Source: a virus
Direction: 5' to 3' (one strand)
Length of the DNA stretch: 43,454 nucleotides
Virus record (IMG/VR): IMGVR_UViG_3300045020_000320
Span: 1 to 43,454 of that record
This document shows, piece by piece, positions 1 to 43,454 of this stretch (within the stretch, counting starts at the first letter, position 1; every line of letters starts with the position of its first letter). The notes beneath the pieces are model-generated. The model was not told the DNA's origin, did not search any database, and was given only the letters and a program-made list of their open reading frames with translations. Made by a program: the position numbers and the translations under genes.

Positions 1-22
1 GGCGATTCGGAGGCAGTCCGTG

Positions 23-46
23 AAAAGTGAGGTCGACCTCACTTTT
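23..46. promoter_or_regulatory. Palindromic operator-like site, copy 1
   Basis: Perfect 24-bp palindrome with core TGAGGTCGACCTCA (28-41) flanked by AAAAG/CTTTT. It lies immediately upstream of the first gene. No TAGGNT box follows at the usual distance. Instead a GGAG ribosome-binding site (46-49) precedes the GTG start at 58. One of 17 copies in the window. Confidence 0.85.
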
Positions 47-57
47 GGAGTCCGCCC

Positions 58-357
58 GTGAGCGAGCGTCCCACCTTGGATTGGCGTCCCACCGACGAGA
101 TGATCCTGAAGCTGCGGATGCGGTGGAAGGACGACGCCGGCGTCGCGGCGAAGGATGTCATGCGCGTACTCGAATGGGTCGACGCGTGCCTTCAGTCCGA
201 GGCGACGTGGAAGGACATCGCTCGCATGGCGATGCGCGACGAGGAACTCATGCGCACGACGCTCGGCATCGTCCAGGCGCGGTGCACCGAGCTCCTCGAG
301 GAAAACCGGAAGCTCCTCATCGCCATGCGCGACGAGCTCGTCGAGGGGAAGACGTGA
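58..357 (+). CDS. Hypothetical phage protein, 99 aa
   Basis: Small, charged, mostly helical protein that I do not recognise. It starts at GTG 58, about 8 bases after a GGAG sequence that touches the end of palindrome copy 1. Its TGA overlaps the GTG of the phosphoesterase gene (GTGA), so the two are probably translationally coupled. Position suggests an accessory member of the recombination operon. The leucine- and glutamate-rich C-terminal third could form a coiled coil. No membrane segment or zinc motif is visible. Confidence 0.7.
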   Translation: MSERPTLDWRPTDEMILKLRMRWKDDAGVAAKDVMRVLEWVDACLQSEATWKDIARMAMRDEELMRTTLGIVQARCTELLEENRKLLIAMRDELVEGKT

Positions 358-1106
358 GAATCGTCGCTTGCTCTGATGCCCATCTCGACTGGCGAACCGC
401 CGGGGTCGAACGGTACGGCGAGATCGTCGAGAGCTTCGAGCACGCGGTGGAGTTCGCGATGGGAGCGAACCCCGAGAAGAAAAAGGCGAACGTGTTTGCG
501 TTCACCGGGGACCTTTGCGATTCGGACGATGGACGCGACGTGCTACGTGCGACGAGCTACGCGGTGAGCGTGGCCGACCGGCTCTGTCAGCACGGCATCG
601 TATCGATCTGGGTCGCGGGCAACCACGACGTATGCGGCGACGACGCGACGACCACGCTGGACCCGGTCAAAGCGCTCACGTCGAAGGACGTCATCGCCGC
701 GACGAGCGGTCCGGTGTCCGTCGTGATGGGAACGACGAAAGCGTTCCTGCGCATCCTCGCTCTTCCGTATTCGCCCAAGCCGTACAATCCGAGCGTGGCG
801 CTCACCGAAGCGGCGCTTCTCGCGCGCGAGCGCGATTACCCCTTGCTCGTCTTTTCGCACCTGATGTTGCCCGGGATGCACCTCGGCTCGGAGAGCGCCG
901 AGCTCGCGAGGGGCAAGGACCGGATGTTTCCGCTCGACGTGATGCGCGAGGTGAAGCCCAAGCTCGTCATCTCGGGTCATTATCACCGGGCGCAGACGAC
1001 GGAGGACGGGATCAAGATTCCGGGCTCACTCGCGCGGCTCACGTTCGACGAGCAGGACCACGCGCCGAGCTTCCTCGTCATCGACAGCGAGACGGACTTC
1101 CGATGA
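354..1106 (+). CDS. Calcineurin-like metallophosphoesterase, SbcD/Mre11-like
   Basis: 250 aa from the GTG at 354; an upstream in-frame extension exists but overlaps the preceding gene. The metallophosphoesterase motifs are in order: D8-x-H10 near the N-terminus, GD at about 52-53, GNHD at about 89-92, then FSH and GHYH towards the C-terminus. These residues bind the two metal ions in Mre11/SbcD-type nucleases. The SbcC/Rad50-like ATPase two genes downstream in the same coupled operon supports a role as the nuclease subunit of an SbcCD/gp46-gp47-like complex that processes DNA ends during replication or recombination. It lacks an obvious large cap domain. Confidence 0.9.
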   Translation: MRIVACSDAHLDWRTAGVERYGEIVESFEHAVEFAMGANPEKKKANVFAFTGDLCDSDDGRDVLRATSYAVSVADRLCQHGIVSIWVAGNHDVCGDDATTTLDPVKALTSKDVIAATSGPVSVVMGTTKAFLRILALPYSPKPYNPSVALTEAALLARERDYPLLVFSHLMLPGMHLGSESAELARGKDRMFPLDVMREVKPKLVISGHYHRAQTTEDGIKIPGSLARLTFDEQDHAPSFLVIDSETDFR

Positions 1107-1495
1107 CGCGCCCCATGAAAGCCGGCGACCACGTGAAGCGAGTCGACGTCGACGCGGCGGAGCTGGTCACGATCGGGCCCGACCATCCGGCGTGGACCGA
1201 CCCGATGAAGCTCGCAGGGGTCGACGGTGCGTTCGTACGGCTCGATCCGCCTGCGAACATCGACGACGAGGACGTGAAGCGGCTTCATGCGATGGTCGTC
1301 GAGGAGGGGGCGGTCGCGGTGAAGGTGCTGCCGACTCGGCGCAACGCCGTGGCGGCCGAGTATGCTGCGCCGAAGCAGGTCGCGCACACGTCCGCGCGCG
1401 GGCTCATCGAGGGAATGGTGGCGGAAGCACGGAGTCACGATCGGGAGGCGTTGGCGGCCGTCGTCGACGACGCGATGAAAGAAGCGGGGCTCTGA
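1103..1495 (+). CDS. Hypothetical protein, 130 aa
   Basis: Starts at ATG 1103 in an ATGA overlap with the phosphoesterase stop and ends in a TGATG overlap with the ATPase gene. It is therefore embedded between the two putative nuclease-complex subunits. The sequence has an acidic centre and a helical C-terminus. No known domain was recognised. The context suggests an accessory factor of the SbcCD-like complex, which is inference only. Confidence 0.75.
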   Translation: MTRPMKAGDHVKRVDVDAAELVTIGPDHPAWTDPMKLAGVDGAFVRLDPPANIDDEDVKRLHAMVVEEGAVAVKVLPTRRNAVAAEYAAPKQVAHTSARGLIEGMVAEARSHDREALAAVVDDAMKEAGL

Positions 1496-3372
1496 TGCAC
1501 ATCGCGTCGATCCGTTTCCGGAACTGGCTCTGCTACCGCGGCGACCACGAGGTGAAGCTCGCGCCGATTCCGTACGCGGTGACGGCGACGCGGTTGGGAG
1601 ACGCAGAGCGTTCGAATTGGGGCGGCAAGACCGCGTTCATCGAGGCGCCGCGGTTCGCGCTCACGGGCGAGCATCGGCACCGGCTCGAGGAGGGGTGGAT
1701 CTCGGAGGGGGAAACCGAAGGTGAGGTCGACCTCACTTTGGACAACGGGGCCAAGATCCGCCGGTGGCGAAAGCCCGGTGCCGGCACGCAGCTCGAGTAC
1801 ATCACGGCCGACGGAGTGCTGTTCACCAAGGACGAGGCGCAGCGGCAGATCGACGCGCTCATCGGGTTCGGAGCGGAGGACTTGCCGACGGTGTTTCTGG
1901 CACAAGGGGAGACGGCCGCCTTCGTGAAGGCCGATCCGGGCGTGCGCACGGCGATGGTCGTCCGGTGGTTGAAGCTGGAGAAGGTCGAACGATGCGCCGA
2001 GATCGTTCGGAAGCGAGCGACGGCGGCCGACAGGGAAGCGGCCGCGGTGCGGGCGCGCATCGATGCGGCAAACGAGCGGTTCCAGTCGTCGCTCGCCGGC
2101 GCCGACTCGATTGGGGTCCTCGAGGAGGAGCTCGCGCAGCAAACGTCGATGCTCGCGGAATGGGACGACCTCGTTCGCAACGCGAACGAAGACGAGGCCA
2201 ACGCGCGGCTCCTCGCCGAGCGCGACCGCATCGTGGAGGAGGGTAAGGCGTTGCGCGTGGTGCACGATGCCGAGAACGGCGAGGCGATCGCCGCGACGCT
2301 GGCCGATGCCGATGCCGAGCTCGATCGGGCGCGGCGCGCGTTGGAGTCGGCACGGGTGAAACGGGCAAACCGGACCAGCGTGGCGTCGGGAACGTTCAAC
2401 GGACGCTGTCCTGTCGCGGGAATCGACTGCCCGGTGGCGAGCGAGATCAACAACATCGGTGAAGCGGCGCGGGTTGAAGCCTGCGCCGCGCTTGAGGAGG
2501 AGCACGCGGCGCATGCGCGCGTGACGAAGGCTCAGCTCGCGTGGAGGGACGCCAACGAGAAAGCGGTCGCGCGTCATGCGCGCGCGGAGCGGTTGCAGAC
2601 GTTGCGCGAGCGGGCGGTCAGCATTGCGGCACTGCCGACGTCGAAAGCCGGTGGGCTTGCGCTGGAGGCGATCCGACGCGAGCGCGACGCGGCCGCGGCC
2701 GCCGTCGTCAGCCTGAAGAACCGGTGCGAGTGGGTGGTCGCGGCGCAGAGCGAAGTCGCGGCGCGATTGAAGGAAGAGCGCGTGCACCTTCGGGTCATGG
2801 CCGCATGCCGTGAGGCGACCGTGTTGTTCACCCGTGCCAAGCGGCAGATGGCCGAAGGGGCGATCGCGAACATCGTCGTCCAGGCGAACCGCGCGCTCGC
2901 GCAGGCGGGCATAGAGCTCGGGGTGGATTGCACGTGGGAGCGCGACACGGACAAGGCGGCCGAGGCATGCGACGCGTGCGGTGCGGCGTTTCCCGCGTCT
3001 ACGCGGGTGAAGAAGTGCGACGTGTGCGGCGCAGACCGGGGCAAGAAGCGCATCCAGAAGTTTGAGGTCGACCTCACATCGCGTTCGGGTGCTGCGGAAG
3101 ACCTTGCCGGATTCGTCCTGTGGCTCGCCGCAGGCGTGTGGCTACGTGGGGACAGGGGAAGCACGTGGGCCGTGTTTCTGGCCGACGAACCGTGGGCTCA
3201 GTTAGACCGCGCGCACCGGCGTGCAGCCAGTGCGTACGTGCCCGCGTTGCTCGCCGCGGCGCGCATCGAGCAGGCGATGATCATCAGCCACGACCCGGTC
3301 AGCGTGTCGTCGCTGCCCGGTCGCATCGAGATTGTGAGCGACGGACGGTGGGCTCGCGTCACCGCGGCATGA
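1495..3372 (+). CDS. SbcC/Rad50-like SMC-family ATPase
   Basis: 625 aa. The N-terminus has the typical RFRNW segment and a P-loop-like SNWGGKT (K45). The usual GxNGxGKS is altered, but the GGKT is intact. Long helical, charged stretches (about 140-300 and 320-480) resemble SMC coiled coils. They are separated by CPVAGIDC (305-312), which could act as a zinc-hook-like CxxxxxxC turn. Next come a four-cysteine zinc ribbon (C492, C495, C508, C511), a LTSRSGAAEDL signature-like segment and Walker B FLADEPWAQLD (D564, E565). Probably the ATPase partner of the phosphoesterase encoded upstream. The gene contains two copies of the genome's palindrome (core 1722-1735 and 3063-3076), both encoding E-V-D-L-T. 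Confidence 0.9.
   Translation: MHIASIRFRNWLCYRGDHEVKLAPIPYAVTATRLGDAERSNWGGKTAFIEAPRFALTGEHRHRLEEGWISEGETEGEVDLTLDNGAKIRRWRKPGAGTQLEYITADGVLFTKDEAQRQIDALIGFGAEDLPTVFLAQGETAAFVKADPGVRTAMVVRWLKLEKVERCAEIVRKRATAADREAAAVRARIDAANERFQSSLAGADSIGVLEEELAQQTSMLAEWDDLVRNANEDEANARLLAERDRIVEEGKALRVVHDAENGEAIAATLADADAELDRARRALESARVKRANRTSVASGTFNGRCPVAGIDCPVASEINNIGEAARVEACAALEEEHAAHARVTKAQLAWRDANEKAVARHARAERLQTLRERAVSIAALPTSKAGGLALEAIRRERDAAAAAVVSLKNRCEWVVAAQSEVAARLKEERVHLRVMAACREATVLFTRAKRQMAEGAIANIVVQANRALAQAGIELGVDCTWERDTDKAAEACDACGAAFPASTRVKKCDVCGADRGKKRIQKFEVDLTSRSGAAEDLAGFVLWLAAGVWLRGDRGSTWAVFLADEPWAQLDRAHRRAASAYVPALLAAARIEQAMIISHDPVSVSSLPGRIEIVSDGRWARVTAA
1718..1739. promoter_or_regulatory. Palindromic site, copy 2 (inside SbcC-like gene)
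   Basis: Perfect 16-bp palindrome 1721-1736 around the TGAGGTCGACCTCA core, with AAG/TTT flanks (one mismatch to the 22-bp form). It lies within coding sequence and encodes GEVDLT. Confidence 0.7.
3063..3077. promoter_or_regulatory. Palindromic site, copy 3 (inside SbcC-like gene)
   Basis: Only the 14-bp core TGAGGTCGACCTCA (3063-3076) is perfect; the flanks differ from the consensus. It encodes FEVDLT in the ATPase. This is the second copy in the same gene. Confidence 0.6.
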
Positions 3373-3373
3373 T
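3368..3373 (+). promoter_or_regulatory. Putative -10 box of a leaderless promoter (CATGAT)
   Basis: CATGAT sits in the GCGGCATNATC context shared with several other genes and is 6 bases upstream of the ATG at 3380. Transcription would begin at or next to the start codon. The box overlaps the stop of the ATPase gene. Confidence 0.5.
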
Positions 3374-3379
3374 CCGTAG

Positions 3380-3949
3380 ATGAGGCGTCGCGTTCGGGTC
3401 CCCCCGCGTATCGTTGTCGGGCTGGACCTCAGCCTCGCCGGCGCCGGCGTCGCCGTGCTGCCGTCGGACTGGAAGCCGGGCTTCTGGAACCAAGTCGCGT
3501 GGGAGTGGCTCGGCGAGGAGGGAAAGCTCCACGGGCCCGAGCGGGTGGAGGCGATCGTCAAGAAGGTCGTCGACATCGTCGTGCGATCGCATGTGCTTGT
3601 CGGCGAGGAGAACCCTCAGCACCCGCCGTGGGTCGGGGTGGAGGAGCACGCCTTCAGCAAGTTCGCGCAGAAGCACGCGTTCGCCCGCGCCGAGCTCGTG
3701 GGGGCGGTGAAGTACGCGTTGCACGCGAAGGGGGTGTTCGTGGCGCCGATCGTCGCGACGCACGCGCGCAAGGTGTTTCTCGGTCCGTTGCCGCGCATGG
3801 CGCGAAAAGAGATCAAGGAGCACCTGGCGTACGTGTTGGGGCAGATGGATGCGCCGGCGGAGCAGTGGGGCGAAGACGTGATCGACGCGTTCGTCATCGC
3901 GAACTGTTTGCGAGGGGAACGTGGAATGACATGCTTGGCGTGCGCATGA
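3380..3949 (+). CDS. RuvC-like Holliday junction resolvase
   Basis: 189 aa. An RNase H/RuvC-type first strand VVGLDLSLAGAGVAV carries the first catalytic Asp (D16). A central WVGVEEHAF provides the conserved Glu, and the C-terminal segment GEDVIDAFVIA supplies the last acidic residues. Length fits phage RuvC-like resolvases. It would cut branched DNA before packaging or in recombination, consistent with the SbcCD-like genes upstream. The start ATG 3380 lies 6 bases after CATGAT. Its stop overlaps the next ATG. Confidence 0.82.
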   Translation: MRRRVRVPPRIVVGLDLSLAGAGVAVLPSDWKPGFWNQVAWEWLGEEGKLHGPERVEAIVKKVVDIVVRSHVLVGEENPQHPPWVGVEEHAFSKFAQKHAFARAELVGAVKYALHAKGVFVAPIVATHARKVFLGPLPRMARKEIKEHLAYVLGQMDAPAEQWGEDVIDAFVIANCLRGERGMTCLACA

Positions 3950-4149
3950 ACATCATCTCGCAGGCGAAGTGGGACGTGATGATGTGGCTTCTCACGATCG
4001 GCGAGACGCAACGGGAGATTGCGAGGGTGGTCGGGGTGAATCGGGAGACCGTGATGATCGCGGCAAGGGAAAGCGGCGAGCGCAGGAGCCGATCGGATGG
4101 GATGCGCCGGTATCACGCGCGGCGCCGGCATCGGGCGGAGGTTGGATGA
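3946..4149 (+). CDS. Small helix-turn-helix protein, 67 aa
   Basis: Starts at ATG 3946 overlapping the resolvase stop. The segment IGETQREIARVVGVNRETVMIAA reads as a classic helix-turn-helix (helix, glycine-turn, recognition helix with N-R-E-T). A basic arginine-rich tail follows. It is a candidate DNA-binding regulator, and one of the few visible candidates for recognising the dispersed palindrome, though nothing in the sequence proves that link. A terminase small subunit or recombination accessory role is an alternative. Confidence 0.75.
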   Translation: MNIISQAKWDVMMWLLTIGETQREIARVVGVNRETVMIAARESGERRSRSDGMRRYHARRRHRAEVG

Positions 4150-4171
4150 CGTGCATCGCGACGGTGTGAGG

Positions 4172-4177
4172 TAGTCT
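4172..4177 (+). promoter_or_regulatory. Putative -10 box (TAGTCT) of leaderless promoter
   Basis: TAGTCT lies 7 bases before the GTG at 4185. It sits in a GTGTGAGGTAG context similar to GTGAGGTAGCTT at 41526-41537 upstream of another gene. Confidence 0.5.
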
Positions 4178-4184
4178 CTCGGTC

Positions 4185-4886
4185 GTGGAGGAAGCACATG
4201 CAGCCGCCCGAGTGGCGGGCGCCGAGCTACCCGCTCGGCAGGGCGTTCGACCCGACCCGACTGCTCCGTTTTTCATGGCTCCGTGTCCGCGTTCGCACGC
4301 GTGCGCTGCGGTGAAGTACTGGCACTATTCGCGACGGATGCCGTCGGGGAAGCTGTGGACCTACGGGCTGTGGGAGCACGGACGGTTCAAGGGAGCCGTC
4401 ATGTTCGGCGCGGGAGCGACCCCGAACATCGGGAGCCCGTACGGGCTGAAGTACGACGAGGTCCTCGAGCTCGTGCGCGTTGCGCTTGGCGGGGACCACG
4501 CGACGCCGACGAGCAAGGTCGTGATGATGGCCGTGCGGTTCCTGCGGAGGCAGATGCCGAAGATGCGTCTCCTCGTGTCGTACGCCGATCCGCGCCAGGG
4601 GCACGCGGGCGTGCTGTACCAGGCGTGCGGGTGGACGTTCGTGGGCGAGATGGAAGTCACGCGGTATATCTTCTGCGAGGGGAAGATCCAGCATCCACGA
4701 TCGCTGGGCGCGCGGTTCGGCAAGAACGGGCAAAGCCTTCCGAGCCTGCGCGCGCACGTGGATCCGCACGCGCGGTCGGTCGTGATGCCGCGGAAGTTGA
4801 AGTACTTGTGTCCGCTCGAGCCGGCGATGAGCGCGATGGTCGCGAAGCTGAAGCAACCGTATCCGAAGGCGGAGGAGAAAAAGTGA
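4185..4886 (+). CDS. Mom-like DNA modification protein (GNAT-like fold)
   Basis: 233 aa from GTG 4185; the conserved part begins near residue 35. The order KYWHYSRRMP, YGLWEHGRFKGAVMFG, LELVRVAL, then SYADPRQGHAGVLYQACGW matches Mom-family proteins. These are acetyltransferase-like enzymes that convert adenine in phage DNA to a modified base that resists host restriction. The start is uncertain: GTG 4185 is 7 bases after a TAGTCT box, while ATG 4275 (residue 31) would give a more typical N-terminus. An alternative ORF beginning at ATG 4198 behind GGAGGAAG is in another frame and ends at 4314. Coupled by GTGA to a ParB-like gene. Confidence 0.75.
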   Translation: MEEAHAAARVAGAELPARQGVRPDPTAPFFMAPCPRSHACAAVKYWHYSRRMPSGKLWTYGLWEHGRFKGAVMFGAGATPNIGSPYGLKYDEVLELVRVALGGDHATPTSKVVMMAVRFLRRQMPKMRLLVSYADPRQGHAGVLYQACGWTFVGEMEVTRYIFCEGKIQHPRSLGARFGKNGQSLPSLRAHVDPHARSVVMPRKLKYLCPLEPAMSAMVAKLKQPYPKAEEKK

Positions 4887-5593
4887 AACCGAAGACCGGC
4901 ATCGCGGTGCCGCAGCAGGTGCGTCTCGCGCTCAAGGACGTGAACCTTGCGCCGTACAACCCTCGAACGATCTCCGCGGAGAAGATGACCGCGCTGAAGG
5001 CATCTCTCGTGAAGCACGGGTTCGTGCTCAACCTGGTCGTCCAGAAAAAGGGGATGGTCCTCATCGGTGGTCACCAGCGAGTGCGCGCGATGCGCGAGCT
5101 TTGCAAGGAGCACGCGTGGACCGAACCGACCGAGCTGCCAGCGACCGTGCTCGACGTCGACGACGCCACCGCCAAGCAGTTGAACATCGCGTTGAACAAC
5201 GTCGAGGGGGAGTTCGACCCGTACAAGCTCGGCGAGCTGTTCGTGGAGCTTCGTCCGGTGATGACGGGCGAGGACGTCGTCGCCACCGGATTCGAGGAGG
5301 AGAACATCGCCGAACTGATGTCGCTGCTCCAGGCGCCCGACGAAGCCGCGGCCGCCGCGGATGCCGAGGCGGGGGAGATTGGCGGGTTCGGCAATTCGGT
5401 GACCCTGTCGATCGAGTTCGCGAACGTCGAGGAGCGCGACGCGGCGAAGGTGTTGCTCAAGGCGGCGAGCGCGAGCACGGGCAAGTCGCCGGCGACGATT
5501 CTGATGCAGGCGTTGCGGGCGGCGAAGGCGTCGGGTCGCCACGCGAGCAACGGCAAGGTCGTCCCATTGAAAAAGCGATCGGCGCGCGCGTGA
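4883..5593 (+). CDS. ParB/sulfiredoxin-fold protein
   Basis: 236 aa. The N-terminal half shows the ParB N-terminal fold: NLAPYNPRTISAEKMTALKASLVKHGF, followed by the diagnostic GGHQRVRAM box (about 62-70). No ParB central HTH is obvious; the C-terminal half is alanine-rich with a VTLSIEFANVEERDAAKVLL segment. Proteins of this type in phages usually accompany DNA-modification enzymes rather than plasmid partition. The GTGA coupling to the Mom-like gene supports a modification or CTP-switch accessory role. Whether it binds the genome's palindrome is unknown. Confidence 0.82.
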   Translation: MKPKTGIAVPQQVRLALKDVNLAPYNPRTISAEKMTALKASLVKHGFVLNLVVQKKGMVLIGGHQRVRAMRELCKEHAWTEPTELPATVLDVDDATAKQLNIALNNVEGEFDPYKLGELFVELRPVMTGEDVVATGFEEENIAELMSLLQAPDEAAAAADAEAGEIGGFGNSVTLSIEFANVEERDAAKVLLKAASASTGKSPATILMQALRAAKASGRHASNGKVVPLKKRSARA

Positions 5594-6015
5594 CTCCGCT
5601 GATGAAGTTCCTACGCAATACGAGCGAGAAGATGCTCGGTACATTCGCGGAGGGACCCGAAGCACCGCCGCGCATTCGCGAGCTCGTCGAGGTGTTCGCG
5701 AAAGCCAACCCGCGCGCGACCGTCGGTGAGTGGGTCGAGTTTGCCGTCAAGCACGCGGAGGGTGCGTACCAGCAAGGCTACGTGCGTGGGTTCGAACGAA
5801 CCGAACGGCTCGGGCCCGACTGGGAGGACCCCGACGAAGCGGCGAAGGTCATGGAGCAGATCGAGGACATCGCCGCCGGCAACGACCAGGGATTCGACGC
5901 GTCGGCGGTCGTGCCCATCGACGGGGTTCCGAAAGAACACGCGGCACGGGCGGCGCTGGCGATGAACGATCTGGTCGTCGAACAGGGGTTTCGAAGGGGC
6001 CCGCCCAGGCGGTAA
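5590..6015 (+). CDS. Hypothetical protein, 141 aa
   Basis: Starts at GTG 5590, overlapping the ParB-like stop, so it is the last gene of the Mom/ParB operon. The sequence is helical, with FVKHAEGAYQQGYVRGFERTERLG in the middle and acidic residues before a basic tail. I do not recognise a family. Function could relate to modification or be structural; the context is the only clue. Confidence 0.7.
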   Translation: MTPLMKFLRNTSEKMLGTFAEGPEAPPRIRELVEVFAKANPRATVGEWVEFAVKHAEGAYQQGYVRGFERTERLGPDWEDPDEAAKVMEQIEDIAAGNDQGFDASAVVPIDGVPKEHAARAALAMNDLVVEQGFRRGPPRR

Positions 6016-6059
6016 AACCACGGGCTTATTGAGAATCGACGGGGGTAGGTAAAAAGGGG

Positions 6060-6088
6060 TTGCGCGTGGACCCATTAGGGCCCATATT
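6060..6088 (+). promoter_or_regulatory. Sigma70-like promoter with leaderless start
   Basis: TTGCGC (6060-6065), a 17-base spacer and CATATT (6083-6088) stand 6 bases before the ATG at 6095. The upstream GCGCGTGGACC is repeated before the phosphatase gene (17583-17593). This 79-base intergenic gap marks the start of a new operon. Confidence 0.6.
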
Positions 6089-6094
6089 CGACCC

Positions 6095-6202
6095 ATGACA
6101 ACGACGACGCAAACGACGGCGATGTCCTACAACGGGCGCGTGTGGGAAGGCGTCGACGACGGCAAGGCCCACCGCGAGATCGTCATCGGGGGCGCGTCGT
6201 GA
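6095..6202 (+). CDS. Small ORF, 35 aa
   Basis: Begins 6 bases after a CATATT box and ends in a GTGA overlap with the next gene. That is why I keep it despite its size. Threonine-rich start, then a short acidic and basic stretch; no recognisable domain. It may act as a leader cistron for the operon. Confidence 0.5.
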   Translation: MTTTTQTTAMSYNGRVWEGVDDGKAHREIVIGGAS

Positions 6203-6399
6203 AGCTCATTGTCGACGGGTGCTTCATCGGGTTCGCCGACTTCCCGCCGGCGGATGCGCGGGTGGGTAATCACGTCATCATCGATCGGAACACGTGTCTC
6301 GGTGCGTACCGTTGGCGGGGAACGGGTGAAGTCGTGTCGGTCGACGAGCGCGAGATGCGCGTCAACCTCATCGGTGAATGGGAGGAGGTCGGGTCATGA
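6199..6399 (+). CDS. Hypothetical protein, 66 aa
   Basis: Small beta-rich protein (MKLIVDGCFIGFADFPPADARVG start) beginning at GTG 6199 and overlapping both neighbours. No family recognised. It is part of a run of small coupled accessory genes (6.1-8.8 kb). Confidence 0.6.
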   Translation: MKLIVDGCFIGFADFPPADARVGNHVIIDRNTCLGAYRWRGTGEVVSVDEREMRVNLIGEWEEVGS

Positions 6400-6746
6400 G
6401 CGAGCACGAGAAGCAGGTGGCTGGAACGATCTTGAATCAGCTCGGGGGCAATCGCTTCATCGTCATGACCGGTGCGAAGCACCTCATCTACCACATGCAC
6501 GAGGGCAACCCGTGCCTGTCGTTCCAGCTCCCGAAGCGGTTCGCGAAGGACGGTATCGATGCGGTGCGCATCGCGCTTCTTCCGTCGGACACCTATGGGG
6601 TCGTGTTCATGAAGATGGCCCGCAACGGGTCGTCGCTTACCACCGTCCGCGAATTCGACGACGTGTACTGCGATCAGCTCCGCGAGATCTTCACCCGAAC
6701 CACCGGGCTCGAGACGAGCCTCGGCACCCTGCGAGGCGTGCGATGA
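6396..6746 (+). CDS. Hypothetical protein, 116 aa
   Basis: Starts at ATG 6396 in overlap with the previous stop and ends overlapping the next start. Mixed alpha/beta sequence with a GGNRFIVMTGAKHLIYH segment. No domain recognised; the tight coupling supports it being real. Confidence 0.7.
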   Translation: MSEHEKQVAGTILNQLGGNRFIVMTGAKHLIYHMHEGNPCLSFQLPKRFAKDGIDAVRIALLPSDTYGVVFMKMARNGSSLTTVREFDDVYCDQLREIFTRTTGLETSLGTLRGVR

Positions 6747-7231
6747 ATATCGGCGAGACCATCGAGCGCGACACCGTCCGCATTCATCGGTTCGACGGGT
6801 CCTTCCGCATCACGGACCTGACGAACGCCGGCAAGCGCGGAAAGAAGTGCCACGTCCGCGCGGTGCTTTACGGGTACGGCCCGAATCGACTGTCGGATCT
6901 CGCGTGGGAGGAATTCGCGACGGCGTTGGACGCCGTGGATAGCTACGAGGCGTCCGCGTACGTCTGCGGGGTCGTCGCCGACGCCCACCCCGGCGGCATT
7001 CACATCGAGGAACACAACTTGCGTGGAGTCGACGTGGAGCCCGCGGGGTTCCGAGAGCTCGTCATTGAAAGCCCGTGCTTCCGCCTTGAGGTCGGGTGGA
7101 AGTCGTTCACGTTGCGCGACGCGCGCGACCGGATCAACGACCCACGGTCATCCCCCGCGGCAAGGGCGTTCGGAAGATCCCCGCGTTCCGCGCGTGGCTC
7201 GAGAAGCACTCCGCGACGGTGGGGTTTATGA
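6743..7231 (+). CDS. Hypothetical protein, probably frame-disrupted at 3' end
   Basis: Starts at ATG 6743 (ATGA overlap). Residues 1 to about 130 look like ordinary protein. From about base 7135 the frame becomes an arginine/serine-rich string (RSSPAARAFGRSPRSARGS) typical of a wrong frame. A good-looking continuation (PTVIPRGKGVRKIPAFRAW...) runs in the frame one base earlier to 7302. Either one base is missing in the cytosine-rich stretch at about 7139-7160 or two genes overlap. Confidence 0.6.
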   Translation: MNIGETIERDTVRIHRFDGSFRITDLTNAGKRGKKCHVRAVLYGYGPNRLSDLAWEEFATALDAVDSYEASAYVCGVVADAHPGGIHIEEHNLRGVDVEPAGFRELVIESPCFRLEVGWKSFTLRDARDRINDPRSSPAARAFGRSPRSARGSRSTPRRWGL

Positions 7232-7302
7232 CGTTCGGCAACGTCCACGAGGCAATCGAAAACTTCGGCATCGAGTGCCACTACTTTTGCGCGGTCGACT
7301 GA
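7096..7302 (+). CDS. C-terminal continuation or overlapping small gene
   Basis: Open from GTG 7096, but only the part after about 7145 looks like real protein (VIPRGKGVRKIPAFRAW, then HEAIENFGIECHYFC). A missing base in the preceding gene would fuse the two into one protein of about 185 aa. Its end at 7302 is spaced correctly before the next gene's GAGGA ribosome-binding site. Confidence 0.45.
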   Translation: MEVVHVARRARPDQRPTVIPRGKGVRKIPAFRAWLEKHSATVGFMTFGNVHEAIENFGIECHYFCAVD

Positions 7303-7312
7303 GGAATCCTCC

Positions 7313-7729
7313 ATGAGCAAGATCCGTCCGTGCGGCGCGTGCGGCCGCAAGTGCATCGACGTCCGATTCGCCCTCGTGCCCGGGCAGCTCGGCAAGCTCT
7401 CCCGGAAGAAGGTCTGCCGGAAGTGCTGGAGCCATGCCGAGCGCATCGTGACGACGGCGACGAATGCCGAATGCCGGTTCCCGTCGTGCACCGACGCCGC
7501 GGCGATCTGCAATCATCACCACGCGGCCGAGGTCATCCGGGTCCGCAAACACGCCTTGTCCCACGCGCGTGACGAGCTCGCCGGGAAGCTGGCGGCGTAC
7601 GCGATGACCGTACCTCTGGAGGGCAGCGAGGACCGCCGGGAGGGCATCGTCCAGGGGCTCCAGATGTCCTTGGATGTGATCGATCGGCCGGGACCGGTGA
7701 CATCACGAATCGAGGAGGCGACGTCATGA
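7313..7729 (+). CDS. Zinc-ribbon protein, 138 aa
   Basis: Starts at ATG 7313 after GAGGA. Cysteine pairs CGACGRKC (residues 7-14) and CRKC (about 35-38), and a C...C...HHH cluster (about 53-65), suggest one or two bound zinc ions. The C-terminal half is helical. Function unknown; one of several zinc-ribbon small proteins in the accessory region. Its stop overlaps the next ATG. Confidence 0.7.
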   Translation: MSKIRPCGACGRKCIDVRFALVPGQLGKLSRKKVCRKCWSHAERIVTTATNAECRFPSCTDAAAICNHHHAAEVIRVRKHALSHARDELAGKLAAYAMTVPLEGSEDRREGIVQGLQMSLDVIDRPGPVTSRIEEATS

Positions 7730-8111
7730 CGTACGTGGAATCGGGGATCGAAGAGCTGCACCGCGGAGGAATGCATCCGCCTCATCCGAGCGTGCTGGAA
7801 GTCCAAGTGGGACATCCTTCCGGACTCGTTGACCCCCGAGGAGCGCCAGGAAGCGGCCGCGAACGGGGAGCTGTCGCGGTTACGCCGAGTCACGCCTCGA
7901 TGCGCTGTTCGGGGACGGCATCCGGGAGACGCGCCCGCACACGTGCGTGAAGTGCCATGCGCCCACGGGGCCCGAGTACTTCGCGCCGTCGTGGGGCGAC
8001 GTCGGCGGGCACGTGTGCTTCTGCGAATCGTGCTGTACCGAGCTCGAGGCGACCGGGTCTAAGGTCGAGGCGGAGGCCATGATGTCGGCCGCGGCATCAT
8101 CCCCCGCATGA
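7726..8111 (+). pseudogene. Zinc-finger protein interrupted by two frame changes
   Basis: Reading from ATG 7726, sensible protein appears in three successive frames. First comes MTYVESGIEELHR. Then (about 7766-7880) EECIRLIRACWKSKWDILPD followed by LTPEERQEAAANGEL. Then (7881-8108) YAESRLDALFGDGIRE, a CVKC...CFCESCC zinc cluster and the end SAAASSPA. Each junction needs a one-base correction in the same direction. This indicates assembly or sequencing indels or a decaying gene; intact reading frames of 74 aa (to 7950) or 77 aa (7829-8062) are unconvincing alone. The 3' end overlaps the next ATG at 8108. Confidence 0.55.
8095..8100 (+). promoter_or_regulatory. Putative -10 box (CATCAT) of leaderless promoter
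   Basis: GCGGCATCATC with CATCAT 7 bases before the ATG at 8108. The same context recurs at 11085, 23186 and 33118. Here it overlaps the 3' end of the upstream gene. Confidence 0.5.
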
Positions 8112-8506
8112 AGATCGACGACGTGGAGGTAGGGCAGATCGTGTGCGACGTACGGCGAAACGTCGCCGGCATGATCAAGGCGATCCACGAGCCCGGGACA
8201 TACATCTCGCCGGTGAACCGGAAGCCCGTGCTCGCCCGGGTCGTCGAATTTGATACGGGCGAAACGTTCGTCGCCGATGCCGCCGCGATCGAGCACTTCG
8301 AGCTCATCGAGGGACCCGCCGAGCAGTTCTACCGGGACGTCCAAACGGCCGTGACGACCATGACGAAGGCGATCTGCGGCGGCGCTGCGAAGCTGAAGAT
8401 CCCGCCGAAGACGGCGTTCCTCATCCTCGGCCGGGCGTTCCAGGTGCAAGGGGGGATCCTCATCAGGCCCGAGGAGGGGGAGCCCGACGGATGGGACGCG
8501 CCATGA
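8108..8506 (+). CDS. Hypothetical protein, 132 aa
   Basis: ATG 8108 overlaps the previous stop and is 7 bases after CATCAT. The N-terminal half looks like a small beta-barrel (KIDDVEVGQIVCDVRRNVAG, then ARVVEFDTGETFVAD), as in KOW/Tudor-like folds; the C-terminal half is helical. No family assignment is possible from sequence alone. Confidence 0.7.
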   Translation: MKIDDVEVGQIVCDVRRNVAGMIKAIHEPGTYISPVNRKPVLARVVEFDTGETFVADAAAIEHFELIEGPAEQFYRDVQTAVTTMTKAICGGAAKLKIPPKTAFLILGRAFQVQGGILIRPEEGEPDGWDAP

Positions 8507-8802
8507 GCGACCTGGAGCTCGCGAAGGCCGTTACGAACGCGCTCGCCGCGCACGCCCAGGCGCACGCCATGGCCAGCGAGGCACACGCGCGCATCCTCCT
8601 TGCCGCCAACGAGCGCGAAGCGCAGCTCGCCCGGGCGCTCGCGCAGAGCGAGTCGAAGTGCGCCGAGCTTGCGAAGGAGCTTGGCATCGAGAAGGACGCC
8701 CACGCCCGGTGCAAGGACGACCTCGTGGCGACGCGGGAGGCGCGCGATGCGCTCCTCGAGCATGTCGAGAAGTTCACGCCGCGGCGAGAACAATCGGTAT
8801 AG
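8503..8802 (+). CDS. Coiled-coil hypothetical protein, 99 aa
   Basis: ATG 8503 overlaps the previous stop (an in-frame ATG at 8491 is also possible). Almost the entire sequence is alanine/glutamate-rich helix with heptad spacing (LARALAQSESKCAELAKELG), suggesting a dimeric coiled coil. Function unknown. Confidence 0.7.
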   Translation: MSDLELAKAVTNALAAHAQAHAMASEAHARILLAANEREAQLARALAQSESKCAELAKELGIEKDAHARCKDDLVATREARDALLEHVEKFTPRREQSV

Positions 8803-8805
8803 CGT
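8800..8805 (+). promoter_or_regulatory. Putative -10 box (TAGCGT) of leaderless promoter
   Basis: TAGCGT, 6 bases before the ATG at 8812, overlapping the stop of the preceding gene. Confidence 0.45.
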
Positions 8806-8811
8806 GCCCCC

Positions 8812-9024
8812 ATGGCGACGCCGCACCCGGTGAAATGGGTCCCGCATTGGGCCGCGAAGAAGATCGAAGCCAGCCACACCCCGTGGACGAACGGCGACCT
8901 GCAGCGCATCCACGCGAGGTGCATGGACTGCGGTGACGAGTTGAACCGCACGTGCGATTCGGGCAACGCCCGACACTGGATCACCACCTTTGCCGTGACC
9001 CATCGGCGACTGCATCCGTACTGA
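8812..9024 (+). CDS. Small putative zinc-binding protein, 70 aa
   Basis: Starts 6 bases after a TAGCGT box. HARCMDCGDELNRTC followed by HW gives a CxxC...C/H pattern that could bind zinc. No further homology is recognised. Confidence 0.6.
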   Translation: MATPHPVKWVPHWAAKKIEASHTPWTNGDLQRIHARCMDCGDELNRTCDSGNARHWITTFAVTHRRLHPY

Positions 9025-9066
9025 AGACCCTTTACAGCGCGTCCTTGTCTGCTACGGATTGAGATC

Positions 9067-9591
9067 GTGAGGGTCGCTGTGGAGGAGGCGGTCGGCTTGC
9101 TCGCTCTCGTGGGAGCGTTCATCGCGGATCGTTGCGTGTGGACCCGGCACGCGCGCGCGGCGCAGGGGTACCGGCATCGCCGGGAGAAGGTTTACCCCAA
9201 CGGCTTCGTGAGGGAGGAGCGGTGGGACCTGGACACGATGGCCCCCACCGACCCGCGCGCGTGCCGGTGGTCCGTCCTGGGCGCCCTCGAGCTCGCCGCG
9301 GAGGACCCGGACGGACTCGACGTCGTGTTCGCCCTGGAACTCCTTCGTAGGGCAGGCCGGGGGTGGGCAATCAGCCGTGTCGAGGAGGAGGAGGGTCACA
9401 CGGGGGCGGTATGGGTGCTCGCCGTGGCGGTCGCCAAGCGACCCGGCGTACGACTCGCCCCCCGCCTCCCGAAAAGTGAGGTCGACCTCACTTTGGTCCA
9501 ACGTGCCGAGAAAGACGCCGACGCGTCGGCGCCCGCCACGATGAGGAGCTCGGAGTTGCGGTTGCGATCCCGTCGCCGGCGAGCGGCATAG
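9067..9591 (+). CDS. Hypothetical protein, 174 aa
   Basis: GTG 9067. The middle (PRACRWSVLGALELAAEDPD) resembles the layout of DUF6197-type proteins, but that is only an impression. Near the C-terminus the gene reads through palindrome copy 4 as KSEVDLTL, and the remaining tail is arginine-rich and poor in recognisable structure. The natural end of the ancestral gene may have been at the palindrome. Confidence 0.6.
   Translation: MRVAVEEAVGLLALVGAFIADRCVWTRHARAAQGYRHRREKVYPNGFVREERWDLDTMAPTDPRACRWSVLGALELAAEDPDGLDVVFALELLRRAGRGWAISRVEEEEGHTGAVWVLAVAVAKRPGVRLAPRLPKSEVDLTLVQRAEKDADASAPATMRSSELRLRSRRRRAA
9473..9494. promoter_or_regulatory. Palindromic operator-like site, copy 4
   Basis: Perfect 22-bp palindrome (core 9477-9490), located in the last 120 bases of the 9067 gene and about 105 bases upstream of the next start codon. 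No TAGGNT box at the standard distance. Confidence 0.8.
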
Positions 9592-9599
9592 GTACTCGC

Positions 9600-9695
9600 A
9601 TGACCGAAGTGGTGGCAGGCGTCATCGCGCGCACCGCTCCGGCGAATGCGCGTGCGATCGATGTCGTTCGTCGTGTGGTGTTCGATGCCGCGTAG
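9600..9695 (+). CDS. Small ORF, 31 aa
   Basis: Short ORF after a 9-base gap, overlapping the start of the candidate small terminase gene by 11 bases. An ATAGGT sequence lies 6 bases before the ATG. It could be a leader cistron; weak evidence. Confidence 0.35.
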   Translation: MTEVVAGVIARTAPANARAIDVVRRVVFDAA

Positions 9696-10320
9696 GAAAC
9701 TGCCGCCCTTGCCGCCGCGCGATCGAGGCTCGAACGGACACAAGCCGCCTTCCGAGCACGCGGCCGCGCGGCAGGCGACCGTCGAACGGATCGCGATGAC
9801 GGGACTGCTCAGCGGGGTCGCGTTCAACGGCCTGGTCCGGCAGCTGATGCTTCCCCCGCACAAGGACGACAAGGGCAACGAGGTCGGGGGCGCCAGCTGC
9901 ACGCGCAGGGAGGCCGAGGAGGCGCTGCGGAAGACCGAGGCCGAGATCCGCGAGTCGATGACCGCGGACGCGCAGCGGGACATGGCGCTTTCGTTCCGCC
10001 GGGTCAAGAAGGCGGCCGAGAAGGCGTGGCGCGCCCAGCAAGCGGCGAGCGATCCGCGCATCGTTGCTCGGCTCACGACGGTCGTAGGGCAGATCGAGGA
10101 GCGGCTCGCGAAGATGCGCGGGTGGGACGAGCCCGAACGGATGCACGTCGTCGTCACGACCCCCAACGACCAGCTGCGCAAGGTCCTCGAGGAGTTCGAC
10201 GACGATCTCTTTGCGCGGATCGCGGCCGAGGAGCTCGAGCGCGAGCGGACCTTCACCGCGGCCAAGCAGGTCGTGCATCTTCTTCCCCAACGCGATCCCG
10301 ACGATCCGCTCGACTCGTGA
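9685..10320 (+). CDS. Candidate terminase small subunit
   Basis: 211 aa from ATG 9685 (in-frame ATGs at 9646 and 9661 would extend it). Proline/arginine-rich start, a helical segment around RIAMTGLLSGVAFNGLVRQL that could be a helix-turn-helix, then long amphipathic helices (REAEEALRKTEAEI, ARLTTVVGQIEERLAKMRGW) ending with a DEPERMHVVV motif. This order of HTH, oligomerisation helices and the GWDEPER-like end resembles phage TerS proteins. The large terminase lies 3 kb downstream. Identification is by layout, not by a diagnostic motif. Confidence 0.5.
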   Translation: MPRRKLPPLPPRDRGSNGHKPPSEHAAARQATVERIAMTGLLSGVAFNGLVRQLMLPPHKDDKGNEVGGASCTRREAEEALRKTEAEIRESMTADAQRDMALSFRRVKKAAEKAWRAQQAASDPRIVARLTTVVGQIEERLAKMRGWDEPERMHVVVTTPNDQLRKVLEEFDDDLFARIAAEELERERTFTAAKQVVHLLPQRDPDDPLDS

Positions 10321-10535
10321 CCACCCTGTTCGACCTCGATCATGAGCCCAGCCCCGAGGGTTCTCATCGGCTCGCCCGCATCGGGCGATCAGGCGGATTC
10401 GATGCGGGCGGACTCCGTCGAGAGAAACCGTGTGCATCGTGCGGCGGGAAGGGGTACACGGACCCGATCGTAGGCGAGGAGTGTCCGGAGGAATGTTCGA
10501 CATGCTGCGGGACTGGTTGGAACCGGGCACCGTGA
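10317..10535 (+). CDS. DnaJ-type zinc-finger small protein, 72 aa
   Basis: GTG 10317 overlaps the previous stop. CASCGGKGYTD followed by CPEECSTCCGTGW shows the CxxCxGxG-type pairs of DnaJ central zinc fingers. Only one zinc site is present and no J domain. Coupled downstream by GTGA. Function unknown; perhaps a scaffold for protein contacts. Confidence 0.7.
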   Translation: MTTLFDLDHEPSPEGSHRLARIGRSGGFDAGGLRREKPCASCGGKGYTDPIVGEECPEECSTCCGTGWNRAP

Positions 10536-10726
10536 CGCGGGTGGTGCCGTCGTCGGTGTTCGCGGGCAAGTACCTCGTGTGCGTGCGCGAGCAGGCCGTC
10601 GTCGCGAGCTTGGCGGACCTGCGCCAGCTGCAGGCGGCTCTCGACGAGATGCTCGCCGTGCTGCCGCTGCCGACGTTCGAGGAGTTCGATTCGAAGGTGG
10701 ACTTGTCGACGCTGGACGGGGAGTGA
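10532..10726 (+). CDS. Hypothetical protein, 64 aa
   Basis: GTG 10532 overlaps the preceding stop. Short N-terminal beta segment, then helix (SLADLRQLQAALDEMLAVLP). Not recognised. Confidence 0.6.
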   Translation: MTRVVPSSVFAGKYLVCVREQAVVASLADLRQLQAALDEMLAVLPLPTFEEFDSKVDLSTLDGE

Positions 10727-10730
10727 CGCC

Positions 10731-11117
10731 ATGGGACGGTTGCAGAAGCTCGCTGCGAAGGAGCGGCTCGAAGCGGGGGTCATCCCGATCCGCATCGGGC
10801 GAGAACGTGCACGCGACCGCAAGGCCCGCGAGCGCAAGCAAGGGATCCTCATTCCCGTGAAGAAGGGCGACAAGCCCGTCGGCAAGGGCGAGCTCCAGGC
10901 GGCGCTCGACCAGGCCCGAACCATCAAGCAGGAAGTCGAGATGGGCCTCCGCGCTCCGGTGCCCGTCGACCTCGAGGCCGAGCAGCTCGAGCCGCTGGGC
11001 GACGAGACCTTCGCCGCGCTGAAGGACGCGGCGCGTTCGGTCATGAACACGCGCTCGCGCGGGTTCGTCGATGCCCTATCGCTCGCGGCATCATCGGGGG
11101 ATGACGAAACGACGTGA
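10731..11117 (+). CDS. Hypothetical basic protein, 128 aa
   Basis: ATG 10731, 4 bases after the previous stop. The lysine/arginine-rich N-terminal half (IRIGRERARDRKARERKQG) suggests nucleic-acid contact; an acidic helical C-terminus follows. Its 3' end (LAASSGDDETT) overlaps a CATCAT promoter box and a short downstream ORF. Confidence 0.65.
   Translation: MGRLQKLAAKERLEAGVIPIRIGRERARDRKARERKQGILIPVKKGDKPVGKGELQAALDQARTIKQEVEMGLRAPVPVDLEAEQLEPLGDETFAALKDAARSVMNTRSRGFVDALSLAASSGDDETT
11089..11094 (+). promoter_or_regulatory. Putative -10 box (CATCAT) feeding a short leader ORF
   Basis: GCGGCATCATC with CATCAT 6 bases before ATG 11101. That ATG opens an 8-codon ORF (MTKRREPR, 11101-11127) whose TGA overlaps the ATG of the DnaA-like gene at 11124. 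This arrangement could give a leaderless minicistron coupled to the main gene. Confidence 0.45.
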
Positions 11118-11123
11118 GCCCCG

Positions 11124-11666
11124 ATGAGCAGCATCGAGTTCACCGAGCACGACCTGGTCGTCACGGCGCTCGGCCATGAGGCGCTGTCGGGGGGCAACGA
11201 GCTCGCCGCGGCGATCGCGAAGAGGCACCGAGTCGATCTGCGCGCGATGATGGGACCGAGCCGCCTTCACATCTACGCCGTCGCGAGAGCGGACCTGTAC
11301 CACGAGCTCCGCGCCCGAGGCTGGAGCTACCCGGCGATCGGCCGGTTCGTCGGACACCGCGACCACACGACGATCATGGCGGCCGTCGGCGCCCTTCGCC
11401 GGAAGAACAGCACGACAGAGCCCGACGTCTTCGAGCCGACGTGCCGCCATTGCCGCAGGACGGAGTCGGCCCACGTCCGGAAGGCGCTCAGCTCGGGAGT
11501 GTTCACCCAGGCGATGTGCATCATCGGAGGACACTCGTTCGAAGCCGGAGGCCCCCGCGTGCGCATGCCGACCATCGCGCGCGCCCTGGAGATCACCCGG
11601 CGCAACATCCAGCAATCCAAGAAAGATGCGAGGGATCGAGATGGGACGAATCGGCGCGAAGCCTGA
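11124..11666 (+). CDS. DnaA domain IV-like DNA-binding protein
   Basis: 180 aa. Residues about 50-95 contain ADLYHELRARGWSYPAIGRF followed by VGHRDHTTIMAAV, a close match to the DnaA domain IV signature in which the RDHTT loop and following helix contact DnaA boxes. There is no AAA+ ATPase domain. A C-terminal CRHC...C cluster may bind zinc. It could recognise host DnaA boxes, a phage origin, or act as a regulator; the sequence does not decide. Overlaps the next gene by 26 bases if that starts at 11641. Confidence 0.75.
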   Translation: MSSIEFTEHDLVVTALGHEALSGGNELAAAIAKRHRVDLRAMMGPSRLHIYAVARADLYHELRARGWSYPAIGRFVGHRDHTTIMAAVGALRRKNSTTEPDVFEPTCRHCRRTESAHVRKALSSGVFTQAMCIIGGHSFEAGGPRVRMPTIARALEITRRNIQQSKKDARDRDGTNRREA

Positions 11667-12264
11667 GCCCCGCACGAAGGTGCACGTGTGCGGGTTGTGC
11701 AATGCGATCTGGGAAGGACCGCGGCCGCCCCCGATGTGCCCGGGATGCAAGGCCACGGGGCAATGGGCCCCCGCGGAAGTCGGAAAGCAGGAAGGATTCG
11801 TGGGAGGACGCATGTTCGTGCCCGGGACCGACAAGCCGATGACTCGCATCTTCCTGTGCAACGCGTGCACGAAGATGCACACGACCCGCCAAGGAGCCGA
11901 TCCCCCCAGCGAGTGCCCGCACTGCCACGTGACCCAGGAGTCGCTCGACGAAGGAGCCGAGCTCTGGATCGAGTCCAAACCCCAACCGAAGAAGCCCGCC
12001 CCCCCGCCGGCGCCGCCCGCCCTCCCTCAGTTCATCCGAAAGACCGAACGAGCCCCCGTCCAAAGTGAGGTCGACCTCATCCCGCAAACCCCTCCCGACG
12101 ACCCCTTCAGCCGGGTGCAATCGGACGACGACTACCGGCACGAATGGATCGCCGCTCGGGTGGCGGCGATGGTCGACGCGGGCAAACCCCTACCCGGCGC
12201 GGCGATGTGGGAGGACGTCGAGAATCTCTACGACGAAGGCAAACGACGCGGACACCTCCCGTGA
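11641..12264 (+). CDS. Double zinc-ribbon protein with proline-rich linker, 207 aa
   Basis: Start at ATG 11641 chosen over ATG 11626 because AGGGATCGAG precedes it. Two zinc ribbons are visible: CGLCN...CPGC (about 16-36) and CNAC...CPHC (about 73-94). A proline/alanine-rich linker follows (about 119-135). Then a QSEVDL segment encoded by palindrome copy 5 and an acidic helical C-terminus. Function unknown. Confidence 0.7.
   Translation: MGRIGAKPEPRTKVHVCGLCNAIWEGPRPPPMCPGCKATGQWAPAEVGKQEGFVGGRMFVPGTDKPMTRIFLCNACTKMHTTRQGADPPSECPHCHVTQESLDEGAELWIESKPQPKKPAPPPAPPALPQFIRKTERAPVQSEVDLIPQTPPDDPFSRVQSDDDYRHEWIAARVAAMVDAGKPLPGAAMWEDVENLYDEGKRRGHLP
12062..12079. promoter_or_regulatory. Palindromic site, copy 5 (inside zinc-ribbon gene)
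   Basis: AAAG flank on the left with the perfect 14-bp core TGAGGTCGACCTCA (12066-12079); the right flank is not conserved. Encodes SEVDL at the linker boundary of the zinc-ribbon protein. Confidence 0.65.
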
Positions 12265-12470
12265 CCCTCCGACGCCCCGGCTCCAAGCGGAAGCGCCCGC
12301 CGAACGTCGCATGGCTCGACTACGCTCGATTCACGTTCATCGAGGACGAACGCCAACGCAACGACCCGTTCGAACGCATGAAGAGGACCGTACAAGCGAT
12401 CGTCAACACCCAACGATGCACGCGAAGCTTCCACGACGTGCTCTTTCCGAATCTCCCCTATCGCCCGTGA
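12261..12470 (+). CDS. Hypothetical protein, 69 aa
   Basis: GTG 12261 overlaps the previous stop and its own TGA overlaps the next GTG. Basic start, then LDYARFTFIEDERQRNDPFE. No family recognised. Confidence 0.6.
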   Translation: MTLRRPGSKRKRPPNVAWLDYARFTFIEDERQRNDPFERMKRTVQAIVNTQRCTRSFHDVLFPNLPYRP

Positions 12471-13054
12471 CCCTCCTGAAGATTCTCGCGATGCTCCAAG
12501 AACCCATCACCCTCGCCCTCGTCCGGCGAACCGACCACCGACTCCTCACGCTGCAAGGAATTCAGAAAGTCGATCTGCCCGCAGCGCGACCCCTTTTTGG
12601 CGATGATCCGCGCGTCTCTTTGAGCGCAAAACTCGCGACGCTGAACGTCCACGCACACGCCGCTCGGCTCCAGCTTCGGTGGCAAGGAGCGACGCAATGG
12701 CTCGGAGCGATCCGACCCATCACCGCGTACGAAGCGGTCGTATGGTCGGGCACTCCGACCGACGAGTGTTCGTGGTCGACGGAGGAGGAGATCGGTCGCG
12801 GTCAGCGGGCGGAGGTGTACCGGAGGATCTTCCAGCGCATCCGGGAACGAGCGGCGGTCGTCGACGAGGGGGCGGGCGACGCGCGCGAGCTCGCTCTGGT
12901 GAAGCCCGCGGCGGCGCAGTGTCCTCGATGCAAAGGGACGCTCAAGCTGCGGGTGCGGAAGCCGGGGCAGGAGCCGAGGTTTGATTGTCGGTTGTGCGTG
13001 ACGTCGTGGGCGCTTCGTCAGGGGACGTTGCAGCGGATAGCCTCGCTGCCATGA
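12467..13054 (+). CDS. Hypothetical protein with C-terminal zinc ribbon, 195 aa
   Basis: GTG 12467. The N-terminal two thirds is mixed alpha/beta without a known motif. The C-terminus has CPRCKGTLKLRVRK...FDCRLC, a clear four-cysteine ribbon. A TAGCCT promoter box for the next gene lies inside the 3' end. Confidence 0.7.
   Translation: MTLLKILAMLQEPITLALVRRTDHRLLTLQGIQKVDLPAARPLFGDDPRVSLSAKLATLNVHAHAARLQLRWQGATQWLGAIRPITAYEAVVWSGTPTDECSWSTEEEIGRGQRAEVYRRIFQRIRERAAVVDEGAGDARELALVKPAAAQCPRCKGTLKLRVRKPGQEPRFDCRLCVTSWALRQGTLQRIASLP
13038..13043 (+). promoter_or_regulatory. Putative -10 box (TAGCCT) of leaderless promoter
   Basis: TAGCCT, 7 bases before the ATG at 13051. Confidence 0.45.
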
Positions 13055-13323
13055 GGGTTGGTCTACACGCCTCGATGTACGCGTTCGCCGGTGGGGTCGT
13101 GCCGGCCGGACCGATGACCGAGCAGGAGCTCGGGATCGCGAACGCCTTGTCGGTTCACTTCGGGATGCCGCTTGAGGAACTGCACGTGGTGACGGACGGT
13201 GGGGAGGCGCGGGCGTGGTGGTGGAGCGCGCGAGGACGAGTGCACGTGCTGTACGCGTACGGTCGCGCGCTGCGGGGCGGTGGAGCCGACCTGCGATCGC
13301 CCGAGTCGGCCGCGGCATCCTGA
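13051..13323 (+). CDS. Hypothetical protein, 90 aa
   Basis: ATG 13051 overlaps the previous stop (ATGA) and follows a TAGCCT box by 7 bases. Small protein with a LHVVTDGGEARAWWWSARG hairpin-like segment. Not recognised. Its 3' end contains the CATCCT box for the short ORF that follows. Confidence 0.6.
   Translation: MRVGLHASMYAFAGGVVPAGPMTEQELGIANALSVHFGMPLEELHVVTDGGEARAWWWSARGRVHVLYAYGRALRGGGADLRSPESAAAS
13316..13321 (+). promoter_or_regulatory. Putative -10 box (CATCCT)
   Basis: GCGGCATCCT, 6 bases before ATG 13328, matching the GCGGCATNAT class except for one base. Confidence 0.4.
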
Positions 13324-13327
13324 AGGC

Positions 13328-13408
13328 ATGCCGACGAAGGAATTGAATCAGGATGACATGGACAAGGACGTGCGCGCGACGAAAGTGAGGTCGACCTCAC
13401 TTTCGTGA
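13328..13408 (+). CDS. Small ORF, 26 aa, ending in the palindrome
   Basis: Short ORF preceded by a CATCCT box. Its last residues KVRSTSLS are encoded by palindrome copy 6. It ends shortly before the ribosome-binding site of the terminase gene. May be a leader or not translated at all. Confidence 0.35.
   Translation: MPTKELNQDDMDKDVRATKVRSTSLS
13381..13404. promoter_or_regulatory. Palindromic operator-like site, copy 6, upstream of terminase
   Basis: Perfect 24-bp palindrome (GAAAG...CTTTC; core 13386-13399), 32 bases upstream of the TerL start codon. No TAGGNT box follows. Confidence 0.85.
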
Positions 13409-13435
13409 CACCCTCCGGGATCGGAGGAAGGACGA

Positions 13436-15247
13436 TTGCAACGAGAGGCCCGGTGCAAGGGCTGCGGGGGACCTTTATCGGTCCTCGATGCGGGGTGGTG
13501 TGCGAAGCGCGCGTGCCGCGACCAAGCCGCCAACCTGGCGTTGGCGAAGGTGCGCGCGATGTCCCCGGACGAGCGGGCCAACCTCGCCGCGAAGGCGCTC
13601 GTCGCCAAGGCCAAGCGCGCCTACGACGACCCGGTGCCGTTCTTCGAGCTCGTCCTGCGCGACGAGTCGACGCAGAAACCCGTCAAGGTCCCCGCTCACC
13701 AGAAGGTCATCCTGTCGTTCGTCAACCATCCGGCGCACGACAAGAGCGTCCTCATCCTCGCGGTCGGTCACGGCAAGACCACCACGTGCACCGGGCTCGG
13801 CCTTTGGATGCTCGGGCGCAATCCGCGCATGCGCGGGCTGTTCGTGAGCGCGACCCAACAACAAGCGAAGAAGCCGCTCGTCCTTTTGCGGCAGCTCATC
13901 GAGTCCAGCGAGGCGCTGCGCTTGGTGATGCCGAAGCTCATCCCGTCTCGGCGTCCGGGCGAGCCGTGGAGCGACACGGCGATCACCGTCGACCGTCCGC
14001 TCGGAATCCGCGACCCGTCCTTCGTGGCCATGGGCATCGACAGCGAGTCGATGCCCGGGTCCCGCATCGACTACGTGATCGTGGACGACCTTTTGAACCT
14101 CGAGAACACGTCAACTCCCGAGCAGCGGCAGGCGACGTACGACAAGTTCTTCGGGCAGGTGACGAACCGGCTCGAGCCGAAGAAGTCGAGCCGGCTCATC
14201 GTCATCAACACGACGTGGCATCCGCAGGACTACGTGAACCGCATCGCGAAGTTCATGCCCACCTTGCGCATGAGCGCCGCCGGCGACGTGTGGGTCGCGA
14301 ACGAGGACAAGCACTGGGAGTGCCCCGAGCTCGTGAGCACGGGGGTCATCGAGAACGACGGGTCGATGAAGTGCCGGCTCGTCGAGCGCGACGAGGGCGA
14401 GACGCTGTGGCCGGACCGCTACGACAAGGAGCAGCTCGAAAAGGAACGGACGAACTACCAGCACGCACCGGGCATGTTCAATCGGCTGTTTCTGTCCGAT
14501 CCGAACGACGACACGACCGCCCTTTGCAAAAAGGAGTTCGTCGAGCGGTGCAAGAAGCAGGCGATCGAGCTCAAGGTCTTCGGACTCGTGCCGATGTTCG
14601 ACGAGCAGTCGATGGGCGGGTGGTGGACGTTCACGGGGGTGGACCTCGCGGTCACTCCGGACAAGAAGGGCGGGCAGACGGCGTTCTTTACGTTCGCGGT
14701 GCGGGGCGAGGACTGGGTGACCCGCATGCAGATGCAGGCGATCGGGCCACCGAAGCCGGAGAAGGTGCGGGTCGAGGGGTTGTGCCAGATCCTCGACATC
14801 GACATCGGCAACTGGGACGCGATGACGATCATCACGAAGCTGCTCGACAAGATCCGCTTGTACAAGTCGTTCGCCGCGGTCGAGAACAACGCGACCCAGG
14901 AGTTTCTCATCCAGATCGCTCGCTCCATGGCGAAGGACCTTCCCATCCGGTCGCACAACACGACGGCGCAGGGGAAGGCGCACCCGTGGCAAGGGGTCAT
15001 CGGAATCTTCTACGAGATGGCCGAAGGGCGGTGGCTCATCCCGACGACCCAGGAGGGGCGCGTGCACCGGAACGTGGATCGGTTCGCCGAGGCGTGCACG
15101 GGCTACTCGCCGACCCGGCACACGGCGGATGTGCTCATGGCGTCGTTCATCGCTCGCTCGTTGGCGATGAAGCTCGGCGCCTTGTCGATGGGACCGTCGA
15201 GCATGGCGGGCGAGCTTTCGGTCGGGCAGCGCGTGATGCGGAGGTGA
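13436..15247 (+). CDS. terL: Terminase large subunit
   Basis: 603 aa packaging motor. TTG start at 13436 chosen because GGAGGAAGG stands just upstream and the protein continues cleanly from there. N-terminal zinc-type cysteines (CKGC and WCAKRAC), then the ATPase with Walker A VGHGKTT (about 100-106), Walker B DYVIVDD (about 212-218) and coupling motif NTTWHP. The C-terminal nuclease has GVDLA (first Asp), the AVENNATQ strand and a final TADVLMAS acidic site. It pumps DNA into the prohead and cuts it. The cysteine-rich N-terminus before the ATPase is a variation on the usual layout. Confidence 0.95.
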   Translation: MQREARCKGCGGPLSVLDAGWCAKRACRDQAANLALAKVRAMSPDERANLAAKALVAKAKRAYDDPVPFFELVLRDESTQKPVKVPAHQKVILSFVNHPAHDKSVLILAVGHGKTTTCTGLGLWMLGRNPRMRGLFVSATQQQAKKPLVLLRQLIESSEALRLVMPKLIPSRRPGEPWSDTAITVDRPLGIRDPSFVAMGIDSESMPGSRIDYVIVDDLLNLENTSTPEQRQATYDKFFGQVTNRLEPKKSSRLIVINTTWHPQDYVNRIAKFMPTLRMSAAGDVWVANEDKHWECPELVSTGVIENDGSMKCRLVERDEGETLWPDRYDKEQLEKERTNYQHAPGMFNRLFLSDPNDDTTALCKKEFVERCKKQAIELKVFGLVPMFDEQSMGGWWTFTGVDLAVTPDKKGGQTAFFTFAVRGEDWVTRMQMQAIGPPKPEKVRVEGLCQILDIDIGNWDAMTIITKLLDKIRLYKSFAAVENNATQEFLIQIARSMAKDLPIRSHNTTAQGKAHPWQGVIGIFYEMAEGRWLIPTTQEGRVHRNVDRFAEACTGYSPTRHTADVLMASFIARSLAMKLGALSMGPSSMAGELSVGQRVMRR

Positions 15248-15250
15248 TCG

Positions 15251-15436
15251 ATGCCTGAGGACGACAAGAGCCCGCAGGAGCTCATCGAGGAACTGCGCAA
15301 GCGAGTGGACGCGCTCGAGCGCAAGGACCGCACGGCGAGCCATGCGTGGGCCCAGCGGAAGCTCGACGAGGCGGTCGAGGTCGAGGCGACCCTGAAGCGG
15401 CTGTACGGCAAAGGCCGGCGACGGCTGATGTTCTGA
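15251..15436 (+). CDS. Small coiled-coil protein, 61 aa
   Basis: ATG 15251, 3 bases after the TerL stop. Highly charged helix with heptads (LIEELRKRVDALERK). Stop directly abuts palindrome copy 7. Could be a terminase or head accessory; not recognised. Confidence 0.7.
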   Translation: MPEDDKSPQELIEELRKRVDALERKDRTASHAWAQRKLDEAVEVEATLKRLYGKGRRRLMF

Positions 15437-15457
15437 AAGTGAGGTCGACCTCACTTT
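15436..15457. promoter_or_regulatory. Palindromic operator-like site, copy 7
   Basis: Perfect 22-bp palindrome (core 15440-15453) in the gap after the coiled-coil gene. The promoter box of the next gene (TAGGTT 15480) lies 17 bases farther away than in the standard arrangement, so the palindrome would be centred near -45. Confidence 0.85.
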
Positions 15458-15479
15458 GCTCGGGCGCCATGTACGCGCG

Positions 15480-15485
15480 TAGGTT
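15480..15485 (+). promoter_or_regulatory. Putative -10 box (TAGGTT), leaderless GTG
   Basis: CGCGTAGGTT, 6 bases before GTG 15492. Same box as in the palindrome-linked promoters. Confidence 0.55.
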
Positions 15486-15491
15486 CCCCAC

Positions 15492-16223
15492 GTGGCCAAG
15501 TGGATCCTGCTGAACGAAGTCTTCGTCGGTGTCACCCGGTTTTTCCCCGGTACGATCATCGACGACGCCGTCCAACCCCTTGCGCCGATCCAAGCCGTCG
15601 GCGGGCAGTTCTGGCCGGGCAGCGACCCGGTCGTCCTCGCCGCGGCGCAGCTCGCCCAACAGCTGAAGGCGCGAGGCCAGGGGCAGGCGTCGCCGCTCAG
15701 CGACATGGTGCACGCCGGCGCGCTCGCGTCGCTCCTCGACACTGACCAGCCTCTTTCGAATCCGACAGTCGACGGGCTGTCGTCGTTTCTGCCCGGGACC
15801 GTGGCTCCTGCTCAGGAGGCGCGCACCAAGACGGCGATCTACACCGCGCAGACGACGGCCGCGTCGCACACGAGCATCCAGGTCGGTCCGAACATCCCGC
15901 TTCCGGGCACCGCCGGCGCTCCGTGCACGCAGGGGCAGTTCGACCTCGACGTCGAGCTCTCGATGGTCTCGACGACCACGGCGGTCGGTGCTCGGTTCAA
16001 GATGTCGTGGAGCTGGGCGGTCGTGACCCCAGGCTCGCCGGTCGCGATGGGTGCGTTGCTCACGTCGTTGCAGATCGGGACGAACGCGGGGGCGCCGCCT
16101 TCGGGGTGGTCGGCCGCGTTGCAGCTCGACGGGACGAGCAAGTTCGCCCAGGTCATTGTGACGGGCGATGCGAGCCTCACGGTCGACGTGAAGGCGCTGA
16201 CGCAGTGGGGCTACCTGTTCTGA
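15492..16223 (+). CDS. Putative virion/appendage protein, 243 aa
   Basis: GTG start 6 bases after TAGGTT. The N-terminus MAKWILLNEVFVG is nearly identical to that of the protein at 36141-36863 (MAKWILLNEVLLG), and both continue with FPG(T/E)TI(I/N)DA and WP(G/A)(S/T)DPVV. The central and C-terminal parts are beta-rich and threonine/serine-rich, as in phage surface proteins, and differ between the two. I infer a shared virion-attachment N-terminus with divergent exposed domains. No enzyme motif. Confidence 0.65.
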   Translation: MAKWILLNEVFVGVTRFFPGTIIDDAVQPLAPIQAVGGQFWPGSDPVVLAAAQLAQQLKARGQGQASPLSDMVHAGALASLLDTDQPLSNPTVDGLSSFLPGTVAPAQEARTKTAIYTAQTTAASHTSIQVGPNIPLPGTAGAPCTQGQFDLDVELSMVSTTTAVGARFKMSWSWAVVTPGSPVAMGALLTSLQIGTNAGAPPSGWSAALQLDGTSKFAQVIVTGDASLTVDVKALTQWGYLF

Positions 16224-16224
16224 G

Positions 16225-16986
16225 ATGGCTCCCCCTGTAGGACTCGGCTCACGGCTCATCGGTCCGGACGCGATTCCGTTCGTCCCGACCGACCTGGCCA
16301 CGCTCGCGTGGTGGTTGCGCGCTGACCTCGGGCAGACGCCGTCGGGTGGACCGCTTTCGGGGTGGGCGGACCAGAGCGGCGTCGGCGACGTCAACGAGAA
16401 CGCCTCACAGGCGACGTCGGGCAGCCGCCCAACGGTCATCGCCAGCGACAGTGCGTGGAACCATCGGACGTCGCTGGCTCTCGCGAGCGCGAGCAATCAG
16501 TTCATGTCGACGGGCTTCTTCCACACGGCCCCTCCGGTCACGACTTCGGGCATCACGGTGTTCGTCGTCGGCAACACGGACGGCACCAGCTCCGCGCAGG
16601 TGTTCATCGATGACTTCAACGCGTTCGCGACAATGATGCTGAGCAACGGATCGAGCGCGTCGGAGATCAGCCTCAACTGCGGGGCTGCGTTGTCGGCGAC
16701 CATCGGCGCGGGCGCCCTCGCGGGCCCGAGCATCATGGCGTTCCAGTACAAAGCGGGCGCGTCGACGAACAAGCTGTACTGGAACGCGAAGACCCCCGTA
16801 GCGACTGGCTCGTGCGGCAGCGGGCAGCCGTCGTCGTTTGCGATCGGGTCGACGACGGGCGGCGCGCAATCGTTGAACGGCAAGGTGCTCGAGTACGCGA
16901 TGTTCAAGGCGCTGCTCGACAGCGCCGACATGAACTCGATGTGGGGCTACCTCGGGTCCCGGTACAACGTGTCGATCGGCGCGTGA
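16225..16986 (+). CDS. LamG/concanavalin-like surface protein, 253 aa
   Basis: ATG 16225 directly after the previous stop. The sequence has the pattern of a jelly-roll lectin domain: LAWWLRADLG, GWADQSGVGD, TVFVVGNTDG and KVLEYAMFKALLDSADMN before the C-terminus. Such domains bind carbohydrate or decorate virions. Stop at 16986 lies just before palindrome copy 8. Confidence 0.65.
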   Translation: MAPPVGLGSRLIGPDAIPFVPTDLATLAWWLRADLGQTPSGGPLSGWADQSGVGDVNENASQATSGSRPTVIASDSAWNHRTSLALASASNQFMSTGFFHTAPPVTTSGITVFVVGNTDGTSSAQVFIDDFNAFATMMLSNGSSASEISLNCGAALSATIGAGALAGPSIMAFQYKAGASTNKLYWNAKTPVATGSCGSGQPSSFAIGSTTGGAQSLNGKVLEYAMFKALLDSADMNSMWGYLGSRYNVSIGA

Positions 16987-16988
16987 CC

Positions 16989-17022
16989 GAAAGTGAGGTC
17001 GACCTCACTTTCCGCGTAGGCT
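16989..17022 (+). promoter_or_regulatory. Operator-promoter: palindrome copy 8 plus TAGGCT box
   Basis: 24-bp palindrome (GAAAG...CTTTC; core 16994-17007), then 6 bases after CACTT the box CGCGTAGGCT (hexamer 17017-17022), then 7 bases to ATG 17030. With transcription starting at the ATG the palindrome covers about -40 to -19. This copy is an archetype of the repeated arrangement. Confidence 0.75.
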
Positions 17023-17029
17023 CTTCGCC

Positions 17030-17533
17030 ATGGGCTTCCGCGACGACGATGACGAGTTGTGCCGGCCGGAGATCGTTCGGCGCAAAGGCTTCCGCGGTGA
17101 CACGCTCGTCTTCCAGGTGCAGTTCTTCCAGCCGGGGGTGCAAACGCTCGCGCCGTTCCTCCAGCGCTACCGGCGGGACGGCGCGCCTTCGACCGTGGCG
17201 ATGCAGGCGGCGACGCCGTCGGGCAACCCGCAGAACATCACGGGATGGTTCATCGCGTGTTTGCTCAAGTACCAAACGGCCGACCAGGACAATCAGGCGG
17301 TCGCGACCAGCAAGACGACCGGAGTGGCGCCGAACATCATCACGATCGTGAACGCGGCCGCGGGCATCGCCCAGGTGCAGTTCGGTCCGTTGAACACGAT
17401 CGCGCTCGCGGACGGCCCGATCCGGCTCGTGTACGACGTCCAGGGCATCGACCCGTCGGGCAACGTGTACACGGGGGAGCACGGTGAGTACCTGGTGTTC
17501 CCCGACGTGACGCGGGCCACCGCGCCCTTTTGA
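17030..17533 (+). CDS. Putative baseplate/tail accessory protein (BppU-like N-terminus)
   Basis: 167 aa, leaderless start 7 bases after TAGGCT. The pattern KGFRGDTLVFQVQF, then NITGWFIACLLK, then a C-terminal LVYDVQGIDPSGNVYTGEHG resembles small beta-sandwich tail accessory proteins of the BppU N-terminal type, which anchor receptor-binding proteins. Assignment by pattern only. Confidence 0.6.
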   Translation: MGFRDDDDELCRPEIVRRKGFRGDTLVFQVQFFQPGVQTLAPFLQRYRRDGAPSTVAMQAATPSGNPQNITGWFIACLLKYQTADQDNQAVATSKTTGVAPNIITIVNAAAGIAQVQFGPLNTIALADGPIRLVYDVQGIDPSGNVYTGEHGEYLVFPDVTRATAPF

Positions 17534-17611
17534 CCCTCCCGCGGGGGATTGGACCCCCTCGGGGTGAAAACGCGTCCACGGGGCGCGTGGACCAGGCGTT
17601 AGGGTCTGCCG

Positions 17612-17617
17612 TACCGT
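17612..17617 (+). promoter_or_regulatory. Putative -10 box (TACCGT) of leaderless promoter
   Basis: TACCGT, 6 bases before ATG 17624. Upstream, GCGCGTGGACC (17583-17593) is shared with the promoter at 6062. GTCCACG/CGTGGAC (17574-17592) forms a 7-bp inverted repeat that may be a hairpin or operator. Confidence 0.5.
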
Positions 17618-17623
17618 CGCCCC

Positions 17624-18229
17624 ATGGTGTTCACGACGGTCGGCAGGGAGCTTTCGGTAGGGGCGGATCCCGAGCCCGCGGCATGTGCGTCGTTCGGGCT
17701 CGTCGTGCTTGCGGCCAAGGAGCACCAGCACGTCGGCGAGCGGTTCCCGGACGGCGTCACCGTGAAGCGGGTCCCGCTGACCGACGACTACGAGGAGCCG
17801 AGCATCGACGACATCAAGCGGGCGACGGCGGCCGCCGAGTTCATCGCGTACACGATGAGTCCGTTCACCGTGTCGTTCGACATCTGGAAGAAGTACGCGC
17901 CGAAGCCATTGTTCGGGGGGAGTCCAGACGCCGACCCGCTCGAGCGCATCAAGCCGCAGAAGGTCCTCGTGACGTGCGAGGCGGGGGAGAACCGTTCGCT
18001 CTGGCTCGCAGGCATGGCGCTCGTCCTCGCCGGCGAGTGCGACGACGGCGAGTGCTGCCGCAAGTACTTGCAGGACCTCCGGGGAGATCGCGCATTCGCG
18101 AACGTTCACATGCGCAAATTGCTTGACCGGTTCATGCCGAAGGAGCTCAAGGCGCTGCGTAGTCCGTCGGTGTCCTTGATGAAGGCCGACACGTCCGGCA
18201 CGACCGAGGGTGGATTCTCGGTGAAGTGA
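17624..18229 (+). CDS. Dual-specificity phosphatase-like protein
   Basis: 201 aa. The segment VLVTCEAGENRSLWLAG carries the CX5R(S) signature of cysteine-based phosphatases (C118, R124), preceded by a beta strand and followed by a helix as in that fold. An acidic general-acid loop upstream (PLTDDYEEPSID) is plausible. The signature's usual His before the Cys is replaced by Thr. It sits in its own leaderless transcription unit among structural genes and is coupled to a DUF6527-like gene. Possible roles are dephosphorylating host proteins or nucleotides; unproven. Confidence 0.65.
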   Translation: MVFTTVGRELSVGADPEPAACASFGLVVLAAKEHQHVGERFPDGVTVKRVPLTDDYEEPSIDDIKRATAAAEFIAYTMSPFTVSFDIWKKYAPKPLFGGSPDADPLERIKPQKVLVTCEAGENRSLWLAGMALVLAGECDDGECCRKYLQDLRGDRAFANVHMRKLLDRFMPKELKALRSPSVSLMKADTSGTTEGGFSVK

Positions 18230-18555
18230 GCAAGCTCAACCACATCACGACGCACGACGGGGTGCACTACGGCTACGGGTTCTGGTGCCCGGGCTGCAAG
18301 GACGTCCACGTCATCACGACGCAACCGTACCCGGGCGGATGGACGTTCAACGGCAACGAGGAGAGCCCGACGTTTGGACCGAGCATCCACGTGCACCAAG
18401 TGAAACGGGAAGACGGCACGGTGTTCTCGCCGGCGTGTCATTCGTTCGTGGAGAACGGGCGCATCCGGTATCTCGGCGACTGCGGACACGAGCTCGCGAA
18501 TCAGGTGGTAGACCTTCTCGACTGGAAGGGTTGGAACGCGGAGGATTACGCATGA
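18226..18555 (+). CDS. DUF6527-like protein, 109 aa
   Basis: GTG 18226 overlaps the phosphatase stop. GFWCPGCKDVHVI, GGWTFNGNEESPTFGPSI, ACHSFVENGRIRYLGDCGHELANQ matches the DUF6527 family pattern frequent in phage genomes, with Cys/His residues that may bind metal. Function unknown. Stop overlaps the next ATG. Confidence 0.8.
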   Translation: MSKLNHITTHDGVHYGYGFWCPGCKDVHVITTQPYPGGWTFNGNEESPTFGPSIHVHQVKREDGTVFSPACHSFVENGRIRYLGDCGHELANQVVDLLDWKGWNAEDYA

Positions 18556-18944
18556 TCACCCAGGCCGACCTTGTCGCTCGCGCGGACGGCGGGCAGTTCG
18601 TGCTGACTCAGGCCGTGAACACGTCGATGACGACGGGGCCGCAGTTCCCGGGCGGGACGCATCCGCTGCAGCGGCTCGTTCCGCACGGCAGCGCGAACCG
18701 CACGGCGATCACGTGGAGCGCGGTGTATCGGCAGTGGCAGCTCCGGGGCAACACGCTCGTCGTGGACACCGCCGTCGCGGCGAGCTTCCTCCAGCTCGTG
18801 CTGAACGAGGCGAGCTCGCAGATGGATTGCGTCGACCTGCGGCTCAACCTCGTGAACGTTCCGCCGAACGCGACGCGCGCGTCATCGCCGACGGTCGGGA
18901 TGCCCCAGTTCATTCCGGGGCTTACGCCGTCGGGCGGCACGTGA
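18552..18944 (+). CDS. Hypothetical protein, 130 aa
   Basis: ATG 18552 overlaps the previous stop. Beta-rich, with ITWSAVYRQWQLRGNTLVVD in the middle. Likely a virion protein from its neighbours; not recognised. Confidence 0.6.
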   Translation: MITQADLVARADGGQFVLTQAVNTSMTTGPQFPGGTHPLQRLVPHGSANRTAITWSAVYRQWQLRGNTLVVDTAVAASFLQLVLNEASSQMDCVDLRLNLVNVPPNATRASSPTVGMPQFIPGLTPSGGT

Positions 18945-18993
18945 GCTAACGCAGCGCAAACGTTGCACTTGACCCGAGCTCAACCGGTCCGCG

Positions 18994-18999
18994 CATACT
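18994..18999 (+). promoter_or_regulatory. Putative -10 box (CATACT) of leaderless promoter
   Basis: CATACT, 7 bases before ATG 19007. A TTGACC sequence lies upstream at about 18969, with a 19-base spacer. Confidence 0.45.
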
Positions 19000-19006
19000 G
19001 CGCGGC

Positions 19007-19669
19007 ATGGGGACCATCATCCTCGACCCGGGAACGACTCCGGGCGCACTCGCTCTCGCGTAGGTCATCTGGAACTCGCTCACGGGGGTGTCGATTCAGA
19101 CGGGAGGGCAGGCGGCGACGTGGCCGTTTGCGCCCGACTCCTACGACTTCTCGACGCAGGGCGCGTGCACGATCACGATCACGGGGGACACCGGCGTCGC
19201 GATGTTCAAGTTCGCCGGTCCGAAGTCACCGACGATTCGTGGAACGATCGACCTCACTGCGTTGGAGGCTCAATTGAGTGGCTCACCGAATTACCTGGAC
19301 TACGACAGCCCGAGCCAGCTCGGACCCGCCACCTCGGTCATGCTCACCAGCCCGAACTTCACGCGGCAGAAGAGCGGCATCGTGTTCTTGACGGCCCAGT
19401 TCGACGGCACGCTCGCATCGCAGGCGAATTTCCAGGCGGCGCTCTACCGCGACTACGGGACGCCGGGGCAGGTGAACCTGAACCAGCTGGCCAACACGCC
19501 TGGCGGCCTGGGCGGGACGCCCTACGCCTCGGGGCACATCCACGACACCGACGTCCTGCCCGACAACAACCCGCACACCTACACCATCATCGTGTCGAGC
19601 ACGGCCGACCTCACGATCGCCGCGGGTGCCGCCAACATCATCGTGTTCGAGCAGGGCGGACCGGGCTGA
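19007..19669 (+). CDS. Putative structural protein with in-frame amber codon
   Basis: ATG 19007 follows a CATACT box by 7 bases and opens MGTIILDPGTTPGALALA. A TAG at 19061-19063 (codon 19) interrupts it, after which the same frame stays open to 19669 (VIWNSLTGVSIQTGGQAATW...). Without readthrough, the first alternative start is GTG 19088, giving 193 aa with no visible promoter box or ribosome-binding site. The body is beta-rich (FKFAGPKSPTIRGTIDLT) and resembles a virion protein. The TAG could be an error, a mutation, or a suppressed codon; other genes here end normally in TAG. Confidence 0.5.
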
Positions 19670-19682
19670 CGCGCTTTCGCGG

Positions 19683-19688
19683 TATCAT
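19683..19688 (+). promoter_or_regulatory. Putative -10 box (TATCAT) of leaderless promoter
   Basis: GCGGTATCATCC, 6 bases before GTG 19695. Best match to TATAAT in the window and decides the start of the sigma-like gene. Confidence 0.6.
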
Positions 19689-19694
19689 CCGTCG

Positions 19695-20906
19695 GTGGCG
19701 TTCGAGGAATCTGCCGCGGCGAGCTCCCCGCCGTCGGCTGAATCCCATGAGGAGTTGAGCCGGGAAGCCAAGCGCAGTCGCCGTCATCGGGACGTGCGCG
19801 CGTCGACGGTATCGCTCCGACGAATGCCGAAGCGCGATCGGCTTCTCGCGCGGATGATGTTTCCGCAGGAGGAGATCGACGCGAACCAGGCCGAGCGACC
19901 TCGCACGCGCGCCGATTGCTCGGCCGTCGAACGCCCGTGTCCATGGGTCGGGTGCCGGTACCACCTATATCTCGACGTCTCGCCGCGCACGGGCGCAATC
20001 AAGATGAACTTCCCCGACCTCGAGCCGGACGAGCTTCAGCACACGTGCGTGCTCGACATCGCGGACCAGGGCGGCGCGACATTGGATGCGACGGGGTTGC
20101 TCATGAACGTCACTCGCGAACGAGTTCGGCAGCTCGAGATCATGGCGTTGACGAAGACCGAGGAAAGGCATCTGCCCATGCTGCAGGAGATGAACGGCGA
20201 GGAGGTCGACCCGCTGGATCGGCGCCCGGTGAGAGGGGTGTCTGAGGGCATCAATGTGCTCGAGCTCGAGCAAGAACGCGCGCGCGTGGCGGAGAATGAA
20301 ACGACCGCCGAGCCCGATCCGGAGAATGAAACGACCGCCGAGCCCGATCCGGAGGACGAAGCCCCCGACGAGGATGACGCGGCGGTGCTGCACTCGGGCC
20401 CGTTTCTCCGGTGGTTCGGCATTCCGCGCGAAGACGACATCGCGGAAGGCGGCATCCTGGCTCCGGAGGAGTCGAAGCCCATGCCCGCGAAGATCACGAA
20501 GACCCAGAAGATCGTCGAAACTGTTGGAGAGCACCCGGGTTGGAACGCGAATGAGATCGCCGACTACATCGAAGACAAGCCCGGTCCGACGTCGGCGACG
20601 TTGTCTCAGCTCGTCGCCCGCGGCTTCGTTACGGCCGGGGGCAACCCTCGGAAGTACTTTCCGACGGCGAAGCAGTACGTCGCCCGCGGCACGGCGGGCA
20701 TCAATCGTACTGCGCCGGCGCGAAAGCCGAAGTCGAAGCCAACGATGACGAAGAGCAAGACGCGTCCGTCCCGCGCGAGCGCTGAGAAGATCGTTGCGAC
20801 GATGACGCCGATCGCCGGCGTGGAAGCGATGCTTGTCGAGTGCCTCGCGAATGCGAAGCGCGAAGTCGACCGCATCGAGGCGGCGCTGGCGGCGATCCGG
20901 GGATAG
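19695..20906 (+). CDS. Sigma-region-4-like regulator with winged-helix domain
   Basis: 403 aa from GTG 19695, 6 bases after TATCAT. Residues about 80-152 read [44 protein letters not shown] and [18 protein letters not shown]. The last part is a sigma-70 region 4.2 helix-turn-helix that normally contacts the -35 element. Similar CPxVxCxYHLYLDV proteins are, to my knowledge, typical of myxobacteria. A tandem [10 protein letters not shown] repeat and acidic linker (about 200-235) follow. A second DNA-binding-like domain follows ([25 protein letters not shown] ... [15 protein letters not shown], about 265-320), and then a basic tail. No regions 2 or 3 are present. Probably redirects or blocks host RNA polymerase at phage promoters. 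Confidence 0.72.
20292..20351 (+). repeat. Tandem 30-bp repeat, two perfect units
   Basis: Units 20292-20321 and 20322-20351 are identical and encode [10 protein letters not shown] twice in the acidic linker of the sigma-like protein. A recent in-frame slippage duplication is likely. Confidence 0.85.
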
Positions 20907-20928
20907 GCTCCGGGTCGGAGGTCCGATC

Positions 20929-21552
20929 ATGAAAGCAGCGGTCGCGAACGTCTTCTTCCGATTCTCGACGTCCTTCGAGGGACATTGCTCGTGGATGTAC
21001 TGCGATGTGAAGGGGTACGTGACCACGGGCATCGGAAACCTCATCGACCCGATCGAAGCGGCGCTCGCCCTGCCGTGGTGCATCCAGGGGGACCCGACGC
21101 AGCCCGCGGACGTCGACAGCATTGCGGTCGCATGGCACGCGGTGAAGGCGCGCACCGACCTGTACCTCGCCGGCGGGGGTGCGTTCGCGCCGCTCACGAA
21201 CCTACGCCTGACCGAATCGGCGATCGACAACCTCGTGCAGGGCAAGGCGACCGACAACGAGATCGAGCTGCGGAAGCACTTCCCGGACTACGATGACCTT
21301 CCCGCGGACGCGCAGCTTGGCGTGCTCTCCATGGCGTGGGCGATGGGAGCGGACTTCGCTCCCGGGTATCCGAAGTTCACTGCCGCGGTGAACGCGTGCG
21401 ACTTCGTCGAGTGCGCCGCGCAGTGCTCCATGGACGCGACGGGTAATCCCGGGCTTCGCCCCAGAAACACGGCCGACGTAAAGTTGTTCACCGCCGCGGC
21501 CGCCGTCGTGTCGAACCACGGGGATCCCGACGTGCTAACCGGTTGGCCGTGA
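20929..21552 (+). CDS. Lysozyme-like endolysin
   Basis: 207 aa. ATG 20929 chosen because GGAGG stands 8 bases upstream. SFEGHCSWMYCDVKGYVTTGIGN carries the phage-lysozyme order of catalytic residues: E17, D26 and T32/T33 followed by GIGN. It would cleave peptidoglycan at the end of infection. No signal peptide is visible, so it needs a holin. A u-spanin candidate follows at 23712. A TAGGCT box at 20904-20909 may drive it with a short leader. Confidence 0.8.
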   Translation: MKAAVANVFFRFSTSFEGHCSWMYCDVKGYVTTGIGNLIDPIEAALALPWCIQGDPTQPADVDSIAVAWHAVKARTDLYLAGGGAFAPLTNLRLTESAIDNLVQGKATDNEIELRKHFPDYDDLPADAQLGVLSMAWAMGADFAPGYPKFTAAVNACDFVECAAQCSMDATGNPGLRPRNTADVKLFTAAAAVVSNHGDPDVLTGWP

Positions 21553-21899
21553 GCACGAAGGAGATCATCGACAAGCTTCAGGAGGTCCGCACCGAAGGGC
21601 TCGCGAGTCCGCGGACCTTCGAGCTCCTCGAGCTCATCGTCGCTCGGCTCGAAGGTCCGTGGGCGGTGCAGGAGGTACCGACGGCGAAGCAGCACAAGAG
21701 CTCGGGGTCGATGCCCGCGACGGGCGCGCGTCCGGGGGACGTCATTCGCGGAAGCGCGTGCCCCGTGTGCGGGCGGCGCCGGCGGGAGCGCGGCGAGTGC
21801 AAGGCGGACTTCCACACGCTCGGGGATTCGCAATCGCTCGCCGGGCAGGCGAAAGAGCTGTTCGCGTCGTCGGTGGAAAAGCTCGACGAGAAAAAGTGA
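21549..21899 (+). CDS. Hypothetical protein with CxxC motif, 116 aa
   Basis: GTG 21549 overlaps the lysozyme stop. N-terminal helices, central ACPVCGRRRRERGEC zinc-like motif, helical C-terminus. The final Lys and stop (AAG TGA) come from the left arm of palindrome copy 9. Could be a lysis accessory; not recognised. Confidence 0.65.
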   Translation: MSTKEIIDKLQEVRTEGLASPRTFELLELIVARLEGPWAVQEVPTAKQHKSSGSMPATGARPGDVIRGSACPVCGRRRRERGECKADFHTLGDSQSLAGQAKELFASSVEKLDEKK

Positions 21900-21914
21900 G
21901 GTCGACCTCACTTT
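21893..21914. promoter_or_regulatory. Palindromic operator-like site, copy 9
   Basis: Perfect 22-bp palindrome (core 21897-21910) that supplies the stop codon of the upstream gene. A TACTTT sequence follows at a non-standard distance, then a terminator, so this intergenic region of about 120 bases may combine repression with attenuation. Confidence 0.85.
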
Positions 21915-21964
21915 CGATTCCGGCTACTTTCCTGCGCAGGTTCCCGGTGGGACCGTGGGCAGGG

Positions 21965-22007
21965 CGCCCACCGGATTGAGAGCATCTCCGGTGGGCGTTC
22001 TTTTTCC
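21965..22007 (+). terminator. Rho-independent terminator
   Basis: 11-bp perfect stem (21965-21975 with 21987-21997), 11-base loop, followed by TTCTTTTT. It ends the lysozyme operon, or attenuates transcription entering the protease gene, whose ribosome-binding site GGGAGGA comes right after. Confidence 0.85.
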
Positions 22008-22020
22008 TGGGAGGAATCGA

Positions 22021-22914
22021 ATGAGCGTCATCGTGCTTCCGTCGGGTGCCAAGGTCGGTCGCGGTCTGAAGCAGAAGGACCCCGCGACGGCGCTCGTCTC
22101 GCTCGCGCTCACCCCCGTGACCGAGCACGCGCCCATCATGAAGGCGTTGAAGGCGCTGAGCGGACAGGCCGACCTCACGGCCTTCGTGAAGCGGATCCTC
22201 AACCAGGGGCTCAGCGAAACATGCTGGGCGCACTCGGCGACCGCGTTGAAGTTCGTCGTCGACATGATCCGCAGCGGCAAGGCGGACATGGTGAGCCCGC
22301 TGTTCTTCGCGAAGATCATGTACGCGCTCTATCGCGACGCGCAGACGCCCGCGGGCATGCCTCTCCCCGGACCCGGGCTCGAAGACCAGGGAGCGCAGCT
22401 GGACGACGCGCGCGATGCGTTTGCTCGATTCGGTTCCGTGCCGTTCGGCAAACCCGAGCAGGACGGCAACACCGACGTGCCGGCGACGCAGGACGATGAC
22501 GGCGATCCGATCCTTCTGCCCGAGCTCACCGTTCCCGAGGCGGAGACGGGCATCACCGTCCCATTCGGCGGCAGCTACGACATCGCCACGGGGGCGGGCG
22601 CGGGAGACCTCGTCGCGGCCTCGCTCGAGGCGAAGAGGCCCGTGTGGTTCGGCACGCTCGTCGGGCAGGCGTTCCAGGCGCTCGTCGCGGGCGACATCGC
22701 GCAGCCTTGCGACCCGAGCGACCCGACTGCCGGCGGGCACGCGATGGGTTATCTCGCGTACAAGACCGTTTCGGTGAACGGCACGAAGAAGCGCCAGTAC
22801 AAGGTGCTGAACAGCTGGGGCGCGGACTGGTGCGAGGGGGGATACGTGTGGGCCTCGGAGGAGTTCGTCGAGGCGAATTGGTCGGCACTTCCGTTTGAGG
22901 ACAACGCGCCATGA
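22021..22914 (+). CDS. Papain-like (C1) cysteine protease
   Basis: 297 aa; ATG 22021 after GGGAGGAATCGA. NQGLSETCWAHSATA reproduces the papain Q-x5-CW active site (Q62, C68). GGHAMGYLAY provides the catalytic His (about 240) and VLNSWGADWCEGGYVWAS the Asn (about 264) with the family's GxGY end. There is no signal peptide and only a short 50-residue N-terminal extension, so it acts in the cytoplasm or virion. It lies between lysis and fibre genes. Possible roles are virion maturation, host-protein cleavage or entry; C1 proteases are unusual in phages. Confidence 0.85.
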   Translation: MSVIVLPSGAKVGRGLKQKDPATALVSLALTPVTEHAPIMKALKALSGQADLTAFVKRILNQGLSETCWAHSATALKFVVDMIRSGKADMVSPLFFAKIMYALYRDAQTPAGMPLPGPGLEDQGAQLDDARDAFARFGSVPFGKPEQDGNTDVPATQDDDGDPILLPELTVPEAETGITVPFGGSYDIATGAGAGDLVAASLEAKRPVWFGTLVGQAFQALVAGDIAQPCDPSDPTAGGHAMGYLAYKTVSVNGTKKRQYKVLNSWGADWCEGGYVWASEEFVEANWSALPFEDNAP

Positions 22915-23186
22915 ACATCCAGCTCCCTGTCATCCATCTCCTCGTCATGCGTCTCGGAATGCTCGCCCTCGTGTTGGGCGGACTCGTCGTCGGCCAGATC
23001 ATCCTGTCGTGCACTCCGTCCGCGCCCGGGTCTCCGGCGCCGGCGGACGTGACGATCACGGTGACCGACGCCGGCACTGTCGTGCTCGTCGACGCGGGCA
23101 ACCCGTGCGCGGCAGCGCAGACGATCACCGACGCTCGCCTCATCTGGGCGGAGGGCGGGTCGCTCGCGGTTCCGTGTCCGAAGTAG
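22911..23186 (+). CDS. Small membrane or lipoprotein, 91 aa
   Basis: ATG 22911 overlaps the protease stop. A hydrophobic segment (LLVMRLGMLALVLGGLVVGQIILSC) ends in Cys followed by a proline/alanine-rich stretch, like a lipoprotein signal with lipobox, though the LSC box is imperfect. Could be an outer spanin-like or membrane-anchored protein linked to lysis. Confidence 0.6.
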   Translation: MNIQLPVIHLLVMRLGMLALVLGGLVVGQIILSCTPSAPGSPAPADVTITVTDAGTVVLVDAGNPCAAAQTITDARLIWAEGGSLAVPCPK

Positions 23187-23189
23187 CGG

Positions 23190-23195
23190 CATCAT
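23190..23195 (+). promoter_or_regulatory. Putative -10 box (CATCAT) of leaderless promoter
   Basis: TAGCGGCATCATC, 7 bases before ATG 23203. An identical 13-base TAGCGGCATCATC precedes the gene at 33134. Confidence 0.55.
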
Positions 23196-23202
23196 CACCC
23201 GC

Positions 23203-23739
23203 ATGAGGCACGAGATCGTTGTGTTCGACCCGGAGGGAGCGATCCCCGAGGGCAAGGTATTCCGCCAAGACGCCGAGCTCGCCGCGATGAAGCGGAACGC
23301 GGTGGTGACCATCCCGACCATTCAGCCGAGCGCGCGGCGGCTCCTTTCGTTCTCCAAGTCGCTCTTCGGCGACGGGCTCGAGGTGAGCGAGACCATCCCG
23401 AACTACGTGGGAAGCGCCGGGCTGCTCCTTCAGCCGCGCGTGCAAGCCGATCGCGTGAGCTGGGCGGCGATGCTCCGGCATGCGCCCGGAGTGGCCCGCG
23501 GTGGCGAGGTGCGGCTCGTCGGAGACCCGCGCTGCGCGCCGTTCGGGCAAGGGCCTGTTTCTGACGATCCGGGCAATCGGGCGAGCGTGGTGAGCGGTGT
23601 GCAGATGAGCTCGTCGCTCGCGGTCGTGACGGGCGTGGTGCCGTGTCAGGTACCCGCCGAAGGCTTCTACGCGTTCGCGCTACACGGGTGGGCCCGCGGG
23701 TGCCGGCTGGTATGGTTGGCCGTGTCGCAAGCGGAGTAG
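23203..23739 (+). CDS. Hypothetical protein, 178 aa
   Basis: Leaderless ATG 7 bases after CATCAT. Mostly beta with valine-rich strands (SSLAVVTGVVPCQVPAEG). No family recognised. Overlaps the lipoprotein gene that follows by 28 bases. Confidence 0.65.
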   Translation: MRHEIVVFDPEGAIPEGKVFRQDAELAAMKRNAVVTIPTIQPSARRLLSFSKSLFGDGLEVSETIPNYVGSAGLLLQPRVQADRVSWAAMLRHAPGVARGGEVRLVGDPRCAPFGQGPVSDDPGNRASVVSGVQMSSSLAVVTGVVPCQVPAEGFYAFALHGWARGCRLVWLAVSQAE

Positions 23740-24338
23740 CGCTCGGGCTCGCTCTCGTCGGCTGCGGTGGCTACTTCACCGACGCCGGCCGGAGCTCGGC
23801 GATCGGTGCCGTCCAAGGAGCGACCGACGACGCGTCGCGGAAGCTCATCGACCAGGCTGCCGTGCAGGCGGCCGCGGCTGCACGTGACGAAGCGCTGGGC
23901 CCGGCGACCGAAGCCGCGCTGCAGAAGCTCATCGCCGGCGCTGGCGAGTCCGTGCGCGTGCAGATCCTTTCGATCGTGACCGCGCAGCTCCAGAACCAGA
24001 TGCGCCGGCTCGTGCGAGTGGTCATCGACGAAGCGTTCGGACCGGTCACGCTCGCCGAGCTCGACGCTGCGCGCGAGCGGGTCGTGGGGGCGTCGCTGCA
24101 AGCCGACATGGACGCGATCGTCGGGGCGGAGATCCCGAAGGTCGTGGTCGCGTTTCAAACGTCGATGCTGACCGCGCTTGCGCCCTTGCAGCATGCGGCG
24201 GATGCCGAAGCGGCGAAGTGGCGACCCATCGCGATCGCGTTTGCCGTGGGGGCGGTCTTTCTGTTCGTGGCGCTGGTGTTCACGTGGCACGTGCTCCAGA
24301 CCCATCGGAAGCTCCTCGATCGGTTCCTCCCAAAGTGA
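23712..24338 (+). CDS. u-spanin-like lipoprotein with C-terminal membrane segment
   Basis: 208 aa from ATG 23712. Begins with a lipoprotein signal MVGRVASGVALGLALVGC (Cys18 after a LVG box), then a long alanine-rich helical ectodomain (about 25-180). It ends with a single transmembrane segment (IAIAFAVGAVFLFVALVFTW) and a short basic tail. Outer-membrane lipoprotein plus inner-membrane anchor in one chain is the u-spanin plan that fuses the two membranes in Gram-negative lysis. It is longer than classic u-spanins. Its stop (AAG TGA) lies in palindrome copy 10. Confidence 0.65.
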   Translation: MVGRVASGVALGLALVGCGGYFTDAGRSSAIGAVQGATDDASRKLIDQAAVQAAAAARDEALGPATEAALQKLIAGAGESVRVQILSIVTAQLQNQMRRLVRVVIDEAFGPVTLAELDAARERVVGASLQADMDAIVGAEIPKVVVAFQTSMLTALAPLQHAADAEAAKWRPIAIAFAVGAVFLFVALVFTWHVLQTHRKLLDRFLPK

Positions 24339-24364
24339 GGTCGACCTCACTTTCGCGGTAAGGC
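24332..24364 (+). promoter_or_regulatory. Operator-promoter: palindrome copy 10 plus TAAGGC box
   Basis: 22-bp palindrome (core 24336-24349), 6 bases after CACTT the hexamer TAAGGC (24359-24364), then 6 bases to ATG 24371. Drives the first tail-appendage gene and supplies the stop codon of the spanin gene. Confidence 0.7.
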
Positions 24365-24370
24365 TCACCC

Positions 24371-24886
24371 ATGCACTTCCAACGGGTGTTCTACCGGTAT
24401 GTGACGACCCCAGCGGGACCCGCGACCGTTGCGATGGGAGCCGACAGCGCGCCGACGACGGCGTACGGGACGCCCGGGACGGCGCCGGTACCTCAGCCTC
24501 CCGCCAAGAGCGCGGCGAACGTGGACAACGTGATCTCGTGCCGCAACTGGGGATCGGCGGCGCCGGCGCCCGTGAACCAGATCGCGGTGGCGATGTGCGG
24601 TCCTTCGGGAGCGACCGCTCCCACGGCGAACCTGTACGTGTGGGACGACAACACCCAGCACTGGTACCTGCTCACGGCGACGGCGGTGACGCTCACGGAC
24701 AACGAGGTGATCCTCATCCCGGTCGCGGCGCTCGCGGAGAATCTCGCGCAGGGCGGTCCGCAGTCGGCGAGCCAGACATCGAACAACGGGGCTGACTACA
24801 TGCTCGTGGTCGTTGCCCCGGGGAGCCCGACGGCGGGACAGTACTCGTTCGCGATGAGCGCCGTTCTTTCCGCCCCTGCGGCGTGA
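24371..24886 (+). CDS. Putative virion protein, 171 aa
   Basis: Leaderless ATG 6 bases after the TAAGGC box. Beta-rich, with alanine/proline/threonine-rich linkers and a NLYVWDDNTQHWYLLTATAV segment. Located as a single-gene cassette between two palindromes just before the major fibre gene. Function presumed structural. Confidence 0.65.
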   Translation: MHFQRVFYRYVTTPAGPATVAMGADSAPTTAYGTPGTAPVPQPPAKSAANVDNVISCRNWGSAAPAPVNQIAVAMCGPSGATAPTANLYVWDDNTQHWYLLTATAVTLTDNEVILIPVAALAENLAQGGPQSASQTSNNGADYMLVVVAPGSPTAGQYSFAMSAVLSAPAA

Positions 24887-24895
24887 CGGTTCCCC

Positions 24896-24928
24896 AAAGT
24901 GAGGTCGACCTCACTTCCAAGGTAGCTT
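24896..24928 (+). promoter_or_regulatory. Operator-promoter: palindrome copy 11 plus TAGCTT box
   Basis: Perfect 20-bp palindrome (24897-24916), 6 bases after CACTT the hexamer TAGCTT (24923-24928) in AAGGTAGCTT, then 7 bases to ATG 24936. Confidence 0.75.
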
Positions 24929-24935
24929 CCGGCTC

Positions 24936-27329
24936 ATGACCGTCGCCGCTTTGGTGAAGTTCCAGCAGGGAGCAAGCGTCGGCACGCCGGGCGTCGCGCT
25001 CATCGGTTCTGCGGGCACGAGCGTCCAAGTCTCCAACGGGGCGAGCAACGCGGGGGTCGTCACGTGGACGTTCACCGTCGTCTCCGTGCCGTTCAGCAGC
25101 TCGGTCCCGGTGGGGGTCGCGCAGACGGGCAGCACTCCGACGTGGTCGTTCACTCCGGACGTGTCGGGCTGCTTCATCATCCAGCTCACCGTATCGGACG
25201 GAGCGACCCCTCCGAGCACGGCGTCGGACGCGCGCGCGTTCGGCATCTACGAGACCCTGGGATCGCCGTACCTCATCCCGAGCTTCACGGGGGACAACAA
25301 CAGCCTGAACTTCGGAGGGCAAACGACGGGCTGGGACTTCTACATGGAGAAGTGGCTCAAGCTCGTCACCACGCTCGCGGCGGGCAGCGGCATCACCCAG
25401 CTGACGGGCGACGTTCTCGCGGGGCCAGGGACGGGCTCGCAGGTGGCCACGGTTGTGGCGCTCCAGGGCAACCCGGTCGCGAACACGAGCCCGACGAACA
25501 CGTACGTCCTCACTTGGAACGGCACGCACTGGGCGCCGGCGCCGGGCGGAGGAGGTGGTTCGTCGGTGACGGGCACGGGGCTCTGGTACTCCGCGTCGGG
25601 CGTCCTGAACGCGGCCGCGGTCACGCTCACGGGCGATCTCACGCCGAGCGTGCTGTCGGGCAGCAATCTCCCGGTGACGGTGAGCAGTCTGCAAGGGACC
25701 TCGTTGACGATCTCGTCTCCGTCGCTCGACCAGGTGCTCACGTGGAACGGGTCGGCGTGGGCGAACGTGGCGCTCCCCAACGCGACCGGGGGCGGCTCGG
25801 GGCTCATCCAGCTCAACACCGACCTCGGGGGCACCTACAACGCGCCCCAGGTGGTGGGCATCCTCGACCACTCGCTCCCCTCGTTCTCGGTGGGGTTCCT
25901 CTACTCGAACGGCACGACGTGGTCCTTCACGCAGAGCGGCGACACGACCATCTCCGCCGGAGCGGTGCATGTGACCGGGCTCCTATCGAACGCGCTCCCG
26001 TCGCTCTCGACGGGATACCTGGAGTGGACCGGGTCGGCCTGGGCGTTCGGATCGGGAGGCGGCTCGGGGGCGATCACCTCGCTCACGGGGGCGGTGACGG
26101 GCACGGGACCGGGGGCGACGGCGACGACAATCACGCCCGGCACGAGCGCGCAGGTGCTCATGAGCAACGCCACGCCGACGACGACGTGGACCACCATCTC
26201 GGGAGACATCAGCCTCGGTGCGACGGGCTCGGTTTCGGTGGTGGCGCTCCGGGGCAACGCCGTGTCGAACACGAACCCGACGAGCGCTCATCCGATCCTC
26301 ATCTGGAACGGGAGCACGTGGGCGCCGAGCGTCATCACCGGGGATCTCTCGATCGGGACCTACAGCGGGAGCGCGCAGCCGTACGAGGTGACGGGGCTCT
26401 TGAACAACGCGCTGCCCTCGTTGACGACGGGCTACCTCAACTGGACAGGGTCGGCGTGGGCGCTCACGGCGGTGACGAGCGGGATCAACCAGCTCACGGG
26501 AGACGTCACCGCAGGCCCGGGGACGGGTTCGCAGGCGGCGACGGTGGTGCAAGCGCAGGCTGGCGAGTACGTCTTCGGTTCGGGTGGCACCATGACCTGG
26601 GCGACGGGGGCGACGCCGCTCATCACACAGGCGTCGACGACGAGCGCTACTCCGGCGACATTTACGATCACGCCGCAGACGAGCACGGCTGGGGCAACGG
26701 CGAGCGGAAGCATTCTGAGCGTTTCACTCTCGGCTCCGGGAGCGAGTGGGAGCTTCGGGTACTTCGAGATCTCGCAAGGCGGCAGTGTGGTCGCTTACTT
26801 CACGGCGTTTCCGTTGAACACTTCGTATGGCGCGATGTACCTGACCGGCAACGCTCCCAATTCTCAGCCCAGCAGTCCGGCCGTTCTTGGCGATGCGACT
26901 TACACGTATTTCAATGGTCCTGTGTCAGGGCAAGGCATCATGTCGGCGGGGCTTGGAATTGTCTCCACGTGGAACCTGAACAGCATTCAGTTCTTCAGCA
27001 GCATCAATCTCGACTTGGGGGGTGGCGCCGGAGTGATGGGAATTGGTAACGCTTCGACAGTTCCGACTTCCACACCCTCGGGGGGCGGAGTCCTTTGGGC
27101 TGCCGGTGGAGCGTTGAAGTGGATCGGATCGTCGGGCACGACGACCACGATGGCGCCGGCCGACCTCGAAGGCTTCCTCGAAACCTCGGGCCATGGACAC
27201 TGTCCGGTGTGCGGCACCGACTTCGGCTGCGAGTGGAAGAACGAGAAGTACGGCTCGCTCACGATCTGCATGAGCTGCCTCGCCGACAAGATGGGCGAGA
27301 ACGACTGGATCGTGCGGAAGGTCGCTTGA
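24936..27329 (+). CDS. Tail fibre/spike with C-terminal zinc ribbon
   Basis: 797 aa. N-terminal about 140 residues resemble an Ig/PKD-type domain (VTWTFTVVSV...FIIQLTVSDG). Next come repeats of the type ITQLTGDV.AGPGTGSQ.ATVVALQGNPV followed by LTWNGT.WAP (about 145-560), typical of trimeric phage fibres. A C-terminal SGGGVLWAAGGALKWIGSSGT follows. The last 60 residues are an unusual four-cysteine ribbon (CPVCGTDF...CMSCLADK). It probably forms the host-recognition fibre. Leaderless start 7 bases after TAGCTT. Confidence 0.8.
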   Translation: MTVAALVKFQQGASVGTPGVALIGSAGTSVQVSNGASNAGVVTWTFTVVSVPFSSSVPVGVAQTGSTPTWSFTPDVSGCFIIQLTVSDGATPPSTASDARAFGIYETLGSPYLIPSFTGDNNSLNFGGQTTGWDFYMEKWLKLVTTLAAGSGITQLTGDVLAGPGTGSQVATVVALQGNPVANTSPTNTYVLTWNGTHWAPAPGGGGGSSVTGTGLWYSASGVLNAAAVTLTGDLTPSVLSGSNLPVTVSSLQGTSLTISSPSLDQVLTWNGSAWANVALPNATGGGSGLIQLNTDLGGTYNAPQVVGILDHSLPSFSVGFLYSNGTTWSFTQSGDTTISAGAVHVTGLLSNALPSLSTGYLEWTGSAWAFGSGGGSGAITSLTGAVTGTGPGATATTITPGTSAQVLMSNATPTTTWTTISGDISLGATGSVSVVALRGNAVSNTNPTSAHPILIWNGSTWAPSVITGDLSIGTYSGSAQPYEVTGLLNNALPSLTTGYLNWTGSAWALTAVTSGINQLTGDVTAGPGTGSQAATVVQAQAGEYVFGSGGTMTWATGATPLITQASTTSATPATFTITPQTSTAGATASGSILSVSLSAPGASGSFGYFEISQGGSVVAYFTAFPLNTSYGAMYLTGNAPNSQPSSPAVLGDATYTYFNGPVSGQGIMSAGLGIVSTWNLNSIQFFSSINLDLGGGAGVMGIGNASTVPTSTPSGGGVLWAAGGALKWIGSSGTTTTMAPADLEGFLETSGHGHCPVCGTDFGCEWKNEKYGSLTICMSCLADKMGENDWIVRKVA

Positions 27330-27800
27330 ATGAGCGGCCAGTCCGGCATCACGTTCGATCGGCAGGTCTTCCAGTTCTCGAACGTCGCGGCATCGGGCGG
27401 CACCGCCGTCGTCACCATTCCGACGAACGCGGCGCCGTACACCGACAAGGTCATCCGGCTGATGGCGCGCGTCTACACGACGTCGGCGGCGAGCAGCCAC
27501 CTCGTCAACGCGTTCGCGGGGATTGTGGAGTACGTCGTCGAGAACAAGAACAACACAACGACCGCGGCGCCCGCGCTCTCGACGTCGTCCAACCCGATCA
27601 ACTCGAACACGACCGGCTTCGCGCTGACGTCGCGCGTGGAGACGGGGGACACGCCGGTGTCGACGTCCACGGCGGTGTGGACTCTCGTGAGCAGTGAGGC
27701 GACGCTCACGGTCACCAACAACGCCGCGTCGGGCTCGGTCGCCGTCAACGTCACGGTCGTGGTCGACATCGAGTACGTCGGAAGCGTCTCGGTTCCGTAA
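27330..27800 (+). CDS. Putative tail appendage protein, 156 aa
   Basis: ATG 27330 immediately follows the fibre stop. Threonine/valine-rich all-beta sequence (TLTVTNNAASGSVAVNVTVV) like a decoration or fibre-associated domain. No motif beyond that. Confidence 0.65.
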   Translation: MSGQSGITFDRQVFQFSNVAASGGTAVVTIPTNAAPYTDKVIRLMARVYTTSAASSHLVNAFAGIVEYVVENKNNTTTAAPALSTSSNPINSNTTGFALTSRVETGDTPVSTSTAVWTLVSSEATLTVTNNAASGSVAVNVTVVVDIEYVGSVSVP

Positions 27801-27812
27801 GGACGAACTCCC

Positions 27813-28715
27813 ATGGCGAACCCTAATCCGGCTGGAAGATCGCAGGTTCTTCTGGCGCCGAGTTTCGGCGATTGGAGTGACGGCGCCTTCACCGTCTCGT
27901 CGACGCAGACGCTCACGCGCGACATGTTCTACACGACGCTCACCGTGAACGTCTCGCAGACGCTCCACACGGCCGGCTACCGCATCTACGCCGACGTCAT
28001 CATCAACAACGGCACGATCGATTGCAGTGGCGGGAATGCCTCGGGGGCGACGGGCGGAGGCGCTGCGTCGGGAGGGACGCTCTTTGGGGGGACGGCGGGA
28101 GCGAATGGGGTGACGGGGACCTCGGGGGGCCCTGTCGCGGGCGCCTCGAGCACCTCGCAACCTGCAGGGAGCTTCGGGGGAACGTCGCTCAGCGGCAACG
28201 GTCCTGGGGTAGGCGGCACCGGAGGCACCGGACCGAGCGCTGCGGGAGGCGTCGCCGGAATCGTGAACGGGCTGGGCGCGAATTACGGCCAGATCCGCGC
28301 TCAGCCCTTCGCGCTCATGGGCGCGGTCATCGGGGTGGGGAGCGGGACTCCAGCGGTGCTCGTCCTCAGTGGCGCTACGGGCGGTGGCTCGGGCGGCGCG
28401 GGCGTCGGCACGGGCAATACCTCGGGCGGGGGTGGAGGCGGCGGTGGAGCGATGGTCGTGTGCTGCCGCTCGCTCCAGGGCAGCGGCGTGTTCAAGGCGA
28501 CTGGCGGGAACGGTGCCGCGGGGGTCTCGGGCAACGCGGGAGGCGGCGCGGGAGGCGGAGGCGGCTGCATCATCCTTGTCGTGGGGGATTGGTCGCAGTG
28601 GACGGGCTCGACGAACGTGGCGGTGGGGAGCGGTGGCGCGGGCATCGGTTCGGGCACGGCCGGTGGTAGCGTAACCGCTCCGATCGTAGGACAAGTCATC
28701 CAGATTCAGGCGTGA
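27813..28715 (+). CDS. Glycine-rich tail tip/adhesin-like protein, 300 aa
   Basis: After about 70 ordinary residues the protein becomes extremely glycine-rich (GGTLFGGTAGANG, GGGSGGAGVGTG, GGGGGGGGAM) with intervening conserved hydrophobic pieces. This matches polyglycine-helix sandwich domains of phage fibre-tip adhesins. It probably sits at the distal end of the fibre and determines receptor range. The glycine-rich DNA (GGC/GGA/GGG) is prone to slippage, which would generate variants. Confidence 0.7.
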   Translation: MANPNPAGRSQVLLAPSFGDWSDGAFTVSSTQTLTRDMFYTTLTVNVSQTLHTAGYRIYADVIINNGTIDCSGGNASGATGGGAASGGTLFGGTAGANGVTGTSGGPVAGASSTSQPAGSFGGTSLSGNGPGVGGTGGTGPSAAGGVAGIVNGLGANYGQIRAQPFALMGAVIGVGSGTPAVLVLSGATGGGSGGAGVGTGNTSGGGGGGGGAMVVCCRSLQGSGVFKATGGNGAAGVSGNAGGGAGGGGGCIILVVGDWSQWTGSTNVAVGSGGAGIGSGTAGGSVTAPIVGQVIQIQA

Positions 28716-28726
28716 GGGAGGACATC

Positions 28727-29113
28727 GTGAGCAAGTTTTTCCAGGTTCCGCAGGACATCGAGGTGAGGCCGTGGAAGGCGATGGACGTGACCGTCACGGG
28801 GGAGAAGGTCTCGTTCCTGAAGTACGCGACCTTCTCGTGGCTCGACGATCCGCGCGCGTACACGGACGGGCAACAGGGGTCGATCGTGAAGATGAAGCGG
28901 TGGCAGAAGGTCATCGAGAAGTTCGAGGCGGCCAAGCCGGGCGACTTCCTCGAGCTCGAGGACCAGGACTGGACCACGCTCAAGAAGCTCGTGGAGGCGC
29001 CCGGGCGCTTCTTCCCCACGCCGGTGGTCATGGCGTGCATGGCGTTTTCGGACGCCGTGCTCAACGCGAAGGACGAGAAGCCCGCCCTCCTCGCGGAGTC
29101 GCAACCGAGCTGA
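28727..29113 (+). CDS. Hypothetical tail-region protein, 128 aa
   Basis: GTG 28727 after GAGGGAGGACATC. Mixed alpha/beta with basic residues (FLKYATFSWLDDPRAYTDG). May be a fibre chaperone or assembly protein from its position; not recognised. Stop overlaps the next ATG. Confidence 0.65.
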   Translation: MSKFFQVPQDIEVRPWKAMDVTVTGEKVSFLKYATFSWLDDPRAYTDGQQGSIVKMKRWQKVIEKFEAAKPGDFLELEDQDWTTLKKLVEAPGRFFPTPVVMACMAFSDAVLNAKDEKPALLAESQPS

Positions 29114-29331
29114 TGAACGGAGGCCGGCGCTTCACGGTCGGCCTCCTCATCGTCGCGCTCTCACTCGTCGTGGCGTGTGCCACGTGGTCGAAGACGGGAA
29201 GCGTGTATCGCTCGCGATGCATTCACGTAGGCATTCGCCCAGCATCAGACGGGATCGGCGACTACGCGATGACGCTGCAGGTATCGACGGAGTGGGGCCC
29301 GTGCTTGAATGACGCCGGAGCCAACCCGTGA
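29113..29331 (+). CDS. Small secreted or lipoprotein-like protein, 72 aa
   Basis: ATG 29113 overlaps the previous stop. Signal-like N-terminus MNGGRRFTVGLLIVALSLVVAC with a possible lipobox Cys. The remainder is a short ectodomain with two cysteines. Coupled by GTGA to the receiver-domain gene. Confidence 0.6.
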   Translation: MNGGRRFTVGLLIVALSLVVACATWSKTGSVYRSRCIHVGIRPASDGIGDYAMTLQVSTEWGPCLNDAGANP

Positions 29332-29783
29332 GAGTCCTTCTGGTCGAAGACGACGAGCCGACCCGCCGCGTCGAGATCCGGATCTTGGAGAACGCGGGGC
29401 ACGTGGTGTCGTGGGCGGCCACGGGGGACCGTGCGCTCGAGCAGCTGCGCTACTCGGCGATCGACTTCGACGTCGTCATCCTCGACCTCGGATTGCCCGG
29501 CAAGAGCGGCGAGGAGATCGCGGGCATCATGCGATGCGACCCGATCCTCAGCACGATCCCGATCGTGGTCGTGACGGGGAAGTCATCCGAGGAGCTCGCG
29601 GCGGGCACCGTGAACCCGCTTCAGGGGGTGACGGTCGTGCTCGGTAAGCCTGTCGACGGCGATCATCTTCTGGCTGTGCTCCGGCATCTGGAGACCACCG
29701 AAGGGAGCGCGGCCGTCACGACGCCCGAAGATGCGCATGCACCTGAAACCGAAGAGGAAGCAACACCCGAAAGCGAATCATGA
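29328..29783 (+). CDS. Stand-alone response-regulator receiver domain
   Basis: 151 aa. The CheY-like receiver has all key residues: acidic pair D8/D9 in LLVEDDE, phospho-acceptor D53 in VVILDLGLPGKSG, T83 in VVVTGKS and K107 in VLGKPVDGD. After about residue 125 there is only an acidic disordered tail, with no DNA-binding or enzymatic output domain. No histidine kinase is nearby. It lies between fibre genes and the portal, overlapping both neighbours (GTGA, ATGA). It may intercept host phosphosignalling or act as a phosphate sink. Acquired from a host in all likelihood. Confidence 0.88.
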   Translation: MRVLLVEDDEPTRRVEIRILENAGHVVSWAATGDRALEQLRYSAIDFDVVILDLGLPGKSGEEIAGIMRCDPILSTIPIVVVTGKSSEELAAGTVNPLQGVTVVLGKPVDGDHLLAVLRHLETTEGSAAVTTPEDAHAPETEEEATPESES

Positions 29784-30490
29784 GTGCCGTCGCGCTTGCG
29801 CACTTCGTACCTCGTAGGAGACTTTTCGCCGTGGCCGAACTTCCGCGACCGCCCAAGCCGCCCCCGCCGGCGCCCGAGACGATGCAAGGCATCGGCAACG
29901 GCATCCGCGAGATTCTCATCAAGGTCGACAAGCTCGGCACGGGGCACAAAGAGCTGACCGACGCGATCGGTCGTGTCGAGTACCAGCAGAACGAGCAGGG
30001 CTTCGACATCCGCGGGATCAAGCGCGACCAGACCGAGATGAAGCAAACACTCGAGGAGCACGGCGACCGGCTCGTCGACCTCGAGCGCAGGCCGACTCCC
30101 GTGTCGATGCCCATGGTCGTCGCCCAGGCGTCGATTCCCCCGATCGCGAGCCTGGGCCGCGCGTCCAAGAGCGGATCGTTTCCCGCCGACGTCGTCCACG
30201 AGGCGTGGGGCGAGGTGGAAAAGAGCGTCGCAGCGATGAACGGCCAGCTCGCCGACCTGACCGCGAAGATGGCCGTGCTCGAGGAGGAGAAGAAAGAGGC
30301 CGAGCGGCAGCGCGAGCTCGAGAAGGCGCGCGCGAAGGGCGCGGAGGAGGAGCGGGACCTCCAGGCGCAGAAAAACCTCGACGACATCAAGGCGTGGGAC
30401 CGCCGGCTTCGGTGGGCGAAGATCGCCGGCGGTGGCTTCTCGGCGATCATGGCGGCGATCGCGGCGCTCTCGCACTTCTTGCACTGGTGA
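29780..30490 (+). CDS. Coiled-coil protein with C-terminal membrane segment
   Basis: 236 aa from ATG 29780 (ATGA overlap), or about 219 aa from GTG 29831 after TAGGAG. Proline-rich start, coiled coil (about 30-90), then a second charged coiled coil (AVLEEEKKEAERQRELEKAR). A single C-terminal hydrophobic helix (IAGGGFSAIMAAIAALSHFL) follows. The layout resembles holin-like or membrane-tethered tail proteins; holin function is possible but unproven. Confidence 0.6.
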   Translation: MSAVALAHFVPRRRLFAVAELPRPPKPPPPAPETMQGIGNGIREILIKVDKLGTGHKELTDAIGRVEYQQNEQGFDIRGIKRDQTEMKQTLEEHGDRLVDLERRPTPVSMPMVVAQASIPPIASLGRASKSGSFPADVVHEAWGEVEKSVAAMNGQLADLTAKMAVLEEEKKEAERQRELEKARAKGAEEERDLQAQKNLDDIKAWDRRLRWAKIAGGGFSAIMAAIAALSHFLHW

Positions 30491-30500
30491 TTCGTCCGAG

Positions 30501-30530
30501 GTGAGGTCGACCTCACTTCGAAGGTAGGTT
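30501..30530 (+). promoter_or_regulatory. Operator-promoter: palindrome copy 12 plus TAGGTT box
   Basis: 16-bp perfect palindrome (30501-30516), 6 bases after CACTT the hexamer TAGGTT (30525-30530) in AAGGTAGGTT. The portal ATG is 10 bases farther and is preceded by GGGGAGC, so this transcript may have a very short leader. Confidence 0.7.
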
Positions 30531-30540
30531 GCCGGGGAGC

Positions 30541-32958
30541 ATGGCGAGCGCGGTCACCCTGGGCCCTCAATTCGCCGTCGACCCTCACTCGTCGATGGGC
30601 AAGGAGCAGCCGATGACCTTCGGGTCGGGCTTCTCTGCGCGCACCCTCATCTCGAGCGATCGCTACCAGCTGCTCGCGCGGCGCGAGTCGTACGGGGAGT
30701 GCTGCCAGCACCAGCACAAGCTCGTCGACTTCGACGGCAATCTGCGTCAGCCAGGTTCGCCGACCAGCTATCCGACGTTCGCGAGCTCGCCGGCGCCGTG
30801 GTTCGCCCCGCTCGCGCAACGGTACCCGCGCGCGCAGTACCCGCTCGCCAAGCTCATCAACAGCGCGTTCAGCGCTCTTCTGTTCGGCGAGGAGCGCACG
30901 CCGTCGTTCTCGTTCCCCGGGGACGACGACGCGACCGACTACGCAAACGCGCTCGCCTCGGCGAGTGAGCTCTGGACGAAGTTCCACCAAGCGCGAAACT
31001 GGGGCGGCAACTGCGGCACGGTCGGCATGTCGTGGTGCTACCACGCGGGCAAGCCGCGGGTCGAGGTTCACCGCGCGAAGCATCTGTTCGCCCACGAGTG
31101 GGCCGATCGACAGGAGCTCATCCCGAAGGCGGTGAGCGAGGTCTACGTCTATCCGTGGCAGGACTGGGACGACCGCAAGAACAAGTTCGTCCGGAACTGG
31201 TACTGGTATCACCGCTATTGGGACGAGACGCAGGACGTCCTGTTCGAGCCCGTGCCCGTGCGCGACGATTCTGGACGCGTCGTCGAGCCCGTGTGGACCC
31301 CCGCGGAGCGGGTCGTTCACAACGACGGCGAGGCGCACTTCGCTTGGATCCAGAACATCCCGAGCGACGACATCGACGGGCTCCCTGACTACGAAGGGCA
31401 GACCGACGACTTCGACGACCTCGACGTCGTGTACTCGGTGCTCACCCGCGGCACGACGCTGAACCTCGACCCCACACTGGTCCTGAAGATGGATCCGGCG
31501 ATTCTGGCGATGAGCCGGAGTATCTCGAAGGGATCGGACAACGCGCTCAAGGTCGGCTCCGACGGCGATGCGAAGTACCTCGAGCTCGCCGGCACGTCGG
31601 TCACGGCGGGGCTCGCCCTATTCGAAGCGAAGAAGCGCGCAATCCTTGAGGTCGCTCAGTGCATCCTTGCCGACCCGAACGAGGTTGCGGCCGCCGGCGT
31701 GTCCAGCGTCGCGCTGAAGCTCATCTACGCGCCCATGCTCTCCGCGGGGAACGTGCTGCGCGCGACGTACGGCAAGGCGGCGAAGCGTCTCGTTCTGGCG
31801 ATGATGCGCGTCGCGCGGACTCGCGAGGACGAGGAGGTTGTCGTCCTGCCGCCGCGGGTCATCAACGAGCCCGACCCAACGACCGGTGAGAAGACCGAGA
31901 AGCTGCAGGATCGGAATCCGGGAACGAGCGAGGACATCGACGCGAAGTGGCCCCCGTACTTCCAGACGACCCCGGACGACCGGCAGAAGGACATGACGAC
32001 GCTGAGCGCGGCGACGGGCAACAAGCAGGTGCTCTCTGTCCGCACCGCGAACGAGGAAGCGGCCAAGGCGCTCGGCAAGGACCCCGACGACGAGTGGAAA
32101 CGGCTGCAGAGCGAGCAGCAGGCGGACCATGAAACGGCCGCCAACGCGTTCGCGGATGCCGACGCAGGCGGGCGTACGACGGAGCTCACGAAGCCTTTGC
32201 CGGGCGACGGGGAGCTCAAGATCTCGAGCACGGGGGAGGACGACAAGCCTGAACCCCCGAAGATGCTCCCGGGCGGCGCCCCCGGTGGGGTCCCTGGCGC
32301 GCCCGGAGCTCCAGGGGGAGTGCCGGGGCAGCCCGGGAAGCCGGGCGTTCCTGGTGGCGCTGGGAAGCCGGGCGCCCCCGGTGTGTTGCCGGCGCTGCCC
32401 AAGCTCAAGGGCCCGAAGCTCCCGCCGGCGGGAGGGAAGAAGGATTCGGGCGGCGACCTCGACTTCGAGGACGTTCCGGTCGTCAAGCAGCGCACGACGT
32501 ACACGTGCGGCGTCGCGTGCTTGCGTTCGGCGCTCACGTTCTTCGACTTGCCGACACCCGGCGAAGCCGAGATCGTCGAGTCGATCGGAGTCGACCCGAA
32601 GATCGGCGCCGAACCGAGTGAGCTCATCGCCGCAGGCGAGGCACTGGGCCTCGAAGCGCAGGTGCTCAAGAAGTCGTCGGTCGAGCAGATCGCCGATGCC
32701 AAGGAGCACGGCGCGTTCATCGTCTTGCTCATCCAGTTCTTCGACGATCCGGCGGAGGATTACGACGAGGGCCACTACGTCGCGTTTCAGGAAGCGAACG
32801 ACGACGGGGTGTCCGTCATGGATCCCGCGCGCGGGGAGGCGGGCATGCGCACGCTGTCCGAGGAGGAGTTCGTCGCTCGGTGGCACGGCGTCTGGGAGGA
32901 CGGGGAGAAGGTGAACCGTGGCGCGATCGTGTTCCGCAAAGCCAAGGACGCCGAGTAG
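30541..32958 (+). CDS. Portal protein fused to collagen-like linker and C39-like peptidase
   Basis: 805 aa, far longer than usual portals (about 450-550). Residues 1 to about 540 are SPP1-gp6-like portal sequence (YPLAKLINSAFSALLFGEE, LTRGTTLNLDPTLVLKMDP, a long stem helix, VSSVALKLIYAPML). Residues about 577-614 are collagen-like GxP repeats. The C-terminus (about 640-805) is a C39/papain-like peptidase. It has VVKQRTTYTCGVACLRSAL (Gln and C656), DEGHYVAFQE (H745) and VMDPARGEAG (D761). All catalytic positions are present. A portal-tethered protease could process head proteins during maturation; no separate prohead protease is seen in the window. Confidence 0.85.
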   Translation: MASAVTLGPQFAVDPHSSMGKEQPMTFGSGFSARTLISSDRYQLLARRESYGECCQHQHKLVDFDGNLRQPGSPTSYPTFASSPAPWFAPLAQRYPRAQYPLAKLINSAFSALLFGEERTPSFSFPGDDDATDYANALASASELWTKFHQARNWGGNCGTVGMSWCYHAGKPRVEVHRAKHLFAHEWADRQELIPKAVSEVYVYPWQDWDDRKNKFVRNWYWYHRYWDETQDVLFEPVPVRDDSGRVVEPVWTPAERVVHNDGEAHFAWIQNIPSDDIDGLPDYEGQTDDFDDLDVVYSVLTRGTTLNLDPTLVLKMDPAILAMSRSISKGSDNALKVGSDGDAKYLELAGTSVTAGLALFEAKKRAILEVAQCILADPNEVAAAGVSSVALKLIYAPMLSAGNVLRATYGKAAKRLVLAMMRVARTREDEEVVVLPPRVINEPDPTTGEKTEKLQDRNPGTSEDIDAKWPPYFQTTPDDRQKDMTTLSAATGNKQVLSVRTANEEAAKALGKDPDDEWKRLQSEQQADHETAANAFADADAGGRTTELTKPLPGDGELKISSTGEDDKPEPPKMLPGGAPGGVPGAPGAPGGVPGQPGKPGVPGGAGKPGAPGVLPALPKLKGPKLPPAGGKKDSGGDLDFEDVPVVKQRTTYTCGVACLRSALTFFDLPTPGEAEIVESIGVDPKIGAEPSELIAAGEALGLEAQVLKKSSVEQIADAKEHGAFIVLLIQFFDDPAEDYDEGHYVAFQEANDDGVSVMDPARGEAGMRTLSEEEFVARWHGVWEDGEKVNRGAIVFRKAKDAE

Positions 32959-33118
32959 CGAACAGCACGCCTACCACGTGCTCCACGTGCACGCGGCGAA
33001 GCGGTTCCGCGCGATCGCGTGGGAGTCCGTCTGCGCGTGCGACCTTTGCGTTGCCGCGGAGAAGCTCCTTCGCAGGGCAGGATTACCGCGCGCGCATCTC
33101 GCGAAGTGCCCGGTGTAG
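32918..33118 (+). CDS. Hypothetical protein, 66 aa
   Basis: Open from GTG 32918, overlapping the portal end by 41 bases; a later GTG is also possible. AWESVCACDLCVAAEKLLRRAG looks like genuine protein with a CxCxxC cluster. Weak evidence for the exact start. Confidence 0.45.
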   Translation: MARSCSAKPRTPSSEQHAYHVLHVHAAKRFRAIAWESVCACDLCVAAEKLLRRAGLPRAHLAKCPV

Positions 33119-33121
33119 CGG

Positions 33122-33127
33122 CATCAT
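33122..33127 (+). promoter_or_regulatory. Putative -10 box (CATCAT) of leaderless promoter
   Basis: TAGCGGCATCATC, 6 bases before GTG 33134; the same 13 bases precede the gene at 23203. Confidence 0.55.
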
Positions 33128-33133
33128 CGATGG

Positions 33134-33406
33134 GTGATTCCCGAGCCGACGAGAGAGGCCGTCGCGGAAGTGTTCCTCGAGACGCTCCACACCGCGCTCA
33201 AGGAATTCGTCGGGGCGAAGAACACGGAGGAGACCCAAAAGAAGATTCACGGCGCGATCGTGAAAGCGCTTCGCGCGACCTTCGGTGCACCGCGCGCGGT
33301 GCCGCAGTACGGGACGGGGATGGCTCCTGCGGTTTGGACTCGCGACGAATGCGAGATGGTCGCGCGCACCATCGTCTCTCGGTTTCTCGCGTCGTCGGAA
33401 AAGTGA
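33134..33406 (+). CDS. Hypothetical protein, 90 aa
   Basis: GTG 33134 follows a CATCAT box by 6 bases. Helical protein (EAVAEVFLETLHTALKEFVG). Its terminal EK-stop is encoded by palindrome copy 13. No family recognised. Confidence 0.6.
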   Translation: MIPEPTREAVAEVFLETLHTALKEFVGAKNTEETQKKIHGAIVKALRATFGAPRAVPQYGTGMAPAVWTRDECEMVARTIVSRFLASSEK

Positions 33407-33421
33407 GGTCGACCTCACTTT
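33400..33421. promoter_or_regulatory. Palindromic site, copy 13, shared stop for convergent genes
   Basis: Perfect 22-bp palindrome (core 33404-33417). Each arm supplies the TGA of one of two converging genes: the 33134 gene on + and the MuF-like gene on -. Together with copy 14 it brackets the inverted MuF gene. Confidence 0.85.
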
Positions 33422-34422
33422 CCTAGCGGCAACCGAACGGTGCTCATCGGGTGGGGACGCCCGTGGTAGTCCTGCTTGGCTTTCTTGTAGGCGCGCTCGA
33501 CCTCCCCGTCGCTCTTGGGACGGAAGCTCGCAGGGATGGGCCACCGGGCCATGTGCGCCACGACGGTCTCCCTGTCGTTGGGCCTGTTCGGCGGAGTCAT
33601 GAACGACTCGTGGTCGCCGTCGTAGTTCACGTAGTCGAACGGCTCGTTCATCCTGCGGATCTGCCCGTGGACGTTCACCGAGTCAGGGCCCGTGCGATTG
33701 TCGAACGTCGCGACGAGGATGCGAAGCATCGGTCCGATGTCGGCTTCGGCGCGTTGCATGGCTTGATGGGAACCGCGGTTGTACGCCCCGTGAAGCTCCG
33801 TTCTCGTTAGCCTCTCGGCCCATGAACGAGGTGCTCCTTGGAGGAACGGCGACTTCTCGACGAGCGCCTCGCGCACCTCGTCGAACGGCTTCTTCGTGAC
33901 GACGGCGATCGACAGCTCCTTTTCGAACTTGCGGGTGACCTCGAAGCCGTAGCGCTGCAGGATCCCCCCTCCGCGACCGTCGGGGTGCTCGACCATCAAG
34001 CGGCGGACGACCGAGGCTTTTGTCCCTGCGATCGCCGCGTCGGTCATCGCCGCTTCGTCGAGAGCGAGCCCCGTCGTGATGCCGGTGAACTTCGCCTCGG
34101 CTGCGGTGAGGTAATCGGCGACCCCTTCGGATGCGGCGCCCGCGGCGTCGACCGCGGCATCGGCGATCTGCGGTCCCATGCGGCGCACGAGGAGCTTCAT
34201 CACGTCGCGAATTTGGCGGATCGTGATCTCCATCTGTTCGCGGGTGAAGGTCCCTTCTCCGAGCGGGCGGAGCCGCTTGTGCCGGGTGATGCGGTACGCG
34301 AGATCGTCCTCGGCATCGCGCAAGAGGCGGTAGAGCGCTCGTCCCGACGCCTTGTCGCTGATCGCGATGGCTTCGGCGCGAGCTCGGCGAAGGACCGCCA
34401 CCGGATCGGTCGTTTCGGGCAC
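33415..34422 (-). CDS. MuF/SPP1 gp7-like head morphogenesis protein
   Basis: 335 aa on the minus strand, the only clear minus-strand gene. The helical N-terminal half is followed by the MuF-type segment SWAERLTRTELHGAYNRG and a C-terminal FDNRTGPDSVNVHGQ ... ESFMTPPNRPNDRETVVAHM pattern. Minor head proteins of this family bind the portal and are normally encoded just after it on the same strand, as here except for orientation. GTG start at 34422 is 6 bases after TAGGGT (complement of 34429-34434), itself 6 bases after palindrome copy 14. The stop lies in palindrome copy 13. Confidence 0.85.
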   Translation of the reverse strand: MPETTDPVAVLRRARAEAIAISDKASGRALYRLLRDAEDDLAYRITRHKRLRPLGEGTFTREQMEITIRQIRDVMKLLVRRMGPQIADAAVDAAGAASEGVADYLTAAEAKFTGITTGLALDEAAMTDAAIAGTKASVVRRLMVEHPDGRGGGILQRYGFEVTRKFEKELSIAVVTKKPFDEVREALVEKSPFLQGAPRSWAERLTRTELHGAYNRGSHQAMQRAEADIGPMLRILVATFDNRTGPDSVNVHGQIRRMNEPFDYVNYDGDHESFMTPPNRPNDRETVVAHMARWPIPASFRPKSDGEVERAYKKAKQDYHGRPHPMSTVRLPLGK

Positions 34423-34428
34423 GGGAAG

Positions 34429-34462
34429 ACCCTACGCGGAAAGTGAGGTCGACCTCACTTTC
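34429..34462 (-). promoter_or_regulatory. Operator-promoter (minus strand): palindrome copy 14 plus TAGGGT box
   Basis: 24-bp palindrome (34439-34462; core 34444-34457) followed on the minus strand by CGCGTAGGGT at the standard distance (6 bases after CACTT). Then come 6 bases and the GTG of the MuF-like gene. Confidence 0.75.
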
Positions 34463-34478
34463 ACAGGGGGCGGCATGA

Positions 34479-34533
34479 TCTTCGGCATTGGAACGGAGAG
34501 GACGGGACTGGAATGGAACGGACTGGCAGGAAG
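34479..34533 (+). repeat. Purine-rich GGA tract
   Basis: GGAACGGAGAGGACGGGACTGG-type sequence, strongly biased to purines on the + strand. A longer similar tract lies at 35886-36019. The two flank the gene pair 34603-35888. Confidence 0.6.
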
Positions 34534-34538
34534 TGAAA

Positions 34539-34568
34539 ACGCCGTAGGCCTTGCCGGGCCTACGGCGT
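34539..34568. terminator. Strong hairpin, probable terminator
   Basis: 12-bp perfect stem (34539-34550 with 34557-34568), 6-base loop. It is preceded by AAAA and followed by CGTTT, so it could work in both directions between the divergent MuF and 34603 genes. Confidence 0.6.
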
Positions 34569-34602
34569 CGTTTGAAACGAAAACCTAAACGGAGAACGAA
34601 CC

Positions 34603-35382
34603 GTGGATATCACGACGCAGAGCAACGGACACGCGACGAAGGGACGACACGAGGGGGTGCTGCAGATCAAAGCGGCGACGAGGACCCCTCAACCCAAGGA
34701 GATGGAGATCGACGACATCGAGGTCGTCACCATGCATGTGATGATCGTCGGAACGAGCCAGCTCATCGTGAACAACTTCGGGTGGAAGGGCGCCCAGCAG
34801 ATGGAGGACACGCGGGCGCTCACGGCTGAGGAAAAACGCGCGCTAAAGAAGGGCGGCAAGCCGGCGATCACCCCAGACGAGATCGAACGGCGCTTTCAGA
34901 ATGCGCGACTCCTCGACAGCAAGGGACGCGACTGCGTGCGCGCCGACTGGATCAAGGGCGCTCTCGTGACGGCCGTGAAGTACAAGGAGATCGGGATCCC
35001 ATCGACGACGCTTCGCGGCGTCGTCTACGTGAATGGCGACCTTCTCCCGATCGAGTTCAAGCCGCGTCCGGCAAAGGACAGCGACGAAACGATCACCTAC
35101 TACGGCAAGGGACCGGGCATGCGGCGCGACACTGTCCGGGTGAAGAACTCGTTCGGGGCGAAGCAGCCGGACATCCGTTACCGCCCTTGCTACGACGACT
35201 GGTCGGTGAAGTTCGCCCTCTCTTTCGAGCCGAAGCTCATCCCTCAGACGTCGCTGTACCACCTGATCCGCCGTGCGGGGATGAGTGTGGGCCTCTGCGA
35301 ATGGCGTCCGGAAGGACCGGGAGGTGGCAAAGGTGGCCAGTTCGGACGCTTCGACATCGCGGTGAAAGGGCTCGACAAGTGA
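34603..35382 (+). CDS. Hypothetical phage protein, 259 aa
   Basis: GTG 34603 after CGGAGAACGAACC. Beta-rich protein with HVMIVGTSQLIVNNFGWKG near the N-terminus, a central DSKGRDCVRADWIKGALVTA and a C-terminus MSVGLCEWRPEG..GGQFGRFDIAV. I have an impression of similar uncharacterised proteins in other phages, but no function is known to me. Coupled by GTGA to the next gene; the pair has its own flanking hairpins and purine tracts, suggesting an inserted cassette. Confidence 0.65.
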   Translation: MDITTQSNGHATKGRHEGVLQIKAATRTPQPKEMEIDDIEVVTMHVMIVGTSQLIVNNFGWKGAQQMEDTRALTAEEKRALKKGGKPAITPDEIERRFQNARLLDSKGRDCVRADWIKGALVTAVKYKEIGIPSTTLRGVVYVNGDLLPIEFKPRPAKDSDETITYYGKGPGMRRDTVRVKNSFGAKQPDIRYRPCYDDWSVKFALSFEPKLIPQTSLYHLIRRAGMSVGLCEWRPEGPGGGKGGQFGRFDIAVKGLDK

Positions 35383-35888
35383 GCGCCGCGCTTTCACGTT
35401 CGGCGCCCGTCTCGTTTGAATACCTGGGAGGCCCGAAGCTCGCCGATCGGGACGCGCCGATCGTCATCGCGATGTGCGAGCAGATCGTCGAGGACCGAGG
35501 ACGCCTCGACTCGAGTGAGCTCTGGGACGAGTTCGTCAAGCGCTCGCGCCCGAAGAACAGTCCGACGCACCATCTGTTCGAATGGGACCCCGCGAAACAG
35601 TCGGCGATCTACCTTCGCGACCGCGCGCGGGACATCATCACCCAGGTTCGCATCGTTTGGGAGGATGCTCCGGATGAGAAGGTGCGAGCGCTGCCCACGG
35701 TCATCGTGGAAGGGAAGCGCGGGCCGTACCCGATGCAACGCGTGCTTACCGATCGCGACATGATGAAGGGGCTCATCGAGCAGGCGAAGCTGGAGGCCGA
35801 TCAGTGGGCGCGGCGTTACCAGCAGTTGTGCCATGTGGCGGAGCTGCGCGGGGTCTTCGCTGCGATTCGTCGTATGACGAAGAAGTAG
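35379..35888 (+). CDS. Hypothetical phage protein, 169 aa
   Basis: GTG 35379 overlaps the previous stop. The pattern THHLFEWDPAKQSAIYLRDRARDII, then a short strand with RGPYPMQRVL, then EQAKLEADQWARRYQQLCHVAELRGVF matches a widespread uncharacterised phage family (FEWD ... W..RY ... EL..V). Such genes are often near early or replication genes, so finding it in the head cluster supports transfer of this pair as a unit. Confidence 0.7.
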   Translation: MSAALSRSAPVSFEYLGGPKLADRDAPIVIAMCEQIVEDRGRLDSSELWDEFVKRSRPKNSPTHHLFEWDPAKQSAIYLRDRARDIITQVRIVWEDAPDEKVRALPTVIVEGKRGPYPMQRVLTDRDMMKGLIEQAKLEADQWARRYQQLCHVAELRGVFAAIRRMTKK

Positions 35889-36019
35889 GATCGGAAAGAA
35901 CAGGAAGGGAAAGGAACGGACCGGCAGTAGCGGAAGGGAGCGGCGCTGATCGGATCGGAGGGGAGTGGAGGGGACCGGAAAGGATAGGATCGGCAGTAGC
36001 GGAAGGGAGTGGAGTGGGA
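35886..36019 (+). repeat. Purine-rich tract with 26-bp direct repeat
   Basis: Long GGA/GGGA-rich stretch containing a 26-base direct repeat (35917-35942 and 35986-36011, two mismatches). Noncoding, ends in a terminator. Purpose unknown; similar tract at 34479-34533. Confidence 0.75.
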
Positions 36020-36050
36020 GAAAGGGCGCCAACGGCGCCCTTTCGGTTTT
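36020..36050 (+). terminator. Rho-independent terminator
   Basis: 11-bp perfect stem (36020-36030 with 36034-36044), 3-base loop, tail GGTTTT. Ends the 34603-35888 transcript. Confidence 0.85.
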
Positions 36051-36140
36051 GCGCGGGCTTGCGGCGGGCGAACGGTAGGGGGTACCCGTGGAGGCAGAGA
36101 CGGCAAGGAAAAAGCCGCCTCGTCACCCCGGAGGCCGACC

Positions 36141-36863
36141 ATGGCGAAGTGGATCCTGCTCAACGAAGTTCTTCTCGGCGCGCAGCCGGGCGGTTCGGTC
36201 CAAAAGCTTTTTCCAGGTGAGACGATCAACGACGCGATGGTCAGCACCGCGCAGATCGTCGCCGGCGGAGGCATCCTATGGCCCGCGACAGACCCCGTCG
36301 TTGCCGCGGCCGCCGCGAGCGCGATGGGCCTCCTGAAGCAGCGCGGGCAGGGCCAGAGCCCGAAGCTGTCGAATGCGCTGCTCGCCGCGGCGCTCTACAG
36401 CATCCTCGGCGGGCAGGACGGCCCTGCACTCGGTCCTGCGTACTCGGGTGGTGTGGGGGGCATCGCGCAGAAGGTATCGCTCGCGCTAGGGTTCGCGCAG
36501 TGCACGGCGGCCGCGCTCACGCAGACGTTCAACATCGGCGCCGCGCTCCCCGCAGACAGCCGCATCGTTTCGGCCAACCTTCGAATCGCGACGGATTTCT
36601 CGGGTGGCTCTGTTGCGAGCGCTACGCTCAGCGTCGGTGTTGCGGGCAGCACGACGGACATTTTCAACGCGGCGAACATCTTCACGGGAGCCACCGTGTT
36701 GAACGTGTCGAGCACGGATGCCACGGGCGGAGGAGTGAATCCGCAGGCGTACTACGCGGCGTCGTCGCAGCTCGTCGCGACGCTCACCACGACCGTGGCA
36801 GACGTCAACGCGCTCACCGCGGGCGCGCTCGTCGTCGACGTGTTGTACGTGCCGGGTCTCTAG
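36141..36863 (+). CDS. Putative virion protein, paralogue of 15492 gene, 240 aa
   Basis: ATG 36141 chosen for the upstream GGAGG; the frame is open farther upstream but through noncoding tract. N-terminal 60 residues closely match the protein at 15492-16223 (MAKWILLNEV, FPGETINDA, WPATDPVV, KQRGQGQ). The rest is a different beta-rich alanine/serine domain. Suggests an anchor domain reused for two surface proteins. Confidence 0.7.
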   Translation: MAKWILLNEVLLGAQPGGSVQKLFPGETINDAMVSTAQIVAGGGILWPATDPVVAAAAASAMGLLKQRGQGQSPKLSNALLAAALYSILGGQDGPALGPAYSGGVGGIAQKVSLALGFAQCTAAALTQTFNIGAALPADSRIVSANLRIATDFSGGSVASATLSVGVAGSTTDIFNAANIFTGATVLNVSSTDATGGGVNPQAYYAASSQLVATLTTTVADVNALTAGALVVDVLYVPGL

Positions 36864-36872
36864 GAGGTCGTC

Positions 36873-37106
36873 GTGGACAAGCCGTTCAAGATCAAGCCGA
36901 CCCCGTCGCCCGAACCGGGACCGAAGCCCATCCCTCCGGGGTACTCGGGTCAGGTCCCGATGGGCGACGACGTTCGAAAAATCACGTCCCCCGACGGACC
37001 TCGCAAGGGCTACTCGACGGAGAAGGACGGCGCGCGCGTGTTCAAGGAGGAGAAGCCGTGGCCCCCAGCGGCTCCCCCCGCGAACAAGCCATTCAAGGTG
37101 CAGTAG
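36873..37106 (+). CDS. Disordered proline-rich protein with KPFK motifs, 77 aa
   Basis: GTG 36873 after AGGAGG. Starts MDKPFKIKP and ends ANKPFKVQ. In between it is proline/glycine/lysine-rich and without predicted fold. The terminal KPFKV recurs at the end of the next protein, suggesting a short binding motif. Confidence 0.65.
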   Translation: MDKPFKIKPTPSPEPGPKPIPPGYSGQVPMGDDVRKITSPDGPRKGYSTEKDGARVFKEEKPWPPAAPPANKPFKVQ

Positions 37107-37122
37107 TAACCGCGTCGTCGTA

Positions 37123-37144
37123 AAAGTGAGGTCGACCTCACTTT
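37123..37144. promoter_or_regulatory. Palindromic operator-like site, copy 15
   Basis: Perfect 22-bp palindrome (core 37127-37140). Followed by AGGAG as ribosome-binding site rather than TAGGNT, like copy 1. Confidence 0.85.
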
Positions 37145-37157
37145 CAGGAGACTCCCC

Positions 37158-37559
37158 ATGGCGGACAACGGAAGCAAGAGCGGCGACGGCAAGACCTCCC
37201 CCTTCGGACCCGCGCAGGGCGAAGGTTCCAAGGGCGGTGGCGTGAACCTGATCAAAAACCCTGGCGGCAACCCGCCCCCGGGCAAGGGGCACGACTTCAT
37301 CACCGAGCCCGACGGCAACAACGCGAAGGGGTCGGGCAACGACTTCGTGAAGAACCCAGGAGGCAGCATGGCCGAAGTACCGAAGCAGAAGACGGGCACG
37401 TACCGGAACGAGTCGAGCGTCCCCAAGGGCGGGCCCACTCCGTTCGTGCAGGGCGGCGCCGAGCCGGCTCCCGGGCGCAAGGGCAACAAGGAAGGCTTCA
37501 ACGCCGGCGGTGGCCCGTCCGGTCCGATGCACAAGCCGTTCAAGGTCAGCTCGAAGTAA
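37158..37559 (+). CDS. Disordered Gly/Pro/Lys-rich protein ending in KPFKV, 133 aa
   Basis: ATG 37158 after AGGAG. Low-complexity, with repeated motifs (NLIKNPGGNPPPGKGHDF, NDFVKNPGGS) and the end HKPFKVSSK. No hydrophobic core. Possibly a head-filling, cement or scaffold-associated protein; unproven. Confidence 0.65.
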   Translation: MADNGSKSGDGKTSPFGPAQGEGSKGGGVNLIKNPGGNPPPGKGHDFITEPDGNNAKGSGNDFVKNPGGSMAEVPKQKTGTYRNESSVPKGGPTPFVQGGAEPAPGRKGNKEGFNAGGGPSGPMHKPFKVSSK

Positions 37560-37568
37560 CGGCGCAAC

Positions 37569-38012
37569 GTGGGACTCGCTCAGGTTCTCGTTTCGGGCTC
37601 GCTCACGGTGAGCCCGCCCACCGTGGTGGGCACCGTGTTGTCCTCGAGCCCGCTCGGGACGGTGCCCGCCGGCGTGAGCCAGGTGCCGCTCGTGCTCTCG
37701 ACGAGCCCGAAGCAGTCGGCGGTGAACACGGGGTTGCGGCACAAGGCGTTGAACTCGCCGTCGAGCTTCGTCACGTTGAGCGGGCTCGGGGCGAGCGACG
37801 ACGTGACGACGGCCGACACGCTGTACCTCAAGAGCGACTCGGCGATTCAGATCCGGTTGACGATGCAAGATCCGGCGGGCGGTTCGCCCATCGTGAGCAT
37901 CGAGACGCTGATCGGGTTGAAGGTGCAGGAGTTCCCGCAGGCGGGTTACCTCACCCTCCTCGAGGCGATGGGCATCGCCAACCTGGAGCTGATGATCTCG
38001 GGCCCCGCGTAG
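37569..38012 (+). CDS. Putative head structural protein, 147 aa
   Basis: GTG 37569. Serine/valine/leucine-rich beta protein (SGSLTVSPPTVVGTVLSSSPLG) with a helical C-terminus (YLTLLEAMGIANLELMI). The stop TAG directly precedes palindrome copy 16. Likely structural from context only. Confidence 0.6.
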   Translation: MGLAQVLVSGSLTVSPPTVVGTVLSSSPLGTVPAGVSQVPLVLSTSPKQSAVNTGLRHKALNSPSSFVTLSGLGASDDVTTADTLYLKSDSAIQIRLTMQDPAGGSPIVSIETLIGLKVQEFPQAGYLTLLEAMGIANLELMISGPA

Positions 38013-38032
38013 AAGTGAGGTCGACCTCACTT
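38013..38032. promoter_or_regulatory. Palindromic operator-like site, copy 16
   Basis: Perfect 20-bp palindrome (core 38016-38029) abutting the upstream stop. The next start (38106) is about 75 bases away with its own GAGAGGA site; no TAGGNT box at the standard distance. Confidence 0.85.
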
Positions 38033-38105
38033 TCCGAATTGCAGCGCGCGCCCCCGCGCTGATACCGAAGAGGGCAACCCAGGCACCCGAGAGGATGACG
38101 CGATC

Positions 38106-38876
38106 ATGAGCGGATACCTTCCCCCCACGAACAGCCAGTACGAGTCCGTCCGCGAGGCGCTCGATCGCGCGGACCCGAACAGCCTCGCGGACCTCAATCG
38201 CATCCTTGCGATGGGCGACGTCGTGCGTTCGGTGCCCGTGCACTTGCAGGGCGTCGCGGCGAACACGGCAGCGAACAGCTCGCCCCCGCAGCTGTCCACG
38301 CTCGGCGCGGTCCCTCTGCCCGAGGACGCGAAGTGCGCGTACATCCTGCGTTGCACCGTCAAGAAGACGGGCAGCGGCGGTGCGGCGCTCGGCGAGTTCA
38401 CGGTGGAGCCGTACGGCACGACGCCGGCGACCACGCAGGTCGCCCCCGCGCCGAACGGCGACATCGTGTTCCTCGGCACGGACCTCGTGCAGGAGGCCGA
38501 CATCCTGTACGTGCCCCACAAGGGCGACGTGTTCGGTCAGCTCGCGAACAGCAAGTACGGGATCACGTCGCTCACGCTCAGCGTGAACGCGTCCGGCTTC
38601 GCGGCGCTGCCGACGAACCTGTCGGGCAAGGCGATCCTGCTCATGTACGCGAACGTCACCGTCGGTTCGGTGACCGGGCAGAAGATCATCCTCGTGCCGT
38701 CGACCACGGTGGTCGCGACGACCGAGGCGGCGCTGTCGAAGGACGGCACCGGCATCTGGTTCAACCTGGCGACCGATGCGCCCACCCAGTGCGTGGTCGA
38801 CGTGCTCTGCTACAGCGGCACGGGGCCCGGCGTGGACGTGAACGCGGTGCTCGAGGGGACGTCGACCTCCACCTGA
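38106..38876 (+). CDS. Putative head decoration/structural protein, 256 aa
   Basis: ATG 38106 after GAGAGGATGACGCGATC. Short helical N-terminus followed by beta-rich domains (AYILRCTVKKTGSGG, GKAILLMYANVTVGSVTG). Lies just before the scaffold and capsid genes and ends at a strong terminator, so it may be abundant. No diagnostic motif. Confidence 0.6.
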   Translation: MSGYLPPTNSQYESVREALDRADPNSLADLNRILAMGDVVRSVPVHLQGVAANTAANSSPPQLSTLGAVPLPEDAKCAYILRCTVKKTGSGGAALGEFTVEPYGTTPATTQVAPAPNGDIVFLGTDLVQEADILYVPHKGDVFGQLANSKYGITSLTLSVNASGFAALPTNLSGKAILLMYANVTVGSVTGQKIILVPSTTVVATTEAALSKDGTGIWFNLATDAPTQCVVDVLCYSGTGPGVDVNAVLEGTSTST

Positions 38877-38895
38877 TCGAGGCGGCAGCGGATTG

Positions 38896-38928
38896 AAGCG
38901 CACGGGCGACGAGGGCCCGTGCGCTTTT
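38896..38928 (+). terminator. Rho-independent terminator
   Basis: 12-bp stem (38896-38907 with 38915-38926), 7-base loop, TTTT tail. Separates the decoration-like gene from the scaffold gene. Confidence 0.85.
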
Positions 38929-38960
38929 GCGTGTGACGAGGACAACGAGGAGGAATTCCC

Positions 38961-39905
38961 ATGGCGGAAGCAGCACCGGCGGTCGATCCGAACGCATCAG
39001 GCGTCACCACACCGGGCGGCGCGCCCCCGGACACGAAGACGCCTCCCACGAAGGTCGAAGGCGGCAAGCCCGACGCGAAGACCGAAGTGAAGGTCGACGC
39101 GAAGCCCGAGATCAAAACGGACCCGAAGCCGGGCGAAGCGCCCGAGCCGGATGACGATGCCGATCTCCGCGTCACGGAGAAGAACGGCAAGAAGTTCATC
39201 CAGCTGTCGCAGGACAAGTTCAAAGATCGGCTCCAGAAGCACACGAAGAAGGAGCTCAAGGAACTGTTCGGGACGTCCGACCGCAACGAGATCATGCGGT
39301 GGAAAAAGAAGTACGACGAGTTCGAAGCCGACGCCGAGAAGCGCAAGCGCGAGGAGATGACCGAGCGGCAGAAGATCGAAGCCGACCGGGATGCCGCGCT
39401 GAGTGCGAAGGAAGTGGCCGAGCGCCGCGCCGCGCGAGCGACCGACTACGTCGACCGGCAGAAGACGCAGCGGAAGGTCGCGGCCGTCGCACGTGATCAC
39501 GTGCACCCGGACAAGCTCGACATGGCGCTCGGGCTTTTTCGTCTGCATCTTTCCAGCCTCTCGAGGAAGAAGCTCGACGCACTCGTCAAGGACAAGACGG
39601 CGTGGGGCGAGTGGTTCAAGGACCTCGCGGTGAAAAACCCCGAGATGTCGAAGGCTGGCGCGGTGAAGGTCGACGAACCGGTCGAGACGAAGACCGAGAA
39701 GAAACCGGCGGGCAACGGGCTTTCGCCGAAGGACAAGCCGCAGCCCGACAAGGGCGGTTCGAACGGCAAGAGCGTGAAGGAGATGACCCCTGCCGAGCTC
39801 AAGGCATTCGCCGCGAGCAAGGGCATCAAGCTGTCGGGCGATATGCAGTTCGTCGATCCGACCGGGGGCGGGATGCCGCGCCCGCAGCAGATGCTCGGGA
39901 AGTGA
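38961..39905 (+). CDS. Putative capsid scaffolding protein
   Basis: 314 aa; ATG 38961 after GAGGAGGAATTCCC. Disordered lysine/proline/glutamate-rich N-terminus, then a long charged helical region (EIMRWKKKYDEFEADAEKRKREEMTERQKIEAD, about 115-170). A C-terminal region with SVKEMTPAELKAFAASKGI follows. This composition and its place directly before the major capsid gene fit scaffolding proteins, which guide shell assembly and are then removed, perhaps by the portal-linked peptidase. Confidence 0.72.
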   Translation: MAEAAPAVDPNASGVTTPGGAPPDTKTPPTKVEGGKPDAKTEVKVDAKPEIKTDPKPGEAPEPDDDADLRVTEKNGKKFIQLSQDKFKDRLQKHTKKELKELFGTSDRNEIMRWKKKYDEFEADAEKRKREEMTERQKIEADRDAALSAKEVAERRAARATDYVDRQKTQRKVAAVARDHVHPDKLDMALGLFRLHLSSLSRKKLDALVKDKTAWGEWFKDLAVKNPEMSKAGAVKVDEPVETKTEKKPAGNGLSPKDKPQPDKGGSNGKSVKEMTPAELKAFAASKGIKLSGDMQFVDPTGGGMPRPQQMLGK

Positions 39906-39921
39906 CTTTCACGCAGCGGGC

Positions 39922-39951
39922 TTGACTCGCGGAGGCTCGCTCCGAAAGGAT
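39922..39951 (+). promoter_or_regulatory. Possible promoter upstream of major capsid gene
   Basis: TTGACT (39922-39927), 18 bases, AAGGAT (39946-39951), about 130 bases before the capsid ATG. The 178-base gap would give a long leader, unlike the leaderless genes. Weak -10. Confidence 0.3.
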
Positions 39952-40083
39952 GGGCCCCAAGCGACGAACCCTGATCCACCGAACCGGCGCGGGTAAAACA
40001 GCCGGGAGCCTTGCAGGGGAAGAAGCGGCGCATCGCATGGGCGAGCGCGGTCTCATCCAACTCTTCGAAAGAGGTCCCCTCAC

Positions 40084-41493
40084 ATGGCTGGTCCCACGGG
40101 CATCGTCCTCGGCATCCCGCCGGCAATTCTGAACCTCATCCAGACGGGCTTGCTGGAGAGGGCCTTCCACGACGCGCTGCTCCCGACGTTCATCTACCGG
40201 CAGGAAGCGCTGTTCGAAGAGTGGGTCGCGAACGTCGGCACGCAGGTCGTCATGACCCGCGCCGGTCTGCTCGCGCCGAACATCGTGCCCCAGGTTCCTG
40301 GGACCGACCCGGTGCCGCAGACGCTCACCTACGAGCAGTGGATCGTCACGATGCAGCGGTGGACCGGATCCATCGACACGCACATGCCGACCTCGGTGCT
40401 CTCGCAGGCCGACCAGTTCATGCGCAACATCCAGCAGCTCGGCATCCAGGCTGCGCAGTCGATCAACCGCGTCTCGCGTAACGCGCTCTTCGTTCCCTAC
40501 CTGTCGGGGCAGACGATGAGCACGGTCGCGGGCCTGTCGACCGACACGCAGATCCAGGTGGCGAGCGTGAACGGGTTCCAGACCATCGTGCAGCCGGCGA
40601 CGAACGTTCGTCCGGTCGCGGTGAGCTCGGCGAACCCGTTGCCCATCACGATCCCACTGTCGAGCGGGACGACCCTCACGAACACGGTCGTCGGGATCAT
40701 CCTGAACAACCCGAACGATCCGAACAGCCCGGGCGTGCTTCTCCTCGGGTCCACACTCGGCACGGCGGTCCCCCAGAGGACGCCGGTGTTGTCGGTGTAC
40801 GCGCCGACGGTGGTGCGCGCGGGCGGTGGGTACGGCGTCGACGCGATCAGCGCGGCCGACACCTTCACCCTCACCGACATCAACAACGCGGTCGCCGCGC
40901 TGCGCGGCAACAACGTGTTCCCGCACGACGACGGCTGGTACCACGGCCACCTGCCGAGCAACATGAACGCGGAGATCTTCAACGACCCCGCGTGGCAGCG
41001 CCTCAACACGGCCTTGCCCGACCACCCGAACTACAAGCAGGGGTGGTTGAACCCGGCGCTCGGGGTCATGTTCCTCATGAACAACGAATCGCCGTCGCTC
41101 ACGACGACCTCGGGTCAGGTGAACGACAGCGCTGGCCAGAGCTCGGTCTACGCCTTCGACATCGGCGGCGAGGTCGTGAACGCGGCGGGAGTGCCCATCA
41201 ACCGCACGCTCATCACCGGCAAGGGCGCGCTCATCGAGCGCGGCTTCGACGAGATGCAGTACATCTCGGAGGCCGGCGTGACCGGCAAGGTCGGCGAGTT
41301 CGACACGGCGAACCAGGGCATGAGCGTTTCGACGGACCGGTTTCGGCTCGTCATCCGTTCGCCGCTCGATCGGCTGCAGGACGTCGTGTCGAGCACCTAC
41401 TCGATCTCGACCGCCTTCGCGGCGCCGACCGACATCACGGCCACGTCCAGCGGCGCGCTCTACAAGCGCGCGGTCATCATCGAGTCGGCCTAG
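40084..41493 (+). CDS. Major capsid protein candidate
   Basis: 469 aa; ATG 40084 with GAGG upstream. Long helical N-terminal part (LLPTFIYRQEALFEEWVANVG, ADQFMRNIQQLGIQAAQSINRVSRNA), an inserted beta domain (about 180-265), then DDGWYHGHLPSNMNAEIFNDPAWQ and a beta-rich C-terminus. This matches HK97-fold capsid proteins of the P22/N4 type in layout. Position after the scaffold and the size support it. No cleavage site can be assigned by eye. Confidence 0.75.
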   Translation: MAGPTGIVLGIPPAILNLIQTGLLERAFHDALLPTFIYRQEALFEEWVANVGTQVVMTRAGLLAPNIVPQVPGTDPVPQTLTYEQWIVTMQRWTGSIDTHMPTSVLSQADQFMRNIQQLGIQAAQSINRVSRNALFVPYLSGQTMSTVAGLSTDTQIQVASVNGFQTIVQPATNVRPVAVSSANPLPITIPLSSGTTLTNTVVGIILNNPNDPNSPGVLLLGSTLGTAVPQRTPVLSVYAPTVVRAGGGYGVDAISAADTFTLTDINNAVAALRGNNVFPHDDGWYHGHLPSNMNAEIFNDPAWQRLNTALPDHPNYKQGWLNPALGVMFLMNNESPSLTTTSGQVNDSAGQSSVYAFDIGGEVVNAAGVPINRTLITGKGALIERGFDEMQYISEAGVTGKVGEFDTANQGMSVSTDRFRLVIRSPLDRLQDVVSSTYSISTAFAAPTDITATSSGALYKRAVIIESA

Positions 41494-41572
41494 TCGACTC
41501 GGCTTTCGAGGGAGTGCGTCCCTGCCTGGGGTGAGGTAGCTTCCAGGCGGGGAAGCGAAGGAGGAGAGGAAC

Positions 41573-42073
41573 ATGCGACGACCGGTACCCGACATGCCCG
41601 AGGCGGCTCCCGCAGAGCCGGCTCAGAACGCGATCCCCGTATTCGCCAGCCAGCGAGAGGCGGACGAGGCCCCCGGCGGCACACCGGCGGTGTACGAGAT
41701 TCGCGACCCCGCGGTGGAGGCCTTGCAGAAGACGGCCGCGGCGATGCTGCCCGCGAAGCTCGACGATGCGCATGCCGAGATCCTTCGGTTGCGCGAGCAG
41801 CTCTCCCGCGCTCGTCCGGCGCTCCTGTCGAAGGAAGAGGACGAGGCGGCACGCAAGGCCGTCCCGCCCGCGCGTCGGTTCAAGAACATGGAGCGCGAGA
41901 CGCGCACCTTCATCGACGCGAACGGGCGCATCTGCCGGATGCTGCCCAACAAGATTCTGGACGAGCGGTACTTCCCGATCGAGTTCATCGCGCAGCAGGG
42001 CTTCGACCTGAAGGAGGTCGGTCCTGAGGTGCGGCAGATCGGTCGGTTCTCGTTCCAGTCCCCGGTGCACTGA
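41573..42073 (+). CDS. Hypothetical head-region protein, 166 aa
   Basis: ATG 41573 after GGAGGAGAGG; a GTGAGGTAGCTT box lies at 41526-41537. Disordered acidic start, helix (DDAHAEILRLREQLSRA), then a compact C-terminal domain (MERETRTFIDANGRICRML). Possibly a head-tail joining or capsid-associated protein. Confidence 0.6.
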   Translation: MRRPVPDMPEAAPAEPAQNAIPVFASQREADEAPGGTPAVYEIRDPAVEALQKTAAAMLPAKLDDAHAEILRLREQLSRARPALLSKEEDEAARKAVPPARRFKNMERETRTFIDANGRICRMLPNKILDERYFPIEFIAQQGFDLKEVGPEVRQIGRFSFQSPVH

Positions 42074-42093
42074 GGAGCGGAACGGAGCGAGCG

Positions 42094-42441
42094 ATGCCCG
42101 ACGAAGACGTCACCCCGAAGAAGGATCCCCCCGTCTCGAAGAAGACGGGGGCGTCGGCATCGCCCACCCTTCCTGCTCCCGTGGAGCTCAGCGACCACGA
42201 TCGGGCGAAGGGGTTCCGCGTCCCGTTGCGCGATGCCGTCGTCCACGTGCGCGTGGCGGCGAGCGCGGACGGCAAGACGGCGGAGCAGAGGTGCCCGGTG
42301 ACCATCCTGCCGCGGGACCACGCCGAGATGCATGCGAAGAACCCGGGCCTCCTCGTGAGCATGAAGTGCTCGGCGTGCAAGCAGGTCGCTCCGACGAAGA
42401 ACTTCGTGTGGCACGGGACGAAAGAGCCGGTCGGGATCTGA
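42094..42441 (+). CDS. Hypothetical protein, 115 aa
   Basis: ATG 42094. Lysine/proline-rich start, a beta domain (GFRVPLRDAVVHVRVAASADG) and a C-terminal KCSACKQVAP motif. The stop overlaps the first base of palindrome copy 17. Confidence 0.6.
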   Translation: MPDEDVTPKKDPPVSKKTGASASPTLPAPVELSDHDRAKGFRVPLRDAVVHVRVAASADGKTAEQRCPVTILPRDHAEMHAKNPGLLVSMKCSACKQVAPTKNFVWHGTKEPVGI

Positions 42442-42473
42442 AAGTGAGGTCGACCTCACTTTTCGCGTAGGCT
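42441..42473 (+). promoter_or_regulatory. Operator-promoter: palindrome copy 17 plus TAGGCT box
   Basis: 22-bp palindrome (core 42445-42458), 6 bases after CACTT the box CGCGTAGGCT (hexamer 42468-42473), then 6 bases to ATG 42480. Nearly identical to copy 8 through the -10 box. Confidence 0.75.
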
Positions 42474-42479
42474 TGATCC

Positions 42480-42887
42480 ATGGCGCTCACGCCTGAGGAA
42501 CGCGTCTCGATCAAGCACCACCTGGGCTACCCGAACGCCCAGATGATCGAGACGTTCGTGCTGGGCGTCCCTGCGGCCATGGAGTCGTTGTTCATGCTCG
42601 AGGGGGCGATGAACGCGGTCGCCCCTGCGGCCGAGGAGCGAGTGCGCCAGTCGCTCGAGCGGCTCGAGAGCGTCGATCGGCAGATCCACGACAACCAGGA
42701 CGCGCTCGTTCTTTCGAAGGCGGACGAGGTGGAGTTCCGCGAGAACGAGCTCGAGCTTCTGCAGCGGCGCTACACGCGGTGGCAGGGGGAGTTGTGCAAC
42801 CTTCTCGGGGTCCCGGGGCCCAACCCGTTCGACGCGCGTTTCTCGGCGGCATCGGGTCAGGGTATCAACGTCAGCGTATCCCACTGA
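42480..42887 (+). CDS. Putative head completion/connector protein, 135 aa
   Basis: Leaderless ATG 6 bases after TAGGCT. All-helical protein: LTPEERVSIKHHLGYPNAQM, central coiled coil (ERLESVDRQIHDNQDALV) and LELLQRRYTRWQGELCNLLGV. This resembles small neck or connector proteins found after capsid genes in several phages; assignment tentative. Confidence 0.6.
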   Translation: MALTPEERVSIKHHLGYPNAQMIETFVLGVPAAMESLFMLEGAMNAVAPAAEERVRQSLERLESVDRQIHDNQDALVLSKADEVEFRENELELLQRRYTRWQGELCNLLGVPGPNPFDARFSAASGQGINVSVSH

Positions 42888-42899
42888 GGAGGGTTCCCC

Positions 42900-43331
42900 A
42901 TGAATCGAATCGTCGCGATGGTGTTTGCGGGCTTGCTCGTCGTCTACGGGGTCGTGTTCTTCGGTCACGAGTTCCCGAAGACGAGCGGCGAGTTCGAGGT
43001 CGCGCAGGCGACGGTCGGGTGTGCGAATCCGAACGCCGTGAGTCCCGCGCCGCTCATCAATGCGAGCGAGCAGCTCGGCATGTGCATCCTCCAGGCGAGC
43101 GTCGCCGACCTGGTCGACGCGATCGCGGCTCCCGCGACGCTCATCCCGGCGATCATCGGGTCGTGCATCCAGTACGGCGAAGCGACGGCCGCGCAGGTGG
43201 TGCAGCTCATCGAGGAGTACTTCGCGTCGGCGCCGGCGGTGGACGGAGGGCTCGCGTTGTCGTCGACGCAGGCGGCGCGCCTCAAAAAGGTCCACGACGC
43301 CGCGAAAACGCTCGTCGCAGCCGCCAAGTAG
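42900..43331 (+). CDS. Membrane/secreted protein, 143 aa
   Basis: ATG 42900 after GAGGAGGG. A hydrophobic N-terminal segment (IVAMVFAGLLVVYGVVFF) acts as signal or anchor, then a helical, alanine-rich domain with three cysteines. Could be a superinfection-exclusion or virion-associated membrane protein; not recognised. Confidence 0.6.
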   Translation: MNRIVAMVFAGLLVVYGVVFFGHEFPKTSGEFEVAQATVGCANPNAVSPAPLINASEQLGMCILQASVADLVDAIAAPATLIPAIIGSCIQYGEATAAQVVQLIEEYFASAPAVDGGLALSSTQAARLKKVHDAAKTLVAAAK

Positions 43332-43346
43332 GGGCCCCCAACGCCC

Positions 43347-43373
43347 CGCCCACGCGCCCCGTGGGCGTGCTTT
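43347..43373 (+). terminator. Weak hairpin terminator
   Basis: 8-bp stem (43347-43354 with 43360-43367), followed by TGCTTT. GC-rich and short-tailed, so only moderately convincing. Confidence 0.45.
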
Positions 43374-43388
43374 CGGGTGGGGGCGGGG

Positions 43389-43394
43389 TAATCT
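43389..43394 (+). promoter_or_regulatory. Putative -10 box (TAATCT) of leaderless promoter
   Basis: TAATCT, 6 bases before ATG 43401, following the weak terminator. Indicates that a new transcription unit starts at the window edge. Confidence 0.5.
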
Positions 43395-43400
43395 GCCCCC

Positions 43401-43454
43401 ATGTCCCGAGTCCGCCCTCTTGGGCCCCGCCACGCGCGGGAAAGCATCCTTCAG
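43401..43454 (+). CDS. Start of a gene running off the window
   Basis: Eighteen codons (MSRVRPLGPRHARESILQ) without a stop, 6 bases after TAATCT. Too short to identify. Confidence 0.4.
   Translation, partial: MSRVRPLGPRHARESILQ

Follow-up and report, generated by a model that had tools for sequence, protein, structure and literature searches.

A Mom-family phage gene with a ParB-like neighbor and a candidate tRNA-Gly-like RNA as possible glycine donor for DNA adenine modification

The phage contig of 43,454 bases analyzed here (the window), which carries genes for terminase, portal, and major head proteins, probably encodes a DNA adenine-modification module in which a Mom enzyme is joined by a ParB-like accessory protein and by a tRNA-Gly-like RNA dedicated to Mom; the enzyme would take its glycine from the glycyl-RNA. 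What has been computed is the family and fold of Mom, the linkage of mom to the RNA and to parB-like genes, the covariation of the RNAs, their glycine identity elements, and a CCA end encoded in most of the relatives. A conserved, covarying, and mostly CCA-ended tRNA-Gly-like gene at mom names a concrete candidate for the donor of the Mom modification, a question that, to our knowledge, has been open for decades. If this proposal is true, the translation machinery would be linked to DNA protection, phages would possess a class of tRNAs that apparently do not serve translation and that annotation tools mostly overlook, and Mom would be, as far as we know, the first enzyme to modify a DNA base with a group donated by an RNA. 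The features of the locus are the following:

4172..4177, + strand: TAGTCT, a possible promoter -10-like box before the RNA and mom
4200..4265, + strand: candidate tRNA-Gly-like RNA element (match of covariance model R1, cloverleaf in the MFE fold)
4275..4886, + strand: mom, predicted Mom-family GNAT-fold DNA adenine-modifying enzyme of 203 amino acids, start ATG 4275 (PF25680, phrog_1384, AF2 model, 8bv8_A)
4883..5593, + strand: ParB-like gene with GTGA overlap with mom (phrog_620, PF02195 below its cut-off, ParB fold match)
5590..6015, + strand: small ORF opening in a second GTGA overlap (sequence and translations; by eye, a similar ORF follows the ParB-like gene of contig L013)

The mom gene and its ParB-like neighbor

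The first gene is a real member of the Mom family with the Mom/GNAT fold, and the original prediction of a Mom-like ORF is confirmed by Pfam, PHROG, and PDB matches. The protein matches PF25680 (E 3.1e-39, 135.2 bits, above the curated cut-off of 27.1) and phrog_1384 (E 7.5e-46). For the AF2 model of the 203-residue protein (pLDDT 94.1, pTM 0.85), the top match among solved structures is Mu Mom (8bv8_A; Z 19.4, rmsd 3.4, 180 aligned residues, 24% identity), which belongs to the same family (PF25680) and fold, and the nearest PDB folds after 8bv8 are GNAT acetyltransferases of the acetyl-CoA type at Z 12.2 or less. Among the best 50 VIA-align structure matches listed for Mom there is no aminoacyl-tRNA-dependent transferase, a result that excludes none. 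Residues that are invariant among the relatives (H17, Y18, E65, R68, S102, D105, and others) are kept in the window Mom. H17, Y18, E65, R68, and D105 also match the Mom of phage D108, and S80 aligns with S124 of D108, whose position number is that of the residue mutated in the inactive 8bv8 entry. In the YQAxN motif, G takes the place of N, as in 20 of 54 sequences.

Originally, Mom had been predicted to start at GTG 4185, and this start had to be given up. It adds about 30 residues that are absent from five aligned relatives (alignment A1), and the GC contents at the three codon positions of 4185-4274 (.90/.60/.60) are atypical when compared with the rest of Mom (.63/.47/.88) or with the ParB-like gene (.66/.42/.89). 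Because residues 1-30 are unmatched and the codon GC of 4185-4274 is unlike that of both genes, the start of mom is assigned to ATG 4275. Some tblastn matches extended to query residues 3-10, i.e., into 4185-4274. Among ten Mom loci, no shared N-terminal motif is visible by eye, and together with the codon composition this disfavors 4185-4274 as a coding segment; judged by its composition, it looks like a non-coding leader. The TAGTCT box from which the two genes were said to start is indeed present, once, at 4172-4177, but it does not stand as a significant box, a single copy having to be compared with 2.78 copies expected by chance, and a scan of 3900-6300 for sigma-70-like promoters found none. 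A promoter-like box at TAGTCT is possible.

The two plus-strand ORFs, ending at 4886 and 5593, share the GTGA at 4883-4886, as had been described. The product of the second matches phrog_620 with an E of 2.5e-28, and its scores against PF02195 (ParB_N), 24.6 and 23.3 bits, are below the cut-off of 26.3, which is why we term the gene ParB-like and not ParB_N. Its N-domain has the CTP-binding (CTPase-type) fold of ParB, as found in M. xanthus ParB (7bnr_A; Z 13.0, rmsd 2.0, 91 aligned residues), and its assignment as ParB-like thus agrees with the original prediction. Searches of PHROG and Pfam with the small ORF at 5590-6015 gave no match.

A single-protein search of viral contigs with the window Mom found no relative, and an alignment search of IMG/VR yielded 568 matches, the best 80 of which were taken as loci; together with 14 annotated loci, 94 loci were examined. 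Counts over the 80 loci include near-duplicates (e.g., L038/L039/L042 and L052/L057). In 76 of these 80 loci a ParB-like ORF lies upstream of mom on the same strand, at a distance of 60 nt or less in 71 of the 80, and two of the four loci lacking it have less than 110 nt of upstream sequence. The proposed coupling of a Mom-type enzyme to a ParB-like protein is thereby supported. A ParB-like neighbor is also encoded in 14 of 20 genome Mom loci. In the closest annotated records, ParB is found directly 5' of Mom (phiEf11, Sicarius2, Appa, and a Lactobacillus plasmid) or with one small ORF intervening (BarretLemon), and gene 36 of Salinibacter phage B2_17, immediately before Mom, matches ParB_N. 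No ParB match was obtained in the loci of the more distant Moms of D108, VSiP, P12002L, Darwin, PMBT2, PK3.6, Hayley, and JD024.

In phiEf11 and in Arthrobacter and Microbacterium phages, a ParB_N-like gene overlaps or adjoins mom as in the window, but there it is situated upstream and its product ends in CxxC, whereas the ParB-like gene of the window is downstream of mom and its product lacks a C-terminal CxxC. Such a CxxC is present near the end of 76 of the 76 ParB partners of Mom in the IMG/VR loci (L036-L115); to those partners that are aligned in A11, the window protein is 17-32% identical. Its nearest relative (68% identical) is encoded behind a C5-cytosine methyltransferase fragment on a phage contig (L013, 43-1028). 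Given the downstream position and this relative, there seems to have been a second, separate joining of a ParB-like protein to Mom, in the other gene order, and ParB-like proteins might travel with differing DNA modifiers. The CxxC of the partner ParBs recalls the zinc-ribbon protein Com, which precedes mom in Mu-like phages.

tRNA-Gly-like RNAs at mom loci

All eight tRNAs that ARAGORN detects within 50 nt of Mom are tRNA-Gly, six of them in the 80 IMG/VR loci and two in the 14 annotated ones, and the six remaining ARAGORN tRNAs in the 94 loci are specific for Trp or Asn and lie more than 1 kb from Mom. A tRNA-Gly is annotated beside Mom in Appa and B2_17, and in Sicarius2 an unannotated one is located at the end of Mom (ARAGORN). 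Unannotated tRNA-Gly-like genes overlap the end of mom in Arthrobacter phage genomes (L020, 3640-3710; L031, 3080-3150). A model-free scan required only an acceptor, in which GC and the five bases after it pair with a 3' arm that terminates in GC directly before a T, the arms being 44-66 apart. It is positive in the interval from -60 to +120 relative to the Mom end in 63 of the 80 IMG/VR loci, with about 3 expected from a background of 97 hits in 482,683 nt elsewhere (0.036 per 180 nt). The same scan is positive in 8 of the 20 genome loci. Among phage records, 22 of Arthrobacter and 10 of Microbacterium contain the RNA, and these numbers equal those of the Mom-matching records for the two hosts. 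By scan or by covariance model R1, 14 of the 80 IMG/VR loci, mostly of the phiEf11-like type, have no RNA near Mom, and among annotated Mom loci none was found in Mu-like D108, JD024, and others, so that the RNA is not required for Mom.

Model R1 was built from nine RNAs that did not include the window, namely seven ARAGORN hits (the eighth, L057, was omitted as it is nearly identical to L052) plus L031 and L021, which were recognized by eye or annotation. Run on the 577,530 nt of the 94 loci, R1 yields 48 matches at E<=1. They comprise three Trp tRNAs, one weak partial match, and a remainder that lies at Mom or up to about 600 nt away. Phage DNA lacking Mom (92,622 nt) gave zero matches.

The RNAs fall into two classes. 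Members of the long class (70-74 nt) form a cloverleaf whose T-stem often contains a bulged A, and those of the compact class (65-69 nt including two trailing bases) are modeled without a D-arm. For 19 long-class RNAs (A9), 97.2% of positions in stems are paired, changes on both sides occur in 14 of 21 pairs, and the covariation score of.566 compares with.167 for shuffled alignments (0/500) and at most.137 when slid; for 27 compact RNAs (A8), 98.4% are paired, 12 of 17 pairs show two-sided changes, and the score is.423 versus.140 (0/500). Both sets were hand-picked by class from loci with hits, near-identical copies being omitted, and A9 also omits L020, L022, L031, L052, L057, L062, L078, L091, L107, and L109, which have no T-stem bulge or fit poorly.

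According to the accessible text of PMC9976931, the bacterial glycine identity set comprises G1-C72, C2-G71, U73, C35, and C36. The first three of these are present in every RNA of both class alignments, and 23 of the 27 compact RNAs show an aligned CC in the anticodon loop. Deduplication of the hits that the scan gave close to the Mom end leaves 50 distinct RNAs, and 36 of them have CCA encoded after U73. Since the GG of the D-loop is absent in 12 of the 19 long-class RNAs of A9 and T-loops are variable, many of the Mom-linked RNAs should be poor in translation, as far as their sequences tell.

The original prediction made no mention of an RNA at 4200-4265. The window element is composed of an acceptor stem (4200-4205/4259-4264), a D-arm (4206-4220), a possible ACC anticodon (4229-4231), and a T-arm with a bulged A at 4255, followed by U73 at 4265. 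By sequence and R1 alignment, the glycine identity positions G1-C72, C2-G71, U73, C35, and C36 are kept. There is no encoded CCA, the element being followed by CCG at 4266-4268, and its defects are one C-A mismatch in the acceptor stem and the lack of positions 8-9. It is placed between TAGTCT and the ATG 4275, i.e., 5' of mom, as opposed to the 3' end in the IMG/VR relatives.

For R1, the element is the single match in the 43,454 nt (27.6 bits, E 6.1e-5). A second model, R2, was expected to raise the score of the element and lowered it: with filters off, the element is the top local match at 18.0 bits, a window-wide search with default filters at E<=5 gave no match, and the only match reported by R2 (15.4 bits, in L017) is chance-like. 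The MFE fold contains the cloverleaf, at a z of only -1.39 and with 16 of 200 shuffles equally stable. A descriptor scan matches once in the window, at the element, and 0 times in 30 shuffles, a result that is not independent because the descriptor was composed with the element in view; it matches 32 of the 80 Mom loci and 1 site elsewhere. Neither ARAGORN nor an Rfam search including the tRNA model detects a tRNA in the window, for which reason the element is named tRNA-Gly-like only. We regard it as a candidate for a divergent member of the Mom-linked tRNA-Gly-like RNAs.

A glycyl-RNA as donor for Mom, and other readings

The product of Mu Mom is N6-carbamoylmethyl-adenine, in which glycinamide is joined to the N6 of adenine. 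We infer that the tRNA-Gly-like RNA would be expressed and charged by the glycyl-tRNA synthetase of the host, and that Mom, as a GNAT-fold acyltransferase, would use the glycyl-RNA in place of an acyl-CoA. Glycylation of adenine N6 in the phage DNA would give N6-glycyl-adenine, from which a Smiles-type rearrangement, with the glycyl amine displacing the amide at C6, might lead to the isomeric N6-carbamoylmethyl-adenine, and this bulky base would then block host restriction. Phages without a linked RNA might use the tRNA-Gly of their host, and any role of the ParB-like protein would be an accessory one; the original suggestion that this protein loads or targets the enzyme is unsupported. It is the genetic tie of tRNA-Gly to mom that suggests glycyl-tRNA as donor. 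For Mom enzymes in general, we consider it fairly probable that they are aminoacyl-tRNA-dependent: glycine would reach DNA adenine from a phage tRNA-Gly that is dedicated to this use and often unfit for translation, and would then be rearranged to the carbamoylmethyl group.

The idea of a glycyl donor is already present in the accessible part of PMC7824862, where CoA is supposed to carry the acyl group, for example glycyl (glycyl-CoA), that Mom transfers. In our search of the open literature, with preprints and subscription papers scarcely covered, no proposal of a tRNA donor for Mom was found. A dedicated glycine donor is known from Staphylococcus, where a non-proteinogenic tRNA-Gly evades EF-Tu and supplies a transferase with glycine for peptidoglycan, as described in the accessible text of PMC9976931; the RNA proposed here would resemble it, the acceptor being DNA adenine instead of peptidoglycan. 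Closest in gene content are the 16 modules in ssrA islands of Dehalococcoides, which, according to what is accessible of PMC3146451 (2011), consist of parB, mom, and a tRNA-Gly-like locus of 76 bp that lies inside mom, within its initial 150 bp. As in the window, ParB, Mom, and a tRNA-Gly-like locus occur together, and the position of that locus provides a precedent for the 5' placement of the window element; the Dehalococcoides modules reside in mobile islands, however, whereas the window derives from a phage. The accessible text of the same paper proposes no role of the RNA in Mom chemistry. In Mu-like D108, by contrast, mom is preceded by com rather than parB and has no tRNA-Gly linked to it.

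The main rival to a glycine-donating RNA is a tRNA mimic that acts in cis: as part of the mom mRNA it would control translation or stability, like Com on Mu mom, and would be no substrate. This rival ranks first because in most loci the Mom ORF continues through the RNA, extending by a median of 78 nt past the conserved end (60 loci), the median being 3 nt in the 14 loci without RNA. Such a mimic would also be in line with the CxxC that ends all 76 ParB partners and with the translational control of Mu mom by the zinc-finger protein Com in the accessible text of PMC6483171. We nevertheless judge it unlikely: in Appa the RNA is encoded on the strand opposite to mom, it follows the Mom stop only after 576 nt in L037 and 605 nt in L107, and mimicry would need neither the frequently encoded CCA nor the kept glycine identity. 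The opposite-strand copy and the two copies some 600 nt away argue for an RNA that acts in trans.

An RNA acting in trans might simply serve translation, as an ordinary phage tRNA-Gly that stands beside mom by chance; phages often carry tRNAs, and L022, L070, L062, and L094 have near-canonical forms. This is very unlikely, given that a tRNA beside Mom is always specific for Gly (8/8), that the long-class RNAs often lack the D-loop GG, that the compact class is modeled without a D-arm and T-loops are varied, and that the apparent anticodon in this GC-rich phage is ACC. More specific to the window is the doubt whether it contains a plain Mom-ParB pair, with 4200-4265 being a chance resemblance or a decayed relic and Mom using a CoA ester or host tRNA-Gly. 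The failure of ARAGORN, Rfam, and default-filter R2 to detect the element and the many Mom loci without any RNA would fit such a pair, which we still hold to be rather doubtful in view of the sole R1 match within the window, a non-coding codon profile exactly at the element, and the absence of descriptor matches from shuffled windows, although the descriptor was made after seeing the element. The preferred reading is that Mom would take glycine from a charged RNA encoded at its own locus.

GTCGAC sites, palindromes, and the contigs of this virus

The original prediction had assigned to Mom the protection of the many GTCGAC sites from restriction. Their abundance is real, with 71 in the window versus 42.3 +/- 6.1 in shuffles, and 17 of them are held by the perfect palindrome core AGGTCGACCT. 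A protection specific for GTCGAC is rejected on two grounds. The target of Mu Mom, SASNY, fits 3,184 of the 14,594 adenines of the window, so that any protection by Mom here would be general, and the 54 of 71 GTCGAC sites outside palindromes are within about 2 sd of the number expected by chance. The palindrome extends up to 22 bp (AAAGTGAGGTCGACCTCACTTT), and its 17 cores are distributed from 30 to 42447 of the window, with 27 over about 71 kb of three contigs. Since 12 of the 17 centers are intergenic, compared with 9.4% of the window, and mostly lie 20-50 nt before gene starts, the palindromes look like a genome-wide set of promoter operators. Binding of the palindromes by the ParB-like protein was considered as an idea and dropped.

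The two further IMG/VR contigs extend the window and each other. G001 is 99.997% identical to the window over their overlap and G002 is 99.989% identical to G001, and because of these identities the three contigs are taken as one virus. G001 and G002 had been candidates for Mom-less relatives and were dropped as such; being the window's own virus, they make the absence of Mom from them uninformative. A RuvC-like Holliday junction resolvase is encoded at 3380-3949 of the window, shortly upstream of the locus (phrog_159, E 3e-13). An intergenic stretch of 100 bp at 6015-6114 of the window is repeated in the same virus at 4964-5064 of G002 with 92% identity.
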